DNA of 64,000 nucleotides, from contig JALSPK010000194.1 of the NCBI GenBank assembly GCA_026986005.1, forward strand, positions 1 through 64,000. Reading direction: 5' to 3'. Both the position numbers and the translations under genes were made by a program. Positions 1 to 64,000 of the stretch are shown one piece after another. How positions within the stretch are numbered: position 1 is the stretch's first letter; each line of letters starts with the position of its first letter. Under the pieces are notes generated by a model. It did not search any database. It had not been told where the DNA came from and was given only the letters and a program-made list of their open reading frames with translations. This DNA is from Saprospiraceae bacterium (GTDB lineage Bacteria; Bacteroidota; Bacteroidia; Chitinophagales; Saprospiraceae).

Positions 1-1897
1 ATTGCCCATCCCAAAATGCATTTTGATCAACTGTATAATTCAAATGTCCATCCTTTTGCTCTACTGTAAAAATTGGTGTGCCGTCAGGATGTTTTCCTGT
101 ATTTCCCAACCATAGATCCATATTGACATCTGCATTAAAGTTTTCCTCATAGCTTGTCAATACAGTAGGAGGTATTGCAGCTTTTCCTAATTTAAAGTCA
201 TCCATCTGGAAGGCTAATTTGTATTTTCCCGGATAAGCAACTGTTTCAAATAATATCGCTTCTATTTGGCTGAAATCTCCCGGAGGTATTTCTCCATTCC
301 ACAATGGGTGTCCAATATTAGCAGCAAAATCAAATGTGTATTCATGCCATTGACCATCAGCAGGAACTAAAAATTTTGGACTATCTATCATTCTCACTAA
401 TGTACCAGTACTGTCTTTTCCCCATGGTGAAGCGAGGAATAATACTGAATCTACAGCTACACTATCATAAGTCGCTCCAGGTGCTACATTTAATCTGACA
501 CTCATCAATCCATTTTCTGTCAAATCAAATACAATATTTTCATTCTTTTTGAAATTGAAGAATTGCCCATCCCAAAATGCATTTTGATCAACTGTATAAT
601 TCAAATGTCCATCCTTTTGCTCTACTGTAAAAATTGGTGTGCCGTCAGGATGTTTTCCTGTATTTCCCAACCATAGATCCATATTGACTTCTGCATTAAA
701 GTTTTCCTCATAACTCGTCAATACTGTTGCGGGAACAGCATCTTCACCCAACTTAAAATCATCCATTTTGAATGAAAATTTATATTTTCCGGGATATTTT
801 ACTGTTTCAAACAATATTGATTCTATATTACTAAAATCTCCCGGAGGTATTTCTCCATTCCACAATGGATGTCCAATATTAGCAGCAAAATCAAATGTAT
901 ATTCATGCCATTGACCATCAGCAGGAACTAAGAAATTTGGACTATCTACCATTCTCACTAATGTACCTGTACTGTCTTTTCCCCAAGGTGAAGCGAGGAA
1001 TAATACTGAATCAACAGTTACACTATCATAAGTCGCTCCCGGTGCTACATTTAACCTAACACTCATCAATCCATTTTCTGTCAAATCAAAAACAATGTTT
1101 TCATTCTTTTTGAAATTAAAGAATTGCCCATCATAAAACTGATTTTGATCAACTGTATAACTCAATGCTCCATCTTCTTGTACTACCGTAAAAATAGGTG
1201 TGCTATCCGGATGAATTCCTGTATTACCCAACCACAAATCCATATTAACATCTTCGGAAAAATCTTCCGTGTAAGTAGTTAATTTCACGATTGGTTTAGG
1301 TCCTTCAAATCCTGCTTCAAAATCATCAATCCACACAGTTCCTGAATAAACTTTCCATCCATCAAATCTATCTTTCCCGGGATTAAATCTTATTTTGGCA
1401 ATACTGTCCATCCCCGGTTGTTCCGAAATTACAGAAAAATCAAATTCTACATCATGCCATTCACCATCAGCTGCAATCATAGATTTCAAGTAAGTCAACC
1501 CAATGTTTTCATTTTTCAAATTTATCAAATCCATGCCAATCGGTATTGAATCCGCATTTTCAGAATTTAGTAAAGCGTTTTCAGCTTTTGCTTTAAATTT
1601 AATTATAGGATTATCTTTCAGGTTCAAAACAATACCTTTATTGGTAAACTGTAAAATTACTCCAAGATAGTAATTATTCAACTCTGTTGTTTCGTATTTA
1701 AATGTATTTCCATCTCTGTCTCCCACTATTTTTCCAGCCGCCCAATTATATGCCCAAAAGGCTGTATCTACTTCTTCATCGAAGTTTTCTGCAAATGTGT
1801 TCTGTACTGTGTAAGTTTGCGCAAATGTATTCATCCCACAAAACAGGATAAACAAAAAGGCAAAGAAACCAATTTTAAGCTGTAATATTTTTTTCAT
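1..1897 (-). CDS. secreted protein with tandem ~187-residue repeats (3' end outside window)
   Basis: I translated this frame by hand from the ATG at 1897-1895. It stays open to the window edge, about 632 codons, so the C-terminus is missing. It begins with a signal peptide (MKKILQLKIG, then a hydrophobic stretch ending FAQ). Next comes a divergent domain (about residues 28-211), then tandem copies of a ~187-residue module, each with motifs such as NMDLWLGNTG, GQWHEYTFDF and WHDVEFDF and a closing DDFKLGE-like strand. This Trp- and Asp-rich pattern resembles beta-sandwich carbohydrate-binding modules; that is inference. At DNA level the copies starting at 1 and 562 are nearly identical. It lies 53 bp after the T9SS protein gene and is probably its co-transcribed partner. 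A T9SS tail may follow outside the window. Confidence 0.8.
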   Translation of the reverse strand, partial: MKKILQLKIGFFAFLFILFCGMNTFAQTYTVQNTFAENFDEEVDTAFWAYNWAAGKIVGDRDGNTFKYETTELNNYYLGVILQFTNKGIVLNLKDNPIIKFKAKAENALLNSENADSIPIGMDLINLKNENIGLTYLKSMIAADGEWHDVEFDFSVISEQPGMDSIAKIRFNPGKDRFDGWKVYSGTVWIDDFEAGFEGPKPIVKLTTYTEDFSEDVNMDLWLGNTGIHPDSTPIFTVVQEDGALSYTVDQNQFYDGQFFNFKKNENIVFDLTENGLMSVRLNVAPGATYDSVTVDSVLFLASPWGKDSTGTLVRMVDSPNFLVPADGQWHEYTFDFAANIGHPLWNGEIPPGDFSNIESILFETVKYPGKYKFSFKMDDFKLGEDAVPATVLTSYEENFNAEVNMDLWLGNTGKHPDGTPIFTVEQKDGHLNYTVDQNAFWDGQFFNFKKNENIVFDLTENGLMSVRLNVAPGATYDSVAVDSVLFLASPWGKDSTGTLVRMIDSPKFLVPADGQWHEYTFDFAANIGHPLWNGEIPPGDFSQIEAILFETVAYPGKYKLAFQMDDFKLGKAAIPPTVLTSYEENFNADVNMDLWLGNTGKHPDGTPIFTVEQKDGHLNYTVDQNAFWDGQ

Positions 1898-1950
1898 ATT
1901 TAATAGTTTAAGTTAAAAATTTAATTAATAATTCTGATGATATAATTCTT

Positions 1951-3630
1951 TTATTTAATAATGATTAATTTTTTTGATTTACTAGACAACCCGTTTGTAA
2001 TTGTATAAAGATAAACTCCGGTATTCAGTTTAGAGACATCAAGCTCAATATCGTGAATTCCTTTAGTATAAACCCCTTCAACTAATTTTTTTACTAAGTT
2101 CCCATTTATGTCCAATAATTTCATACTGATTTTTGATGATTGCAAAAGATCAAAAGTAATATTAGCTATATCTGTTACCGGATTTGGATAACAATCTATA
2201 TCACGAAAAAGGTCATTAGGGATATCATCGACTCCAACACCATACTCTTTTCTAGAATCCGGAAACCAATTCAAATCTCCAATTGGCAATCCATCATGTC
2301 CTCCAGTAAGCATATTTTGATTATTATAGACCAAAGACTCAGGTAATGGCCATGGAAACCCAATAAGCAAATCAGATGTTCCTGTGTGAGTATCATAATT
2401 CCTGGAATACTTCAAATCAACTACGCTAGCTTTTTTTCGTACTCGATCATTGTAAGTCACAAGTTCTCCTATTACCCAATCGACCATATCTGATTGCACA
2501 AAGCCGGGATCAAGCTCATCATTGTCATAATCTTGGAGTTTTGGATAATTTGTGTCATCAGCAAACATTGCCTTTGTTCGGTTATTCATCCACACCGGTG
2601 TATTAATACCCCCAAATCCTTCCCACCAGTCTTTTAGCTTTTGTGGAAAAAAGAATGTGTTATTAGATACGACTACATTTTTGTCTTTTTCTGTTAATCC
2701 AACAGAATTCAATAAATCAACTCCTGTAGTATCAATTGAAAAAAGAGAAATTATCTCACCATCTTTATCAAACCAAGAGGCTTTTCTTTCTGATTCAGAC
2801 TGACCGTATGAATGAGTTGCATAAAACAAATTACTTCTAAATACGGTATTTACCATATCACGCATCCTAAGAAGGTCTATACTGCTTGTAAAAAACGTAT
2901 TATGTTCTATTTTTATATAATTTGCAATCGTAGGATTTTCGAAATCCAAGCAAAAACCACCTGTATTGAAGAAGGTATTATTTGTAAAAATAATGGTATC
3001 TGCATATTTAGTAAAAAATACATTTTGTTGTGCTCCCCAAGGCGGTGCTTGAGCAGAAACACCATTTCTCCATTTGCTATCACGTATTATTAAGGAAGCA
3101 TCGTCTCCTGTAACCTCTAGAAATAATCCGGCCCAATAACTCATAATACATCTATCCAATGTTACTTTTATATCATCTCCTGAAATCTTTAACCCCCTAT
3201 TCCATTGATTGTAATACAACCTTTCAACATCTACTCCATTAAATATGATATCTTCAAAGCTGTGTGACAACCCATCTTTGGTAAAAGTAAAAAATGTCTT
3301 TATATTGTGTCCTGAAGTATACTTCCCTCTTACAAGCATTGGAGGTCTTTTGGACTGATCATCGCTATCAGCAACCAATCTAATAGGGAAATCTGCGTAA
3401 ATAGTTTGATCCATGATATAAATTCCACCTCTTTGCAATCTATACACTCTATTCATGTTGGCTCTTTCTCCTGTTTCAGTCGTATCTCCCCAAATGGTCG
3501 GTACTAAATTGTATTCACCTTCATCATTAAGCGGGGCTACGTCCAATGTATCTTGTCCAATAATATCATTAATAAAAAATGTAAAAACTAGTAAAACTAA
3601 AATTGAATATTTAAAATTAATTGTGCTCAT
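1951..3630 (-). CDS. T9SS-exported parallel beta-helix-like protein
   Basis: This 559-residue protein starts with a signal peptide (hydrophobic core ILVLLVFTFFIN, cleavage near IIGQ). The body (about residues 60-330) has repeated short strands with Asn-rich turns, such as FTNNTFF, EHNTFF and VSNNTFFF, typical of right-handed parallel beta-helix proteins including polysaccharide lyases. The last ~80 residues form a type A T9SS sorting domain: CYPNPVTD, then LLDINGNLVKKL, GVYLYTI and a basic end. It is therefore expected to be exported and attached to the cell surface. It sits 17 bp downstream of the TonB receptor gene and upstream of the repeat protein gene, all in one direction. I see no catalytic motif that proves lyase activity. 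Confidence 0.85.
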   Translation of the reverse strand: MSTINFKYSILVLLVFTFFINDIIGQDTLDVAPLNDEGEYNLVPTIWGDTTETGERANMNRVYRLQRGGIYIMDQTIYADFPIRLVADSDDQSKRPPMLVRGKYTSGHNIKTFFTFTKDGLSHSFEDIIFNGVDVERLYYNQWNRGLKISGDDIKVTLDRCIMSYWAGLFLEVTGDDASLIIRDSKWRNGVSAQAPPWGAQQNVFFTKYADTIIFTNNTFFNTGGFCLDFENPTIANYIKIEHNTFFTSSIDLLRMRDMVNTVFRSNLFYATHSYGQSESERKASWFDKDGEIISLFSIDTTGVDLLNSVGLTEKDKNVVVSNNTFFFPQKLKDWWEGFGGINTPVWMNNRTKAMFADDTNYPKLQDYDNDELDPGFVQSDMVDWVIGELVTYNDRVRKKASVVDLKYSRNYDTHTGTSDLLIGFPWPLPESLVYNNQNMLTGGHDGLPIGDLNWFPDSRKEYGVGVDDIPNDLFRDIDCYPNPVTDIANITFDLLQSSKISMKLLDINGNLVKKLVEGVYTKGIHDIELDVSKLNTGVYLYTITNGLSSKSKKLIIIK

Positions 3631-3647
3631 AATAAACTTTTATAATG

Positions 3648-6554
3648 TTATTTAAGATTAAGTCTCAATCCAAAATCAATGGTTCTTCCATACCTTTGTA
3701 TCTTCGTATTCCAAGGTGCTCCTTGTATCAAGTCTCTATCACTAGATGCCGTAATATTATTCAGATTGCAAAATAATTGAATATTGTACCACGGCAATTT
3801 TTGTTTTAATGAAACATCCCATCTGTTATATACGTCTGTAAACTGTGTCAACTCTTCGTAGAAGTTTGCACCTTTAAAAACTCTAGATTGGTACAAAGTA
3901 GAAATCCTCCCTGAAAATCCTTTATAATCAAATCCCACTTGCACGTTAAATATATCATCAGGCTGTTGTACTAATTGTCCATTATGATATGAATCAATAT
4001 TTTTCCATATTGGCAAACCGAAAGGATTTTCCTGAACATTTACTACTTTTGTGAATGGATACTTAGCTTCAGAATAAATATGCGTATAGTTAATATTTAA
4101 TACCAATCCTTTAAGAACACCCGGTAGATACCAAAAATTTGTTTGCCAATCAAATTCTACTCCTCTGACTATAGCATCAAATTTATTATTAGCTTGAGTA
4201 TAAATATCTCTATTTTTTACATCTTCGGGCAAATTGTATTTTGAAGGATCAAGTATTATTCTCCTATTCAATCCAAATATCATGTTTTCAATACTTTTTG
4301 TAAAACCTCCAATTGTGAAAAGACCCAATTTATTAGAATGGAATGATAAATACAAATCCCAATTCTTAGAAAACTCAGGTTTCAACGTTGGGTTATTTAA
4401 AATAACAACCTCTTGTAATATATCTACCCTAGGTGTAAATTGATAATAACTAGGTCTGGAAAGTGACTGAGTATAGGCTAATCTAAAGTTGAGCCAATCC
4501 AAAGGACTATATTTTAAATGAATCATTGGTAACAAAAACCTGTTGTGCCTTGTAATTGATGTGTCTTTATTGAAATATTCCTGATCATAAAAGGCTGTTT
4601 TAGTACCATCCCCTTGAGCAGCTGTATATACAGTTGTATTGTCTTCAAATCTCAATCCCGGTATAAACTTTATCTTTCTACCCAAATCAAGTTCCATCAT
4701 CGCATATGCAGCCTTTAAAGCTTCCTTTCCCGCATAATCCTCTCTCTTGGAATAATACGCATGTTTACTGTAGGTTTGGAATTCATCTTGCCCTACATTA
4801 TTCTTTATTATTTCTAAAACATTTTGCATTAAATCAACATCAGCAACATAGCCCAATTTATACTCACCATTTAAAAAGTTTTTGTGATCAAAATCCTTGT
4901 TCAAAAACAAGGTAAATGGCAACAATGTAGAACCGAGAGGTGCAATTGATTGCATTTCGGGATAAGCTTTCAATATCGCATCCTTAGCTGTCTGTCCACT
5001 ATTCAAATAAAACCTTCCTGTATAGACAGTTTTATCAAAAGATCTATCTTTAAAACGGTATTTACCACCAATTTTTATATTACCATTAATCTTTTTTGAT
5101 AAACTGAAATTGTATTTTAAATCAACACTGACCGCTTGTTGTTTTTCGATAGTTTCAGAAGTCGATTCATAAATATCTTTTAAGTTTGTGAGATTGTCAT
5201 CAATCTCGGCATAATCAATCAATTCATAAGGTGGTACTATTTTATTTAAGACCTCCGATTTTATAGCATTAGGTTGCTGAAAAACAAAACCAAAATTAGT
5301 TGGTACATTTCTATTTGAAATAGAATTTGAAATCTTTGCATTAAATTCAAGTGTTCCAAATTTCTTTTCAAAATTAATAAAATTGCTTATTGAGTTAACG
5401 TCGTATCTTTCCTTTCTGGTTTCGTAACTATGATATCTGTTTGCTCTATTCAAATCAAAAGCTTCGTGATATCTTACAATGTCAGTAATCCCATTACTAT
5501 AAAAATTTTTGAATTGTATCACTCCATCTTTAATCTTGTAATCCAAGACCAATGTAGCTCCTTTCCTATTAACATTTCTCAATACATCAGATAGTTTTAG
5601 TGATTCAGTATGAATTTCTCTCAAAGTATCACTTAACTCCCTAATGTTATATCTAGCTGCTTGATTATTTGAACTTCTATTTCTTCTTTCTATGTTGGCT
5701 TGAATATATAACCCCAATTTATTGTTAAAAAACCTATTACTAGTACTAGCAACAATCATATAGTCAGAATAGGTATTCTTCAAATCATTATATCCTCCTT
5801 GAGCTATCAAATTAAATTGCAACCCTGGATTAGCAGTTCTAAGTTTGAAATTAACCGCTCCTCCAATAAAATCAGCATCTTTGTCAGCAGTGATAGCTTT
5901 CATCAATTCTATCCCGTCAAGAGAATAGGGAGACACCATACTGATATCCGAACTCCTGTCGGCACTAGTGGCAGCTACAGCAACCCCTTCAATCATAACC
6001 TTTGTATATTTTGGAGACAATCCTCTAACCACTACTTTGTTTCCCTCCCCTCCGACTCTTTGTACTGATACCCCAGGCAAACGACTGATAGTCTCAGCGA
6101 CATTGGCATCTGGAAGTTCTTGTATTCTTTCTGCAGATATTACATTCTTAATAGATTTAGAATTAAGTTGATTGTTAATAGCGCTAATTTGACCTTTTGC
6201 CTGAGCAGTAACTTTAACTGCACCCAATAGTACACCGCTGTATTCCAGTTCTAGATTGAGCTTCCTCTTTTCTTTTCCGGTAAACTCGATTTTGATTATT
6301 TTGTCATCATAGCCAATATATGATATTTTTAAATCATATTTACCTACAGGTATATTCTCTATACTATAATTCCCATCTATATCTGTAGCTGAACCAAGTG
6401 AAGTTCCTTTCAACATAACAAATGCACCAATTAATGCACCATCGTTTGCTGCATCGACTACCTTTCCGTATAACTTCGAACTCTGGGAATAAACAGAAAT
6501 AGGGGTAACTAAACTAAAAATAAATAATATCAACAAATATTTATTACCTTTCAT
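3648..6554 (-). CDS. TonB-dependent outer-membrane receptor with CarboxypepD_reg-like N-terminus
   Basis: The protein has 968 residues. A signal peptide ends near VYSQS. A carboxypeptidase-regulatory-like beta-sandwich follows (about residues 27-110, GKVVDAANDG to YIGYDDK). The plug domain is about residues 125-240 (ISAERIQELPDANVAE, SRLPGVSVQR, VVVRGLSPKY). A 22-strand-type barrel completes it and ends in aromatic/Leu residues (DFGLRLNLK). The family imports large substrates across the outer membrane using TonB energy. No SusD homologue lies next to it, so the substrate is unknown; the downstream beta-helix and repeat proteins suggest a glycan. The 505-bp region upstream is divergent with the helicase genes. 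Confidence 0.93.
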   Translation of the reverse strand: MKGNKYLLILFIFSLVTPISVYSQSSKLYGKVVDAANDGALIGAFVMLKGTSLGSATDIDGNYSIENIPVGKYDLKISYIGYDDKIIKIEFTGKEKRKLNLELEYSGVLLGAVKVTAQAKGQISAINNQLNSKSIKNVISAERIQELPDANVAETISRLPGVSVQRVGGEGNKVVVRGLSPKYTKVMIEGVAVAATSADRSSDISMVSPYSLDGIELMKAITADKDADFIGGAVNFKLRTANPGLQFNLIAQGGYNDLKNTYSDYMIVASTSNRFFNNKLGLYIQANIERRNRSSNNQAARYNIRELSDTLREIHTESLKLSDVLRNVNRKGATLVLDYKIKDGVIQFKNFYSNGITDIVRYHEAFDLNRANRYHSYETRKERYDVNSISNFINFEKKFGTLEFNAKISNSISNRNVPTNFGFVFQQPNAIKSEVLNKIVPPYELIDYAEIDDNLTNLKDIYESTSETIEKQQAVSVDLKYNFSLSKKINGNIKIGGKYRFKDRSFDKTVYTGRFYLNSGQTAKDAILKAYPEMQSIAPLGSTLLPFTLFLNKDFDHKNFLNGEYKLGYVADVDLMQNVLEIIKNNVGQDEFQTYSKHAYYSKREDYAGKEALKAAYAMMELDLGRKIKFIPGLRFEDNTTVYTAAQGDGTKTAFYDQEYFNKDTSITRHNRFLLPMIHLKYSPLDWLNFRLAYTQSLSRPSYYQFTPRVDILQEVVILNNPTLKPEFSKNWDLYLSFHSNKLGLFTIGGFTKSIENMIFGLNRRIILDPSKYNLPEDVKNRDIYTQANNKFDAIVRGVEFDWQTNFWYLPGVLKGLVLNINYTHIYSEAKYPFTKVVNVQENPFGLPIWKNIDSYHNGQLVQQPDDIFNVQVGFDYKGFSGRISTLYQSRVFKGANFYEELTQFTDVYNRWDVSLKQKLPWYNIQLFCNLNNITASSDRDLIQGAPWNTKIQRYGRTIDFGLRLNLK

Positions 6555-7059
6555 TAATTTTGTTTATTTAACGTTAATTCTGTAATTTAATGAATTTCTC
6601 AATGCAATAATAATAAAAAATAAGATTAAAAACAAACCTTTTCATAATTTTATTGATTATTTAGAAATTTTTTGCAATATTTATTAAAATGCTATCAAAT
6701 TATATTAACATTGGTAACAATATATTATATCATATATAACTATTTATACATTTAATTATACTTATTTAACTACATTATAAGATATTTATAAATGATATAA
6801 TTAGTTTATAGACTATTTATGATTTCATTAAACTTAATCATATCATAAATGCAAAATCTAAACAATCGTTTGCGTATTTTAAATTAAGGAAACACTTTAT
6901 TTCAGTTATAATTATTATAATATTTGCAGTAAGTTAAATTGCGCTTTAGATAAATAACAGTTTAATTTTTCAGTATTTCCATTTTGCCTATATATCCTAA
7001 AAACTTTAATTAAACTATTATGTTAATTTTTTATCTCAACAAAATAGTTAACATTATAT
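6555..7059. promoter_or_regulatory. 505-bp divergent intergenic region
   Basis: This very AT-rich spacer lies between the minus-strand receptor gene and the plus-strand helicase genes and must hold promoters for both. I looked for TANNTTTG on both strands and found only near matches (for example around 6925-6940 on plus and 6633-6640 on minus), none with a well-spaced TTG. No open frame of note, RNA gene or strong hairpin is visible. Confidence 0.4.
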
Positions 7060-8202
7060 ATGCTCTTCAAAGACTTTAATTTTTCAAGAACTCTATTAAC
7101 TTTAATCTTAGAATTAGGTTACAAGAATGTTTATCCCATTCAAGCAAAAGCAATTCCTCTAATATTGGACAAAAAAGATGTATTGGGAATAGCAAAAACA
7201 GGTTCGGGAAAAACAGCTAGTTATGTTTTACCGATAATTTCATCTATTGTGCAACCTAAAAAAAGTCCAAACAGACATATATCAATATTAGTAGTTGTCC
7301 CAACAAGAGAACTTGCTATTCAGATTTCCGATGTTTTTATTTATTTTAAAAAAGGTGCCGACCGTGATTTAGCGGTAAAATCGGTTTACGGGGGAGTTTC
7401 CATCAATCCACAAATGAAGGCAATGAAAGGTGTGGATATTCTAGTCGCTACCCCGGGAAGGTTACTCGATTTAGTAGAATCAAATGCAGTACATCTTTCC
7501 AAGGTTAAGATTTTCGTTTTAGATGAAGCAGACAAAATGTTAGGCTTGGGGTTTGAAGAAGAAATGAACAGAATCTTTTCTCTATTGCCAAAAAACAAAC
7601 AAAGTTTACTATTTTCAGCTACACTTAGTGAGGATATTGATAAATTATCAAAACTACACTTACAAGAACCTGTTATTATAAATATAAACAAAGGTATCCA
7701 AAACAAAATATTAATTAAACAAAAAAGCTACATAGTTACTGAAAAAAGAAAAGGACCACTATTAAGATATTTAATAAAAAATAATGAAATGCAACAGGTA
7801 TTGATTTTTGCTTCTTCAACATACCAAGTAAAACATATAACTAATAAATTGAATAAAAATGGAATTAAGGCATCTGCTTTTTATGGTAAAAAAAGCCAAT
7901 CATCAAGGACATTGACTTTAAAGCAATTTAAAGACGGTAAAATAAATGTATTAGTTGCAACAGATATTTTAGCAAGAGGGATTGATATAATAAAACTACC
8001 AATTGTTATAAATTATGAATTACCTAGATCTCCAAAGGACTATATCCACCGTATAGGTAGAACGGGTAGAGCTGATTCGAAAGGAGAAGTTATTTCTTTG
8101 ATCACGAAAAAGGATTTGAATCACTTTAAAGTAATACAAAAGAAAATAGGACAAAGATTTGAGTTGATAGAAACTGGAGACCTAGAATTGAATGGCTATT
8201 AA
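7060..8202 (+). CDS. DEAD-box ATP-dependent RNA helicase
   Basis: A 380-residue core helicase with almost no tail. Motifs in order: Q-motif region (PIQAKAIP), Walker A AKTGSGKT (about residue 45), PTRELA, TPGRLLDL, DEAD (about 155-158), SAT, ARGIDI and HRIGRTGRA (about 330). The family unwinds short RNA duplexes in ribosome assembly, mRNA decay or cold adaptation. ATG at 7060 places the Q-motif at the expected distance. The next gene is a second, longer helicase starting next to or inside the end of this one, so the pair is probably co-transcribed and may be an old tandem duplication. I cannot assign it to RhlE, CsdA or SrmB by eye. Confidence 0.95.
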   Translation: MLFKDFNFSRTLLTLILELGYKNVYPIQAKAIPLILDKKDVLGIAKTGSGKTASYVLPIISSIVQPKKSPNRHISILVVVPTRELAIQISDVFIYFKKGADRDLAVKSVYGGVSINPQMKAMKGVDILVATPGRLLDLVESNAVHLSKVKIFVLDEADKMLGLGFEEEMNRIFSLLPKNKQSLLFSATLSEDIDKLSKLHLQEPVIININKGIQNKILIKQKSYIVTEKRKGPLLRYLIKNNEMQQVLIFASSTYQVKHITNKLNKNGIKASAFYGKKSQSSRTLTLKQFKDGKINVLVATDILARGIDIIKLPIVINYELPRSPKDYIHRIGRTGRADSKGEVISLITKKDLNHFKVIQKKIGQRFELIETGDLELNGY

Positions 8203-8215
8203 AACAATGTATAAA

Positions 8216-9565
8216 ATGAATACTTTTAGAGACTTAAAACTATCAAAACAATTGATAAATGCATTGGAAGAATTAGGATTTGAAACCCCTACTCCTATCC
8301 AACGCGAAGTTTTTTCTATAATAAGAGCCGGAAAAAACATAATAGGAATAGCTCAAACAGGTACTGGAAAAACTCTAGCATATACATTACCATTGCTGCA
8401 AGACCATAAATATTCTAAACAAATAAACCCTCGAGTTTTAATATTGGTTCCGACAAGAGAATTAGTATTACAAGTAGTCGATCAAATAAGTAGTTATTCT
8501 AAATTCATTAATATCAGGGTAATAGGAGTATATGGAGGTACGAATATTAATACGCAAAAATTAGCAGTCTCAAGAGGTGTCGATATATTGGTAGGAACAC
8601 CGGGCAGATTATACGATTTGGTACTTAATGGAGCTTTAAAAATAAAGGAAGTAAAGAAACTAGTTATAGATGAAGTCGATGTAATGTTGGATTTGGGATT
8701 TAGGTATCAGCTAAATAACATATTTGAATTATTACCATCTAAGAGACAAAACTTGATGTTTTCTGCAACGATGACGGAAGAAATCGAAAAACTAATCACA
8801 GATTTCTTTATTGAACCTGTTAAAGTCTCAATAGCGGTTAGTGGGACTCCCCTGGACAACATTAAACAAACATCTTATGAAGTAAAAAACTTCTATACAA
8901 AAATTAATCTTTTGGAATATTTACTAAGAGATAAAGAGGTGTACAAAAAAGTTTTAATTTTCGCTCCCAACAAGAAAGGAGCAGATAGAATATTTGTATT
9001 GTTAGAAGAACATTATCAGTCAGAGATAGGAGTTATTCATTCCAATAAATCACAAAATTATAGAATCAGATCAATAAAACAGTTTAGTGATGGTGAGAAA
9101 CGAATATTGGTCTCAACAGATGTAATGGCCAGAGGACTTGATATCAACGATATAAGTCATGTAATAAATTTTGATACTCCAGTATATCCTGAAAATTATA
9201 TGCACAGAATAGGCAGAACGGGAAGAGCAAAACAAAAAGGAGAGTCTATTTTATTATTTACAGGAAAAGAACAGGATTTTAAAAAAGCTATTGAAAATCT
9301 GATGGCATCTAAGATACCATTGCTTATATTTCCTGAAGAAGTAACTGTTTCTGCGGAATTGACCCCTGAAGAGAGACCAATGGAAAAGTATAAAAAAAAT
9401 CACAACAGGAATTCAAAAAAACACGAATCAGGCCCGGCATTCCACGAAAAAAAAGAAAAAAACAAGAAAACAAATCAAGGTGGATCTTACAGACGCAAAT
9501 TGGCTGCAAAATACAAGAAACCTAAAACTAGAGGAGATAAGATTGCAAAAAGAAAGAAGAAGTAA
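8216..9565 (+). CDS. DEAD-box-family RNA helicase with DEVD box and basic tail
   Basis: About 449 residues from the ATG at 8216. In-frame ATGs at 8192 and 8207 would add up to 8 residues and overlap the preceding gene. I prefer 8216 because MNTFRDLKLS aligns with the start of the upstream helicase. Motifs: AQTGTGKT, PTREL, TPGRLYDL, SATM, ARGLDI and HRIGRTGRA. Motif II reads DEVD (residues 152-155) instead of DEAD; the ATP-contacting D and E and the last D remain. The last ~75 residues are Lys/Arg-rich, as in RhlE-type proteins, and probably bind RNA. The stop lies 3 bp from the convergent Wzi-like gene. Confidence 0.93.
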   Translation: MNTFRDLKLSKQLINALEELGFETPTPIQREVFSIIRAGKNIIGIAQTGTGKTLAYTLPLLQDHKYSKQINPRVLILVPTRELVLQVVDQISSYSKFINIRVIGVYGGTNINTQKLAVSRGVDILVGTPGRLYDLVLNGALKIKEVKKLVIDEVDVMLDLGFRYQLNNIFELLPSKRQNLMFSATMTEEIEKLITDFFIEPVKVSIAVSGTPLDNIKQTSYEVKNFYTKINLLEYLLRDKEVYKKVLIFAPNKKGADRIFVLLEEHYQSEIGVIHSNKSQNYRIRSIKQFSDGEKRILVSTDVMARGLDINDISHVINFDTPVYPENYMHRIGRTGRAKQKGESILLFTGKEQDFKKAIENLMASKIPLLIFPEEVTVSAELTPEERPMEKYKKNHNRNSKKHESGPAFHEKKEKNKKTNQGGSYRRKLAAKYKKPKTRGDKIAKRKKK

Positions 9566-9568
9566 TAT

Positions 9569-11224
9569 CTAAAATCCCATATTTATACCAAAAACAATAG
9601 TTTTATTCTCTCCTTGATAAAAGTCAGGAGTAAATAGTTTTAAGTCATCTCCTTTAGCATTATTGTAAATAAAAGCTAACTTTATAAAGTTATTATAAGG
9701 AAATTCATAACTAACACTTAGTCCAATGATTTCATTTGTCCATTTAATCTCTCGCAAAGCTGCATGGGTTATGATATCATTTCCATGGATATATTTAAAA
9801 GAATTGCCATGCCTTGCTTTAGTATATTCTAAAACAGTCCTGAATTCAGAAAAAGGCTTGTATGCAATTGCAAAATACAATTCATCAGAATTATCTCTGA
9901 GGTAATGTCCAAGATTGTACGAACTACTTTCAAAAGTCGTCGTACTGATATAATGTTGATAGGTACCCGGAGTAGTTTTTGTATATTCTGCTGTTAATGC
10001 CATATTTGAAATAAAACCGTTTGAATACTTTGCACCTATTTTATAGCTATATAAATTATATTTGTCTTTTTCATTTATTCTAGCTACTTTGAGTTCATCA
10101 ATAAAAACAGAAGCATAAAAATTAAAATGCATAAGTCTTTTAATACTGAGATTAATAAACATTTGAGAATTTTGTCCTACTCCAACACCGGCATCATCAG
10201 TTGAATTAAGCCAATGATCTACCGACTTAAAAAACATAAAGGGAATTAAATATGCCGGATGAGGATTCATATCGCTATAAATTATCGAATTTCCAAAGGA
10301 AAAATTTATTCCTTTAAATGGGAAAATTGTAAACATATTGGCTGCAACATATTTTGGATGCATGACGTCACGTCTGTTACCATCACGGGTTATGTACGAC
10401 CTTACGCTATCAATCACATTGGACACAAGCCAACCATGCATATAATTGAAGTCAGCCCATTTTGCGGGTTTCAAATGCAGTTTTATCTGTGCAAAAGAAG
10501 GGGCTTTAGGCGATAAAATATTTGCTCCATGATAATTACTCCCCCACTCTACATGATCTTTTGACATACTTAAACTTCCCCAATCCCAAGAATAGGCTAC
10601 TCCACCTCTCATTTCTGAAAAATCTCCGCCGCCACTTTTACTTCCTTTGAAATTGCCACCTCTATCAGTTGTAAAGTATTCTTTTCGATTAAAAACTTCT
10701 GAAAGATTATTGTCCCTTAAGCTAGCCCAACCTGAAAAGTGTTTACCCATATTCATTTTTAATAATCCACCACCCCATCTGTGATAATTAGTACCTTTAT
10801 CATTTTTATAATAATCTATACCCCATATCGGTCTAATATCAAGATAAAAAAGAGAATCTTTATATCTATATCCCAAGGGATATAACGAAAGATTGAACTG
10901 GTCAAGATATTTATCAATAAATGAATTCTGTGTTTTCGTATTTGAAACAAACGGTTCAAAATAAGAAAACTCTTTTAAATAAAACTCTAAATCCAAAATC
11001 TGTCTCTTATTCAATTTATCAAGATGAATTTTTGCTTTGTTCAAATAATTGTATATACTCTTATCAGTATAAGGCTTCACAACATCATTTGGTTCGATAA
11101 CGCCTTCTAGAGCTAGTTCATCAATAAAATCATACACTCCAACACTAGAAATATGTTCAGGTATCTCCTGCGAAAATATATTTTGAACAAAGAGAATAAA
11201 TACTATCTTAATAAAATATCTCAT
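9569..11224 (-). CDS. capsule assembly Wzi-family outer-membrane protein
   Basis: 551 residues with a signal peptide (cleavage near NIFSQ), a short helical N-terminal part (about residues 25-110), then a long series of amphipathic strands ending NKTIVFGINMGF, as expected for an outer-membrane beta-barrel. Blocks such as WGGGLLKMNMGKHFSGWASLRD and SKDHVEWGSNYHG fit the Wzi/capsule-assembly family, whose E. coli member anchors group 1 capsule at the surface. The location downstream of the Wzc/Wza genes supports a capsule role. It follows the HAD gene by 13 bp on the same strand. Family assignment is from pattern recognition. Confidence 0.8.
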   Translation of the reverse strand: MRYFIKIVFILFVQNIFSQEIPEHISSVGVYDFIDELALEGVIEPNDVVKPYTDKSIYNYLNKAKIHLDKLNKRQILDLEFYLKEFSYFEPFVSNTKTQNSFIDKYLDQFNLSLYPLGYRYKDSLFYLDIRPIWGIDYYKNDKGTNYHRWGGGLLKMNMGKHFSGWASLRDNNLSEVFNRKEYFTTDRGGNFKGSKSGGGDFSEMRGGVAYSWDWGSLSMSKDHVEWGSNYHGANILSPKAPSFAQIKLHLKPAKWADFNYMHGWLVSNVIDSVRSYITRDGNRRDVMHPKYVAANMFTIFPFKGINFSFGNSIIYSDMNPHPAYLIPFMFFKSVDHWLNSTDDAGVGVGQNSQMFINLSIKRLMHFNFYASVFIDELKVARINEKDKYNLYSYKIGAKYSNGFISNMALTAEYTKTTPGTYQHYISTTTFESSSYNLGHYLRDNSDELYFAIAYKPFSEFRTVLEYTKARHGNSFKYIHGNDIITHAALREIKWTNEIIGLSVSYEFPYNNFIKLAFIYNNAKGDDLKLFTPDFYQGENKTIVFGINMGF

Positions 11225-11237
11225 AAGTGATTTTTTT

Positions 11238-11642
11238 TCAGAAAAGTTTATTAAAAAGTCCTTTTTTCTTTTTAACCTTTGGTATATTGCTTAAATCTTC
11301 TCCTATCAAGATTTGGTATATCCTACCCCACCCAAGGAAGCCTCCGATATTGCGATCATCTATAAATATATCAGCTTTAAGCTTACGTGGGGCATCAGGA
11401 CAATATTCTTCCTCTACATAATTTTTATTAACAGCATAAAATTCGACACCATTTTTTTTACAAAACTCAACAGCTTCTTCCAGCCTTTTACCTGTCCTGT
11501 ATGTCCATAATACTATACGATGCCCATCTTCTTGTATTTTTTTTATAGTATCAAATGCAAACATCATAGGTTTTCCAATATCAGGATACCTATTTTCAAC
11601 AATAGTACCATCAAAATCTATAGCTATAAGTTTACTTTCCAT
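11238..11642 (-). CDS. HAD-superfamily hydrolase, BT0820-like
   Basis: A 134-residue minimal HAD phosphatase. Motif I is IAIDFDGTIV (residues 6-15), with the nucleophile Asp and the acid/base Asp two residues later. A TYR/Lys region carries motif II/III, and IFIDDRNIGG (about residues 103-112) is motif IV with paired acidic residues for Mg2+. The size matches small cap-less HAD proteins of the BT0820 type known in Bacteroidetes, whose substrates are sugar or small-molecule phosphates. A basic tail KVKKKKGLFNKLF ends the protein. The TACGAAGG array lies immediately upstream, so the gene's promoter must lie in or beyond the array. Confidence 0.85.
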   Translation of the reverse strand: MESKLIAIDFDGTIVENRYPDIGKPMMFAFDTIKKIQEDGHRIVLWTYRTGKRLEEAVEFCKKNGVEFYAVNKNYVEEEYCPDAPRKLKADIFIDDRNIGGFLGWGRIYQILIGEDLSNIPKVKKKKGLFNKLF

Positions 11643-11658
11643 TTTCTATTTTATTTAA

Positions 11659-12250
11659 CGTGGTGTTACGATGGGTACGAGGTGTACGAAGGGTACGAGG
11701 TGTTACGATGGGTACGAGGTGTTACGAGGTGTACGAGGTGTTACGAAGCAAGTACTTTACTTTATTTTTTTAACCAACCTCTATTCATTCGCAACAATTC
11801 GTAACAATTCGTAACAATTCGCAACCTTCGTAATCCTCCTCGTACCCTTCGTAACCTTCGTACCCATCGCAACAATTCGCAACCTACGTAACCTTCGCAA
11901 CCTTCGTAACAAACGCACCCTTCGTACCCTTCGTACCCTTCGCAACATTCGTAACAATTCGTACCCTTCGTACCCTTCGTAACAATCGCACCCTTCGTAA
12001 CCTTCGTAACAATTCGTAACAATTCGTACCCTTCGTAACAAACGCACCCTTCGCACCCTTCGTAACAATCGCACCCTTCGCACCCTTCGTAACAATTCGT
12101 ACCCTTCGTAACCTTCGTAACCTTCGTAACCTTCGTAACCTTCGTACCCTTCGTAACAATCGCACCCTTCGCACCCTTCGTAACAATTCGTACCCTTCGT
12201 AACCTTCGTACCCTTCGTACCCTTCGTAACCTTCGCAACAGTTCACAATT
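11659..12250. repeat. array of 9-10 bp TACGAAGG-type units in two opposed arms
   Basis: The whole intergenic stretch between the wzc-like and HAD genes is built from short degenerate units. The left arm (11659-11747) has about 9 units reading TACGAGG, TACGAAGG or TACGATGG on the plus strand. The right arm (about 11795-12240) has roughly 45-50 units reading CCTTCGTA, CCTTCGCA or CAATTCGTA on plus, so it is inverted relative to the left arm. Unit length alternates between 9 and 10 bp. The arms are separated by about 45 bp including a T-run. Units contain no stop codon in any minus-strand frame, so long fake reading frames of LRR, VTK or YEG triplets appear. No transposase is adjacent. I do not recognise the family. 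Confidence 0.85.
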
Positions 12251-12253
12251 CAA

Positions 12254-14635
12254 CTAAAAAACCTTCCACCACTTCTTTTTCGCTTGTCCATATCCATAAC
12301 CGTATCCATAACCATATCCATATCCGTAACCATATCCTTTTTTAATATCTGTACCATTTAATAATATTCCCATATTCGGCAGTCTATTATCTTTGTATAA
12401 TGACTCAGGTACATTTAGCATTCGTTTATCTAAATAATCAGCCTTTGTAACAAATATTGTCATATCCGCATATTCACTTAGCAGCAGAGTATCAGTAACC
12501 ATTCCGGTAGGAGCTGTATCAACAATTATATAATCGTATTGAAATCCTATTTCCTGAAATAATTGTTTTACACTATCTCTCATCAATATTTCAGCAGGGT
12601 TTGGAGGGATATCTCCTGAAGGAAGTACATACATATTTGGTATTTCCTTAAGCCTAATAATCGCATCATTCAAATCATAATCAGTATCTATCAAATAATT
12701 TGTCACTCCTTTATCTCCTTTTATGCCTAAGTATTGTATAACTTTTGGAACTCTTAGATCCATTCCCACTAAAAGAACTTTTTTACCGGAAATCGCAAGA
12801 GATGCTGCAAGATTAATAGCAACAAATGTTTTGCCCTCCTTGTTAATTGTGGATGTCACCAAAACGGTTTTTGCCTTCTCTTTATCCCTTTTTAACATAA
12901 ACCCAATATTAGTCCTTAGCAGCCTAAAAGCCTCTGATACATTTGTGTTTTTTTCAAGAGCCACCAAATGTTTAGCTGATTTGACTACTGGAATTGAACC
13001 TATAAAAGGGACAGATATTTTTTCCAAATCTTTTTTAGTATGAACTTTCAAATCCAACAAATCCTTTATATATAATGATAGAACCGGAAATAACAAACCT
13101 AATAAAAGACCTATTAGATATATCATTTTCCTTTTTGGACTAATAGGTGATCCGGAAGCAAAAGCGGGATCCAGTATTTTGGAATTTGATAGAGTTACAG
13201 CTTTAGCAATTGCTGATTCTTCACGTTTCTGTAAAAGGTAAAGATAGAGATTTTCAATTATTTGCCTTCTTCGTTCGATAACCAAGAACTTCCTTTCTTG
13301 TTTAGGTATTGCTTTAATTCTGGATTTATATATATCTGCATCTTTATTCAAGTCTGAAATTGTTATTTCCAAAGAATTTTTCATATTTGCCAAACTCGCT
13401 TCAAGATTTTTTCTCAGATCATCAATCTGTTCATTAAGATTGACATAAACAGGATTCTTTTCAGTTGATGACTTTAAAGTTTTATTCCTCTCTAGCACTA
13501 ATTTGTTAAAAGTGTTGATCGAACTTTCTACAGATGCAGAAGAAATACCAAGATTCTCAGGTATTAAATTTGAGTTATCCTGATGACTTTCCAAATACTC
13601 TATTATAAAATCTACCAATCTAAGCTGAGTGTTTATTTCACTTAATTTTTTACCTGATTCCGCCATGTTATTAAGAAAGATATTGGATTCGGAAGCGATA
13701 TCAGTTAGACTGTTTGAACTCTTGAAATGTTCCACATTTCTATCCAATTTATCCAATTCTTCTTTGATTATAATGAGTCTGTCATTTATAAACTTAAGTG
13801 TGTTCCTAGATACTTTATTTTTATCCTCTATCGCATCCAATCTATGCTCATCCAATAGAGTATTTAATATATCAGCAGCTCTTTGTCCATCAGAATCATT
13901 GAGACTAAGATTCAATACTTTTGACAATTGGCTTGCTCTTTCTATATTTATCCTGTTTTTCAAGCTTTTTACCATAGAGGGTATAGAACTAATCACAATT
14001 TTAATTTCCCTATCGACAAATCCTTCAATTCGCTTATTTGGGATGAAGACTACATCTCCAAAGGACAACTTAACTCTATCTCCAAATCCGGCCTTGACTA
14101 CTACGGAGTCTTTTTTATTTAACAGTTCAAATGATGATTCCGACTTTACCTTCATTCTAAACATAGTATCTACCTTATAAAACAGGGAATCACTAATAAA
14201 ATAATCCATTTTAACCGGAGAATTTTTATACATATCTTCTTCTCTGAGATTCAAGTATTTTCTAAGAGTTCCAAGATTCTTATAAGTGATATTAAGCTTT
14301 AGTTTTTTAATAACTCCTTCAAGTAAGACTGTAGATTTTAAAATATATATGTGATTTTCAGAATTATCCCCAAGCTTAGGTACTACACCCAAATCCTGAA
14401 AAGCTGACATTTCAGAACCAATCCCATCGGCATCCTTATTCTTTATGAGAACAGAGGCTGTTACATTGTATATAGGCGTTGCATATCTCAAATACAAAAA
14501 TGCGCCAAACAAAAAGGCTAATACGCTCAATATGAACCATGGCCAATAATGAAAATACTTTTCAAGCAGTTCTCTAATATTAATCTCTTCTCCCGAATTT
14601 TCACCAAGATGTTCTCTATTTATATCAAATTCCAT
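12254..14635 (-). CDS. Wzc-like polysaccharide co-polymerase and BY-type tyrosine kinase
   Basis: 793 residues. An N-terminal Wzz chain-length domain has a first membrane segment around residues 33-52 and a long periplasmic coiled-coil part. A second membrane segment follows (about residues 500-520, YLIGLLLGLLFPVLSLYI). The C-terminal cytoplasmic bacterial tyrosine kinase has Walker A NKEGKT (about 600), Walker A' VLLVGMDLRVP and Walker B YIIVDTAP (about 701). The tail is a run of Gly-Tyr pairs (about 764-781), the cluster expected to be autophosphorylated. It controls polymerisation and export of capsule or exopolysaccharide together with the Wza-like lipoprotein encoded 51 bp upstream. The Gly-Tyr run is encoded by imperfect hexamer repeats, so its length may vary by slippage. 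Confidence 0.93.
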   Translation of the reverse strand: MEFDINREHLGENSGEEINIRELLEKYFHYWPWFILSVLAFLFGAFLYLRYATPIYNVTASVLIKNKDADGIGSEMSAFQDLGVVPKLGDNSENHIYILKSTVLLEGVIKKLKLNITYKNLGTLRKYLNLREEDMYKNSPVKMDYFISDSLFYKVDTMFRMKVKSESSFELLNKKDSVVVKAGFGDRVKLSFGDVVFIPNKRIEGFVDREIKIVISSIPSMVKSLKNRINIERASQLSKVLNLSLNDSDGQRAADILNTLLDEHRLDAIEDKNKVSRNTLKFINDRLIIIKEELDKLDRNVEHFKSSNSLTDIASESNIFLNNMAESGKKLSEINTQLRLVDFIIEYLESHQDNSNLIPENLGISSASVESSINTFNKLVLERNKTLKSSTEKNPVYVNLNEQIDDLRKNLEASLANMKNSLEITISDLNKDADIYKSRIKAIPKQERKFLVIERRRQIIENLYLYLLQKREESAIAKAVTLSNSKILDPAFASGSPISPKRKMIYLIGLLLGLLFPVLSLYIKDLLDLKVHTKKDLEKISVPFIGSIPVVKSAKHLVALEKNTNVSEAFRLLRTNIGFMLKRDKEKAKTVLVTSTINKEGKTFVAINLAASLAISGKKVLLVGMDLRVPKVIQYLGIKGDKGVTNYLIDTDYDLNDAIIRLKEIPNMYVLPSGDIPPNPAEILMRDSVKQLFQEIGFQYDYIIVDTAPTGMVTDTLLLSEYADMTIFVTKADYLDKRMLNVPESLYKDNRLPNMGILLNGTDIKKGYGYGYGYGYGYGYGYGQAKKKWWKVF

Positions 14636-14686
14636 TCTATATTTTTTGTTATCGTTTTATTACTTAATTATTGCTTTAAAGCTTGA

Positions 14687-15481
14687 TTATTTTGTGACTT
14701 GCCATATGAATAATGATAATTGTATTAATATTGAGGCTAAGGAAAATACAACAGATGTACTTTTACCAAAAGAAGAATCTTTAATCAAAGCCTTTTTAGG
14801 CTCTACATATATAACATCATTTTGCGCTAGATAATAAACCGGTGAGGAAAACACATCATCTTTAGTTAAATCGACTCTGTGTTTGGTCTTAATTCCGTTT
14901 ACTTCTCTAATCACTAAAATATTATCTCTCTTACCGGAAATAGTCAAATCTCCTGCCAATCCTAATGCCTCAGGCAATGTCACTCTTTCATTATTAATCG
15001 TATATGCCCCAGGTTTTTTCACTTCTCCCAAAACTGTAATTTTAAAGTTTGTCAATCTTATATTCACAATAGGGTTTTTGATATATTCCTTCAACTTACT
15101 GATAAGTAGATTAGATGCTTCCAAACGGTTTAACCCGCCAATTCTTAACTTGCCCAATACTGGAAATTCAATATTTCCATTAATATCCAATAAATAATCC
15201 TGAAGTCTTTGAGCTCCCGTCACCCTTCCATCTGAAGCATTAAAGCCAACTACAGGCATATTAAAAGGCTGTGTCGCTTCGATATCCAATGCAGAAACGA
15301 CAATAGTCACTATGTCACCGGGTCGAAACACTATATTGTATACTTGATTTGAATTTATTGTAGTATCAACACCTCTATCTTGGAAATATACGATTTCTTT
15401 TCTCGATACACATGAGCTCATACTCAACAAATATGCACCAAATATAAATATAATAAAAATTTTAGCTTTGCCTATATTCAT
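14687..15481 (-). CDS. Wza-like polysaccharide export lipoprotein
   Basis: 264 residues. A lipoprotein signal ends with the lipobox LSMSSC (Cys about 24). A poly_export domain follows (FRPGDIVTIVVSALD, DINGNIEFPVLGKLRIGGL), then an SLBB domain (ITVLGEVKKPGAYTI, LPEALGLAGDL, NDVIYVEPKK). A C-terminal hydrophobic segment (VFSLASILIQLSLFIW) probably inserts into the outer membrane. The family forms the outer-membrane export channel for capsular or exopolysaccharide, partnering with Wzc. The kinase gene follows directly. A hairpin at 15570-15591 separates it from the sugar transferase gene upstream. Confidence 0.92.
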   Translation of the reverse strand: MNIGKAKIFIIFIFGAYLLSMSSCVSRKEIVYFQDRGVDTTINSNQVYNIVFRPGDIVTIVVSALDIEATQPFNMPVVGFNASDGRVTGAQRLQDYLLDINGNIEFPVLGKLRIGGLNRLEASNLLISKLKEYIKNPIVNIRLTNFKITVLGEVKKPGAYTINNERVTLPEALGLAGDLTISGKRDNILVIREVNGIKTKHRVDLTKDDVFSSPVYYLAQNDVIYVEPKKALIKDSSFGKSTSVVFSLASILIQLSLFIWQVTK

Positions 15482-15569
15482 CTATAATTATTTAATTCAT
15501 TGTTAAAATACTTCTACCATTTCGACATATTATATATCATTTTGTCAATATTGCAAATTGTCAAATACA

Positions 15570-15591
15570 CAAAAGGCAGTAAAAACTGCCT
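15570..15591 (-). terminator. intrinsic terminator after the sugar transferase gene
   Basis: A perfect 7-bp stem, AGGCAGT / ACTGCCT with a 4-nt loop, is followed on the minus strand by TTTTGTG. It lies about 65 bp downstream of the sugar transferase stop and upstream of the wza-like gene. The export genes therefore either have their own promoter or depend on readthrough. Confidence 0.65.
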
Positions 15592-15655
15592 GACGAATAT
15601 CAAAACGAATACCCTTATTAATTGTTTAAAATAATATATCTTTTTTTCACACAAA

Positions 15656-16768
15656 TCAAGCACTCCTTTTTCTTCTCACAATTATATTCCACATAGCTTT
15701 GAAAAAATATTTTGTATCTGTTGTATAAGGGTGCTTAATTTTTTCTTCAAGATACTCTCTTTCCGCCTTTTGCACTTCTTCAAGACTACTTTTTCTATTA
15801 AGTGCTACATATGGAGGAATACATCCTGGTTTTTGAGTCAAACGCAACTTTTGCAAATCTTCAGGAATATCCTGAAAATATCTCTTTCCAACGGGTCTAA
15901 TTCCAACCAATTTCATTTCTCCCTTCAGTACATTTAATAGTTGTGGCAATTCATCTATCCAGTATTTTCTGATAAATTTAGCATATGGGGTAAGTCTAAA
16001 ATCATTAGCAGGTTTACCCGAATCCGCATAACCATGCAAATTTAACACATAATCCTGCAAATACTCTGCATAAGGATGCATCGTTCTCAATTTATATACA
16101 CCAATTATCTTTCCGTTTTTGCCTAATCTGGGCATTTTGTATAGAGGTCCATAACTCGGGCTCATATCAAAAGTGGGTTCTGAAACTTTTTTGGTAACAA
16201 AGTAATGATGCCCGCTAATTATTTTGACATCAATAATTTCAAAGCCACAAGAAACTAGCCTACCTAGTGTTTCTGCTTTAGACAAAAGCCTATGACGTCC
16301 TCTGGTAATAAAAAAGTATATCTTTTTAAGTCCCCATAGCTTAGGAAAAACTCTTAAAAAAATAAATTCCATGAAAAAATAAAAACTACCAACAACAGGA
16401 TACTTGTTTATTTTCTTTCTGCGTCTTCTCATAGAAAAAGTCTCAACATTTCCAATAAAAATATCACCAAACTGCAATTTGCTGTTTACCGCTTCAAAAA
16501 ATTTATTGATAAATCTAATATCGTTTATCCTTTTTAAATTAACAAAAGCTTCCACATCTCCATAATGATTTAATACATTAAAAGGGGTAGTAGTTGATAA
16601 TATCAATGTCGATTCCGAAAAACAATCAATAAAGTTTGAGCAGTACTCTATTACCTCCTCCTTGATAAGAGATGAAAAATTTCCGTTTTTATTCGGATTG
16701 TTTATTTTTATAGCTGTTAGTTCTTTCATTGGCTGCCACAAATTTACATAATATCTACATCTCTCCAC
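15656..16768 (-). CDS. initiating sugar transferase (PF02397-type) with atypical N-terminus
   Basis: 370 residues from 16768; an in-frame ATG at 16729 (MKELTAIKIN) is an alternative start. The C-terminal half (about residues 205-365) is the bacterial sugar transferase core: YKLRTMHPYAE, RLTPYAKFIRKYWIDELPQL, LNVLKGEMKLVGIRP and QKPGCIPPY. Such enzymes move a sugar-1-phosphate onto undecaprenyl phosphate to begin a capsule repeat unit. The N-terminal half lacks the usual four membrane helices; instead LLSKAETLGRLVSCGFEIID and VETFSMRRRRKK resemble a degenerate methyltransferase-like region. At most one or two hydrophobic helices are visible (about 120-150). It is the upstream neighbour of the export genes. 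Confidence 0.88.
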   Translation of the reverse strand: MERCRYYVNLWQPMKELTAIKINNPNKNGNFSSLIKEEVIEYCSNFIDCFSESTLILSTTTPFNVLNHYGDVEAFVNLKRINDIRFINKFFEAVNSKLQFGDIFIGNVETFSMRRRRKKINKYPVVGSFYFFMEFIFLRVFPKLWGLKKIYFFITRGRHRLLSKAETLGRLVSCGFEIIDVKIISGHHYFVTKKVSEPTFDMSPSYGPLYKMPRLGKNGKIIGVYKLRTMHPYAEYLQDYVLNLHGYADSGKPANDFRLTPYAKFIRKYWIDELPQLLNVLKGEMKLVGIRPVGKRYFQDIPEDLQKLRLTQKPGCIPPYVALNRKSSLEEVQKAEREYLEEKIKHPYTTDTKYFFKAMWNIIVRRKRSA

Positions 16769-17002
16769 TATTTTTTACTAATTATTATTTTCTAGCCGCT
16801 AATTTATGGCTATTTTATTAAACTTAAATTTTTCTTTAGGTTTTTACTTTTTTATCTTCATTTTTACTTAATAAACCCAAAAACCATATAACATTAATCA
16901 CCAGCGCATTAACTAATTTTTTATACATATTATATAAAATTATATGTGAAATTGGAAGAATTTGATAATTTACGTATTTTTATTGCTTTATCTTTGTATT
17001 AT

Positions 17003-17072
17003 TTAAAACAATTAATTAATCCTAGATTGTTAATTGTATCGATAACATGCCGGAAGAAGTTCCGGCTTTTTT
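17003..17072 (+). ncRNA. candidate ~70-nt small RNA with own promoter and terminator
   Basis: A consensus -7 element TATCTTTG (16989-16996) has a TTG 24 nt upstream (16962-16964), one base wider than the usual 17-23. It predicts a start near 17003. The transcript could fold CAATTAA with TTAATTG (about 17010-17037), then a strong GC-rich hairpin GCCGGAA/TTCCGGC (17049-17066) followed by six T. No plus-strand gene lies upstream, so the terminator has no obvious protein gene to serve. A tiny frame from the ATG at 17047 starts inside the hairpin and runs antisense into the epimerase gene, so I discount it. Expression is inferred only from these signals. Confidence 0.4.
17049..17072 (+). terminator. 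strong intrinsic terminator (plus strand)
   Basis: A 7-bp stem GCCGGAA / TTCCGGC with loop GAAG is followed by TTTTTT on plus. On the minus strand no T-run follows the stem, so it is not a good terminator for the epimerase gene located just to the right. Confidence 0.7.
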
Positions 17073-17126
17073 ATTGGTGAATGTTAATATTTTGGTTTTA
17101 CAAAAATCTTTGCATCACTATTATTA

Positions 17127-18278
17127 TTATAAAACTGCTTCAGGACAATTATTGATTAATGTCTTTAAAATAAATTCTGCGGCTTTCCCATCCCCAAATA
17201 TTTTCGGATAATCTCCAGCTCCAGAATTTATTATAAAATTAAAAGCATTTAATATTTCGTTATAATCAGCTCCACACAAAAATGCATTTCCTGTATCCAC
17301 AATTTCAACCCATTCTGTCTCAGGCCTTAGAATAATACAAGGATTCTTAAAGAAGTAGGCTTCTTTTTGTACTCCTCCCGAATCTGTTATCACCATAAGT
17401 GCATTTTTTTCCAAACTTATCATATCTAGAAATGAAACGGGGGGAATAAGCAAAATATTATTCTCTTTAATCCTCTCAAATAATTCTTTATGCTTCATTT
17501 GTTCCAATACCTTTTTAGTCCTCGGATGCAAAGGTAAAATAATTTTATTTGTTTTAGATATTTCTATTAATGCATTAAATATAGATCGTAAATTATCATA
17601 AATATCTGTATTATGATCTCTATGTATGGTAGAAAGAATATATTCTTTAGAAATCAAACCATTATCCTCCAAAATCTTAGATTTATTTTTTGCCAATTCT
17701 GAAAAATATAATGAATTATCATACATTATATCACCGCAATGAAAGTATCCGGGTTGCTCAGGAGTAAAAGGAGATTTATTCATCTCATTTAAGCCCTCAT
17801 TCATTAAATTCTTGTAGCCTGTAACTGTTGGAGAAAATAGCAATGTAGATAAATGATCACATACTACCCTATTTACTTCCTCCGGCATTTTTCTGTTAAA
17901 TGATCGAAGTCCCGCTTCAATGTGAACAATAGGAATATTAAGTTTAGAGGCAGCCACTGCTCCTGCTAAAGTTGAATTGGTATCACCATACAAAATAATA
18001 TAGTTAGGTTTCTCTTTTAGAAGAAGCTCCTCTATCCCTTCAATCATTTTTGCAGTCTGTTTACCATGCTTTCCCGAACCAACATTCAAATTATAATCAG
18101 GTCTTGGTATTCCTAATTCTTCAAAAAAGACTTCAGACATGTTTTTATCATAATGTTGTCCAGTATGAACAATAATCTCCTTGATTTTATCAACAAATTT
18201 ATTTTTTATTGCTCTACTAATAGCCGCAGCTTTTATTATTTGAGGTCTAGCCCCTATTATAGTTAATACTTTTATCAT
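17127..18278 (-). CDS. wecB: UDP-N-acetylglucosamine 2-epimerase (non-hydrolysing)
   Basis: 383 residues, normal for the WecB/MnaA family. Diagnostic blocks: GARPQIIKAAAISRAI at the N-terminus, HTGQHYDKNMS (about 38-48), YGDTNSTLAGA (about 97-107), HIEAGLRSFNRKMPEEVNR (about 122-140) and ITDSGGVQKEA (about 294-304). The enzyme interconverts UDP-GlcNAc and UDP-ManNAc in the cytoplasm and supplies ManNAc-type sugars for surface polysaccharide. Its position upstream of the capsule genes on the same strand fits that role, although a 358-bp gap separates it from the sugar transferase gene. Confidence 0.95.
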   Translation of the reverse strand: MIKVLTIIGARPQIIKAAAISRAIKNKFVDKIKEIIVHTGQHYDKNMSEVFFEELGIPRPDYNLNVGSGKHGKQTAKMIEGIEELLLKEKPNYIILYGDTNSTLAGAVAASKLNIPIVHIEAGLRSFNRKMPEEVNRVVCDHLSTLLFSPTVTGYKNLMNEGLNEMNKSPFTPEQPGYFHCGDIMYDNSLYFSELAKNKSKILEDNGLISKEYILSTIHRDHNTDIYDNLRSIFNALIEISKTNKIILPLHPRTKKVLEQMKHKELFERIKENNILLIPPVSFLDMISLEKNALMVITDSGGVQKEAYFFKNPCIILRPETEWVEIVDTGNAFLCGADYNEILNAFNFIINSGAGDYPKIFGDGKAAEFILKTLINNCPEAVL

Positions 18279-18470
18279 TTATTCTTGAATTATTATCATT
18301 ATTAGATTCAATGGTACTGCAAAGAAAGGAAAATTAATCCTAAATCTGTAAACTTTCAAAAAAACTATTGAAAATTGAAAAAGACAAAAGGAATTAAAGG
18401 TGAATTTTCAAAACCAACGGGAGAATTAGAGTTTAATAAAATAACTTAATAAAAATATCGTTGGTTAATA

Positions 18471-19745
18471 ATGGGAATTATGCGTTTTATACTTTTTATC
18501 TTTTTCGCACTAACAATAAATCTATCTACACTATATTCTCAAAAATTTAAAGATTCTCTTTTGTTAAAATATCAAACAACAATACATTTTAATTCTGCGA
18601 AAAGTGATATCACGAAAAATGAGAAAAAAAAATTGGATAGCGTTGTAAATAAAGCAGCATACATCAGACCATACAGTATTGATATAATCGCTCACACTGA
18701 CAAGCAAGGAAAAGAAAATTATAATATAAACCTGTCAGAAAGAAGGGCTATTTCCATAAAAAACTATCTAATCTGTAATGGTATAATAAAAGAAAAAATT
18801 AGTTTCAAATATTTTGGTGAATCCAAACCATTGGTACAGGAAGTTGATTCAAAAAACAGAAGACTAAACAGAAGAGGAGTAGTGAAACTATTCAAATTGC
18901 AAAAATATGTTAAAATTAACGGAATTGTAACTGACGAACAAGGCAATCTGATACCTAGAGCAAACATTGAGGTAAAATCAATTGACAGTAAAAATTATTA
19001 TTTAGGTGACAATAAAGGTAATTTCAAAGCATATGCCCCTCTAGGAAGAGATATTACGATTACTGCAACAGCAAAAGATTTTTTTTATAAAACAATAAAG
19101 ATTAAAAGAAAAAAGATTATAAATTCAAAAAAGATTAGAATTATTATTCCAAAGGTAAAGAAAGGAGAAAAATTCATTGCTAAAAACCTGCTTTTTTATG
19201 GTAGTAGATGCAACCTTCGACCTACTTCTTTTGACGAATTAAAACACATTGAATCGGCAATAAAATTAAATAACACTTTGTGTTTTGAAATTGCAGGGCA
19301 TATTAATGGTCCTTTTCTCCCAAGATCCAAAAAAGGATCATTTGAATATGAATTATCCGTCTCAAGAGCATTAGCCATTTATGATTCACTTAAAAGTTAT
19401 GGTATAAGCAAAGACAGATTATTAGCAAAAGGCTATGGAAATTGGTTTATGATCTATCCAAAAACAAGAGAAGAAAAGCAAATGCGCTACAATAGAAGAG
19501 TAGAACTAATGGTAAAAGATTGTGAAACTATACAGGCTGATAAAAATGATATTTTGTCCTCTAACTTTATTTTTTCTGTTTACGATGAAAGATTTTCGCT
19601 TAAGAATTTAAAAGAAGTTCTAAATGTTCTAAACAAACATCAAAAATCTAAAATACTTAATACCCTGAAATTATTTAAAGCAAAAGGAAAGAACCCCAAA
19701 AAATTCACTTATAAAGAACTCCTTGAATATTCCGACTTGGACTAA
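18471..19745 (+). CDS. OmpA-family protein with two OmpA-like domains
   Basis: 424 residues with a signal peptide (cleavage near LYSQ). Starts at 18471 or at the in-frame ATG at 18480 are both possible. The first OmpA/MotB-like peptidoglycan-binding domain spans about 30-145 (IIAHTDKQGKENYNINLSER, NRRLNRRGVVKL). A carboxypeptidase-like beta-sandwich follows (about 147-215). A second OmpA-like domain lies about 225-355 (FEIAGHINGP, LSVSRALAIYDSL, GYGNWFMIYP, RYNRRVELMV). A lysine-rich tail ends the protein. It probably links the outer membrane to peptidoglycan. The second domain has GHINGP where GHTDxxG is usual, so its binding site may be altered. Confidence 0.85.
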   Translation: MGIMRFILFIFFALTINLSTLYSQKFKDSLLLKYQTTIHFNSAKSDITKNEKKKLDSVVNKAAYIRPYSIDIIAHTDKQGKENYNINLSERRAISIKNYLICNGIIKEKISFKYFGESKPLVQEVDSKNRRLNRRGVVKLFKLQKYVKINGIVTDEQGNLIPRANIEVKSIDSKNYYLGDNKGNFKAYAPLGRDITITATAKDFFYKTIKIKRKKIINSKKIRIIIPKVKKGEKFIAKNLLFYGSRCNLRPTSFDELKHIESAIKLNNTLCFEIAGHINGPFLPRSKKGSFEYELSVSRALAIYDSLKSYGISKDRLLAKGYGNWFMIYPKTREEKQMRYNRRVELMVKDCETIQADKNDILSSNFIFSVYDERFSLKNLKEVLNVLNKHQKSKILNTLKLFKAKGKNPKKFTYKELLEYSDLD

Positions 19746-19827
19746 TCTCCGGATTAAAACAGACAATTATATAATAAAAATCTGCAGCAATTTATTAAAC
19801 CAACTATAAAATAATTAAAATCCTATT

Positions 19828-21042
19828 CTATTTTTCTATTTCATCAAATGTTTTCTTTATTATTGCCACACATTCCATTATCTGTTCTTCATTGATTACC
19901 AACGGAGGAGCAAATCGTATAATATCACCATGAGTTGGTTTTGCCAATAGCCCGTTATCACGAAGTTTAAGGCAGACATCCCAAGCCACAATTCCGTTTT
20001 TGGGTTTTATAATTATAGCATTCAACAATCCTTTTCCTCTAACCAAAGTCATCATTTCAGAATCAATACTCCTCAATTCTTTTCTAAGTATTTCACCCAT
20101 TTTGAAAGCATTCTCTGTTAGATTCTCTTCTCTTACTACTTCCAATGCAGCAATAGCAACTTTAGCAGCTATAGGATTTCCACCATAAGTAGAACCATGC
20201 TCGCCCGGTTTTATCGTAAGCATAATATCATCATTTGCTAAGACTGCAGATACCGGATAAGCACCACCTGACAAAGCTTTACCTAAAATCAACACATCAG
20301 GCTTAACGCCTTCGTAATCTACAGCCAACATCCTACCGGTTCTAGCAATACCTGTTTGAATTTCATCCGCTACAAAAAGTACATTTTTCTCCTTGCACAT
20401 TGCGTGAGCTTTTTTCAAATAACCATCATCCGGAACCATAACACCAGCTTCTCCTTGTATTGGCTCAACAATAAAAGCTACAACATTTTTATCTTCCAAT
20501 TCCTTTGCTAGAGCAGTAAGATTGTTGTATTGCACACTCACAATCCCAGGAGTAAATGGGCCAAAATCATTAGTGGCTTCTGGGTCATTGGAGGCAGAAA
20601 TTACTGAAATTGTCCTTCCGTGAAAATTATCTTTTGCAAAGATAATCTTGGCTTTATTTTTCTCGACTCCTTTTACTGTATATCCCCATTTCCTTACCAA
20701 CTTCATTGCAGTTTCTACTCCTTCTGCTCCGGTATTCATAGGTAAAACTTTATCAAAACCGAAGTATTCAGTAATGTATTTTTCATATTCCCCCAAAATG
20801 TTATTGTGAAAAGCTCTTGATGTCAGGGCTAAAGTATTAGCCTGATCAACAAGTGCCTTAGTGATTTTTGGATGACAATGCCCTTGATTTACAGCGCTAT
20901 AAGATGACAAAAAGTCGTAATACCTTTTACCTGTAACATCCCAAACAAAAACTCCCTCTCCTTTACTAAGAACAACAGGTAGTGGATGATAATTATGCGC
21001 TCCATATTTGTCCTCTATATTAATATAATCTTGTGGATTCAT
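19828..21042 (-). CDS. rocD: ornithine--oxo-acid aminotransferase
   Basis: 404 residues, a class III PLP aminotransferase. Motifs: [18 protein letters not shown] (about 43-60), [43 protein letters not shown] (about 225-237) and [16 protein letters not shown], where the Lys binds PLP (about 255). The Tyr in [12 protein letters not shown] and the NTGAEGVE block are typical of ornithine aminotransferase rather than acetylornithine aminotransferase. It converts ornithine plus 2-oxoglutarate to glutamate semialdehyde and glutamate. A well-formed promoter lies 30 bp upstream, so it is probably monocistronic. Confidence 0.93.
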
Positions 21043-21069
21043 ATCTGTATTTTTTTAATAAAATAATGA

Positions 21070-21099
21070 CAAATGTACAACTATTTTACCAATCAACAA
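21070..21099 (-). promoter_or_regulatory. promoter of rocD (TTG-N19-TACATTTG)
   Basis: On the minus strand a TTG (21099-21097) and the -7 box TACATTTG (21077-21070) are separated by 19 bp, matching the Bacteroidetes consensus. Predicted start near 21063, leaving a leader of about 20 nt before the rocD ATG. Confidence 0.6.
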
Positions 21100-21160
21100 A
21101 TATCTATATTAAAAGTATCCAAATTTAATTTTGACTAAGTACATAATATAAAAAATAGTT

Positions 21161-21616
21161 TTATCTAAACTTGTCAATATAAAGTTTCCCGTCTTTTATG
21201 TTAAATATTTTACTACTAGAATCTGTTGCAGAAAAAGAAAATTCACACTTTAAAACCTGTTTCGAGGAATCAAAGTCCAAAATACTTAATTCACCACTTA
21301 AAATATCAAAAGCCTTTATTAAACCACCTTCGTACTTATACATTGCTGAAATCAATTTATTCTCCTTCTCTCCTAAAACATACTTCTTCTCACTCAATTC
21401 AGAATCAAATGTCCATGAAAAGGTAAAAACCTTGTCAGTAGCAAATATAACAGATACTCCTTCATCCTTAATGTCATAATAGTATTCTGTTGGTGTCCAT
21501 TCATTCCCATTTATTCTCAATGAAAACCCGGGTTTCTCTTCTATTACCGGATTCATCTCTTTTGTACAAGAAGAGAAAAGTAAAAACAAAAAAAATAAGG
21601 TTCTGAAATTTTTCAT
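21161..21616 (-). CDS. small lipoprotein of unknown function
   Basis: 151 residues. The signal peptide ends with a lipobox (FLLFSSC, Cys 17), so it should be a lipid-anchored envelope protein. The mature part is short beta-strand-rich sequence (SLRINGNEWTPTEYYYD, DGKLYIDKF) resembling small Bacteroidetes lipoproteins with one beta-sandwich. No catalytic motif is visible. A predicted small-RNA or leader unit (21709-21804) ends about 90 bp upstream of the start codon on the same strand and might control this gene by attenuation. Confidence 0.75.
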   Translation of the reverse strand: MKNFRTLFFLFLLFSSCTKEMNPVIEEKPGFSLRINGNEWTPTEYYYDIKDEGVSVIFATDKVFTFSWTFDSELSEKKYVLGEKENKLISAMYKYEGGLIKAFDILSGELSILDFDSSKQVLKCEFSFSATDSSSKIFNIKDGKLYIDKFR

Positions 21617-21708
21617 GATAATTATCTTTTTAAATACCTGACACTAGAATTACTGATACAAGCAAAGCACTAAACGCTGCAAAATAGAAATAATTTTGAG
21701 ATTATAAA

Positions 21709-21804
21709 TAAAAAAACTATATGCCTCAAATCGAAATAAAAATGGTTTTTGGGATGAACTCTTTTTATCTTATGAAACTATTTTCGAGACATATAGTTAT
21801 AATA
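21709..21804 (-). ncRNA. candidate small RNA or attenuator leader
   Basis: On the minus strand a consensus promoter (21839-21811) predicts a transcript starting near 21804. A 12-bp inverted repeat (ACTATATG-T-CTC at 21797-21786 against GAG-G-CATATAGT at 21727-21716, all pairs if one G-U is allowed) closes a ~58-nt loop and is followed at once by a run of T (21715-21710). That is promoter, long stem and terminator within about 130 bp. It may be a free sRNA, a leader that terminates ahead of the lipoprotein gene at 21616, or, less simply, a terminator for the acetyltransferase gene whose stop is at 21846. Confidence 0.42.
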
Positions 21805-21810
21805 ATAATG

Positions 21811-21839
21811 CAAAGATATAACCTTTTTTCATATTGCAA
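21811..21839 (-). promoter_or_regulatory. promoter (TTG-N18-TATCTTTG)
   Basis: On the minus strand TTG (21839-21837) and TATCTTTG (21818-21811) are 18 bp apart, a full match to the Bacteroidetes consensus. It lies just after the acetyltransferase stop codon and immediately before the long hairpin at 21716-21797. Confidence 0.55.
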
Positions 21840-21845
21840 AATATT

Positions 21846-22292
21846 TTAATATGTTTTTTTGCAATTTTTTATTTTTTTCTCCATTTTAAAATGGGTTATT
21901 CCTATCTCTTCAAATTTTTCACTGATGATTTTATATCCCAATTTTTCATAAAATCCTATGGCTGTTTCTCTAGCATGCAATTGAATTTGTTTATATCCCA
22001 GCATCAAAACAACACTTTCTGCTTCAAGGATTAACGCTCGACCTATACCCTTCCCTTGTACAGTATCTTTTACTGCCATTTGTTTAAGAAGCATAAAATT
22101 GTTTAATGGTTTTAAATATAGACATGCCAGAATAGAATAACACTCATCAAAAAAACCGAAATGTAACGACTTTATTTCTTCAAGAATATCTTTTATTTCA
22201 AAAACTAATCCTAAAGGTTTTCTGAGAATATCAGTTCTTAATGCTATTGATTGAGCATATTGGGGAGTTCCCCATTTATATTGAAAAATCAT
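21846..22292 (-). CDS. GNAT-family N-acetyltransferase
   Basis: 148 residues. Acetyl-CoA binding motif A is KQMAVKDTVQGKGIGRALI (about 69-87), and ARETAIGFYEKLGYKII (about 107-123) is the usual C-terminal GNAT element. It transfers an acetyl group from acetyl-CoA to an unknown amine. It starts 6 bp after the DUF4249 lipoprotein stop, so the two are co-transcribed, but I see no functional link. Confidence 0.9.
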   Translation of the reverse strand: MIFQYKWGTPQYAQSIALRTDILRKPLGLVFEIKDILEEIKSLHFGFFDECYSILACLYLKPLNNFMLLKQMAVKDTVQGKGIGRALILEAESVVLMLGYKQIQLHARETAIGFYEKLGYKIISEKFEEIGITHFKMEKKIKNCKKTY

Positions 22293-22298
22293 AATATA

Positions 22299-23189
22299 TT
22301 ACTTAAAAGTATCCAGTAAAATCACTTTGTTAAAACCTGCAAAAACACCAAGACCATTATTCACATTGGTATAAAGCTCAGATGAGTTTATTATTGAAGT
22401 ATTAATATCATGATTACTCCATTTGTACCTAACTAAAGATTTTTGATATTCATAATACTCTTTACTGCAGGAGTATACTTCAATACGCGATATTCCTTTT
22501 ATTAAATTTTCATTTTTCACAAACCCATCATAGCTTTGAAAAGATATTTTTTCTTGTGAATTATTTTTTCTAAAACCAAAAAGACATTTAACATTCGCAT
22601 AAGGTGGCAAAATATTTTCAAAAAAGCTACTAACACCTTGAATAGAAACCGTATCTAAAAATGGGATCGTATCATTATTAAGTGAAACAGATTCCTTATA
22701 AACTATATGTCGGACAATTAAATAATAATTTTCAGCAATATCTCCTAATAATATATATCTAATATTTTTTTCATTTTCATTATTAACGACAATTTCTTTT
22801 GATAACCCTCTTAAAAGAATTTTTCTCGGGATATATGTATTTGCTGTTATATCTTCATATCCATCTTTTTTAATTTCAATACTTAACACATCTTTTGCTT
22901 TAGGCACATAGTCTGTTGTGTATATTCCATTACTTGTATGACTAAAAAAGCCAATATTATTTTTATCTAAGATAATACTTATAGACGCATCTGAGATGGT
23001 TAATATTGAATCTTCCGAATAAGGATCTTTTGTATTTGTTAGTTTCAAACGCCATGATGAGTCCGCTGTAAATACACTATTAAGGACAAGCTTTTTTTCG
23101 GAACCTCTAACTGGATAGTTTTTTTCACATGATAAGAAAATAATAGACAAAAAAATAGTGAGCGATATATATTGTAGTATTACTTTCAT
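22299..23189 (-). CDS. DUF4249-like lipoprotein
   Basis: 296 residues with a lipobox (SIIFLSC, Cys 21). The mature part begins KNYPVRGSEKKLVLNSVF and is rich in beta-strands, with motifs WRLKLTNTKDPYS, ISDASISIIL and DVLSIEIKKDGYEDITANTYIP. These match the DUF4249 family of Bacteroidetes lipoproteins, usually encoded directly after a TonB-dependent receptor. Here no receptor gene is present; FecR lies upstream. A good promoter (23243-23214) starts 25 bp upstream of the ATG, so it can be expressed separately from fecR. Confidence 0.78.
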   Translation of the reverse strand: MKVILQYISLTIFLSIIFLSCEKNYPVRGSEKKLVLNSVFTADSSWRLKLTNTKDPYSEDSILTISDASISIILDKNNIGFFSHTSNGIYTTDYVPKAKDVLSIEIKKDGYEDITANTYIPRKILLRGLSKEIVVNNENEKNIRYILLGDIAENYYLIVRHIVYKESVSLNNDTIPFLDTVSIQGVSSFFENILPPYANVKCLFGFRKNNSQEKISFQSYDGFVKNENLIKGISRIEVYSCSKEYYEYQKSLVRYKWSNHDINTSIINSSELYTNVNNGLGVFAGFNKVILLDTFK

Positions 23190-23213
23190 TTTTGAATGTA
23201 GTTAATTCTTTCA

Positions 23214-23243
23214 CAAATCTACAAAATCGCCCACTATTTACAA
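23214..23243 (-). promoter_or_regulatory. promoter of the DUF4249-GNAT operon (TTG-N19-TAGATTTG)
   Basis: Minus-strand TTG (23243-23241) and TAGATTTG (23221-23214) are 19 bp apart, a full consensus match. The predicted start is near 23207, 18 nt before the ATG. It lies between fecR and the lipoprotein gene and separates their transcription. Confidence 0.6.
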
Positions 23244-23273
23244 CCATTAAAACCAAAAAAGAATGAAAAGTTA

Positions 23274-24194
23274 CTATTTCATTTTAAAGTTAGAAACAAT
23301 AAACTTCCCTTTGGAATTTATTACTTTAACATTAAAAATCAGTTTCAATCCATTTATAAATTCACGAATACTAGAGTTTTTGACTGTAGTATGGATTGCT
23401 TCATCCCACAGTTTATCCTCAGATTCTTTCAATTCTATTATTTTTTTACCGTAAATGCTATTCAATCTATTCACTGCATCTCTAATACTTACATCATCAA
23501 GATACAGGTCTTGCATACTGGGAATATTTTCTTCAATCAATTTCTTGACTTCCACATCTCTATTGATAAGAGCCGTTTCATTTTTATTCAAAACTGCCTT
23601 TTGTCCATCTTTCTTTTTTATTTCTACTCTTCCGGATATCAAATCCACTTTCACACTTTGCTCATATTGCTCAACATAAAATACTGTCCCCAGGACTTTG
23701 ATGTCTGCTTTTTGCATCCTAACAACAAATGGCTTATTTTTATTCTTCGAAATATTAAAATATGCATCTCCTTTCAATTCAACGAGTCTTTCAGTAGTAT
23801 TAAAATCATTAGAAACTGTTAATTTTGAATTTGGATACATAATAATATCAGAGCCATCATCTAGAACTAAATGTCTCTCTGTATTACCGGCATAGTAAGC
23901 ATCGTCACTATTAAAAAACAACAAAGAAACACCTAAAATTAAGATTACAGCAGCTGCAGAGGCATATCTCGCTATTGAAAATCTTGCCTTATTATTTTGT
24001 CTATTTATTTTAGACCAAGCTTTATCGGCATCAAATTTTTTCCATCGCTTCAACTCACAAGAAGCCTCTTGCAAAACATAAATAGCATTAAAATCATCAG
24101 AGTCGCCTTCGGATAATAATATATCCTTAAGAATAGATTCATCCGAATCACTCTTAATTTTGTTTAGCCAATATGATTTTTGTCTACTATCCAT
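23274..24194 (-). CDS. FecR-family anti-sigma factor
   Basis: 306 residues. The cytoplasmic N-terminal region (1-72) contains a Trp-rich anti-sigma part. A single membrane helix follows (about 76-94), then the periplasmic FecR domain (about 100-200, LVLDDGSDIIMYPNSKL, VELKGDAYFNISK, FVVRMQKADIKVLGT). The C-terminal domain (about 225-305) is of the secretin/STN-like type (SIRDAVNRLNSIYG). FecR proteins relay signals from a TonB receptor to an ECF sigma factor. Neither a sigma factor nor a receptor gene lies nearby, so this is an orphan regulator or the remnant of a larger locus. Confidence 0.9.
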   Translation of the reverse strand: MDSRQKSYWLNKIKSDSDESILKDILLSEGDSDDFNAIYVLQEASCELKRWKKFDADKAWSKINRQNNKARFSIARYASAAAVILILGVSLLFFNSDDAYYAGNTERHLVLDDGSDIIMYPNSKLTVSNDFNTTERLVELKGDAYFNISKNKNKPFVVRMQKADIKVLGTVFYVEQYEQSVKVDLISGRVEIKKKDGQKAVLNKNETALINRDVEVKKLIEENIPSMQDLYLDDVSIRDAVNRLNSIYGKKIIELKESEDKLWDEAIHTTVKNSSIREFINGLKLIFNVKVINSKGKFIVSNFKMK

Positions 24195-24588
24195 AATTTA
24201 CCGATATATGCCTGTGAGAAGAATTAGATTTCTTATACCCTTAAAAAAAGAATTATTTTTATTTTTTCTTTAAAACAAAAGTAGCTTCTCCGATAAAAAA
24301 AGGTTTATAAGACCAAATCCTATACCGGCTTAATCGAACTCGTTATATGATTTTGTATTTGTTGAAAAAAATAATCCATTTTCTAATATACTGATTTATT
24401 TCAATGATATGTATACTATACCGTATAGTGTCTATCCATTAAACCATTATTTTTAAAAAATTTAGAACCATATAGACAGGTTCAATATGGTATAAAATGA
24501 GTAATATTACCATAACTCTATAATAATACGGAACTGCTATCGTTTTGTACTAATAATTTGTGACCAAACAATAAAATAAATTGACAAA
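24195..24588. promoter_or_regulatory. 394-bp divergent region with two inverted repeats
   Basis: The region separates fecR (minus) from the subtilase gene (plus). Two short palindromes stand out: ACTATA-CCG-TATAGT (24415-24429) and ACCATAT-N11-ATATGGT (24467-24491). They are operator-sized and lie 100-175 bp before the subtilase ATG. A minus-strand TACTTTTG (24283-24276) could be the fecR -7 box, but its TTG is badly spaced. No gene is visible. Confidence 0.35.
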
Positions 24589-26181
24589 ATGAAAAAATTC
24601 AACATTTTAGTATTTCTTCTATTTAATTTTTCCTTGTTTAGCCAATCAAACGATATTTTCATACTTAAAACGACCAGAAATATTCAACCATCAAAATTAA
24701 AAAAGTATTTAAAACTTGACAATAGATTCCAACTAAATTATTTATTTAGTGATTTGAATCTTTATACCATTGAGACTTCTGTACCTGATACAATTTCGAT
24801 TAAAAGAATTATAGCTTTTGATTTGGTTGAGTACTTGGTTCCGGACAGTAAAATTGAGTATAGGGCTGTGCCAAATGACAAGTTCTATGCCAAACAATAT
24901 GGTTTAGACCAAATTAAAGCTACTAAAGTTTGGGATTTTAATACTGGTGGTTTGACAGGAACAGGAAAGGATATTGTAATAGCGGTATTGGATCAAGGCA
25001 TGGAAATTAATCATGAAGATTTGAAAGGTAATATTTGGACAAATCCCGGGGAGACGCCAAATGACGGTATAGACAATGATAATAATGGGTATATAGACGA
25101 CTATTTTGGTGTTGACATTGTCAATAAAAACGACAATCATAAGGTGCATTATCACGGAACTTCTGTAGCCGGTATTATAGGAGCAAAAGGGAATAATAAT
25201 ATTGGCATTGCAGGTGTCAATTGGAATATAAAAATATTACCTATCACAAATATAAATTCAGTATCTCAAGTATTGAAAGGGTATGATTATGTATACAATG
25301 AGAGAAAAAAGTATAATGATACCAATGGCCAACGTGGGGCGTTGATTGTAGCCACGAATCTTTCAGCAGGTATTAAAAATAGTTTTCCTGATGACAAAAA
25401 AGAATATAGAGATTGGTGCAATGTCTATAACAAGCTTGGTGAGCAAGGTATTTTGAATATTACATCTGCTGTCAATGATCCGGTAAATGTTGACGAGGTA
25501 GGAGATATGCCGACTTTGTGTCAGAGCGAGTATTTAATTACAGTAACTAGCACTACAAAAGACGGCGTTTTTGATTCGGATAGAGGCTATGGAGTAAAAA
25601 GCATTGACATAGCAGCACCGGGAAGGAACATATATACGACAAATATCAATAATGGATATAAAAGTAAGTTTACCGGCAATTCTGCTGCTGCACCATTTGT
25701 TGCAGGAGCTATTGGATTACTATACACAATACCTTGTAAAGGATTTACAGATAAATTGGAAGCAAATCCTAAAGAATTAAGTTTGAAAATAAAAGATTAT
25801 CTACTTAAATTTGGTAACAAAAACAATAGTTTGAAATCAAAAATCAAAAGTGGAGCCATACTTGACTTATACAATACTTATATACAGTTATCTGATTTAT
25901 GTGGTGATGTGAAATTTGGTGAATTTGGGATTATTAACATTACTCCTAACCCTTCTTTTGATGACAAAATTAGTGTTAAGTACAATACGGACAATTACGA
26001 ATCTCACTATATAATGATATCAGACAGAATAGGCCGGATTGTCTATGAATCAAATTTTACTCCCAATATTTTTGGCAAAAGAGAAATAAAACTGGATGTT
26101 TCCGGATATGCTAGTGGGTTATATTACGCTACAATATATTCAAAAAAGAATAAATCGACTAGAGCATTTTTTGTTTATTAA
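24589..26181 (+). CDS. secreted S8 subtilisin-like serine protease with T9SS tail
   Basis: 530 residues. Signal peptide (cleavage near LFSQS), then a short propeptide (about 20-105). The catalytic domain has Asp135 (IAVLDQGMEI), His189 (HYHGTSVAG) and Ser365 (GNSAAAPFVAG). In the last motif GTSMAAPHVAG is usual, so the Asn-Ser-Ala-Ala and Phe variants are noteworthy but keep the Ser. The ~80 C-terminal residues form a T9SS type A sorting domain (NITPNPSFDD, GLYYATIYSKK). It should be exported to the cell surface or medium. It ends 2 bp from the convergent cytidine deaminase gene. Confidence 0.93.
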   Translation: MKKFNILVFLLFNFSLFSQSNDIFILKTTRNIQPSKLKKYLKLDNRFQLNYLFSDLNLYTIETSVPDTISIKRIIAFDLVEYLVPDSKIEYRAVPNDKFYAKQYGLDQIKATKVWDFNTGGLTGTGKDIVIAVLDQGMEINHEDLKGNIWTNPGETPNDGIDNDNNGYIDDYFGVDIVNKNDNHKVHYHGTSVAGIIGAKGNNNIGIAGVNWNIKILPITNINSVSQVLKGYDYVYNERKKYNDTNGQRGALIVATNLSAGIKNSFPDDKKEYRDWCNVYNKLGEQGILNITSAVNDPVNVDEVGDMPTLCQSEYLITVTSTTKDGVFDSDRGYGVKSIDIAAPGRNIYTTNINNGYKSKFTGNSAAAPFVAGAIGLLYTIPCKGFTDKLEANPKELSLKIKDYLLKFGNKNNSLKSKIKSGAILDLYNTYIQLSDLCGDVKFGEFGIINITPNPSFDDKISVKYNTDNYESHYIMISDRIGRIVYESNFTPNIFGKREIKLDVSGYASGLYYATIYSKKNKSTRAFFVY

Positions 26182-26183
26182 TT

Positions 26184-26738
26184 CTACTTCAAAAAATATC
26201 CGCCAAATGCAAAGGGGAGTATTTGTTTGACTGTATTGAATTTGTAGACTTTTCCTTTGGAGTCAATCAATAGGATATTAATATTATTATCATACCTATT
26301 TTCATACTCTAAAATCACTTGCCTGCATGCTCCGCAAGGCGCCAAAATACAGTTTTCATGATCATCTTTATTCTTTGTTTTCTTTTTGTCATTTTCGACT
26401 GCTTTATTGTAATTTTTGGTAACAACCACCAGCTTCTCAACGGCAGTATTAGGATAGTTGGAGCCTGCGTTGAATAATGCTGTTCTTTCTGCACACATAC
26501 TTAAACCGTAGGATGCATTCTCTTGGTTGCTACCGCCTACAATGACTCCATTTTTCAATAAAACTGCCGAACCAACATGAAATTTTGAATATGGAGCATA
26601 AGCATCTTCCATTTTTTCATATGCAATCAGGAAAAGTTTTCTTTCGGTTTCATCAAGATCTTCAATTGTTTTATATTCTGTATACTTTTCCTTTTGAACT
26701 TTTCTTTTCTTGACCATATTTATTAATTTTTTTGACAT
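26184..26738 (-). CDS. cdd: cytidine deaminase
   Basis: 184 residues. The zinc-dependent deaminase core starts near residue 30 (AYEKMEDAYAPYSKFHVG). Catalytic elements are SMCAERTALFNAG (Cys ligand and Glu proton shuttle) and PCGACRQVILEY (two Cys ligands). The family hydrolyses cytidine and deoxycytidine to uridine forms in pyrimidine salvage. The first ~28 residues are Lys-rich and absent from typical homologues; the ATG at residue 8 is an alternative start. An insertion rich in Lys and Asp (NDKKKTKNKDDHEN) precedes the second zinc motif. Confidence 0.93.
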   Translation of the reverse strand: MSKKLINMVKKRKVQKEKYTEYKTIEDLDETERKLFLIAYEKMEDAYAPYSKFHVGSAVLLKNGVIVGGSNQENASYGLSMCAERTALFNAGSNYPNTAVEKLVVVTKNYNKAVENDKKKTKNKDDHENCILAPCGACRQVILEYENRYDNNINILLIDSKGKVYKFNTVKQILPFAFGGYFLK

Positions 26739-27016
26739 GTAGTAATATTACATTGCAAAAAACAAGCCAAATAATTAATTATTTTTAATTTTGATGATTT
26801 TAATTCAACTATTAATGTCAGATACTGTGTACTGTATTGTGAATATTGAAATGATTTTTATATAAAATGAGACATAAAACTTTGAATACAACTTGTCCTT
26901 ATTCTTTGAAAATCGTTGAAATTGTTAAATATCAGAACAAAACAATATGCATATAAAAAGGGACTTTGTAAGAGCTAAAATACACTTGACATTGCGGTTA
27001 ACAATAAATAAGGATT

Positions 27017-28336
27017 TTGATAAAAACAATTAAGAATAAAATACTGAAAAACAACACCACAAAAGCTTATCAAATATATCAAATATTGCGCTTAATCTCT
27101 CTGATATTGATAAGTTTTATCCTCGTGAAATCTTCATTTACTCAAAATGAGGTTTCTGCTTTTGAATTATTTTTATTTATCATCAACATCGGGAGCTTCT
27201 TTTGGACGATGGGAATAAATAATGCGATTTTATCATATTTCCCAAAGCTTCAGGAGAAAGACAAAGGTAGCTTTTTCTTAAATATATTTGTTCTATTACA
27301 GATAGTTGGTTTTATTATTGCAATTATAGTCTATTTCACATATGGGTTTAGTTTAGCTGAAAATAATCTGATTTTCAATAAAAAAATAATTTTATTATTA
27401 TCTATTTACATCTTCCTGTACTCCCCTACTCTAATCATTGAAACCAAATATATAATACAAAAATCCTATAATGAGTTATTGAAATACGGAATTGCAATTT
27501 ATCTTTTACAATTTACTTTGGTTTTAATAACAATTATTTTATTTCACGATATGCATTATGTATTAGCTTCTATGGTAGTCTGGATAGGAGCACGTTGGTT
27601 GTGGACTATTCTTTTCATACTTAGAGATATTTCCACCATTAATGTATCTATGAAATTGATTAAAATATTTATTCTATTTGCATTACCGATAATAGCTCAT
27701 ATACTTTTAGGAAATGGTATGGAATTCATTGATGGGATATTGGTTGAGAAGAATTTTGAATCTTCAATGTTTTCTATTTACCGATATGGAGCTAGGGAAT
27801 TTCCCATCATATTAATATTAATCGGTGCATTGCGCAGCGTCATGATTCCTGAAGCAGTTGAGAATTCAGTTCTTGCTGCCGAAAAAATCAAAAGAAAAAC
27901 CAAAAAACTTATTTTGCTATTTTTCCCTCTCGCCATAGTATTAATCTTTATTAGCAAATACATATTTATAGCTTTTTATAATGAAGACTACGGATATTCT
28001 GCTCTTTTATTCAACATATATCTATTGATTATTTCAAGTAGAATAATATTATCTGAAGTATTTATCTATGCAAAACACAAAAATAAAATATTGATGTATG
28101 TTTCCTTTATTGAATTAATTTTAAATGTTGGACTTTCATTAATTCTGATGCGATTTTATGGAATAGCCGGAATAGCTTTTGCTACATTCATCGCTTTTCT
28201 TATATCAAAAATATATTTAGCATTTTATACCCAAAGAGTATTAGGATTACGATTGAAAGACTACTTAGATTTAAAAGTCTATCTGTTTTTCACAACATTG
28301 CTCTATTTGTCTTTTGTGATAGAATTAATAATATGA
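27017..28336 (+). CDS. Wzx-like polysaccharide flippase (MATE/MVF superfamily), TTG start
   Basis: 439 residues with about 11-12 hydrophobic segments, first near residues 27-41 (LRLISLILISFILVK). The pattern fits the polysaccharide transport (Wzx/RfbX) family that flips lipid-linked glycans across the inner membrane. The frame opens only after a TAA at 27005-27007, and the first in-frame ATG is at about codon 66 inside a membrane region, so TTG at 27017 is the best start. The 278-bp space upstream contains no TANNTTTG match. A second flippase lies nearby on the opposite strand (29927-31420). Confidence 0.8.
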   Translation: MIKTIKNKILKNNTTKAYQIYQILRLISLILISFILVKSSFTQNEVSAFELFLFIINIGSFFWTMGINNAILSYFPKLQEKDKGSFFLNIFVLLQIVGFIIAIIVYFTYGFSLAENNLIFNKKIILLLSIYIFLYSPTLIIETKYIIQKSYNELLKYGIAIYLLQFTLVLITIILFHDMHYVLASMVVWIGARWLWTILFILRDISTINVSMKLIKIFILFALPIIAHILLGNGMEFIDGILVEKNFESSMFSIYRYGAREFPIILILIGALRSVMIPEAVENSVLAAEKIKRKTKKLILLFFPLAIVLIFISKYIFIAFYNEDYGYSALLFNIYLLIISSRIILSEVFIYAKHKNKILMYVSFIELILNVGLSLILMRFYGIAGIAFATFIAFLISKIYLAFYTQRVLGLRLKDYLDLKVYLFFTTLLYLSFVIELII

Positions 28337-28405
28337 GTAATTAGCAAATTCAAGACAAAACTTTTACTCTGAATATTTGTTAGTAACACTAGTAAAAATA
28401 TTTAT

Positions 28406-29167
28406 ATGTTAACAGTAATTTCTCCGGCAAAAAGGTTAGATGGAGTCCTTAATAAGGAGTTTGAACATTCAAATCCTGAACTATTGAACCACTCTAAAGA
28501 ATTAATTTCAATATTAAAATCTTTTAATCCGCCTCAACTGCAAAAACTAATGAAAATCAGCCCTAAATTAGCTGATTTAAATTCTCATAGGTATGCTGAT
28601 TTTAGTTTAAAACATACTGATAAAAATTCAGTTCAAGCGATATTCTACTTCAAAGGTGATGTTTACAGAGGTCTTGAATCCACTACTTTACCCAAAGATG
28701 ATATTTACTTTTTAAATAGTCACATGAGAATTTTGTCAGGATTATATGGAGTATTAAAACCATTGGATTTAATGCAGGCATATCGATTGGAAATGGGTAC
28801 TAAATTATCTAATAAAAGAGGTAAGGATCTGTATGCATTTTGGGGTGAGATAATTACAGAAAAAATAAATATTGCCCTTGAAGAAAGCGGAAATAATGTT
28901 TTAATTAATCTTGCTTCTGATGAGTATTTTAATTCTATAAATACAGACAATATAAATGGGGAAATCATCAAAATTATTTTCAAAGAATATAGGGATGAAA
29001 AGTTAAAATTCATCACTTTCAACGCTAAAAGAGCTAGAGGTCTTATGACGAGGTATATAGCTAAAAATAGAATTAATAAAAAAGAGGATTTATTAGGTTT
29101 TGATTATGAAAACTATTACTTTGATCATGATAATTCTACGGAAACCGAATATTGGTTTATAAAATAA
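28406..29167 (+). CDS. yaaA: peroxide stress protein YaaA family
   Basis: 253 residues, the usual size. It begins MLTVISPAKRLDG, the family signature, followed by KLMKISPKLADLNSHRYADF, IFYFKGDVYRGLES, LNSHMRILSGLYGVLKPLDLMQAYRLEMGT, LINLASDEYF and ITFNAKRARGLMTRYI. E. coli YaaA lowers free iron and limits Fenton damage during peroxide stress and can bind DNA. It is followed after 3 bp by a small membrane protein gene, so the two are probably one transcript. Confidence 0.95.
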   Translation: MLTVISPAKRLDGVLNKEFEHSNPELLNHSKELISILKSFNPPQLQKLMKISPKLADLNSHRYADFSLKHTDKNSVQAIFYFKGDVYRGLESTTLPKDDIYFLNSHMRILSGLYGVLKPLDLMQAYRLEMGTKLSNKRGKDLYAFWGEIITEKINIALEESGNNVLINLASDEYFNSINTDNINGEIIKIIFKEYRDEKLKFITFNAKRARGLMTRYIAKNRINKKEDLLGFDYENYYFDHDNSTETEYWFIK

Positions 29168-29170
29168 AAA

Positions 29171-29428
29171 ATGATGTACACGAATCTTATAATAGTCACA
29201 ATACTTACGTTTATACTAAATTTGCCCTTTGGATACCTGAGATCAAAAGTGAAGAAACTATCTTTCAAATGGTTTTTATATATTCATCTGCCAATTCCTT
29301 TTATAGTTCTGATGAGATATTCATTTCATTTGGGATTCAAATGGTGGACTTACCCTTTTTTGGTCGCAGCTTTTTTCTCCGGTCAACTTATAGGTAAAAA
29401 GATTGGAGAGAAGTATAATTTAATATAA
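29171..29428 (+). CDS. small integral membrane protein
   Basis: 85 residues with three hydrophobic helices (about 4-22, 34-52 and 56-73). It begins 3 bp after the yaaA stop and ends 2 bp from the convergent kinase gene. A KKIGEKYNLI tail is basic. No family is recognised. Another frame across the same DNA lacks the hydrophobic pattern, so I prefer this one. Confidence 0.72.
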   Translation: MMYTNLIIVTILTFILNLPFGYLRSKVKKLSFKWFLYIHLPIPFIVLMRYSFHLGFKWWTYPFLVAAFFSGQLIGKKIGEKYNLI

Positions 29429-29430
29429 AT

Positions 29431-29922
29431 CTAAGAAAACAAGTCATCTAGGCATTTTGCCATATTATCTTCTTCAATAATAATAATATCAGTCATTTTT
29501 AGGATTTGCTCTCGATATTTTTGATAGCTATCCCAGATATGTTGAATATACCAATCCGGCTCATACCCCCATCTATTATCCATTGATTTACGGTCGATAA
29601 ATTTATTATACCCAAGATCTACAAATAGTTTTTTGTCAAAAGTCCTGTTCATGTCCTCGTCATATAATGCAAATATACCTTCAAGAATAACTACATCCAA
29701 ATGCTCACTCATCCAATTAAAGTCGTATTTTAATCTGACAAAATCTATAGATTCAGGTACTTCCCAATTGATTCGTTCATTAATTTGCGGAATATCATAT
29801 CCTGCATTTACATAATCATCTTGATGGAGTATAACTTTTTTGCTTTCCGGAAAATAATTTAGTATTTTTCTTGCCATTGTTGTTTTACCGGCTCTGCTAA
29901 TTCCGCCAATTGCTATTTTCAT
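29431..29922 (-). CDS. P-loop kinase of uridine kinase / nicotinamide riboside kinase type
   Basis: 163 residues. Walker A is GGISRAGKTTMAR (about 6-18), followed by a nucleoside-kinase-like HQDDYVNAGYDIP and Walker B-like VVILEGIFALYDE (about 78-90). A DNRWGYEPDWY segment resembles the lid region. The family phosphorylates nucleosides or nicotinamide riboside; the substrate cannot be decided here. It starts 4 bp after the upstream flippase stop, so both are in one operon. Confidence 0.8.
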   Translation of the reverse strand: MKIAIGGISRAGKTTMARKILNYFPESKKVILHQDDYVNAGYDIPQINERINWEVPESIDFVRLKYDFNWMSEHLDVVILEGIFALYDEDMNRTFDKKLFVDLGYNKFIDRKSMDNRWGYEPDWYIQHIWDSYQKYREQILKMTDIIIIEEDNMAKCLDDLFS

Positions 29923-29926
29923 AATT

Positions 29927-31420
29927 TCATTTTCGGTGTCCTAGATTTATTCCTGTTATTTTAAAAACAATATCTTCACCTAGATCAATAATATCAGCTT
30001 TTAATCTAAATGTCTTAATCAATGTATAATAAACCAAAATTAAAACTACCGGTTTATACCCCAAGTTAATTAATGCAAAATCAGGCAACATTATCCCAAT
30101 TATGAATACAATTATACCGATAATAATAATTTTGACACTTTTTTTATCGAATGGGAATAAGTCAAAATTGCTTTTAATAAAAATAAGTTTTGCTACATTG
30201 TATAAAAAAATAGAGATTAAGGTAGCAAGAGCAGCTCCAGTAATACCATATATATTTATTAAAAAATAATTTAATACAATATTCAGCACAGCCAAAACCA
30301 ATAAAAAACCTAGATTGTATTTATAGTATTTGGAATATATCATAATATAAGAGTTAACACTTGTAAACATATCGATTAGCTTGGCCAAACCTAAAAATAA
30401 AAACACATAAATATACGGCATCATATTTTTTTCAGATGGCATTATTGAAATTAAATCAGGCAAAATACTCCAAATAATAATAAATAAAATCGCTCCAACA
30501 ATAAAAGAATTCAGAGATGTCTTTTTATAAATAGCATCGATATTAGCCATATCGCCATTCTCCATAGAATCAGATATAACAGGACTCGCTATCTGATTAA
30601 GAGAAGCATTTGGTATCGCAATTACATTACTCATAAAAAGAAAAATAGAATAAATACTTGTCCCTGTAAAAGCTACAAGCATCGTTATCATTAATATATC
30701 AATTCGTGTTGTAATATTTGCGCTAAGTGCATTTAACCCACTAAATCCTGCATAAGTATACATTTCCTTAATTTTGGACTTTGGCAATGACAGAAAAGTT
30801 TTTGAAGATATGTCAAAACCACCAAGTGATTTTAGATAAACTAAATTAAGTACAAAGGATAAAAAGTAAAAACCAACAATAGCATAAGGTATATTAGAAA
30901 ACACGATATAATCAAAATGATATAAAAGTAAAAGTACCGGCAAGTATATCTTGTATAAAAATTCATGTATAAATGCCGGAATTACAATCCTTTTAAAATT
31001 AGCAGATTGATAAATTAAAAATCTTATTACGACTGTCAGAATTGCCAGTATAAAAATAGCCTTGATATTATCCTGAAGTTTATCAACTTGAAATCCATAT
31101 CCTTCTAAAAAAACAAAGATATTCTTTTTAAAAATAAAAAATAAGATGGAAATAATAACAATATTAATAAATCCATACGATAACACTATGCTAAAATACC
31201 CTTTTATATTTTTAAACTCCGGAAAGTATTTCACAACTAAACCACTGCTTCCAAAACCCAAAACAATCGAAACTAAGGTTGCTGTTCCGAAAATAAATTG
31301 AGCAAACCCATTAGCATCATGCTCCAAAGGATAGATAAACAAAGTACTTATCATACCGATTAGTACTCCAACAATACTTATCAAACTTCTCTTTATCCCT
31401 TGTCTAGCAATTACACCCAT
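29927..31420 (-). CDS. oligosaccharide flippase (Wzx/MurJ-like)
   Basis: 497 residues with about 14 hydrophobic segments, beginning MGVIARQGIKRSLISIVGVLIG, a start typical of Bacteroidetes polysaccharide biosynthesis flippases. The last quarter resembles the polysaccharide_synt_C domain (NYFLINIYGITGAALATLIS). It should export undecaprenyl-linked glycans. It is longer than, and clearly different from, the flippase at 27017-28336, so the cell may flip two kinds of glycan. The downstream kinase gene is nearly contiguous. Confidence 0.85.
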   Translation of the reverse strand: MGVIARQGIKRSLISIVGVLIGMISTLFIYPLEHDANGFAQFIFGTATLVSIVLGFGSSGLVVKYFPEFKNIKGYFSIVLSYGFINIVIISILFFIFKKNIFVFLEGYGFQVDKLQDNIKAIFILAILTVVIRFLIYQSANFKRIVIPAFIHEFLYKIYLPVLLLLYHFDYIVFSNIPYAIVGFYFLSFVLNLVYLKSLGGFDISSKTFLSLPKSKIKEMYTYAGFSGLNALSANITTRIDILMITMLVAFTGTSIYSIFLFMSNVIAIPNASLNQIASPVISDSMENGDMANIDAIYKKTSLNSFIVGAILFIIIWSILPDLISIMPSEKNMMPYIYVFLFLGLAKLIDMFTSVNSYIMIYSKYYKYNLGFLLVLAVLNIVLNYFLINIYGITGAALATLISIFLYNVAKLIFIKSNFDLFPFDKKSVKIIIIGIIVFIIGIMLPDFALINLGYKPVVLILVYYTLIKTFRLKADIIDLGEDIVFKITGINLGHRK

Positions 31421-31543
31421 TTGCGAATAATATTTTTAGCAATATTAAAACAAATATTATTCTAAAAAAGTATTTTTTTACAATTTTATAATAGTTTTTT
31501 AGCAAAACCTTGCGATTATAACCAATTAATGCGCCAAATTTAT

Positions 31544-31551
31544 TATATTTG
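31544..31551 (+). promoter_or_regulatory. -7 promoter element TATATTTG
   Basis: TATATTTG matches TANNTTTG and predicts a transcript start near 31558. It lies downstream of the first possible ATG (31529), which supports the second ATG (31577) as the true start of the following gene. No well-spaced TTG is visible. Confidence 0.4.
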
Positions 31552-31576
31552 TACTACACTAAACCATACACTATCA

Positions 31577-33637
31577 ATGGCTAAGATAATTGTGGCTTTA
31601 ACATTTCTTTTATTGTCAACGATTTTATCGGGGCAAAGCAACTTGGGTATAGACGAATTGATGGAAAAATATACTGAAAGTCTTGAGGAAAACGATGATA
31701 TTGATTTTAACTTAATCAGAGAAAAATTTGAATTTTTCTTATCTAATCCAATTAACCTAAACAAATGTGACAAAGAGGAATTAAGGAATTTAGATATTTT
31801 GTCAGAACAACAAATACAATCCTTTTTTAAATATAGAACAAAACTCGGTAAATTGTATTCTCTTTACGAATTACAAGCTATACCCCTATTTGATCTCAAC
31901 ACTATCTCACTATTACTACCTCTAACTACCATTGGCAGTTTTGAATATGATTATCACGTTTCTCTATTAAAAATGATCGCAAAAAGCAAAAAAATATTAT
32001 TATTAAAATCAAATTCCGTCGTAGAGCAAAAATCAGGATATTTATCAAATGATGAAAACCCAACAAAATACGCAGGGAATAAATATGCCTTATACTCAAA
32101 ACTCAAAATGAACTATAGCAATCATTTTGATCTAGCATTCATCGCGGAAAAAGATCCCGGCGAATCATTTTTTACAGGTTACAACAAAAGTGGATTTGAT
32201 TATTATTCAGGGCACATTTTTCTATATAAATACAAAAGTTGGTTAAAAGAACTTAATCTTGGAGATTATACCGTAAGTCTTGGACAAGGATTAATCCTTC
32301 ACAACGATTTTAGCAGAGGAAAAAGCTCTCTCGTCACTAATCTCAAAAAAAATGCATCAAAAGTAATCCGTCCTTATTCTTCTGTCAATGAAAATATGTA
32401 TTTCAGGGGGATTGGTACAACTATTAAATTTTCGAAAAACTTAGAATTTTCATTATTCGGTTCATACAAATATATCGATGCCAATATTGAAGAAAAACCA
32501 TCTGATTTTGAAAATAGTTTAATATACGCTTCCAGCCTACAACTATCCGGATTTCACCGGCTAGAAAGTGAAATTGAAGGAAAACACAGCATAGAAGAGA
32601 GAGCTTTTGGCAGTAGAATTAATTATAAATTTAAAAATGCATATATAGGTGTCAATTTTTTCAGATTAATCCATGATAAAGAACTTGTAAGACAAAACAA
32701 ATTGTACAACAAATATAAATTTTCAGGAAATTCTCTTTTCAATATAAGTTTGGATTACTCATTGCTTGTAAAAAGAATACTATTGTTCGGCGAGATTGCT
32801 AGAAGTAAGAATGATGCTTATGCAATTCTTCAAGGCATCCAATATGTTCCGTCAAGTCATCTTGACATCGCAATTCTGTACAGAAATTACTCTAAATCTT
32901 ATGAAAGCATAAATTCAAATTCGTTTGGAGAAACTGTAGGCACAAATAATGAAGAAGGTTTATATATGGGTCTAAATTGGCATATTAATAACAAATGGAC
33001 ATTAAGTCTGTACCAAGACATTTGGAAATTTCCTTGGTTCAGATACAATATAAGTTCTCCTAGTTATGGAAATGAATATTTTGCCATATTAAAATATAAA
33101 AAAAGGCACAAATACAGTCTATACTTCCAATACAAATATGAAAACAAAGCTAGAGATAATGGCAATAAATCTTTCACTAAAATAACAGAGAATGGGAATA
33201 AAACCAGATTGCGTTTTCATATCAATTACAAATTGAACAAAAACTGGGAACTCAGAAATAGAATAGAATTATCAAGATATTCTAAACCGAAAAATACTAG
33301 CAAGGGGATTATGATTTATCAGGATATTATTTTCAAACCTGTTCAATTTCCTTTATCATTCTCTTTTAGATATGCAATATTCGATACAGACAATTACAAT
33401 ACCGCTATTTACGTTTATGAAAACGACATTTTAGGTGAAGCGTTAATACCTGCATATTTTAAAAAAGGTTTCAGGAGCTACATAAATATCAGATATAGAC
33501 CAAACACCAATATATCTACAGAAATAAGATTTGCAAGGTGGTATTATCCGGATGAGGTACAACTCGGAAGTGGTACCGAAAAAATCAATACAAATCATAA
33601 AACCGATATTAAAATTCAATTAAAACTAAATTTTTAA
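31577..33637 (+). CDS. helix-hairpin-helix and outer-membrane beta-barrel protein
   Basis: 686 residues from ATG 31577 (MAKIIVALTFLLLSTILSGQ is a clean signal peptide); an upstream ATG at 31529 lies before the promoter element and is unlikely. The N-terminal mature part (about 35-100) contains helix-hairpin-helix-like repeats, ININKCDxEEL and LGKLYSLYELQAIP, of the kind in ComEA/T2SK. The rest is a long run of amphipathic strands ending TDIKIQLKLNF, as in outer-membrane barrels. This Bacteroidetes architecture has no established function that I know of. It ends 5 bp from the convergent PspA-like gene. Confidence 0.82.
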   Translation: MAKIIVALTFLLLSTILSGQSNLGIDELMEKYTESLEENDDIDFNLIREKFEFFLSNPINLNKCDKEELRNLDILSEQQIQSFFKYRTKLGKLYSLYELQAIPLFDLNTISLLLPLTTIGSFEYDYHVSLLKMIAKSKKILLLKSNSVVEQKSGYLSNDENPTKYAGNKYALYSKLKMNYSNHFDLAFIAEKDPGESFFTGYNKSGFDYYSGHIFLYKYKSWLKELNLGDYTVSLGQGLILHNDFSRGKSSLVTNLKKNASKVIRPYSSVNENMYFRGIGTTIKFSKNLEFSLFGSYKYIDANIEEKPSDFENSLIYASSLQLSGFHRLESEIEGKHSIEERAFGSRINYKFKNAYIGVNFFRLIHDKELVRQNKLYNKYKFSGNSLFNISLDYSLLVKRILLFGEIARSKNDAYAILQGIQYVPSSHLDIAILYRNYSKSYESINSNSFGETVGTNNEEGLYMGLNWHINNKWTLSLYQDIWKFPWFRYNISSPSYGNEYFAILKYKKRHKYSLYFQYKYENKARDNGNKSFTKITENGNKTRLRFHINYKLNKNWELRNRIELSRYSKPKNTSKGIMIYQDIIFKPVQFPLSFSFRYAIFDTDNYNTAIYVYENDILGEALIPAYFKKGFRSYINIRYRPNTNISTEIRFARWYYPDEVQLGSGTEKINTNHKTDIKIQLKLNF

Positions 33638-33642
33638 CAAAT

Positions 33643-34668
33643 CTAAATCTCAAAAAAATCATCGTATTGATTAGGTCTTCCAGCTCTTTTTTCAGGCATA
33701 GCTCTAGGTTCATCAAGATTCAAAATTTCTGAATCATCATTGGCTTTTAATAATAAAGATTCCTTATCTTCTCCCAAAATCAATGAATCTCCTTCCCTCT
33801 CCCATTTCTCAAGCAGTTTCAATCCTTCTTCTTCAAACACTCCATTTTGCAAGTCTATCGAACTCATGAAATTATCAGAAATCTCCATAAATCTTTCCAT
33901 TTCTCCAACCTTTTTGCTCACATCATCAGCAACAGCTTCCAATGCCATATCAAACATTTCTCTCTTATCTTTATCACCTTTGATAATATTCATGGCAGAT
34001 TTCATAGCTGAATGACTAGCTCGCATTGCCTTCCTTTCTCTTTCCTTGATCATCACCTGATCTTCGATATCCTCAAGCATGATTTTAGAATTTCGCTCCA
34101 TTTTATCAAGGACGCGATAAAGAATTTCCATTTTCCGATACAACTCCTCAAGTTTGATATTTGAATCTTTTAGTCTTCCAGCTTTTCTGGTTTTCAATAT
34201 CATAGCATCTTTCATTTTCGATGCTCGAGCTTCTGAAGCAAGAGTTAGATTTTTCTCCAATTCTTTTTGATTATTAAAAATAAGTTCCTTGAGTTGATGC
34301 ATTTGCTTACGCAATTTACCAATTTGCATATTCATCTTTTTCAAATTGGATTTTAAGTCGTCTATATATGTTTTCAGTATAGAAATAGGATCAATTTTTA
34401 TAAACAATGAAGTAATCCATCTCATTGCACTTTTGTACATATATGAAACTAAAGCACGCATTTTGGGGTCAAGAATCATATACAACAAAAGTCCTATTAC
34501 TAGAATAATTAGAGCCAACCCAAGAGTGTTTTGTGCAAACAATAATATTTGAGGTAAAAACTTTGCAAACATATAACCACCTCCCAATAATATAGCGGCA
34601 AGAAATGCTCCTCCGGTAATTCCTTCAGGTCTTTTCCAAAATGATTTTGATTTAGTAATTTTATCCAT
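33643..34668 (-). CDS. membrane-anchored coiled-coil protein, PspA/IM30-like
   Basis: 341 residues. Two hydrophobic helices (about 19-37 and 46-66) are followed by a long Lys/Glu-rich coiled-coil region (about 90-260) with DPISILKTYIDDLKSNLKK, resembling the start of the PspA helical rod (DP-x-K-x-L-x-x-Y-I). The acidic tail (about 285-341) is probably disordered. PspA proteins bind stressed membranes; this one would be tethered permanently. It lies 15 bp downstream of another coiled-coil gene. The similarity to PspA is by eye only. Confidence 0.6.
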   Translation of the reverse strand: MDKITKSKSFWKRPEGITGGAFLAAILLGGGYMFAKFLPQILLFAQNTLGLALIILVIGLLLYMILDPKMRALVSYMYKSAMRWITSLFIKIDPISILKTYIDDLKSNLKKMNMQIGKLRKQMHQLKELIFNNQKELEKNLTLASEARASKMKDAMILKTRKAGRLKDSNIKLEELYRKMEILYRVLDKMERNSKIMLEDIEDQVMIKERERKAMRASHSAMKSAMNIIKGDKDKREMFDMALEAVADDVSKKVGEMERFMEISDNFMSSIDLQNGVFEEEGLKLLEKWEREGDSLILGEDKESLLLKANDDSEILNLDEPRAMPEKRAGRPNQYDDFFEI

Positions 34669-34683
34669 TTTTTATTATCGTAT

Positions 34684-35337
34684 TTATTTTAAATATTTAT
34701 CTATTTTTTCTTTATCACTAATAATTTTGTTCTTTATCTGTTGCAAAGCATCATCAAATCCCTCTTTGACACTTTCTACTTTATGCTTGGAACTTTCCAG
34801 CTCTTTGCTTATCAATGATATTTCTTTTTCTGAATCAATTATCCTTTTTTTCAAGGATTCAAAAGCTTTCTTGTCCACTTGCAACTTTTTATTTAATGTG
34901 CTTAATTTCTCGTGTTTCTCTTGCAATTTAACTTTAGCACTATTGACCAAAGCTTCATTGAATTTAGATTTCTCCTTATTGAGAATATTCAAATAAAAGT
35001 CAGCAGTTTGAATCAACTTATCCTTATCAACATTCATTGTTTTTGCCAATGCATAAGCTGTACTAAACAGTTTGTCCTCATCATTACTTATGCCTTGTTT
35101 TTTGAGATTATTTATACTCTGAACAAACTCTAAGTAGTCGTACCCCTTTATGTTATTATCCTCAATTGCTTTAAAGAGAATATCAACAAACTTTTCCGTC
35201 TCTTTACCAGAGACCGCCTTACTTTTTATACTGGATTTGGATTTGGTAGTTTTTATAGTTTTGGACTCCAAACTACTCGGTTCGCCCTCACTTTCCTCTA
35301 CTATAAATAAAGACTTCAATTGATTAAAAATACCCAT
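34684..35337 (-). CDS. cytoplasmic coiled-coil protein of unknown function
   Basis: 217 residues with no signal peptide or membrane helix. A Ser/Lys-rich linker (about 18-45) precedes a helical domain (about 46-110, DILFKAIEDNNIKGYDYLEF) and a long coiled coil (about 110-215). It begins MGIFNQLKSLF, an amphipathic start like PspA-family proteins. It is encoded immediately before the membrane-anchored coiled-coil gene, so the two probably act together. A possible -7 box TATATTTG (35373-35366, minus) lies 29 bp upstream of the ATG. No database family is recognised. Confidence 0.62.
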   Translation of the reverse strand: MGIFNQLKSLFIVEESEGEPSSLESKTIKTTKSKSSIKSKAVSGKETEKFVDILFKAIEDNNIKGYDYLEFVQSINNLKKQGISNDEDKLFSTAYALAKTMNVDKDKLIQTADFYLNILNKEKSKFNEALVNSAKVKLQEKHEKLSTLNKKLQVDKKAFESLKKRIIDSEKEISLISKELESSKHKVESVKEGFDDALQQIKNKIISDKEKIDKYLK

Positions 35338-35431
35338 TAGATTGTTTTCATTAATATTTTGTTTACAAATATATAAAAATATTAGAAATATGTATAATTA
35401 AATCGTCAAATAAATGATTATTTCATTGCAA

Positions 35432-35968
35432 TCAATCCAAATCCCTAAAGAATTGTCTCAAATCTGTAGCATCTTTTGCTTCCATTTTTCCTCCAAGAAT
35501 CAATCTTAAATCCCTTCTTCTAAGTGCTCCTTCATATCTTTTCACTTCGTCCTCCGTAAGCGGTAATACCGGTTTGATCTTAGTTGGCTTTAAAGTATCG
35601 GCGTCTAAAGCTACAAAAGTAAAGTACGCATTATTACTTTTTTTGGGAATATCTGTTGGCAAAGATGTAGTAAATACTTCAATGAAAACTTCAACTGAAG
35701 TATTAAAAGCTCTTGTAACTTTGGCATTAATCGTAATTACATCACCAACTTTAATCGGCTCCTTGAAGGAAACATTATCTACGGACACAGTAACCACATG
35801 ACAATTGGAATGTCGCCCTGCACAAATCCCTCCAGCGATATCCATCCATCTCATGAGATTCCCTCCCATCAAATTACCCAAGGGATTAGCATCATTAGGC
35901 ATTATTAATTGTGTAAAAACTGTTTTAGAAGCTTCTACAGTCTTCCCTTCTTGTTGATTTTTTATCAT
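35432..35968 (-). CDS. hotdog-fold acyl-CoA thioesterase
   Basis: 178 residues. The hotdog core is seen in IMPNDANPLGNLMGGNLMRWMDIAGGICAGRHS and VSVDNVSFKEPIKVGDVI, the typical arrangement of the YciA/ACOT family with the Asn-Asp-x-x-x-Asn start and the central helix. It hydrolyses acyl-CoA to free acid and CoA; the chain-length preference is unknown. The gene stands alone between the coiled-coil genes and purE, transcribed divergently from purE. Confidence 0.92.
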   Translation of the reverse strand: MIKNQQEGKTVEASKTVFTQLIMPNDANPLGNLMGGNLMRWMDIAGGICAGRHSNCHVVTVSVDNVSFKEPIKVGDVITINAKVTRAFNTSVEVFIEVFTTSLPTDIPKKSNNAYFTFVALDADTLKPTKIKPVLPLTEDEVKRYEGALRRRDLRLILGGKMEAKDATDLRQFFRDLD

Positions 35969-36045
35969 TATTTATTTATTTTCAATTTAACTATTATTAA
36001 TAACCATTTAATCACTCATATATTATTATTTCTACCAAATTATAC

Positions 36046-36053
36046 TATTTTTG
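36046..36053 (+). promoter_or_regulatory. -7 promoter element TATTTTTG before purE
   Basis: TATTTTTG matches TANNTTTG and predicts a start near 36060, about 34 nt before the purE ATG. No TTG is found at the expected distance upstream, so the -33 element is weak or absent. Confidence 0.4.
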
Positions 36054-36093
36054 TGATACTTTACTAATTCTTGTTTAACTTCAAATAATCACT

Positions 36094-36609
36094 ATGAAAA
36101 ATATAAAAGTAAGTATAATAATGGGGTCTGATTCGGATTTGGATATCATGAAAAAATCTATTGACATCCTAAACGAATTTGGAATACAAAATGAAGTAGC
36201 TATAATTTCCGCACATAGAACTCCAAAAATACTTGACACTTATGTTAAAAAATTAAAATCAAGGGGAGTTCAGGTAGTAATTTCAGGTGCAGGGGGAGCA
36301 GCAGCATTGCCGGGAGTAGTAGCTGCTTTAACACAGATTCCTGTGATTGGTGTGCCTATCAACTCTTCAAATTCAATTAATGGATGGGATTCTATATTAT
36401 CTATTTTGCAAATGCCTAGTGGTATTCCGGTTGCAACAGTAGCATTAGATGGAGCAAAAAATGCAGGCTTATTAGCAATAAGAATCCTTTCACTTCAAGA
36501 TATGACAATTTCTAAAAAGCTAGAAGATTTTATTAAAAACATGGAAGCTGCTGTAATAGCTAAATCCAAAGTAATCAAAGAAAGAGGATTTAATCCTGCT
36601 GAATTGTAG
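36094..36609 (+). CDS. purE: N5-carboxyaminoimidazole ribonucleotide mutase
   Basis: 171 residues. The class I PurE signature is complete: IIMGSDSDLDIMKKS (6-23), AIISAHRTPKIL (about 41-52) and ISGAGGAAALPGVVAALT (about 67-84), with PVIGVPI and the QMPSGIPVATVA segment. It converts N5-CAIR to CAIR in purine synthesis. PurK is not adjacent. A TANNTTTG box precedes it. Confidence 0.97.
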   Translation: MKNIKVSIIMGSDSDLDIMKKSIDILNEFGIQNEVAIISAHRTPKILDTYVKKLKSRGVQVVISGAGGAAALPGVVAALTQIPVIGVPINSSNSINGWDSILSILQMPSGIPVATVALDGAKNAGLLAIRILSLQDMTISKKLEDFIKNMEAAVIAKSKVIKERGFNPAEL

Positions 36610-36661
36610 ATATACCTCTTGAAAATCATTTTTCATCTCAAAAGCACTTTATAGACAAGCA

Positions 36662-37510
36662 CTAATTATATCTTCCTCTATCAGAAAGCAGAAGATATTT
36701 TCTCACTATTGAATTTATAAATACCGGTGGTGTTAAAATACTTAATATCACAATAATAATCACAATAAATGCTACCGTTTTAAAATCAATAATCGAATTC
36801 AATATATCGTATTTGAAATCTAAAAACACTAAAACTATAACAAGTAATAAGGTAGAGATAACAGCAGAAAGGAAGCCTATTTTTACAGCTAACTTGATGT
36901 AAGGTCTCTTTACAAATGATGGACTGGCCCCAATTAGTTCCATAGTCTTAATTGTAAATCTATCGGCATGCAGTATAAATTTAAGGTTATTATATATCAA
37001 AATAAATGAGATAAGAATAAAAACAATTCCCAAAAACAGAAATATTGAATTTAGATTGATAAGATTATTTTTCAAACTTTCAATACTTTCTTTTTCAAAA
37101 GTGCATTTGTCGATTGTATAATTTTTCTCAAGCTCAGCTATGAGATTTTTTTCTTTTGCTGCAGCGATAAAATCATTTTTTAATTTAAATCTAATAATAT
37201 CTTTTAAGGGATTAGTTTCATCGTTTAAAAGGATACCTTCACCTAATTCTTTGGACAATAACTTAATACCATCAGCCTTTGATATAAAATTCACATCAAA
37301 TATATAGTCCCTTGTTTTAAAATCAGTAATTAATTCATCCAATTCTCCTTGACTAAGGCTATCTTTTAACTCAACGATGAATGGTGTTTTCTCATTAACA
37401 ATTTTAACCATATTATTGATATGAATGAGGATGATTAAATACACAGCTAAAACAAATAATGAAATAGATAAGCTCAAGACTGACAATATAGTTCCGGGTT
37501 TAAATCTCAT
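36662..37510 (-). CDS. ftsX: cell-division permease-like protein FtsX
   Basis: 282 residues with the FtsX layout: one membrane helix near residues 8-29, an extracellular domain (about 38-155, FIVELKDSLSQGELDEL), then three helices (about 160-180, 210-232 and 240-262) with the FtsX motif KTMELIGASPSFVKRPY between the second and third. FtsX works with FtsE to regulate peptidoglycan hydrolysis at division. ftsE is not adjacent here, which I note without inferring loss. Convergent with purE across a 52-bp spacer. Confidence 0.92.
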   Translation of the reverse strand: MRFKPGTILSVLSLSISLFVLAVYLIILIHINNMVKIVNEKTPFIVELKDSLSQGELDELITDFKTRDYIFDVNFISKADGIKLLSKELGEGILLNDETNPLKDIIRFKLKNDFIAAAKEKNLIAELEKNYTIDKCTFEKESIESLKNNLINLNSIFLFLGIVFILISFILIYNNLKFILHADRFTIKTMELIGASPSFVKRPYIKLAVKIGFLSAVISTLLLVIVLVFLDFKYDILNSIIDFKTVAFIVIIIVILSILTPPVFINSIVRKYLLLSDRGRYN

Positions 37511-37593
37511 TGACTCTTTTTTAAATAGTAAGCGAAGATAAATATTTCTTTAGGAAGTTTGTTAAAAAAACAAAAGTTTCTATAATTTTAGCT

Positions 37594-37601
37594 TAAATTT
37601 G
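37594..37601 (+). promoter_or_regulatory. -7 promoter element TAAATTTG before kdsA
   Basis: TAAATTTG matches TANNTTTG, predicting a start near 37608 and a leader of about 20 nt before the kdsA ATG. The only nearby TTTG is 32 bp upstream, too far for a good -33 box. Confidence 0.4.
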
Positions 37602-37626
37602 TATAAATTTAAAAAAAATAAACCGC

Positions 37627-38427
37627 ATGTTATACAACAGTCTGAAAACAAATAAAAACTTCTTTTTAATTGCCGGCCCATGCGCTATCGAAGGCGAACA
37701 AATGGCATTTGATATAGCTGGAGAAATAAAAATAATATGTGAAAAACACGATATACAGTATGTATTTAAAGGTTCATACAGAAAAGCCAATCGCTCCAGA
37801 TTAGATTCTTTTACTGGGATAGGTGACATCGCAGCTTTGGAAATATTGAAAAAGATAAAAGACGATTTTACTATTCCTGTTACTACGGATATCCATAGTG
37901 CAGAAGAAGCAATTATAGCATCAAAATATGTAGATATCTTGCAAATTCCGGCTTTTTTATGTAGACAAACCGACTTATTGGTAGCAGCGGCCAAAACAAA
38001 TAAAATAATAAGTATTAAAAAAGGTCAATTCCTATCTCCCGAATCCATGAAATTTGCGTTGGATAAACTGATAAAAAGTGGTAATCATAAGGCAATGCTT
38101 ATAGATAGAGGGACTATGTTTGGCTACAGTGATTTAGTCGTTGATTTTAGAGGGATTCCAAGAATGCAAAATTATGATGTCCCTGTAATCATGGACTGCA
38201 CCCATTCTCTACAAAAACCGAATACTTCTTCAGGTGTGACAGGTGGAGACCCTGAAATGATTGAAACAATAGCAAGAGCTGCCATTGCTACCGGAGCTGA
38301 CGGTCTATTCATTGAGACTCATCCAAGCCCTGAAATAGCAAAATCAGACGGTGCAAATATGTTAAAATTAAACAAATTGGAGAAAATGATAGAGACTCTG
38401 ATAAAAATAAGGAAAGCCATAATGTAA
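37627..38427 (+). CDS. kdsA: 3-deoxy-8-phosphooctulonate synthase
   Basis: 266 residues. The DAHP/KDOPS fold is marked by LIAGPCAIEGEQMAFDIA (about 13-30), FKGSYRKANRSRLDSFTGIG (about 49-68), TTDIHSAEEA, LQIPAFLCRQTDLL, IDRGTMFGYSDLVVDFRG and DCTHSLQKPN. It condenses PEP with arabinose-5-phosphate to make Kdo-8-phosphate for lipopolysaccharide. It implies that the organism makes a Kdo-containing LPS core. Confidence 0.97.
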   Translation: MLYNSLKTNKNFFLIAGPCAIEGEQMAFDIAGEIKIICEKHDIQYVFKGSYRKANRSRLDSFTGIGDIAALEILKKIKDDFTIPVTTDIHSAEEAIIASKYVDILQIPAFLCRQTDLLVAAAKTNKIISIKKGQFLSPESMKFALDKLIKSGNHKAMLIDRGTMFGYSDLVVDFRGIPRMQNYDVPVIMDCTHSLQKPNTSSGVTGGDPEMIETIARAAIATGADGLFIETHPSPEIAKSDGANMLKLNKLEKMIETLIKIRKAIM

Positions 38428-38476
38428 AAAAATATCTCATACATACAATGGATTATTTTTGCACAATCAAAAACAT

Positions 38477-39178
38477 TCATTCTTCTTCGTCATTAAGCAG
38501 AGGCATCCCCAATATTCGCAAATAGACATTAGCTACAGTTTTTACATCTTTTTCACAATATATTTTTATTCTTTCCAAATCATTTTCTTCCCAATAAACT
38601 TTTCCAACCTGACTACCATCTATATCGTCTTTAGGTGATTTTATTCCAAGCACATTAGCCAGCAAATTGAGGGAGGTATAATTTTTATAATCACCAAATT
38701 TCCACATCTCCAAAGTATCCAAAAGATGTTTGGTCTCCCAAGGCTTTTTACCCATCACATTTAAGATATTTGGTATTTTCATTCCATTAATAATTAACCT
38801 CCTACATATAAACGGTATATCAAATTCTTTAATATTATGACCGCATAAGCTATTTGACATAGGATTATTGAAATAATTGTCCAATACATCTACAAATTGA
38901 TTTAGAATCACTTTTTCATCATGATCGTAAAATGATTTCAATCTCAATTCATTAGCATTATTAATATATCCTACAGAGATGCAAACAATTTTAGCAAATT
39001 CTGCATATATCCCTGCTTTTTCAATATAAATATCTTCTACAGAAGAGCTATCTTCATCTTTTAACCAATATTTGCTTTTTTTCTTCCACAATTCCTGAAA
39101 TTCTAGATTTAATTTTCCGAAATCACTAGTAATTGATACTGTCTCAATATCCAAGAATAGTATTTTATTTAATTCCAT
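38477..39178 (-). CDS. DEDD-family 3'-5' exonuclease (PolB-like)
   Basis: 233 residues. The DEDD catalytic motifs are all visible: LFLDIETVS (ExoI, D and E, about 8-16), LCGHNIKEFDIPFICRRL (ExoII, about 110-127, with the Asp) and YCEKDVKTVANVYLR (ExoIII, about 205-219, the last Asp). The family covers predicted exonucleases related to the DNA polymerase B proofreading domain, acting on nucleic acid 3' ends. It has no polymerase part. Confidence 0.9.
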   Translation of the reverse strand: MELNKILFLDIETVSITSDFGKLNLEFQELWKKKSKYWLKDEDSSSVEDIYIEKAGIYAEFAKIVCISVGYINNANELRLKSFYDHDEKVILNQFVDVLDNYFNNPMSNSLCGHNIKEFDIPFICRRLIINGMKIPNILNVMGKKPWETKHLLDTLEMWKFGDYKNYTSLNLLANVLGIKSPKDDIDGSQVGKVYWEENDLERIKIYCEKDVKTVANVYLRILGMPLLNDEEE

Positions 39179-39405
39179 TTGGTATGATTTTTACAACAAA
39201 AAAGGTGATTAAAACGCTAAAACTCCATAGTACTTAAAGCCCTAATCATGCTTATTTTCTAAAACCTGTCAATATTACCATTTACTGATCATCCAAATCA
39301 ATAAAGTTTTCACTATTGAGAAAAAAACCTAATTGACAATCTAGTCAAAGACTCCATCACTAGAAATGAGCTAGCATCAGAGTATGCCTTGCAGATTTAA
39401 TATAA

Positions 39406-40800
39406 TCAATCCATACTTCCTATCATCTTTTCCGGTTTTACCCATTCATCAAATTCCTGTTCTGTAAGGTAACCCAATGTCAATGCCGCCTCTTTTAATG
39501 TTGTATCCTCTTTGTATGCTTTTTTTGCTATTTCGGAAGCTTTGTCGTAACCGATATGGGTATTCAATGCTGTCACAAGCATCAAGGAATTATTAAGATG
39601 CTCCTTGATCCTCTTATAATTTGGTTTGAGCCCAAGCACCAAATTCTTTGTAAAGCTCCTTGCTGCATCCCCAATTAACTTAGCTGACATTAGGAAATTA
39701 AAAATAATCATTGGCTTATAAACATTAAGTTCAAATTGTCCGTTCAGACCTCCAACAGTGATCGCAACATCATTGCCCATCACCTGTGCCATTGCCATAG
39801 TCAATGCCTCTACCTGTGTGGGATTAACTTTTCCAGGCATGATAGAAGAACCGGGCTCATTAGCCGGAATTATCAATTCACCAATACCACTCCTAGGACC
39901 TGAAGCAAGCATTCTTATATCATTACCTATTTTGAATAGCGATACAGCAATTGTCTTCAATGCTCCATGAGCTTCGACTATTGCATCTTTTGAAGCCAAT
40001 AGTTCGTATTTGTTCTCTCCTGTCACAAATGGGAAACCCGATAGTTTAGCGATGTTTTTTGCAACCAATTCAGCATATCCTTTTGGTGTATTCAAGCCTG
40101 TCCCCACTGCTGTACCACCCAATGCCAATTCTGAAAGATGTGCTAAAGTATTTTTTATAGCTCTGATTCCATGATCTATTTGAGAAACATATCCTGACAA
40201 TTCCTGACCAATAGTAAGAGGTGTTGCATCCATAAAATGAGTACGCCCAATCTTCACCACATCCATATATTCCTTAGATTTTTTATTCAATTCATCTCTC
40301 AGGCTCTCTAAACTCGGAATTGTGTTTTTCATTAAAATTGTATATGCTGCAATATGCATAGCCGTAGGAAAAGTATCATTAGATGACTGTGATTTATTGA
40401 CGTCGTCATTTGGATGTACTTTTTTATTTTCATCTGTAAGTTTGCCACCCAATAGCACATGTGCTCGGTTAGCAATCACTTCGTTTAGATTCATATTAGA
40501 TTGAGTACCTGAACCCGTTTGCCAAACTACTAATGGAAATTGATCATCAAGTTTACCTGCCGAGACCTCATCAGTCACAGTCATTATAATATCCCTTTTA
40601 TCCTCTGCCAATACACCTAACTCACAATTTGTTATAGCAGCTGCTTTTTTCAATATAGCAAAAGCTCTAATAATCTCTTCAGGCATTTTCTGTCCTCCGA
40701 TTTTAAAGTTTTGGAATGAACGCTGAGTTTGAGCACCCCAATATTTATCAGCAGGTACATCCACATATCCAATACTGTCTTTTTCTTTTCTATATTCCAT
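39406..40800 (-). CDS. fumC: fumarate hydratase, class II
   Basis: About 464 residues from the ATG at 40800 ([28 protein letters not shown] aligns with known starts). The frame extends 60 bp further, but that part lies over a -7 promoter element (40844-40837) and does not resemble fumarase. Signature blocks: [14 protein letters not shown] (about 95-108), [20 protein letters not shown] and [16 protein letters not shown] (about 300-315, the class II fumarase/aspartase loop with the catalytic Ser). It hydrates fumarate to malate in the TCA cycle. The 227 bp after the stop contain no gene. Confidence 0.95.
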
Positions 40801-40836
40801 TTGTATGATATTTATTAACATTAAAAAATAATAGGA

Positions 40837-40844
40837 CAAATGTA
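40837..40844 (-). promoter_or_regulatory. -7 promoter element TACATTTG before fumC
   Basis: TACATTTG on the minus strand matches TANNTTTG. It sits inside the longer open frame and so argues for the ATG at 40800. The nearest TTG is 13 bp upstream, closer than usual. Confidence 0.4.
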
Positions 40845-41009
40845 CAAAAAAAAACCACAAATAATATCCTAATTGTTAGTCAAGCACACTATTTTTAATA
40901 CTTTCTAAATTGGAAATAATTATTCCTGATATTTTGTGTCTATTATAAAACACTTAGGTTTTTCCTTTCCTAAAACTTCTTACCTCATATAGATTTTTAA
41001 GATAAATAG

Positions 41010-41039
41010 TTGTTTAACCATCTAAATTGCCTATTTTTG
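41010..41039 (+). promoter_or_regulatory. promoter of the phosphatase-like gene (TTG-N19-TATTTTTG)
   Basis: TTG (41010-41012) and TATTTTTG (41032-41039) are 19 bp apart, a full match to the Bacteroidetes consensus. The predicted start is near 41046, leaving an 11-nt leader. Confidence 0.6.
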
Positions 41040-41056
41040 TTCTAAAATAAACCTAT

Positions 41057-41692
41057 ATGCTTTTATACAAAGACATACAAGAATTCATCAAAACCATTGA
41101 TTTATCAGATATTGACAATAAACGTATAACTTTACTTAAAGAGCTGGCTTCGTACATTGATAACGAACAAAATATATTCACTAATCTCATTTTTATTTGT
41201 ACACACAATTCGCGTAGAAGCATTTTAGCCCAGGTCTGGGCACAGACTTTTGCTTCATATTTCAATCTCAAAGAAATTAATTGCTATTCCGGTGGAACCG
41301 AAGCTACCGAGGTGTACGCCAAAATAGTGGAAACTTTAAGCGAAACAGGATTTAAGACCAAAATTATTTCAAAAGAAAAAAATCCTGTATCTTTAATAAA
41401 ATATTCTGACAATATGCCTCCAATCGTTGTCTTTTCGAAAAAATACAACCATCTTTTCAATCCACAAAATGCTTTTTGTGCAATAATGACCTGTTCTGAT
41501 GCTGATAGTAATTGTCCTGTTGTTGTTGGTGCGAAAAATAGAATATCTCTTACATACGAAGACCCTAAGATTTTTGACGCAACAGACTTGAAAACAAAAA
41601 AGTACTACGAGAGAAATCTGCAAATAGCCAAAGAGATGTATTTTGTTTTCTCACAAATTTCAAGTATCAGGATAAAAAAAGCTAAAAAATAA
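41057..41692 (+). CDS. low-molecular-weight protein tyrosine phosphatase-like protein
   Basis: 211 residues. The phosphate loop is FICTHNSRRS, with Cys48 and Arg54 forming CX5R as in LMW phosphatases and thioredoxin-type arsenate reductases. A later TYEDPKIFD provides the Asp-Pro general-acid loop. It is longer than classic LMW-PTPs (about 150 residues) because of a 40-residue N-terminal helical part. The Cys-Thr-His-Asn-Ser form is common in Bacteroidetes arsenate-reductase-like proteins. Whether it removes phosphate from Tyr or reduces arsenate is undecided; no ars genes are adjacent. Confidence 0.83.
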   Translation: MLLYKDIQEFIKTIDLSDIDNKRITLLKELASYIDNEQNIFTNLIFICTHNSRRSILAQVWAQTFASYFNLKEINCYSGGTEATEVYAKIVETLSETGFKTKIISKEKNPVSLIKYSDNMPPIVVFSKKYNHLFNPQNAFCAIMTCSDADSNCPVVVGAKNRISLTYEDPKIFDATDLKTKKYYERNLQIAKEMYFVFSQISSIRIKKAKK

Positions 41693-41757
41693 AATATTAA
41701 AAAAAAATATGTGTTTTAGTGGAAGCTTTTAAAACATTATATAACTTTGCGTGCAAT

Positions 41758-43797
41758 ATGGAATTTATATATCCAAATTTTCTATGGGCTTTAGCTGCGA
41801 TTTTGATACCAATCATTATCCACTTATTCTATTTCAAAAGATTTAAAAAAGTCTATTTTTCCAATACTAAGTTTCTAAAAGAAATAAAAGAGGAGACTAC
41901 CAACAAGAATAAAATCAAAAATCTATTGGTTTTACTTTCTCGAATTTTAGCAATAGTTTTCCTCGTATTGGCATTTGCTCAACCTTATATACCTATAGGT
42001 GAAAAAATAAAAAAGGGGACTGTTGGCGTTAGTATGTTTATTGACAATTCATTTAGTATGCAAACTATGAGTGAGGATGTGCCGTTAATAGACAAGGCAA
42101 AAAAAACAGCTACACAGATAATAAAAGGCTTTCCTGAAGACACCAAGTTTCAAATTTTAACCAATAAATTATTTGGTAGCGAACAAAAATGGATAGACAG
42201 ACAAAACGCTTTGGACAAAATCAATGAAATAAAGCTCAGCCCTTTGGTTAAAACCCTTAAATCTATATCAAAAAGACAAAATCAAGCTCTTGAAAGCAAT
42301 GAAATCGACAATAAGTACATTTATTGGATTTCAGATCTTCAAACTCCTATTTTCGATGTTGATTCTGCGGATATTGACACTTTTGTAGAGTATAATATTA
42401 TAGCATTGCAACCTGTTAGAGAAAAAAACCTAAGTATAGATAGCTGTTTCTGGATCAATCCTGTTCCTATCGTTAACCAGATAAATAAATTGGTGATTAA
42501 GATTAGTAATCATTGTGATGAGGATATTACAGATATTCCAATTAATATAGAATACAACCAACAAAACTATCCTTCAGGCAAGATTGACATCTCAAAAAAT
42601 TCATCCAAAACAGATACTATTGATCTAAGAATAAAATCTTTGGGATGGAATGTTGCTAAGATCAATATAAAGGACTACCCGGTCGTCTTTGATGACAATT
42701 ATTATATTGCGTTCAATGTTCCTAACAAGGTAAATATATTAAATATAAACAACAAAACTCAAGCCAATACTTATCTCAAAGCTGTTTTCCAAACAAATCC
42801 AATATTTCAATTCAAACACGAGAATGTAAATAAAATCAACTATTCAGGAATAGAAAAAAACAATCTAATCATTTTAGAAGATATTGAAAGTATCTCCTCA
42901 GGATTAAAAAATTCATTAATAGAAGCAATAGCGAATGGCGTTAACGTTTTGATTTTTCCTTCAAGAAACACAAACATCAAATCATATAATGACTTTTTAA
43001 GCGCTTTAAACGCTAATATTCTTACTGAATATAAAAATGAAGAAAATGCTGCAAGTGATTTAAATAAAAATGAATTTGTATTTAAAGATGTCTATGATAA
43101 AATAACAAAAAATATAAATCCTATCAATGTAAAAGGTAGTTTTACCATTACTAAATTTCAATCTAGCAATAAATACCATGTCATAAAATTCAGAAATGGA
43201 GAATCATTTATAGATCGCTTCAATTACAAAAACGGCAATTTATTTTTATGCTCAAGTCCATTTTCTGTAGATTATAATGATTTGGCTAAAAACCCAGATA
43301 TCTTTATCCCGATGATATTCAAAATGTCTATTTTTACAAATAAAAACGAAAGGCTATCATACACTATCGGTAGTGACAAAAGCATTGAAATAAATAATAT
43401 CAAATCATCAGACAAAGGGCTAGTAAAGATAATAGGGGCTCAAACGGAATTTATTCCTAAGCAGTTTAATACCACTAATGGTCTAAAATTATTTATCAAC
43501 GATGAAATTTCGAAATCAGGTGTGTACAACATAGAGATTAACAATAATATCATAAGGAAAATAGCTTTAAATTATGACCGAATAGAATCGAAATTATCTT
43601 ATATCTCTGAGGAGAAAATAAACACAACCCTCGGTAAAAAAATAAATTATTTTGGCAAAAGCGATGGACATATTAATTTTACCCAACTAATAGACTCAAA
43701 ACAACGCGGTATCGAATTGTGGAAATGGGCTATAATACTCGCCCTACTCTTTTTAGCAATTGAAATTATACTTTTAAGGTTTTGGAAAAACAAATAA
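41758..43797 (+). CDS. BatA/VWA-like membrane protein
   Basis: 679 residues from ATG 41758. The BatA N-terminal double-membrane domain (YPNFLWALAAILIPIIIHLFYF; about 8-25, second helix about 60-77) is followed by a von Willebrand A-like domain with the metal-site pattern FIDNSFSM (D-x-S-x-S, about 92-96). A long periplasmic region follows, and a last hydrophobic helix lies near the C-terminus. A GTG at 41719 would add 13 residues, but a TAACTTTG element lies between (41742-41749), so I prefer 41758. Such proteins belong to Bat-type aerotolerance or surface-assembly sets, but here the partner is the dihydroorotase-like gene 10 bp downstream. Confidence 0.85.
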   Translation: MEFIYPNFLWALAAILIPIIIHLFYFKRFKKVYFSNTKFLKEIKEETTNKNKIKNLLVLLSRILAIVFLVLAFAQPYIPIGEKIKKGTVGVSMFIDNSFSMQTMSEDVPLIDKAKKTATQIIKGFPEDTKFQILTNKLFGSEQKWIDRQNALDKINEIKLSPLVKTLKSISKRQNQALESNEIDNKYIYWISDLQTPIFDVDSADIDTFVEYNIIALQPVREKNLSIDSCFWINPVPIVNQINKLVIKISNHCDEDITDIPINIEYNQQNYPSGKIDISKNSSKTDTIDLRIKSLGWNVAKINIKDYPVVFDDNYYIAFNVPNKVNILNINNKTQANTYLKAVFQTNPIFQFKHENVNKINYSGIEKNNLIILEDIESISSGLKNSLIEAIANGVNVLIFPSRNTNIKSYNDFLSALNANILTEYKNEENAASDLNKNEFVFKDVYDKITKNINPINVKGSFTITKFQSSNKYHVIKFRNGESFIDRFNYKNGNLFLCSSPFSVDYNDLAKNPDIFIPMIFKMSIFTNKNERLSYTIGSDKSIEINNIKSSDKGLVKIIGAQTEFIPKQFNTTNGLKLFINDEISKSGVYNIEINNNIIRKIALNYDRIESKLSYISEEKINTTLGKKINYFGKSDGHINFTQLIDSKQRGIELWKWAIILALLFLAIEIILLRFWKNK

Positions 43798-43807
43798 ATT
43801 AGCAGAG

Positions 43808-45073
43808 ATGAATGTATTAATCAAAAATGTAACTGTATTAGATAAATATTCTCGATTTCACAATAAAAAAGTCAATATTCACATCGTACAAGGTAAAATC
43901 AAACAAATAGGTAATACCAATGGTAATACAAAATCCAAAACAATCGAAGGGAAAAATCTTTATGTATCTCCGGGTTGGTTTGATATAGGTACTAGATTAA
44001 CAGAGCCAGGACACGAAAACCTTGATGATCTAGATACTCTCTCTCAATCCGCGTCTAAGGGAGGATTCACGGGACTTGCCGTGTTCCCAAATACTAATCC
44101 TGTAGTAGATAACAAATCAATCGTTACTACTATATTGTCCAAATCATCAAACAAAATTACAGATATCTTTCCAATAGCTGCAATCACTAACACAAATAAT
44201 GGTTTGGAATTGTCTGAAATGATAGACTTATACAAACACGGCGCAATTGCATTTTCTGACGGCAAAACACCTTTGGCTCATGCAGGAGTAATGTCTAGAG
44301 CATTAAATTACTCGTCTAATCTACCAACACCTATTATCAATCACCCTGAAGATATGAATATAAGTGAGAGCGGTATCTTAAACGAGGGAAAAATGAGCGT
44401 CTACTTGGGAATGAAAGGCCGTCCGTCTATTGCGGAAATATCAATGGTACAAAGAGATATCTTATTGAGTGAATACAATGAAGCTCAATTGATATCGCAT
44501 ATGATAAGCACTAGTGAATCAGTAAAATTAATAAAAGCTGCAAAAAGAAAAAAGATCAAGATAAATGCAACCGTATCTTATCACAATCTTGTCGCTGATG
44601 AAGATGTGTTGAAGGATTTTGACTCAATGCACAAAGTTATTCCTCCTTTGAGAACAAAACGAGATAAAAACAACCTAATTAAAGGTATATTGGATAACAC
44701 AATAGATGCTATTGTATCAAACCATTACCCTCTGGATATTGAGGACAAAAGAAAAGCATTTTTTGACACAAAATACGGGGCAATCGGTCTTGAAAATATG
44801 TTTAGCACATTAAATACAATAATTGGAGCTAAAGTATCACTTGAAGTACTTATTGACAAAATTTCAAATAAGCCAAGAGAGATTTTAGGGCTAAATCCGG
44901 TAATATTAGAAGAGGGGAAAATAGCTAATCTTACAATTTTTACCCCTAATGAAGATTTTATCTTTACTGAAAATGAAATTAAATCAAAATCTAAAAATTC
45001 ACCTTTTATCGGACAAAAACTTACCGGAAAAGTACTTGGAGTGATAAATAAAGGAATGTTGAAGATGGTCTAA
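43808..45073 (+). CDS. dihydroorotase-like protein lacking metal ligands
   Basis: 421 residues of the amidohydrolase/dihydroorotase type (VSPGWFDIGTRLTEPG at 53-68, GAIAFSDGKTPLAH, IGLENMFSTLNT, KISNKPREILGL). The zinc-binding His-x-His is absent: the sequence is DIGTR (59-63), with Gly61 and Arg63 at the ligand positions. The late ATDHAPH block of active enzymes reads SNHYPLD. It therefore almost certainly cannot catalyse dihydroorotate formation. Such pseudo-dihydroorotases elsewhere serve as structural partners of aspartate transcarbamoylase; that role is possible but unproven here. It follows the BatA-like gene as an operon. Confidence 0.88.
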   Translation: MNVLIKNVTVLDKYSRFHNKKVNIHIVQGKIKQIGNTNGNTKSKTIEGKNLYVSPGWFDIGTRLTEPGHENLDDLDTLSQSASKGGFTGLAVFPNTNPVVDNKSIVTTILSKSSNKITDIFPIAAITNTNNGLELSEMIDLYKHGAIAFSDGKTPLAHAGVMSRALNYSSNLPTPIINHPEDMNISESGILNEGKMSVYLGMKGRPSIAEISMVQRDILLSEYNEAQLISHMISTSESVKLIKAAKRKKIKINATVSYHNLVADEDVLKDFDSMHKVIPPLRTKRDKNNLIKGILDNTIDAIVSNHYPLDIEDKRKAFFDTKYGAIGLENMFSTLNTIIGAKVSLEVLIDKISNKPREILGLNPVILEEGKIANLTIFTPNEDFIFTENEIKSKSKNSPFIGQKLTGKVLGVINKGMLKMV

Positions 45074-45106
45074 AAATAGATTTGCATATAATCATTCAAC
45101 TCCAAA

Positions 45107-45451
45107 TTATGACTTATCAGACCAAACCCCCAGTTCATTCCCAGTTGGATCAATAAAGTGAAATCTTTTCCCTCCCGGAAATTCGAATGTGTCTTTTGAA
45201 ATCCTTCCTCCATTTTTGACTACTTCCTTCTTTACAAATTCAAGATCTTTGGAATAAATCACTACTAGTGCACCATTTGATGTGACTTCATCTGTTTGTT
45301 GAAAACCTCCATAGACACCGCTTTCAGAAAATGAAGCATACGTATCTCCATAATCTTTAAAAGCCCAATCAAAAGTTTTTTTATAAAAGGTTTTAGTTAG
45401 TTCGAGATTATTGGTTTTAAATTCAATATAGCTTATGTGGTTATTTTTCAT
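45107..45451 (-). CDS. VOC-family glyoxalase-like protein
   Basis: 114 residues, one vicinal-oxygen-chelate module: ISYIEFKTNNLELTKTFYKKTF at the start, then GVYGGFQQ, ALVVIYSKDLEFVKKEVVKNG and HFIDPTGNELGVW at the end (the Glu as putative metal ligand). It is related to glyoxalase and bleomycin-resistance proteins, probably acting as a dimer. Substrate unknown. It overlaps no neighbour and is convergent with the pseudo-dihydroorotase gene over 33 bp. Confidence 0.9.
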   Translation of the reverse strand: MKNNHISYIEFKTNNLELTKTFYKKTFDWAFKDYGDTYASFSESGVYGGFQQTDEVTSNGALVVIYSKDLEFVKKEVVKNGGRISKDTFEFPGGKRFHFIDPTGNELGVWSDKS

Positions 45452-45525
45452 AGCATGATTAGTTTTAGTTTTGTTTTAGATTATCTTTAAATAAATAACA
45501 ATATTTTACTAACATTGTTGTGTTA

Positions 45526-45927
45526 TCAATTCATATACTTTCTCAATATTTCAAGAAGAGCATCCTTGGGCAATCGTGTCTTGAGATATTGCTTCAAAAG
45601 ACTAATCATATCCCTTACCATTACCTCATTAAATCCCAATTTCAATCCGGCTAAATAGACATGCTCTTCTTCTACCTTACTTATATCCCCATCTATTCTC
45701 ATTGAAAACAGCATGTAGTACAATATCTGCATTCTCTCTTGTTCAGAGGCAGGAGGTATCAATGCATATTTTTTGGGATTATCCAATACTGCTTCCATTT
45801 CAGACTGTGACAAACCCAATACTTTTCCTACATTAACTAAATATTTACTCTCAATGTTATTAAAATCATTGTCTGCTTTATTCATCGAATAGATTAATGA
45901 AAATATAGCTTTATTGCGATCTTCCAT
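45526..45927 (-). CDS. TerB-like helical protein
   Basis: 133 residues, all-helical. MNKADNDFNNIESKYLVNVGKVLG and MRIDGDISKVEEEHVYLAG are two similar helix pairs with the acidic Asp-x-Asp pattern of TerB tellurite-resistance-like domains, which resemble DjlA N-termini. It may be a small metal-binding adaptor. The gene sits 16 bp downstream of the cysteine peptidase gene, so co-transcription is likely. No Ter operon genes are present. Confidence 0.72.
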   Translation of the reverse strand: MEDRNKAIFSLIYSMNKADNDFNNIESKYLVNVGKVLGLSQSEMEAVLDNPKKYALIPPASEQERMQILYYMLFSMRIDGDISKVEEEHVYLAGLKLGFNEVMVRDMISLLKQYLKTRLPKDALLEILRKYMN

Positions 45928-45943
45928 TTTAACAAATTTTCAA

Positions 45944-47146
45944 TTACAATCCCAATTTTTTCCTAATATCTTTAGGTAATGCATTTTTATTTATAAATAT
46001 ATCCATTGTCTTGTATCTAAAATAGGGAAATGAAGCGAAGAAATATCCATTCAAATCATTAGTATCTCCCCATGAATTTTTTACTACAAAATACTTTTTC
46101 CCATTTTGATCCTTTACTATACCCACAATATGCATCCCATGATCATCTGTAGTCTCTTTGTTGTCAAAAGCAAGTTGACGTTCACTTTGTGTCACCCATT
46201 TTTCTTCTACCGGCTGTATAAATCCATTTTTAACTTTCTCACCATCTATATCAAAATACTTCTCTTTACTTCTTCTACTTTTAACACTATTTTCGTTCTT
46301 TGGAACAATTGCAAGCCCATTTCTATGTGAAAAACCTTTTTCGGATACGTCAGCTCCCCACCCGATTGTAAAACCGGAATTAATCGCGTACTCCGCTATT
46401 CTCATCAGATCGTCAAGAGGTACATTATAAACCTGATGAAAAGACCAATTATCAGGTAATTCAAACACAAATGGTTTGTAGAAAGGATGGTGATTATAAG
46501 AAGTTACCTCAATATAATCGTCCATATCCAAATTGAGATATTTAGCAAAAGATTTTGGTGTAAATTCTTTTCCATCAACAGTAAATTTGAAATCCTCAGT
46601 ATTCTCGGGCAATTCTCCAAGGTAAGCATCTACGACGGCTTTAAAGCCTTTTTGCCACGATGGAGTAAGCTTACCTCCTTGAGGTTTTTTCACAATAGCA
46701 TCGAGCATTGCTTTCAACTGGGCTACCATTTCAGAATGATTGTGTTTAGCTGATCCATAATGCAATCCTGAGTATACACTCTCAGGAACAATACCAAAAT
46801 TTTTGATTACATAAGGTATATCATGAAATTCACCTCCTTCACCAAAATTGAAATGACCGTCCATCCTAATATAATTTATTGCCTTTGGAAGATAAGCATT
46901 TCTCGCAATAAACATTTCAGAAAGATTAAAATGTCCTTTTCCCTTTCTCAGCAATTCTGCCTCCATAAATGATAATGAAGAAAAACTCCAGCAAGTACCG
47001 GTTCTATTTTGGTTTTGAACAGGGTTAACATCTAGGTGTTTCACTTCAGTAAAGCGATAGTCACTATCTTTTTTATTAACAATATCTTGACCGTTTATTA
47101 TATAAGTAACAAGCAATAGCGATAGTATTATGTAGTATTTTTCCAT
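45944..47146 (-). CDS. secreted C1-family cysteine aminopeptidase (PepC/bleomycin hydrolase-like)
   Basis: 400 residues with a signal peptide (cleavage near IINGQ). The catalytic Cys is in NRTGTCWSFSS (Cys52), the His in DDHGMHIVG (about 339) and the Asn in VVKNSWGD (about 357), the usual order of papain-like enzymes. The length and the LPDNWSFHQVYNVPLDDLM and AINSGFTIGWGADVS segments match the aminopeptidase C/bleomycin hydrolase branch. Unlike the cytoplasmic enzymes of other bacteria, this one has an export signal. A -7 element candidate TAATTTTG (47175-47168, minus) precedes it. Confidence 0.92.
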   Translation of the reverse strand: MEKYYIILSLLLVTYIINGQDIVNKKDSDYRFTEVKHLDVNPVQNQNRTGTCWSFSSLSFMEAELLRKGKGHFNLSEMFIARNAYLPKAINYIRMDGHFNFGEGGEFHDIPYVIKNFGIVPESVYSGLHYGSAKHNHSEMVAQLKAMLDAIVKKPQGGKLTPSWQKGFKAVVDAYLGELPENTEDFKFTVDGKEFTPKSFAKYLNLDMDDYIEVTSYNHHPFYKPFVFELPDNWSFHQVYNVPLDDLMRIAEYAINSGFTIGWGADVSEKGFSHRNGLAIVPKNENSVKSRRSKEKYFDIDGEKVKNGFIQPVEEKWVTQSERQLAFDNKETTDDHGMHIVGIVKDQNGKKYFVVKNSWGDTNDLNGYFFASFPYFRYKTMDIFINKNALPKDIRKKLGL

Positions 47147-47208
47147 AATTTATAGTTTTTTAATCGCCAAAATTAGTAAAATTATAGGATTTGTATATTT
47201 ATTTTATG

Positions 47209-47216
47209 TACTTTTG
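47209..47216 (+). promoter_or_regulatory. -7 promoter element TACTTTTG
   Basis: TACTTTTG matches TANNTTTG, with a TTG only 15 bp upstream (47191-47193), slightly short. It predicts a start about 10 nt before the small lipoprotein ATG, which supports this small gene being real. Confidence 0.45.
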
Positions 47217-47233
47217 CAAAAAATTTATTTGTA

Positions 47234-47440
47234 ATGAAAGTTTCTTTTAAAAAAGCGTTGATATTTTTTTTCTTCCTATCCCTAGGATTTACAGGACAGT
47301 CATGTTTTAAAAAAGGCTATGGATGTCCAGGTGAAAATGCGGTATTGAACGCTGATAAAGACGGGGAACTTTCTATGAAAAGAGGTAAAAGCAGATTATT
47401 TTCAAAAAAAATGAGAAAGAGGAGTAAAAGACGTCACTAA
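47234..47440 (+). CDS. small basic lipoprotein
   Basis: 68 residues. The signal peptide ends with a lipobox (FTGQSC, Cys24). The mature part starts CFKKGYGCPGENA and ends in a strongly basic run (SKKMRKRSKRRH). It has a promoter element, stands alone, and its CxKKGYGCP core looks conserved in pattern. No known function is recognised. A role in envelope binding to nucleic acid or polyanions could be guessed from the charge only. Confidence 0.7.
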   Translation: MKVSFKKALIFFFFLSLGFTGQSCFKKGYGCPGENAVLNADKDGELSMKRGKSRLFSKKMRKRSKRRH

Positions 47441-47490
47441 TTAATTTTCTATTATTTAAATCTATTTCATTCAAAAAGTCAAGCAGCTAA

Positions 47491-49143
47491 ATGATAAAAA
47501 GCCTTAGCATACAAAATTATGCCCTTATTGAGCAGTTGGATATGGAGCTATATCGGGGACTTAATATAATCACAGGAGAGACAGGTGCAGGCAAATCTAT
47601 ACTTCTAGGTTCATTGGAATTAGTGATGGGTAAACGAGCTGATTATGGCGTTTTGTTTGACAAAAAAAAGAAATGTATCGTCGAAGTCACTTATGATATT
47701 TCGAACTACAATTTAAAAGATTTTTTTTTAGAAAATGATTTGGATTACGACAATGAAATGATTGTAAGAAGAATCATCTCACCAAATGGAAAATCAAGAG
47801 CTTTTATCAATGATGAACCTGTAAACCTTAGCACACTAAAGGATCTCAGTAGTGATTTAATCCAAATGCATAGACAATTTGATAATCTGGAATTAAATAA
47901 CCCTGCTTATCAACTGAAATTAATTGATGTTTTTGGAGACAACAACACTTTATTGGAAAAATATAAAACTCTTTTCAAATCTTACAAAACCGACATAAAA
48001 GAACTCAATTCATTGCAAGAGGAAAACAATGCTTTCAAAAAAGAAATGCAATTCATAGAATATCAATATAGTGAACTCGAGGAAACATTTATTTCATTTG
48101 AAGACTTCAAGGAACTTGAAGATAGCTTCAGCAACCTTAACAATGCTGAAAGCATAAAATCCAACTTACTCAATGCTTACAATGAATTAGTAGAAGGTGA
48201 TTTTTCAATAATAAATAGAATAGATCCTATATTGTCAGATATCAATAATGTAGCACTAAAAAGTGACTTCTTTGACAAAACTAAGGAAAAGTTTTACGAT
48301 GCAATAGAAAATCTAAGGGAAGTTGCCAATGATTTCCTTAAAATATCAGAAAATACAGAATATGATGCTGAGAAAATTGCAGAATCAAAATCTAGATTGG
48401 ATAATCTGTACAGCCTGATGAATAAACACAAGGTGGATGATATCAGGCAATTGATAGAAATAAAAAACCAGTTGTACCAAAAGCTTCAAAAACACTTTGA
48501 CGTTGACAGAGAAATCAAAAGTTTATTGGCAAAAATAGACAAATCACAAAACAAACTGGATGAATATGCGAATAAATTGTCAACTAAAAGACAAAAATCA
48601 GCAATATCTTTCACAAAGAAGGTACTTAGCGTATTGAAAGATTTAGCTTTGCCACATTCGCAACTAAAAGTAGATATACAGAAAAGCGAAAATCTGAATG
48701 AAACTGGAAGAGACAGGGTTTTATTTTTATTTGCAGCCAATAAAGGAGGTGAGTTTAAATCAATAAAAGATGCAGCGTCAGGTGGTGAGTTATCTAGATT
48801 GGCATTGAGTATTGAATCCACAATAGCGGATAAGATGGCATTACCTACAATGATTTTTGATGAAATAGAAGCCGGTATTTCAGGAGAAGTAGCAAGAAAG
48901 ATGGGTATTATACTTAAAAACATGTCGGATAAACATCAGTTGATTAATATCACTCATTCGCCTCAGATAGCAGCTAAAGCAGACTATCATTATTTTGTAT
49001 TTAAAGAAATAGTAAAAGACAACACAAAAACTAATATACGATTACTCGGCAAAAAAGAGCGAATCGAAGAAATAGCCAAAATATTAAGTGGCGACCCTCC
49101 TACAAAAGGAGCATTGAAAAATGCAAAAGAATTAATTAACTAA
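47491..49143 (+). CDS. recN: DNA repair ATPase RecN
   Basis: 550 residues of the SMC-like RecN family. Walker A is ITGETGAGKSILLGS (about 28-42). The middle is a long coiled coil (about 150-370). The ABC signature is ASGGELSRLALSIE (about 430-443), followed by Walker B TMIFDEIEAGISG and the His switch NITHSPQIAAKA. It helps join double-strand breaks in recombination repair. fabI begins 10 bp after its stop. Confidence 0.97.
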   Translation: MIKSLSIQNYALIEQLDMELYRGLNIITGETGAGKSILLGSLELVMGKRADYGVLFDKKKKCIVEVTYDISNYNLKDFFLENDLDYDNEMIVRRIISPNGKSRAFINDEPVNLSTLKDLSSDLIQMHRQFDNLELNNPAYQLKLIDVFGDNNTLLEKYKTLFKSYKTDIKELNSLQEENNAFKKEMQFIEYQYSELEETFISFEDFKELEDSFSNLNNAESIKSNLLNAYNELVEGDFSIINRIDPILSDINNVALKSDFFDKTKEKFYDAIENLREVANDFLKISENTEYDAEKIAESKSRLDNLYSLMNKHKVDDIRQLIEIKNQLYQKLQKHFDVDREIKSLLAKIDKSQNKLDEYANKLSTKRQKSAISFTKKVLSVLKDLALPHSQLKVDIQKSENLNETGRDRVLFLFAANKGGEFKSIKDAASGGELSRLALSIESTIADKMALPTMIFDEIEAGISGEVARKMGIILKNMSDKHQLINITHSPQIAAKADYHYFVFKEIVKDNTKTNIRLLGKKERIEEIAKILSGDPPTKGALKNAKELIN

Positions 49144-49153
49144 AAATTAAAAA

Positions 49154-49975
49154 ATGGGATACGGATTATTAAAAGGAAAAAGAGGTGTTATTTTTGGAGC
49201 TTTGGATGATGACTCAATAGCAACACAAGTAGCTAAAAAAGCTATGGAAGAAGGTGCAGAAATCGTACTTACCAATGCTCCGGTAGCTTTTAGATTTGGT
49301 AAGATCCAAGCTTTGGCTACCGACCTTGGAGTAGAAGCCATACCGGCTGACGCTACTTCTGTTGAAGATTTGCAAAATCTTTTTACGCAAGCAGTTGAAA
49401 TATTAGGTGGGAAGATAGATTTTGTTCTTCACTCTATTGGAATGTCTCTAAACATAAGAAAAAATAGACCTTATTTTGACTTAAACTATGACTATATGCA
49501 AAAGACTTATGATATATCTGCTATATCATTTCACAAAATGATGCAGGTCGCATACAATCAAGATGCATTGTCAGATGGTGGCTCGATTGTGGCTTTGACA
49601 TATATTGCAGCAGACAGGACTTTCCCTTTCTATGGCGAGATGGCAGAAGCAAAAGCGATATTGGAGTCATATGCAAGAAGTTTTGGCTATCATTTGGGTG
49701 TAAATAAAAAGATACGTGTCAATACGGTATCCCAATCACCAACACTTACCAAAGCAGGAAGTGCAGTAAAAGGATTTAAAGAATTTTTTGAGTATTCGGA
49801 TAAAATGTCACCTCTTGGTAATGCCAATGCAGAATCTTGTGGAGAGTATTGCGTTACTCTCTTTTCGGACTTGACCAAAATGGTAACAATGCAAAATCTT
49901 TACCACGATGGAGGTTTCTCCAAAATGGGAATGAATCCCGGTATTATGACTGGAGAAACTCGCTGGGTAAGCTAG
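49154..49975 (+). CDS. fabI: enoyl-ACP reductase (NADH), FabI
   Basis: 273 residues. A short-chain-reductase-like FabI with nucleotide-binding start GVIFGALDDDSIATQVAKK (12-30), SIGMSLNIRKN, ALTYIAADRTFPFYGEMAEAKA (catalytic Tyr-x6-Lys, about 157-165) and the substrate-loop region SQSPTLTKAGSAVKGF. It reduces enoyl-ACP in the last step of each fatty-acid elongation cycle. It directly follows recN and ends 3 bp from the convergent transporter gene. Confidence 0.96.
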   Translation: MGYGLLKGKRGVIFGALDDDSIATQVAKKAMEEGAEIVLTNAPVAFRFGKIQALATDLGVEAIPADATSVEDLQNLFTQAVEILGGKIDFVLHSIGMSLNIRKNRPYFDLNYDYMQKTYDISAISFHKMMQVAYNQDALSDGGSIVALTYIAADRTFPFYGEMAEAKAILESYARSFGYHLGVNKKIRVNTVSQSPTLTKAGSAVKGFKEFFEYSDKMSPLGNANAESCGEYCVTLFSDLTKMVTMQNLYHDGGFSKMGMNPGIMTGETRWVS

Positions 49976-49978
49976 ATT

Positions 49979-51649
49979 TTATTCTTCCTTCAACCCAAAC
50001 TCAGGGTCTAATTCCCTATTCACGTACCACAATGCAATAAAACTGGGTATAGTACATACAATAACATATATGAAGAAATGGCTATACCCTAACATCTCTT
50101 GCACCCAACCACTAATCATCCCCGGTAGCATCATTCCTAATGCCATAAAACCTGTTGCAATTGCAAAATGAGCGGTTTTATATTTACTTTTACTAGCGAT
50201 GTAAAGCATATATAACATATATCCGGTAAAACCAAAACCGTATCCGAATTGTTCTACAGCAATCATACTATTGATTGTTAATAAATCTGATGGTTGTGCA
50301 TACGACATGTATATATACACGATATTAGGTAAATTGATAGCTAATGCCATCCACCATATCCACTTCTTAAGTCCATGTCGTGCTGCTAAGATACCGCCTG
50401 ATATCCCTCCTATTACCAATGCCAAAACCCCTACTGTCCCATAGGCAAACCCCTTTTCTGTCAAAGACAAAGCCAACCCTCCATTTTCCCTCGCATCCAA
50501 TAAAAACGGTGAGGCCATTTTAGTCAATTGAGATTCTGAAAACCTATACAATAGTAAAAAAGCAATCGCCGGGACAATCCCTTCAATCCTAAAAAACGAA
50601 GCCAATATCTGTCCATAAGATCCTTTAGAACCTTTTTTAGCTACAACATCAGACTCAGGATAAGGCAACAATATCCTATGATAAAAGGCAAGAATCAAAA
50701 AAATCAATGCCAAAACGCCTATGGATATCGACCATGCTAAAGATACATTTCCTGCTTTAACATCAAAATTTGCAACACTTGCCTTTTTTAGATTATGCTT
50801 CACTTTAATAGTAGCTATACGCGGTTTGTTCCAATTGTCCTTGGTAAATACAAACACACTCTGACCTGATAAATAAATATCTTTACTTCCGTCCTTTTGC
50901 CCAAAGGTCATCCTTACAGAATCTTCTCCCTCAGGCAACTCTGTCAGAAGGAAATAAACATTTATGGAGTCTATACTTGTTTCATCCCTATATAATGGCA
51001 ACACCACCTGCTCAGGAAATACTTTAATCTCAGGACTGATCTTATCATCCATTTTAGATTTAATAATATAGCTTTCCATTTGCTTTTCCCCATCTACTTG
51101 TTCATAGTCTGATTGAGATACAGTAGTCACTACTACCCTCCTGGATTCTAAGCCTGTATTATCTAGTATCAAGCCTGTAATTATAACCAACAACCCCAAT
51201 CCTGCTATCATCGCAAGTCTATAAAATGTACTTCTAATACCGGTAAAAAACGCTTGCTTTTTTTCACTCAACGCCAGCATATAAAATCCATCAGCAGCTA
51301 TATCATGAGTTGCCGATGTAAAAGCCATCAACCATAAAAACAATAAAGAAATAGGATACCACCAAGGCAAATGCAATGCTAAAGATACTCCCGCTAATGC
51401 AACAGCCAATACAATTTGCATACCAAAAATCCATTTTCTCTTAGTCGAAAATATATCTACAAACGGACTCCACAAAGGCTTAACCACCCAAGGCAGATAC
51501 AAAATAGATGTCCAAAATGCTAAAGAAGCATTTGAAACCCCCAATGTTTTATACATATCACTTGCTACAAACATAACAATAATATAAGGTATACCTTCAG
51601 CGAAATACAATGTAGGTATCCAAGACCAAGGAGAACGTTGTTTATTCAT
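49979..51649 (-). CDS. AmpG-like MFS transporter with beta-rich insert
   Basis: 556 residues. The N-terminal half carries the AmpG pattern: YFAEGIPYIIVM (about 15-26), LPWVVKPLWSPFVD (about 52-65) and TSATHDIAADGFYML (about 111-125). AmpG imports muropeptides. The protein is interrupted (about 163-305) by a soluble domain with Calx-beta/adhesin-like strands (SVFVFTKDNWNKPRIATIKV) that would face the periplasm. Six more membrane helices follow. No ampD or ampC gene is adjacent; the substrate could be muropeptide or another glycan. It converges on fabI. Confidence 0.85.
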   Translation of the reverse strand: MNKQRSPWSWIPTLYFAEGIPYIIVMFVASDMYKTLGVSNASLAFWTSILYLPWVVKPLWSPFVDIFSTKRKWIFGMQIVLAVALAGVSLALHLPWWYPISLLFLWLMAFTSATHDIAADGFYMLALSEKKQAFFTGIRSTFYRLAMIAGLGLLVIITGLILDNTGLESRRVVVTTVSQSDYEQVDGEKQMESYIIKSKMDDKISPEIKVFPEQVVLPLYRDETSIDSINVYFLLTELPEGEDSVRMTFGQKDGSKDIYLSGQSVFVFTKDNWNKPRIATIKVKHNLKKASVANFDVKAGNVSLAWSISIGVLALIFLILAFYHRILLPYPESDVVAKKGSKGSYGQILASFFRIEGIVPAIAFLLLYRFSESQLTKMASPFLLDARENGGLALSLTEKGFAYGTVGVLALVIGGISGGILAARHGLKKWIWWMALAINLPNIVYIYMSYAQPSDLLTINSMIAVEQFGYGFGFTGYMLYMLYIASKSKYKTAHFAIATGFMALGMMLPGMISGWVQEMLGYSHFFIYVIVCTIPSFIALWYVNRELDPEFGLKEE

Positions 51650-51749
51650 ATTACATTAAATTAAAATGCAATATATGAATTAATCAGAATTATCTATAAT
51701 AAATGTTTAATTATTAAAAAAAACATATCAAAATAGTTAGTTTCTGTCC

Positions 51750-51880
51750 ACCATTCGCGAGCATTTAATTTGCCCTTTCAGGGCGCAGTGGGGATTTTTA
51801 TTGTCGATGCCCGGGCATGCTTCCAGGATTGAAATAATTTGGGCTTTCAGCCCCGTAGGCTCTGGTATAATATTCAAACT
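51750..51880. repeat. REP-like palindromic intergenic repeat
   Basis: Three short palindromes stand in a GC-rich patch unlike the surroundings: GCCCTTTCAGGGC (51772-51784), ATGCCCGGGCAT (51807-51818) and GGGCTTTCAGCCC (51841-51853). The GCCC-TTTCA-GGGC and GGGC-TTTCA-GCCC pair resembles intergenic REP elements with the word CCTGAAAGGG that I associate with many Bacteroidetes, often mobilised by Y1-type TnpA-REP transposases. No transposase is in the window. Copies elsewhere in the genome are expected. Confidence 0.6.
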
Positions 51881-51884
51881 ATCC

Positions 51885-52110
51885 ACATCCTAATCCCTCT
51901 CCCCTTTAAAATAACTATAGCCACATTTTAGCTATGCAGCTATTATTCCTTTGTGTTACTTCGTGTCTTAGTGACAATCTATTTTGCCTTTTATCCTTTT
52001 CCTTTTGTCTTTTGAAACTTTGAACATGAAATCTCAAACTTTGAACTTGAAACTTTAATCTTTTGTATTTTATCTCTTGTTTTGACTCTTTTCGTGTATG
52101 CACTATAAAC
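51885..52110. repeat. low-complexity intergenic repeat of short words
   Basis: After the REP-like patch come degenerate short words: TTTGTGTTACTTCGTGTCTTAG, then alternating CTTTTG and TTTGAAC-like words such as AACTTTGAACTTGAAACTTT and a near copy just upstream. This is not coding: a 68-residue minus-strand frame (51915-52121) has the composition of the repeats and no domain. It resembles the degenerate word arrays common in Bacteroidetes intergenic DNA, and it shares the TTACTTCG word type with the array at 11659-12250. Confidence 0.5.
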
Positions 52111-52111
52111 T

Positions 52112-52145
52112 TTGGCAACAAATATTAAAAGTTTTATTACCTTTG
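52112..52145 (+). promoter_or_regulatory. promoter of the DHH gene (TTG-N23-TACCTTTG)
   Basis: TTG (52112-52114) and TACCTTTG (52138-52145) are 23 bp apart, at the upper limit of the usual spacing. The predicted start is near 52152, so ATG 52181 is the true start and an upstream in-frame ATG at 52112 is not used. Confidence 0.55.
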
Positions 52146-52180
52146 CGCTCTTAAAAACACAACAACCGGTTTTTATTGAT

Positions 52181-53176
52181 ATGGAAGGAATAGAAAATTT
52201 AATAAAAGAACTAGCTTATCCTAGAGATATAGCCATTTTTTCACATCGTAATCCCGATGGAGATGCTTTGGGTTCGACGATGGCGTTGAAGCTATATTTT
52301 GAGAAAATGGGGCATACGGCACAAATTATTTTTCCTAGTGAATTCCCTTCTATATATTCTTTTTTGCCCAAAACTGATGATGTAGTCATATTTGACTTTG
52401 AAAAAGAAAGATCCATTGATATAATTGAGCATGCAGAAATGATGTTCTTTTTAGACTTTAGCAGCTTGGATAGAATTGATAAAATAGGAGAATTAATCAT
52501 TGATAAAAAAGTAACTAAAGTTCATATTGACCATCATATAGATCCAGAACCTATTGCTAATTATGTATTGTCGGATACTACTTCAAGTTCGACTTCTGAA
52601 TTGGTTTTTGAATTTTTGTCCATGATTGACGGCAACAAAGAAATGGACATAGACATTGCAAAATGCTTAATGACCGGATTGATTACAGATACAGGTTCGT
52701 TTAGATATAGTACTACTTCCAAAACTTTTGAAGTAGCTTCTAAATTGATGAAATACGACTTGGACTTGAATTTTATTCAAAATAAAATTCATAACAGTCT
52801 TTCTGAAAAACAAATTAGAATTTTAGGACATGCATTGAATAAGCGACTTGAAATAATTCCTGAATTTTATACAGGTATTATCACATTGACGCGAAAAGAT
52901 TATCAAGATTTTGATATTCAAAGAGGAGATACTGAAGGTTTGGTCAACTATATATTGATGATGAACAATATAAAATTAGCTGCTTTAATTACGGAGCAAC
53001 CTACAATAGTTAAACTTTCTTTGCGTTCAAAAGGAGACATCTCCGTTCAGAAATTAGCTAGAGATAATTTCAAAGGAGGTGGGCATAAAAATGCTGCCGG
53101 TGGACATGCTTATGCAAAATTAGAATCGGTAGTGAATAAATTTAAATCAATATTACCTTTTTATATAAGGACATAA
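52181..53176 (+). CDS. DHH-family phosphoesterase (NrnA-like)
   Basis: 331 residues from ATG 52181. DHH motifs: SHRNPDGDALGSTMALKLYF (about 22-41, NPDGDA), FFLDFSSLDRI, KVHIDHHIDPEP (about 114-125, the DHH box), GLITDTGSFRYS and the DHHA1 end GGGHKNAAGGHA (about 304-315). The family includes NrnA-type nanoRNases/pAp phosphatases that degrade short oligoribonucleotides and 3',5'-pAp. The FKBP gene begins 11 bp downstream, forming an operon. Confidence 0.92.
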   Translation: MEGIENLIKELAYPRDIAIFSHRNPDGDALGSTMALKLYFEKMGHTAQIIFPSEFPSIYSFLPKTDDVVIFDFEKERSIDIIEHAEMMFFLDFSSLDRIDKIGELIIDKKVTKVHIDHHIDPEPIANYVLSDTTSSSTSELVFEFLSMIDGNKEMDIDIAKCLMTGLITDTGSFRYSTTSKTFEVASKLMKYDLDLNFIQNKIHNSLSEKQIRILGHALNKRLEIIPEFYTGIITLTRKDYQDFDIQRGDTEGLVNYILMMNNIKLAALITEQPTIVKLSLRSKGDISVQKLARDNFKGGGHKNAAGGHAYAKLESVVNKFKSILPFYIRT

Positions 53177-53187
53177 AGGACTAACAG

Positions 53188-54087
53188 ATGAAAAACATAC
53201 TTTTAATAACTTTATTAGTGTTGGGCATTGTTGCATGTCAAACCAAACCGAGTAATCTTCACCACCTCAAATACAATAAAGGTCAATATGAACTTATATT
53301 TAAAGCTAATGGTCAAAAAGCAAAACCCGGTGAATACGTTCAATATAGTGTACTATTAAAAGATAATAAGAATAAAGTATTTGTAGATAAAAGAAAAAAG
53401 AATGACCTGCTTAGAGAACAAATAATTGAAGATACCGCATTTTACAAAGATTTGACTGCTGCTGCAGAAGTTTTATATCAATTATCAAAAGGAGATAGCG
53501 CTATTTTATATATACCACTTGAAGAAAATGAAAAAATTAAGGAATTAGAACATTCTGATACATTAATTTTCCAACTAAAAGTCATTGATATTTTGGACAA
53601 AGAAAAGATGCGTGATATTATAGAAGACGAGTACTTAAAAAAAGAAGCAGAACAAACAGAAGCTAAGATAAAACAAATAGCAGTTGATCAGATAATAATG
53701 AAAACTTGGGATGATTATAACAAGGGAAAACTTAAAGGAAAATTAACAAAAACTAAAAGTGGCATTAAATATATTGTATTGGAAGAAGGTAACGGTGAAT
53801 TTGCAAAAAAAGGTCAAAAGGTAAAAATCGGCTTTTATGGTATGACACAAAAGGATGCAAGTGCATTTGAAAATTCATTCGGAAGAGACAAGGATCTTGA
53901 ATTGACTGTTGGGGCAAAACAAGTCATTCCAGGTTGGGATGAAGCTCTTACGAAGATGAACAAAGGAATGAAAGCCGTTTTTTTCATACCTTCAAAATTG
54001 GGTTTTGGCAAGCAGGGTAAAATGCCAATAATACCCCCTGATGCAGATTTGGTCTTTTACATAGAACTACATGAAATATCAAAATAG
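53188..54087 (+). CDS. FKBP-type peptidyl-prolyl isomerase lipoprotein
   Basis: 299 residues with a lipobox (LGIVAC, Cys17). An N-terminal half of unclear fold is followed by a coiled-coil linker (about 140-185) and a C-terminal FKBP domain (about 190-298: VLEEGNGEFAKKGQKVKIGFYG, VIPGWDEALTKMNKGMKAVFFIPS, PPDADLVFYIELHEI). The order matches Bacteroidetes gliding/FKBP lipoproteins. It should fold exported proteins at the periplasmic or outer-membrane surface. The next gene is a paralogue of equal length. Confidence 0.93.
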   Translation: MKNILLITLLVLGIVACQTKPSNLHHLKYNKGQYELIFKANGQKAKPGEYVQYSVLLKDNKNKVFVDKRKKNDLLREQIIEDTAFYKDLTAAAEVLYQLSKGDSAILYIPLEENEKIKELEHSDTLIFQLKVIDILDKEKMRDIIEDEYLKKEAEQTEAKIKQIAVDQIIMKTWDDYNKGKLKGKLTKTKSGIKYIVLEEGNGEFAKKGQKVKIGFYGMTQKDASAFENSFGRDKDLELTVGAKQVIPGWDEALTKMNKGMKAVFFIPSKLGFGKQGKMPIIPPDADLVFYIELHEISK

Positions 54088-54120
54088 AATCAATTATTAT
54101 ATTAATAAAAAATCAAAAAA

Positions 54121-55020
54121 ATGAGATTATCAATTATTATTTTACTAGCAGCTATCACTTTTGGTGCTTGTCAATCAGGTGAAAAATCAGGTAGCAAGAT
54201 TATTAAACTTAAACAGAGTGGTGCTGAATATACACTATTAAAAAAAGGAAAAGGCCAAAAAGGGAAAATAGGCGACTTCATTCTATTCAGTCTTTTTATA
54301 AAAGGCAACAACGGAAAAACTATTTTGGAGAGAATAGAAGAAGAAAAATGGGCAAAAGAAGAAATTAAAGCAGTTGACTCAACCACTATCCCTATTCTGG
54401 AGATGCTATATTCTCTTTCAGAAGGAGATAGCATAAAAATGTACAAAGCCTTAGAAGGAGACAAAAGAAGCCCAGGCTTAGAAGGTGTTGACACCTTGAT
54501 ATATTATATCAAAGCAGAACAAATCCTCAGTAAAGAGGATATGGATAAGAAAATAGCCGAAGAAAATGCGAAACAACAGGAAAAACTAAAGGGAGCAAAA
54601 GTAGTAGAAGAACAAATCGGAAAAAAAGTAGCAGATATATTAACTGAATACAAAGCAGGTAAACTCTCTTCTAAAATCCAAAAAACAGAAAATGGAGTTG
54701 AGTATTATATCAATGAAAAAGGAAACGGGCCAAAAGTGGAAAAAGGTAATAAAGTCGAAGTAGGATATTATGGAGTTTTAAAAGCAGATGGAAAAATGTT
54801 TGATAATTCATTTGGAAGAGCCCAAGATTTACCTTTTAGTGCCGGTATGGGGCAAATGATAAAAGGCTGGGATGAAGCAATGCTTTATTTGCACGAAGGA
54901 GACAAAGCTACTGTGTTTATTCCTTATGCTCAAGCTTATGGAGAAGCAGGAAGACCACCTGTGATTCCAGCAAAAGCTGATTTAGTATTTTATATCGAAG
55001 TACATAAAGTAAATAAATAG
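54121..55020 (+). CDS. FKBP-type peptidyl-prolyl isomerase lipoprotein (paralogue)
   Basis: 299 residues, exactly the length of its upstream neighbour. Lipobox ITFGAC (Cys17), same domain order: N-terminal region, Lys/Glu-rich linker (about 135-180) and FKBP domain (MIKGWDEAMLYLHEGDKATVFIPYAQAYGEAG, IPAKADLVFYIEVHKV). The active-site Tyr/Asp/Trp positions of FKBPs (VGYYG, FDNSFG, GWDEA) are kept. The two genes are 33 bp apart, a tandem duplication that has diverged. A terminator hairpin follows. Confidence 0.93.
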   Translation: MRLSIIILLAAITFGACQSGEKSGSKIIKLKQSGAEYTLLKKGKGQKGKIGDFILFSLFIKGNNGKTILERIEEEKWAKEEIKAVDSTTIPILEMLYSLSEGDSIKMYKALEGDKRSPGLEGVDTLIYYIKAEQILSKEDMDKKIAEENAKQQEKLKGAKVVEEQIGKKVADILTEYKAGKLSSKIQKTENGVEYYINEKGNGPKVEKGNKVEVGYYGVLKADGKMFDNSFGRAQDLPFSAGMGQMIKGWDEAMLYLHEGDKATVFIPYAQAYGEAGRPPVIPAKADLVFYIEVHKVNK

Positions 55021-55037
55021 TACTATTACTTAAACAC

Positions 55038-55089
55038 ATACACAGTCTTGAGCAAACAAATCATAAATAACTTGCTTAAGACCGTGTAT
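55038..55089 (+). terminator. terminator after the FKBP genes
   Basis: A long imperfect stem pairs ATACAC with GTGTAT and GTCTTGAGCAA with TTGCTTAAGAC (one mismatch and a G-U), around a ~19-nt loop, then a T-rich stretch. It lies 18 bp after the second FKBP stop and separates the DHH-FKBP operon from prfB. Confidence 0.6.
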
Positions 55090-55127
55090 TTTAGGTAATA
55101 TATATTTTTTTCATAAAAAAAAGGCAA

Positions 55128-56214
55128 ATGACAACTGATCAATTAAATGAATTGAAAAGTCGTTTGATTTTGATAAGGGGGTATCTTTGACATTGATAAA
55201 CGATTGCTTGAAATAGAAGATAAAGAACAACAAAGTCTTAATCCTGATTTTTGGAACGACTCAAAAAGGGCTGAATCCATATTGAAATCTATAAAACTAC
55301 ATAAGAAAATTGTTGATGAATTTAAAGAAAATGAATCTGCGATTGAGGAACTGGAGACTTTGCAGGAATTTTTCAAAGAAGGTGAACTTTCGGAAGAGGA
55401 GTTAGACATCCAATACATTCAAACCAAAGAAATAATTGACCAACTTGAGTTTAAAACAACTTTAAACAAAAAAGAAGACGAATTGTCCTGCATTCTGGAA
55501 ATAAATGCAGGAGCAGGAGGAACAGAGAGCAATGATTGGGCTGATATGCTACTTCGAATGTACAAAATGTGGACTGATAAAAAAGACTTTAAAGTATCTC
55601 TTCTAAATAGGACTGACGGTGATGTTGCGGGCATTAAGTCTGTAGAGATTGAAATAGAGGGAGATTATGCCTATGGCTTGTTAAAAGGAGAAAATGGAGT
55701 ACATAGACTTGTCCGGGTTAGTCCTTTCAATTCCCAAGGAAAGAGGATGACTTCTTTTGCATCTGTTTTCGTGCATCCAATGGTCGATGATAGCATCGTA
55801 ATATCTATCAATCCCGCAGACATAGAATGGGACACATTTAGAGCTAGCGGTGCAGGAGGTCAGCACGTAAATAAAACGGAATCCGCTGTAAGAGTAAGGC
55901 ATTTACCTTCCGGATTGGTCGCTGAATGTCAAGAAGAACGCTCACAGCATATGAATAGGGAAAAAGCGTTGAAAATGCTCAAATCCAGACTTTACGAGGT
56001 AGAGCTAGAGAAACAAAGAGCAGAAAAGGACGAAATCGAATCCTCTAAAATGAAAAATGAATGGGGATCACAAATAAGATCATATGTCTTGGACGATAGA
56101 CGTGTAAAAGATCATCGAACGGGTTATACCGTCAACAATCCTGATTTAGTGCTAAACGGCGAACTAGATGGATTTATCAAAGCATTTTTGATGTGGGTAG
56201 GAGGCAAACATTAA
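55128..56214 (+). CDS. prfB: peptide chain release factor 2, programmed +1 frameshift
   Basis: The first 20 codons run from ATG 55128 to a TGA at 55188-55190. Translation must slip +1 at the CTT codon (55185-55187) and resume at GAC (55189), giving about 361 residues, normal for RF2. The downstream frame carries SPF (RVSPFNSQGKR, the stop-codon recognition tripeptide) and GGQ (SGAGGQHVNKTES, peptidyl-tRNA hydrolysis). RF2 releases chains at UGA and UAA, so the internal UGA autoregulates its level. The gene is join(55128..55187, 55189..56214). The CocE-type gene follows 19 bp later. Confidence 0.95.
55176..55191 (+). other. prfB: RF2 recoding site (AGGGGG TAT CTT TGA C)
   Basis: The 16-nt site matches the classical recoding element: a Shine-Dalgarno-like AGGGGG three bases before CTT TGA C. 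In E. coli the same arrangement drives +1 slippage by pairing with 16S rRNA. It is notable in a lineage whose ordinary start sites lack Shine-Dalgarno sequences. Confidence 0.93.
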
Positions 56215-56233
56215 AAAATATAAATATTATAAA

Positions 56234-58105
56234 ATGAGATTACTCATTGTTGCTATCTTCAGTTTGATTTCCTTTGCAGTAACCGGTCAAGGATTAAAAT
56301 CCCAAGATTATTCAAAAAAAGAAGTTTATATTACCATGCGTGATGGAATAAAACTTTTTACCTCTATTTACAGCCCAAAGGATACTACGAAAAAGTATCC
56401 TATACTTATAACACGCACTACATATAGTTGCAAACCTTATGGTGAAGATATTATTCCCGAAAACATAATGTATAATCCTGACTTGGTTGCTAAAGGATAT
56501 ATTTTCGTATTTCAAGATGTAAGAGGACGATGGATGAGTGAAGGACAATTTGAAAACACAAAACCACCCTACTCTCTTTGGGACAAATCAAAAACTGATG
56601 AACTCACAGATGCATGGGACACCTTCGAATGGTTAACAAAAAACCTTAAGCACTTTAATGGCAACATTGGCGTTTATGGCAATTCGTATCTTGGATGGAG
56701 CACTTTAACCGCGGCAGCTACAAATCATCCGGCAGTCAAAGCAGCAATTGCAATGGCTCCTGTTACGGATTTTTTCTTTGAGGATTTTAATAGATATGGA
56801 CTTGTGGCAATCAATTACACCCCTATAATAAATGCTTTTGGTATAATAAAGGATTATCCTACCAAAGATTCTTGGTATAAATTTAATGATGGATTTATCA
56901 AAGGTGGTAAAAAAAGTCTTACTGATGATTACTATTCATATTTCTTGGATTTATTCACCTTGAGTAATATTAAAAACGCATTAATTGATTCTAACAATAT
57001 ATTTTGGAAGAATCTTGAAAAACATCAAAAATATGATGATTTTAGACAAAAAAGGAATTGGCTAAAATACTTGAGAAATATCAAATCACAAGTTATGATA
57101 GTCGGAGGATGGAATGATGAACAAAATCTTTATGGTATTTTAAATTCATATGAGACGATTGACAAATACTCTCCTGATGCAAATGTAAAACTTGTCATGG
57201 GCCCTTGGGCTCACGCACATCCTAAGGAACGTATAGAAAAATACTATCTTGGAGATATATTCTATGGATACAATTTAGCTGAAGATTATCAAAAAAATGT
57301 GCAAGTACCATTTTTTGAATATTATCTCAAAGGAAAAGGAACTAAACCGGATTTTAAGACAAGGATTTTTGATACGGGAACAAAAAAATGGATTCAAACT
57401 ACAGATTCTCCTTTTACCTCACAAGAATCTATTACATATTATCTAAATCCTAATGGCGAATTGAGTAAAGCCCCTAATAGAGACAACTCATTTAGTTCAT
57501 TTATTTCTGACCCTTTTCATCCTGTTCCTTTTATCAATGACGACAATTTCCACTACATTGGTCCAAAGTATTATATGACTGCCGACCAGAGAGTTGCTTC
57601 AAAACGCCCTGATGTTCTCACTTACATTTCTAAACCTTTAATCAAGGATATAACGGTATTGGGCAATCCACAAGCGACTATCTCATTCGAAACGGATCAT
57701 AGCGCAGCAGATATCTACGTCAAAATAATAGATGTTTTGCCTTTGGATAGGAATCCGGAAAAAGAAGACAAACCAAAAGTCAAAATGAATGGATACCAAC
57801 AATTGATAAGGATGGGATATATAAGAGGAAGGTTCAGAGACTCTTTCTCTAAATCAATACCATTTACTCCAGGTAAAAAATACTCTATTAATGTACCTCT
57901 ACTCAAGATATTTCATACATTCAAAAAAGGGCACAGAATTATGATTCAAATTCAGAGTAGTGCATTTCCTCTATTTGACATAAACCCACAAAATTATATT
58001 GAGGATATCTACTCTGCTAAAAAAGAAGATTTCACAAAGGCTATACACAAGGTGTACTCGGAAAGTAAGATTATGCTACCTACACAAATGATTTCTAAAT
58101 TTTGA
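56234..58105 (+). CDS. CocE/NonD-family serine hydrolase (X-Pro peptidase S15-like)
   Basis: 623 residues with a signal peptide (cleavage near AVTGQ). The alpha/beta-hydrolase part has DVRGRWMSEGQFEN (about 95-108), nucleophile Ser in VYGNSYLGWS (about 152), Asp in GGWNDEQN (about 293) and His in MGPWAHAHP (about 322). A C-terminal jelly-roll (about 390-620) completes the S15/CocE fold. Members hydrolyse acyl esters (cocaine esterase, cephalosporin acylases) or X-Pro peptides. The signal peptide puts it in the periplasm or outside. It ends 5 bp from the convergent AI-2E-type gene. Confidence 0.92.
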   Translation: MRLLIVAIFSLISFAVTGQGLKSQDYSKKEVYITMRDGIKLFTSIYSPKDTTKKYPILITRTTYSCKPYGEDIIPENIMYNPDLVAKGYIFVFQDVRGRWMSEGQFENTKPPYSLWDKSKTDELTDAWDTFEWLTKNLKHFNGNIGVYGNSYLGWSTLTAAATNHPAVKAAIAMAPVTDFFFEDFNRYGLVAINYTPIINAFGIIKDYPTKDSWYKFNDGFIKGGKKSLTDDYYSYFLDLFTLSNIKNALIDSNNIFWKNLEKHQKYDDFRQKRNWLKYLRNIKSQVMIVGGWNDEQNLYGILNSYETIDKYSPDANVKLVMGPWAHAHPKERIEKYYLGDIFYGYNLAEDYQKNVQVPFFEYYLKGKGTKPDFKTRIFDTGTKKWIQTTDSPFTSQESITYYLNPNGELSKAPNRDNSFSSFISDPFHPVPFINDDNFHYIGPKYYMTADQRVASKRPDVLTYISKPLIKDITVLGNPQATISFETDHSAADIYVKIIDVLPLDRNPEKEDKPKVKMNGYQQLIRMGYIRGRFRDSFSKSIPFTPGKKYSINVPLLKIFHTFKKGHRIMIQIQSSAFPLFDINPQNYIEDIYSAKKEDFTKAIHKVYSESKIMLPTQMISKF

Positions 58106-58110
58106 TAGTT

Positions 58111-59205
58111 TCACTTTCTTGTAAGCATCTCTATAGCGCGATAATTACTAAAAAATACTTTAGCAATAGCTCTCAATACAATATAAGTAGGTATTGCCAA
58201 AACCATACCTACTATCCCATAGATATTAGCTCCCAATAGAATAACTATAAATATTTCCAAAGGATGTGCTTTAATCTTGTCCGAATAAATAAAAGGTTGC
58301 AATACATAATTGTCCAAAGACTGCATTAGGGCAAATACAATAACAACTATAAACATTTTATTTAAAATAACATCGTAAAAATCTAATCCAAGATTATTGG
58401 TCAAAACAATAAATATACCAAAGGAAGCTCCAATTAGAGGTCCAATATACGGGATCACGTTTATTATTGCTGCAAAAAATGCAATTATCAAGGCATCTTT
58501 TATACTAAATAAGGATAAAGCGGTAAAAACAAAGAGCATCAATATAAGTATTTGTAGAGCTATTCCTCCAAAATATCTCCTCAATAAATAGCTGATTTCA
58601 TCGATTATCGCAACTATCTTTTCAGTATATTTTTCAGGCATTGCTGATGTTATAAAATTGGAGAACATTGACTTTTCTTTTAAAAAGAAAAAAGTTATAA
58701 ACCCAATCGAAAAAATTGCTATTACTATATTTCCTGCGACATTTATCAAAGAAGAGAACACTTTGGAAATTCCCTCCACATTGAACATCGTGAGAAAAAA
58801 CTCTTTGACCCTGTGAGAATCCAAGTCTTGAGGATCAATTAAATTCAATTCAACCAATTTATCCGTCATCTGCTGTATAGGCTTTTGGAGTGGCGTAAAT
58901 ACCAAATTATAATCCAAATGAGCTAATTTATCAAATTGGTTGATGACTGGTGGTAGTATTATAATAAAAAATAGTGAAAACAATATGAGGAATATAATAA
59001 TAACCAAAATTGCACTCAAACCCGTACCTATTTTAATCCGATTGAATCTCATCCTTTCTAAGAAGAATTTCATAATCGGATTGCCCATCATTGATAATAC
59101 CCACGCCACCAAAACATAAGCTATAATATTCAACATATAGTTGTACACAAAAAATAAAACCCCAATGGTTAGTATGACCGCTATTATCCTATTTGTAGAT
59201 TTCAT
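58111..59205 (-). CDS. AI-2E family transporter
   Basis: 364 residues with about 7-8 membrane helices. The central signature PYIGPLIGASFGIFIVL is followed by FALMQSLDNYVLQPFIYSDKIKAHPLEIFIVILLGANIYGIVGMVLAIPTYIVLRAI, cited here as the family-defining region. Members include TqsA-like exporters and Na+/H+ antiporter-like proteins; the substrate is unknown. It begins 14 bp downstream of the dihydroorotase gene and is probably co-transcribed with it. Confidence 0.93.
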   Translation of the reverse strand: MKSTNRIIAVILTIGVLFFVYNYMLNIIAYVLVAWVLSMMGNPIMKFFLERMRFNRIKIGTGLSAILVIIIFLILFSLFFIIILPPVINQFDKLAHLDYNLVFTPLQKPIQQMTDKLVELNLIDPQDLDSHRVKEFFLTMFNVEGISKVFSSLINVAGNIVIAIFSIGFITFFFLKEKSMFSNFITSAMPEKYTEKIVAIIDEISYLLRRYFGGIALQILILMLFVFTALSLFSIKDALIIAFFAAIINVIPYIGPLIGASFGIFIVLTNNLGLDFYDVILNKMFIVVIVFALMQSLDNYVLQPFIYSDKIKAHPLEIFIVILLGANIYGIVGMVLAIPTYIVLRAIAKVFFSNYRAIEMLTRK

Positions 59206-59219
59206 ATCTTTTTAAACTT

Positions 59220-60560
59220 TTACCTGTCTTTGTCAAATAATAATCTTTTTGCGGCTTTAGTATTTCTTAATTTGCCAAATTCCAATGCAAGTTCACCATT
59301 AATAATCACCTGTTCTACCAGTCCCTTAAATCTATGGCCTTCAAATGGAGACCATTTACATTTATAATAAATATTATCTTTTTCCACAGTCCATTCTTTA
59401 TCCATATCTAAAATGACCAAATCAGCCCAATATCCCTCCCTAATATAACCTCTTTCTTTTATTTTGAAGGTCTTTGCCGGACTATGACACATCTTATCGA
59501 CAATTTTTTCAAGACTTATCATATCCCTATGATAAAAATCGAGCATCGTCACTAAGCTATGCTGCACCAAAGGCAAACCCGAAGGGGCATATTTGTATTT
59601 TTTACTTTTCTCTTCCCATGTATGAGGGGCATGATCTGTTGCAATCACATCGAGTTTATCATTTAGAAGGGCTGCCCACAAAGCTAAATTATCATCTTTT
59701 GATTTTATAGCCGGATTGCATTTTATCAAATTACCTTTTTCCAGATAATCGCTATCATCAAAATACAAATGATGCACACAAACTTCTGCCGTTATTCTTT
59801 TATCTTCAAGCTTGACTTTATTATCAAACAAATGCATTTCTTTAGCGGTGGTAAGATGCAAAACATGAAGTCTCGAATTGTGCTTTTTAGCTAAATCCAC
59901 AGCAAGTGCTGATGACATATAACACAATTCGTCATTCCTTATTTTGGGATGATATACAGCGGCTATATCATCGCCGTATTTATCAAAATACAAACTCTCA
60001 TTCGCTTTTACAGAGTCCTCATCCTCACAATGAGTTGCTATCAATGAAGAACTTTGTGAAAAAATATTCTCAAGTACCCTCGTATCATCTACCAATAAAT
60101 TACCCGTACTTGAGCCCATAAATATCTTAATACCACAAACATTTTCATTATTCGTTCTTAATATTTCATCAATATTATCATTTGATGCTCCCATATAAAA
60201 AGAATAATTAGCCGCAGACTTTGTTCTCGCTATATCATATTTTGATTGCAATGCCTCTTGAGTGGTAATAGACGGATTATTATTCGGCATATCCATAAAA
60301 CTAGTTACACCACCATAGACAGCAGCCCTAGATTCAGTAAAAACACTACCTTTGTAAACTGATCCGGGTTCTCTAAAATGAACTTGATCATCAATAATAC
60401 CGGGAATCACTAATTTGCCTGCAGCATTTATTGTATAGTCTGCAAATTTTTGGATACCACTCTGAACAAGCTCAATTTTTCCGTTTTTAATAAAAATATC
60501 CGATTCGTAAACCGCATTTTCATTAACTATCAACCCGTTTTTAATTAGTATCTTAGACAT
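59220..60560 (-). CDS. pyrC: dihydroorotase
   Basis: 446 residues from ATG 60560. An upstream ATG at 60674 would add 38 residues, but a complete promoter (60650-60620) lies inside that extension. The amidohydrolase motif is IDDQVHFREPG (56-66), with Gln59 in place of the first ligand His and His61 kept. Later motifs include MPNNNPSITT, CEDED, HVLHLTTAKEM and ATDHAPHTWEEK, the last with the catalytic Asp. The Gln variant is familiar to me in Bacteroidetes dihydroorotases. The enzyme closes carbamoyl aspartate in pyrimidine synthesis. It is clearly distinct from the ligand-less paralogue at 43808-45073. Confidence 0.92.
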   Translation of the reverse strand: MSKILIKNGLIVNENAVYESDIFIKNGKIELVQSGIQKFADYTINAAGKLVIPGIIDDQVHFREPGSVYKGSVFTESRAAVYGGVTSFMDMPNNNPSITTQEALQSKYDIARTKSAANYSFYMGASNDNIDEILRTNNENVCGIKIFMGSSTGNLLVDDTRVLENIFSQSSSLIATHCEDEDSVKANESLYFDKYGDDIAAVYHPKIRNDELCYMSSALAVDLAKKHNSRLHVLHLTTAKEMHLFDNKVKLEDKRITAEVCVHHLYFDDSDYLEKGNLIKCNPAIKSKDDNLALWAALLNDKLDVIATDHAPHTWEEKSKKYKYAPSGLPLVQHSLVTMLDFYHRDMISLEKIVDKMCHSPAKTFKIKERGYIREGYWADLVILDMDKEWTVEKDNIYYKCKWSPFEGHRFKGLVEQVIINGELALEFGKLRNTKAAKRLLFDKDR

Positions 60561-60619
60561 TATAATATTTATTATTTGGAGGCAAAAGCAGTATAGACGC
60601 AAATAATAAAAGACATTAA

Positions 60620-60650
60620 CAAATCTAAAAATAATCCTTTTGCCGGACAA
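60620..60650 (-). promoter_or_regulatory. promoter of pyrC (TTG-N20-TAGATTTG)
   Basis: Minus-strand TTG (60650-60648) and TAGATTTG (60627-60620) are 20 bp apart, a full consensus match. The predicted start is near 60613, with a leader of about 52 nt, which fixes the pyrC start at 60560. Confidence 0.6.
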
Positions 60651-60843
60651 TTCACTAAAATTATTCAACTCCAAAGATAAATTGAAATTATCAATAAACA
60701 GTAAAGACTTTATACTTATTTTCAGAAAAATACTTATCGCTTAAACTTTTTTCAATAAAATTTGATTATATTGCATAAGAAACTAAATGTAATAGTAGAA
60801 ATAAATTACAAATTATTTAAAATCAACAACAAAATATTTTATT

Positions 60844-61488
60844 ATGCCAATTTTCAATGAAGATACAGTAAAACAATTAAAAGATTTATTAGGAGATATT
60901 ACGGAAGAAGTAAACATTGCTTATTTCACAAGTGATCATAATTGTAGAACTTGTAGAGATACCGGGCAGTATATTGCTGAATTTTCGGATTTGCACCAGA
61001 ATATTTCTTTAGAGGTTTTTGATTTTGAAAATGATAAAGAAGAAGTACAAAAATATCGTGTAGAAAGAATACCGGCCATAGTAATCCTAGACAAAGACAA
61101 TACAGATAGAGGTGTAAGATTTTATGGGATACCGGCAGGATATGAGATTCATTCATTAATATCTTCAGTAAAAGAAGCTGCAGGTAAAAAAGATGAAATC
61201 ACAGAAGAGCAACAAAAGAGAATTGACAATATCGACAAGGATATCCATATCAGAGTTTTTGTTACACCAACCTGTCCTTACTGTCCTGCGGCAGTAATAA
61301 ACGGACATAAATTGGCTTTTAAAAATAAAAATGTCACTTGTGATATGGTTGAATCTACGTCTTTTCCCGATTTGTCTCAAAAATATGGCGTAAGGGGTGT
61401 TCCAAAAATCATAATAAATGAGACAAATGAATTAACCGGATCTCAACCGATAGAAAAGTTTTTAGATATTATAGAAGGTATTAAATAA
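60844..61488 (+). CDS. two-domain protein disulfide oxidoreductase / thioredoxin-family protein
   Basis: 214 residues built of two thioredoxin folds. The first has Cys-Arg-Thr-Cys (34-37) with VERIPAIVIL (cis-Pro loop). The second has FVTPTCPYCPAA with Cys144-Pro-Tyr-Cys147 and YGVRGVPKIII. No signal peptide is visible, so it should act in the cytoplasm. The layout resembles archaeal PDO/glutaredoxin-like proteins, which with a thioredoxin reductase keep cellular disulfides balanced. The ThrRS-editing-like gene follows 9 bp later, so the two are co-expressed. Confidence 0.9.
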   Translation: MPIFNEDTVKQLKDLLGDITEEVNIAYFTSDHNCRTCRDTGQYIAEFSDLHQNISLEVFDFENDKEEVQKYRVERIPAIVILDKDNTDRGVRFYGIPAGYEIHSLISSVKEAAGKKDEITEEQQKRIDNIDKDIHIRVFVTPTCPYCPAAVINGHKLAFKNKNVTCDMVESTSFPDLSQKYGVRGVPKIIINETNELTGSQPIEKFLDIIEGIK

Positions 61489-61497
61489 AAAATTGAT

Positions 61498-61902
61498 ATG
61501 AAACTTTTAATGATTTATGCTAGTCATTTTGGATATACACCGACAATAAAAACATTGAATTTTGTGCCGGAAGTAATAGGAGGTAAAACATACAAGGATG
61601 TACAGGTAGCTTTTATTCAAGTTGAAAAGGAAGACGAAGAGAGAGTCCCCATAAAAAAATTCATGAATTTCATTAAGTGGTTGAAACGCAAAAATGATTT
61701 TCAGACTTTAATATTGCACTCTTTCGGACATTTGTCAGAGAGTAAAGCTGACCCCGAATTCACATTAAATACTTTAAATGCATTGCAAGACAAATTAGTG
61801 AATTCCGGTTTTGAGGTTTACCAGACGCCATTTGGATATTTTCTTGATTTAGATATAAAAGCTCCCGGTTATTCCTTGGCAAGAGTATTCAAATCTTTAT
61901 AG
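61498..61902 (+). CDS. stand-alone threonyl-tRNA synthetase editing-domain protein
   Basis: 134 residues with no signal peptide. The pattern matches the archaeal ThrRS N-terminal editing domain, a DTD-like fold: MKLLMIYASHFGYT at the start, VAFIQVEKEDEERV, LILHSFGHLSESKADPEFTL (about 78-97), SGFEVYQTPFGYFLDLDIKA (about 104-123) and GYSLARVFKSL at the end. In archaea this domain removes Ser wrongly attached to tRNA-Thr. Bacterial ThrRS uses a different editing domain, so a free copy here is unexpected and suggests trans-editing or transfer. Function is inferred from family only. Confidence 0.78.
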   Translation: MKLLMIYASHFGYTPTIKTLNFVPEVIGGKTYKDVQVAFIQVEKEDEERVPIKKFMNFIKWLKRKNDFQTLILHSFGHLSESKADPEFTLNTLNALQDKLVNSGFEVYQTPFGYFLDLDIKAPGYSLARVFKSL

Positions 61903-61913
61903 TAGATCAGAGC

Positions 61914-62888
61914 ATGAAATCGAGTTATCTCATATTTATCTTGTTTTTGTTACATTTTGGAGATATCTACGCTCAGGAAAGAATCAAAACCGAAAACCAA
62001 ACAAACTTCGATTCTGTTTATTCTGAATTTTCGAGATTTGTATATTTGGACTCAATCGTCATTAGTGCTAAAAGAAATGGTTTTGACGTCAATGATTTTA
62101 TTAAAATGGTGATGGAAGATAATTCTTTCTATAAAGCATTTAAAAACCTTCGATTTTCTGAATATGATTTCGAAAATAATCTGGAGTTTTTTAGTAAAAA
62201 AGATGATTTGAAAGCCAAATTCAAATCCATTAGTCACCAGTATTATAAAAATAACTGTAGATGGATGAACGAAAAGAAAATAATTGTCAACAAGGGAATA
62301 TATAAAAAAAACAAACAGTATAAATACTATACTTCCAGACTTTATGACAGATTATTTTATACTCATGGTATTTTATGTAATCAAGACACCTCTCATTTAT
62401 TAAATCTAAACAATAAACACGCAAGGGGAATGGAAAAATATGTTTTGGAATTAAAAAAACTTATTTTCAGTCCTGGAAGGAAAACAAATATTCCATTTAT
62501 TGGTCGCAAGATGGAAATTTTTTCAAAAAAAATGAGAAAGTATTACAATTTCTCAATAACCAGTACTTATTACCAAGACTCCATTCCCTGTTACGTTTTT
62601 ACAGCCTCTTTGAAGCCCAATCTAACATTATCACAAGCAGACGAAACTGTATTGAAGTATTTAAAGACTCTCTTTTCAAGAAAAAATCTGCAAATAATCC
62701 GAAGAGAATATCATTTAAAGTATAAGACGATTGCCTATGATTTCAATGTCAAAATGGCAATAAAATTACAAAAAATAAACGAGAAGTATTATCCACAAAA
62801 CATAAAATACGATGGTACTTGGCACGTATTATTCAAGAAACGGGAAACATGTAAATTTAGCACTAAAATATATAATTTGATACCATGA
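61914..62888 (+). CDS. secreted protein of unknown function
   Basis: 324 residues with a signal peptide (cleavage near DIYAQ). The mature region is Lys/Tyr-rich with no recognised domain. SIVISAKRNGFDVNDFIKMVMEDNSFYKAFKNLR (about 48-81), cited as a region, looks helical and is probably the conserved core. The C-terminal third has mixed strands ending GTWHVLFKKRETCKF. It begins 11 bp after the editing-domain gene, so it may belong to that operon, though its predicted location (exported) differs from the two cytoplasmic partners. Confidence 0.7.
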   Translation: MKSSYLIFILFLLHFGDIYAQERIKTENQTNFDSVYSEFSRFVYLDSIVISAKRNGFDVNDFIKMVMEDNSFYKAFKNLRFSEYDFENNLEFFSKKDDLKAKFKSISHQYYKNNCRWMNEKKIIVNKGIYKKNKQYKYYTSRLYDRLFYTHGILCNQDTSHLLNLNNKHARGMEKYVLELKKLIFSPGRKTNIPFIGRKMEIFSKKMRKYYNFSITSTYYQDSIPCYVFTASLKPNLTLSQADETVLKYLKTLFSRKNLQIIRREYHLKYKTIAYDFNVKMAIKLQKINEKYYPQNIKYDGTWHVLFKKRETCKFSTKIYNLIP

Positions 62889-63071
62889 TATTACTTAGTG
62901 CGGTGCTCTGTTATCACAGAAAAATATTCAACTAAGTTCAGAACAACTGACCCATTGTGAATTAAGGTGACCAATAAAGTGAAATTAAAAAAAAATCAAA
63001 TAATAATCATATTTTTCAAACAATTGCTAAAGAATATGGTTATTAAGCTGATAATTTTAATGGTTCTACCG

Positions 63072-63094
63072 TTATATTAATACTAGTAATATAA
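63072..63094. promoter_or_regulatory. inverted repeat upstream of marC
   Basis: TTATATTA-N7-TAATATAA is a perfect 8-bp dyad 51 bp before the marC start, in the 256-bp spacer after the unknown secreted protein gene. It may be an operator or simply an AT-rich chance palindrome. No other feature is visible in this spacer. Confidence 0.3.
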
Positions 63095-63144
63095 AATTTG
63101 TTAAATTTTAGTAAAAGACAATAAAATATTTAAATAAAAAAGAA

Positions 63145-63735
63145 ATGAATTATATTAATGATTTAATTACGATATCCCTTACTTTATTTGCTGTAATTGA
63201 TATTATCGGGAGTATTCCTGTTCTTATAGACATAAAGAAAAAACAAGGCCATATTCAATCTGAAAAAGTTGTAGTTTTTGCTTTTATATTGATGGTATTG
63301 TTTTTAATTCTCGGAGATGGTTTATTAAAACTAATCGGTATTGATGTAGCTTCATTTGCTATTGCAGGTGCATTTGTTATTTTTATCATTGGTCTTGAGA
63401 TGATATTGGGGATTGAGTTAATGAAACCGGACAAAGATCTGGAATCAGCAGCTATTGTTCCGATAGCCTTTCCCATTATAGCGGGAGCGGGTACTATAAC
63501 GACAATCATTTCACTTAAGGCGGGATATTCAAATACATTGATTTTTGCAGGAATTATTGTTAACCTGATTATTGTTTATATTATTTTAAAATTAATACCT
63601 ATAATCGAGGGTAAAATAGGAAGTGCGGGCATTAGTGTACTAAGACGAATTTTTGGAGTCCTTCTAATTGCAATATCCGTAAAAATATTCACAACTAATA
63701 TCGCAATAATATTTAAAACAAATTTCATTTTTTGA
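63145..63735 (+). CDS. MarC-family membrane protein
   Basis: 196 residues with six hydrophobic segments, the usual MarC/UPF0056 layout: LFAVIDIIGSIPVLIDIKKKQG at the N-terminus, SFAIAGAFVIFIIGLEMILGI, then AIVPIAFPIIAGAGTITTIISL and LRRIFGVLLIAISVKIF at the end. The function of MarC is not settled, and early links to antibiotic resistance did not hold. The gene appears monocistronic. Confidence 0.93.
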   Translation: MNYINDLITISLTLFAVIDIIGSIPVLIDIKKKQGHIQSEKVVVFAFILMVLFLILGDGLLKLIGIDVASFAIAGAFVIFIIGLEMILGIELMKPDKDLESAAIVPIAFPIIAGAGTITTIISLKAGYSNTLIFAGIIVNLIIVYIILKLIPIIEGKIGSAGISVLRRIFGVLLIAISVKIFTTNIAIIFKTNFIF

Positions 63736-64000
63736 CATTTACATCCCAACTGCTTTAATTCTTATTGGCACAAAATTAGCTGGTTTATATACTAAATTTC
63801 AAAGATTATTAAGCTTTAACAAGGAGTCAAATAATACAAATATTCAGAAAAGTCTAAAAATATTAGTTTTTTTTCGTTAAAATATTTTAAACAAACAAAA
63901 AAAAGTTTTATTATTGTGGTGTGAGTTTGAAATTATTTCAATTCACAGGGCATATTATGATAGTTTTAATGATTCATAATTTTTAAGTTAAATAAAAAAT
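63736..64000. other. right-edge intergenic region
   Basis: The last 265 bp are AT-rich with no open frame of note, no clear hairpin and no TANNTTTG box that I could find. It probably holds the promoter of a gene beyond the window. Confidence 0.3.

Follow-up and report, generated by a model that had tools for sequence, protein, structure and literature searches.

A block of about 58 short repeats fills the gap between a wzc-like gene and a HAD-type phosphatase gene in the capsule region of a Saprospiraceae bacterium, with most units facing one way and the rest the other way, and the block begins directly behind a stop codon. It is best read as an ORF-less ("solo") relative of the selfish elements of the IVS/S23 type, in which inverted arms of short tandem repeats often bracket a small gene for an S23/four-helix-bundle protein (PF05635/TIGR02436), and which are placed directly behind a stop codon or at an intervening-sequence (IVS) site in 23S rRNA. 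These elements are widespread but barely studied, and the array may therefore help to explain many puzzling repeat blocks in bacteria. This reading is favored with moderate confidence.

The array lies in a window of 64,000 nucleotides, the whole stretch of DNA that was analyzed. The wzc-like gene (12254-14635, minus strand; Wzz, GNVR and AAA_31 domains) and the gene of the BT0820-family HAD-type phosphatase (11238-11642, minus strand; NCBIfam NF046079) are co-oriented. On the transcript strand, the wzc stop codon TAG (12254-12256) is followed after 16 nt by the first clear unit of the right arm (11789-12244, minus strand), which consists of about 48 units of the types CGAAGGKTR and CGAATTGTTR (CGAAGGGTA, CGAAGGTTA, CGAAGGGTG and the 10-bp variant CGAATTGTTA) and is G-rich on the mRNA strand of wzc. 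An AT-rich spacer of 42 nt without an ORF (11747-11788), which would form the loop side of a hairpin, separates it from the left, antisense arm (11658-11746, plus strand). The left arm comprises 9-10 units, CGAGGTGTTA and CGATGGGTA as read on the plus strand, and ends 15 nt before the HAD start codon. The gap between HAD and the next gene (11225-11237) is bare and measures 13 nt. Tandem repeat analysis with TRF detected both arms, with periods of 9, 19 and 37 and scores of up to 150 for the left arm and periods of 9 and 73 and scores of up to 476 for the right arm, and the unit counts were obtained by splitting the sequence at the CGA core. They derive from a metagenome assembly and may be wrong. 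In the predicted fold, 77 of 89 nucleotides of the left arm pair with the right arm, and the whole gap folds better than all 20 dinucleotide shuffles (z-scores of -7.2 and -5.0 in two runs); however, any pair of sense and antisense arrays would do so. The two arms carry different unit variants, and their longest perfect Watson-Crick match is 16 nt, so they expanded separately. A fine-tuned stem can be rejected, since arrays from other loci pair with the left arm as well as its own right arm does.

The observation made in the first-pass annotation, an inverted two-arm array of 9-10 bp units, is thus confirmed, although some details had to be corrected. Units of 9 and 10 bp had been described as alternating, but they are mixed. 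The absence of stop codons on the minus strand holds only for the right arm, which has 0, 1 and 0 stops per frame compared to about 31 over all frames in mononucleotide shuffles, whereas the other strand is not stop-free, the left arm has four minus-strand stops and the whole interval has 3, 4 and 4 per frame. Translation of the array is not supported: units of 8, 9 and 10 bp constantly shift the frame, and the open frame has no Pfam match. The array is also not confined to this site. A single array without conservation had been named beforehand as the outcome that would speak for random local slippage, and the opposite was found.

Searches with relaxed patterns revealed about ten arrays in this 3.8-Mb MAG, five of which are located at contig starts. 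More were found in two congeners, here called G077 and G167, while no array matched the pattern in two further congeners, G225 and G266. The flanks of 24 arrays with a visible upstream gene were inspected: the G-rich strand is the coding strand of this gene in all 24 cases, and in 20 of them the array starts within 16 nt of the stop codon. Most of the arrays in this genome that could be read possess only a sense arm. The upstream genes include wzc, nuoB, nuoD, genes for a NiFe hydrogenase large subunit, an acetyl-CoA-synthetase-like protein and a sugar kinase, lepA and galE, with lepA, galE and nuoB named from their translations. As most arrays lie at housekeeping genes, nothing supports the earlier suggestion of a recombination site for capsule variation, and a capsule phase-variation site or a translated repeat peptide is very unlikely, despite the position beside wzc and the nearly stop-free sense right arm. 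The units keep a CGA core every 8-10 nt in three species, while the spacing and the neighboring letters differ between species; however, the profile was anchored on CGA, and only the flanks are informative. The gap between nuoB and nuoC carries arrays in this genome and in G077 but is a plain spacer of 34 nt in G167. In G077, two near-identical copies of nuoB are followed by different arrays (contigs C47 and C339), perhaps because two strains are combined in one MAG. A NusG-family gene, scanned in this genome only, lies beside CGA arrays in this genome, G077 and G167, next to a sortilin-like gene (extracted stretches L042:267-890, L231:2308-2874 and L237:2259-2822).

Comparison of the orthologous gap revealed occupied and empty sites. 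HAD orthologs could be located in all four congeners. In G225 and G266, whose HAD proteins show 66-67% identity, wzc and HAD are separated by only 20 and 25 nt, and no array is present. In G167 (80% identity), the gap is filled by arrays of a different motif: a sense arm of the GTTCAAG/GTTTCAT type starts directly after the wzc stop codon and is followed by its complement and the HAD start codon. G077 (80% identity) carries the same type, which is cut by the contig start. G077 also has longer repeats before the HAD gene, made of 27-bp units of GAGTAACGAAGTGTGCCGAGGGATGCT (L229:1580-2235 and L248:1-126). In both G077 and G167, the next gap contains, behind the HAD stop codon, a sense arm and an antisense arm of that motif and then an S23 gene (PF05635); in G077, the stop codon of S23 is followed by another sense arm, antisense arm and the next gene. 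In the genome studied here, G225 and G266, the gap after HAD is short and bare. Thus, the layout recurs while the motif has been replaced, and arms and motif switch together, as they would if whole elements insert.

CGA-type arrays also flank S23 genes in G167, G077 and G266, and the S23 protein of G167 matches TIGR02436 and the solved structures 2gsc (XCC0516 of Xanthomonas campestris) and 2rld. To determine whether the link is general, 30 S23 loci from other Saprospiraceae genera, which were the best-scoring matches and not a random sample, were compared with 30 cold-shock-gene loci. Tandem arrays with a TRF score of at least 40 were present at 26 of 30 S23 loci, compared to 7 of 30 control loci. 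6-mers repeated at least three times upstream of S23, with the reverse complement repeated at least three times downstream, were found at 18 of 30 loci; exchanging the downstream flanks between loci gave a mean of 1.0 (maximum of 6 in 2000 permutations), and the controls gave 0 of 30. Each locus tends to have its own motif (e.g., TTAGAGG, AGGTGTC, TCAGGAG). Where the upstream gene is co-oriented, a repeated 6-mer overlaps its stop codon in 13 of 20 cases, compared to 2 of 29 downstream of cold-shock genes, whereas distance alone, within 15 nt, is less discriminating (18 of 20 against 14 of 29).

Outside of the Saprospiraceae, S23 genes on 12 plasmids were inspected, ten of which are cyanobacterial, one from Gemmatirosa and one from Azospirillum. 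Seven of the 12 show repeated inverted 6-mers around S23 (permuted mean of 0.4, maximum of 3), and others visibly have shorter arms. S23 genes with heptamer arms sit between cas6 and cas4 on a Pseudanabaena plasmid and between ribonucleotide reductase genes on a Nostoc edaphicum plasmid. The plasmid of Azospirillum lipoferum 4B (NC_016586.1, 12898-16245) contains an unannotated S23 ORF bracketed by heptamer arms of the GGACAGA type in an apparent 23S rRNA intervening sequence, which was identified by eye and not by an rRNA model. A scan of 84,980 species for the 9-bp pattern, which lacked a control scan and does not allow the breadth across phyla to be judged, mostly gave scattered hits in many phyla. 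Among the array loci found in this way, only one contained an S23 gene, an Acidobacteria contig with CGA-type inverted arms, GGTGCGATG before S23 and CGCACCAAT at its end. The scan also detected an unrelated Planctomycetota MAG (MGR_bin356) with many intergenic arrays of the GGGTACGAA type, often as inverted pairs and some close behind stop codons, but no S23 gene was found in the stretches examined. Within the Saprospiraceae, the pattern is rare outside of the genus (7 genomes, compared to 3 with the reversed control pattern).

The closest described system is the 23S rRNA intervening sequence with an S23 ORF, for instance, that of Coxiella burnetii, which has a long stem formed by inverted repeats and tandem GACAGAT heptamers in the 5' arm before S23, and is excised by RNase III (PMC4990558); the S23 ORF is present in part of the known IVSs. 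Literature searches for S23 linked to short tandem arrays found only this study, although they covered open-access papers only and a prior description elsewhere cannot be excluded. The array studied here shares the inverted arms, which are predicted to form a long stem, and the sporadic presence at a site that is empty in relatives, and an S23 gene is found between such arrays in congeners. However, it lies between protein genes and not within 23S rRNA (helix 9, 25 or 45), no Rfam match was found in the window, its arms are far longer arrays, and cleavage by RNase III can only be proposed by analogy. Furthermore, no S23 gene was found in the array or elsewhere in this MAG; it may be missing because arrays break assemblies. 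The lack of S23, the many arrays with only a sense arm and a stem that is not specific to its own locus speak against the favored reading.

The analysis itself establishes the inverted tandem arms, their anchoring behind stop codons and their orientation, the occupied and empty orthologous sites, the replacement of the motif at the same gap in sister species, and the statistical linkage of inverted arrays to S23 genes in the clade and beyond. By contrast, the spread as a selfish element, the multiplication of units by slippage or unequal exchange, the formation of a long double-stranded hairpin in the wzc-HAD transcript in vivo, and its cleavage by RNase III (as established for 23S rRNA IVSs), which would leave two separate messages, are inferred, while transcription of the array, mobility and any role of S23 are hypothetical. 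In this view, the element persists because a position between a stop codon and the next start codon would render insertion and cleavage nearly neutral. The interpretations offered in the first-pass annotation are partly supported by these data: a hairpin-forming transcript and a buffer between transcripts fit best, since the order of stop codon, sense arm, antisense arm and start codon is also seen in the orthologous gap and in other gaps of congeners, while the protein- or nucleoid-binding array that was also suggested remains a guess. A slippage-made satellite is probably right for how the units multiply, given the locus-specific variants and the 37- and 73-bp higher-order repeats, but does not explain dispersal, strand bias, stop-codon anchoring or the link to S23 genes.

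Alternatively, the array could be a passive satellite, in which a seed 9-mer spread and grew by slippage and unequal exchange, and position and orientation only reflect what selection tolerates: G-rich after stop codons and C-rich before start codons, because a long C-rich untranslated stretch inside an operon would hypothetically invite Rho termination. S23 elements would then merely have the same kind of repeats. The locus- and species-specific unit variants, the higher-order repeats, the C-poor sense strand and the many arrays with a sense arm only and no S23 gene nearby are in line with this possibility; however, it does not explain why the layout recurs with a different motif at the same orthologous gap, nor why S23 genes carry motif-matched inverted arms in several phyla, and it is considered possible but doubtful.

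Similar geometries have been described for other repeats. For the GGGAATC repeats of Xanthomonas, which are short G-rich tandem repeats between genes, Rehm et al. (2015) reported that the coding strand is found close behind stop codons and the non-coding strand close before start codons, with frequent inverted pairs and conserved positions (PMC4692102), and the orientation of the G-rich strand in the arrays studied here agrees with this. The Xanthomonas repeats and the Nostoc GGGGAYT repeats are, however, heptamers (GGGNATC/GGGGAYT) with G-tracts that form G-quadruplexes and a preference for four units, whereas the array studied here has dozens of CGA units of 8-10 bp and no three-tetrad G-quadruplex motif; a few such motifs are present in other arrays of the genome. 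TAACTGA repeats of Beggiatoaceae, Cyanobacteria and some Bacteroidetes (MacGregor 2015, PMC4679880) are likewise dispersed short intergenic tandem repeats with a fixed orientation to genes, but they have another motif, occur mostly just before start codons and in two to six copies in Beggiatoaceae, and no inverted arms or S23 link were reported; in the array studied here, the main arm lies behind a stop codon. Neither main text mentions S23. The cyanobacterial STRR heptamers (reportedly described by Mazel et al. 1990; cited in PMC4692102) are also short tandem intergenic repeats, and S23 genes on Nostoc and Calothrix plasmids have arms of this general kind. A regulatory G-quadruplex or a repeat bound by an RNA-binding protein, as proposed for the Xanthomonas and Nostoc heptamers and for TAACTGA in Beggiatoa, could tune expression or termination between wzc and HAD. 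The shared geometry and the CGA core every 8-10 nt in three species would fit such a role, but it is unlikely, since the three-tetrad motif is absent, the upstream genes have no common function, and sister species replaced the motif altogether, which a sequence-specific binder would not allow.

The S23/four-helix-bundle family is abundant, with genes in 126 of 150 Saprospiraceae genomes, and has no known function, and short tandem arrays in bacteria have been catalogued for decades without a common cause. The findings tie the two together and to the 23S rRNA intervening sequence; they predict where such elements sit, namely behind stop codons, what their RNA does (hairpin formation and cleavage by RNase III) and which protein is the candidate, and may also explain why some assemblies break between genes of an operon. 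It is tempting to speculate that many scattered families of intergenic short tandem repeats, including the one described here, cyanobacterial STRRs, Xanthomonas GGGAATC and perhaps TAACTGA, are arms or solo forms of one class of selfish RNA-hairpin element that settles behind stop codons, with the S23 protein as its possibly trans-acting protein and the 23S rRNA IVS as one special landing site. The evidence does not exclude this, but it is less likely than not. In-frame 6-bp repeats (12287-12337) encode the YGYGYG tail of Wzc, which is also seen in the wzc genes of G167, G225 and G266.
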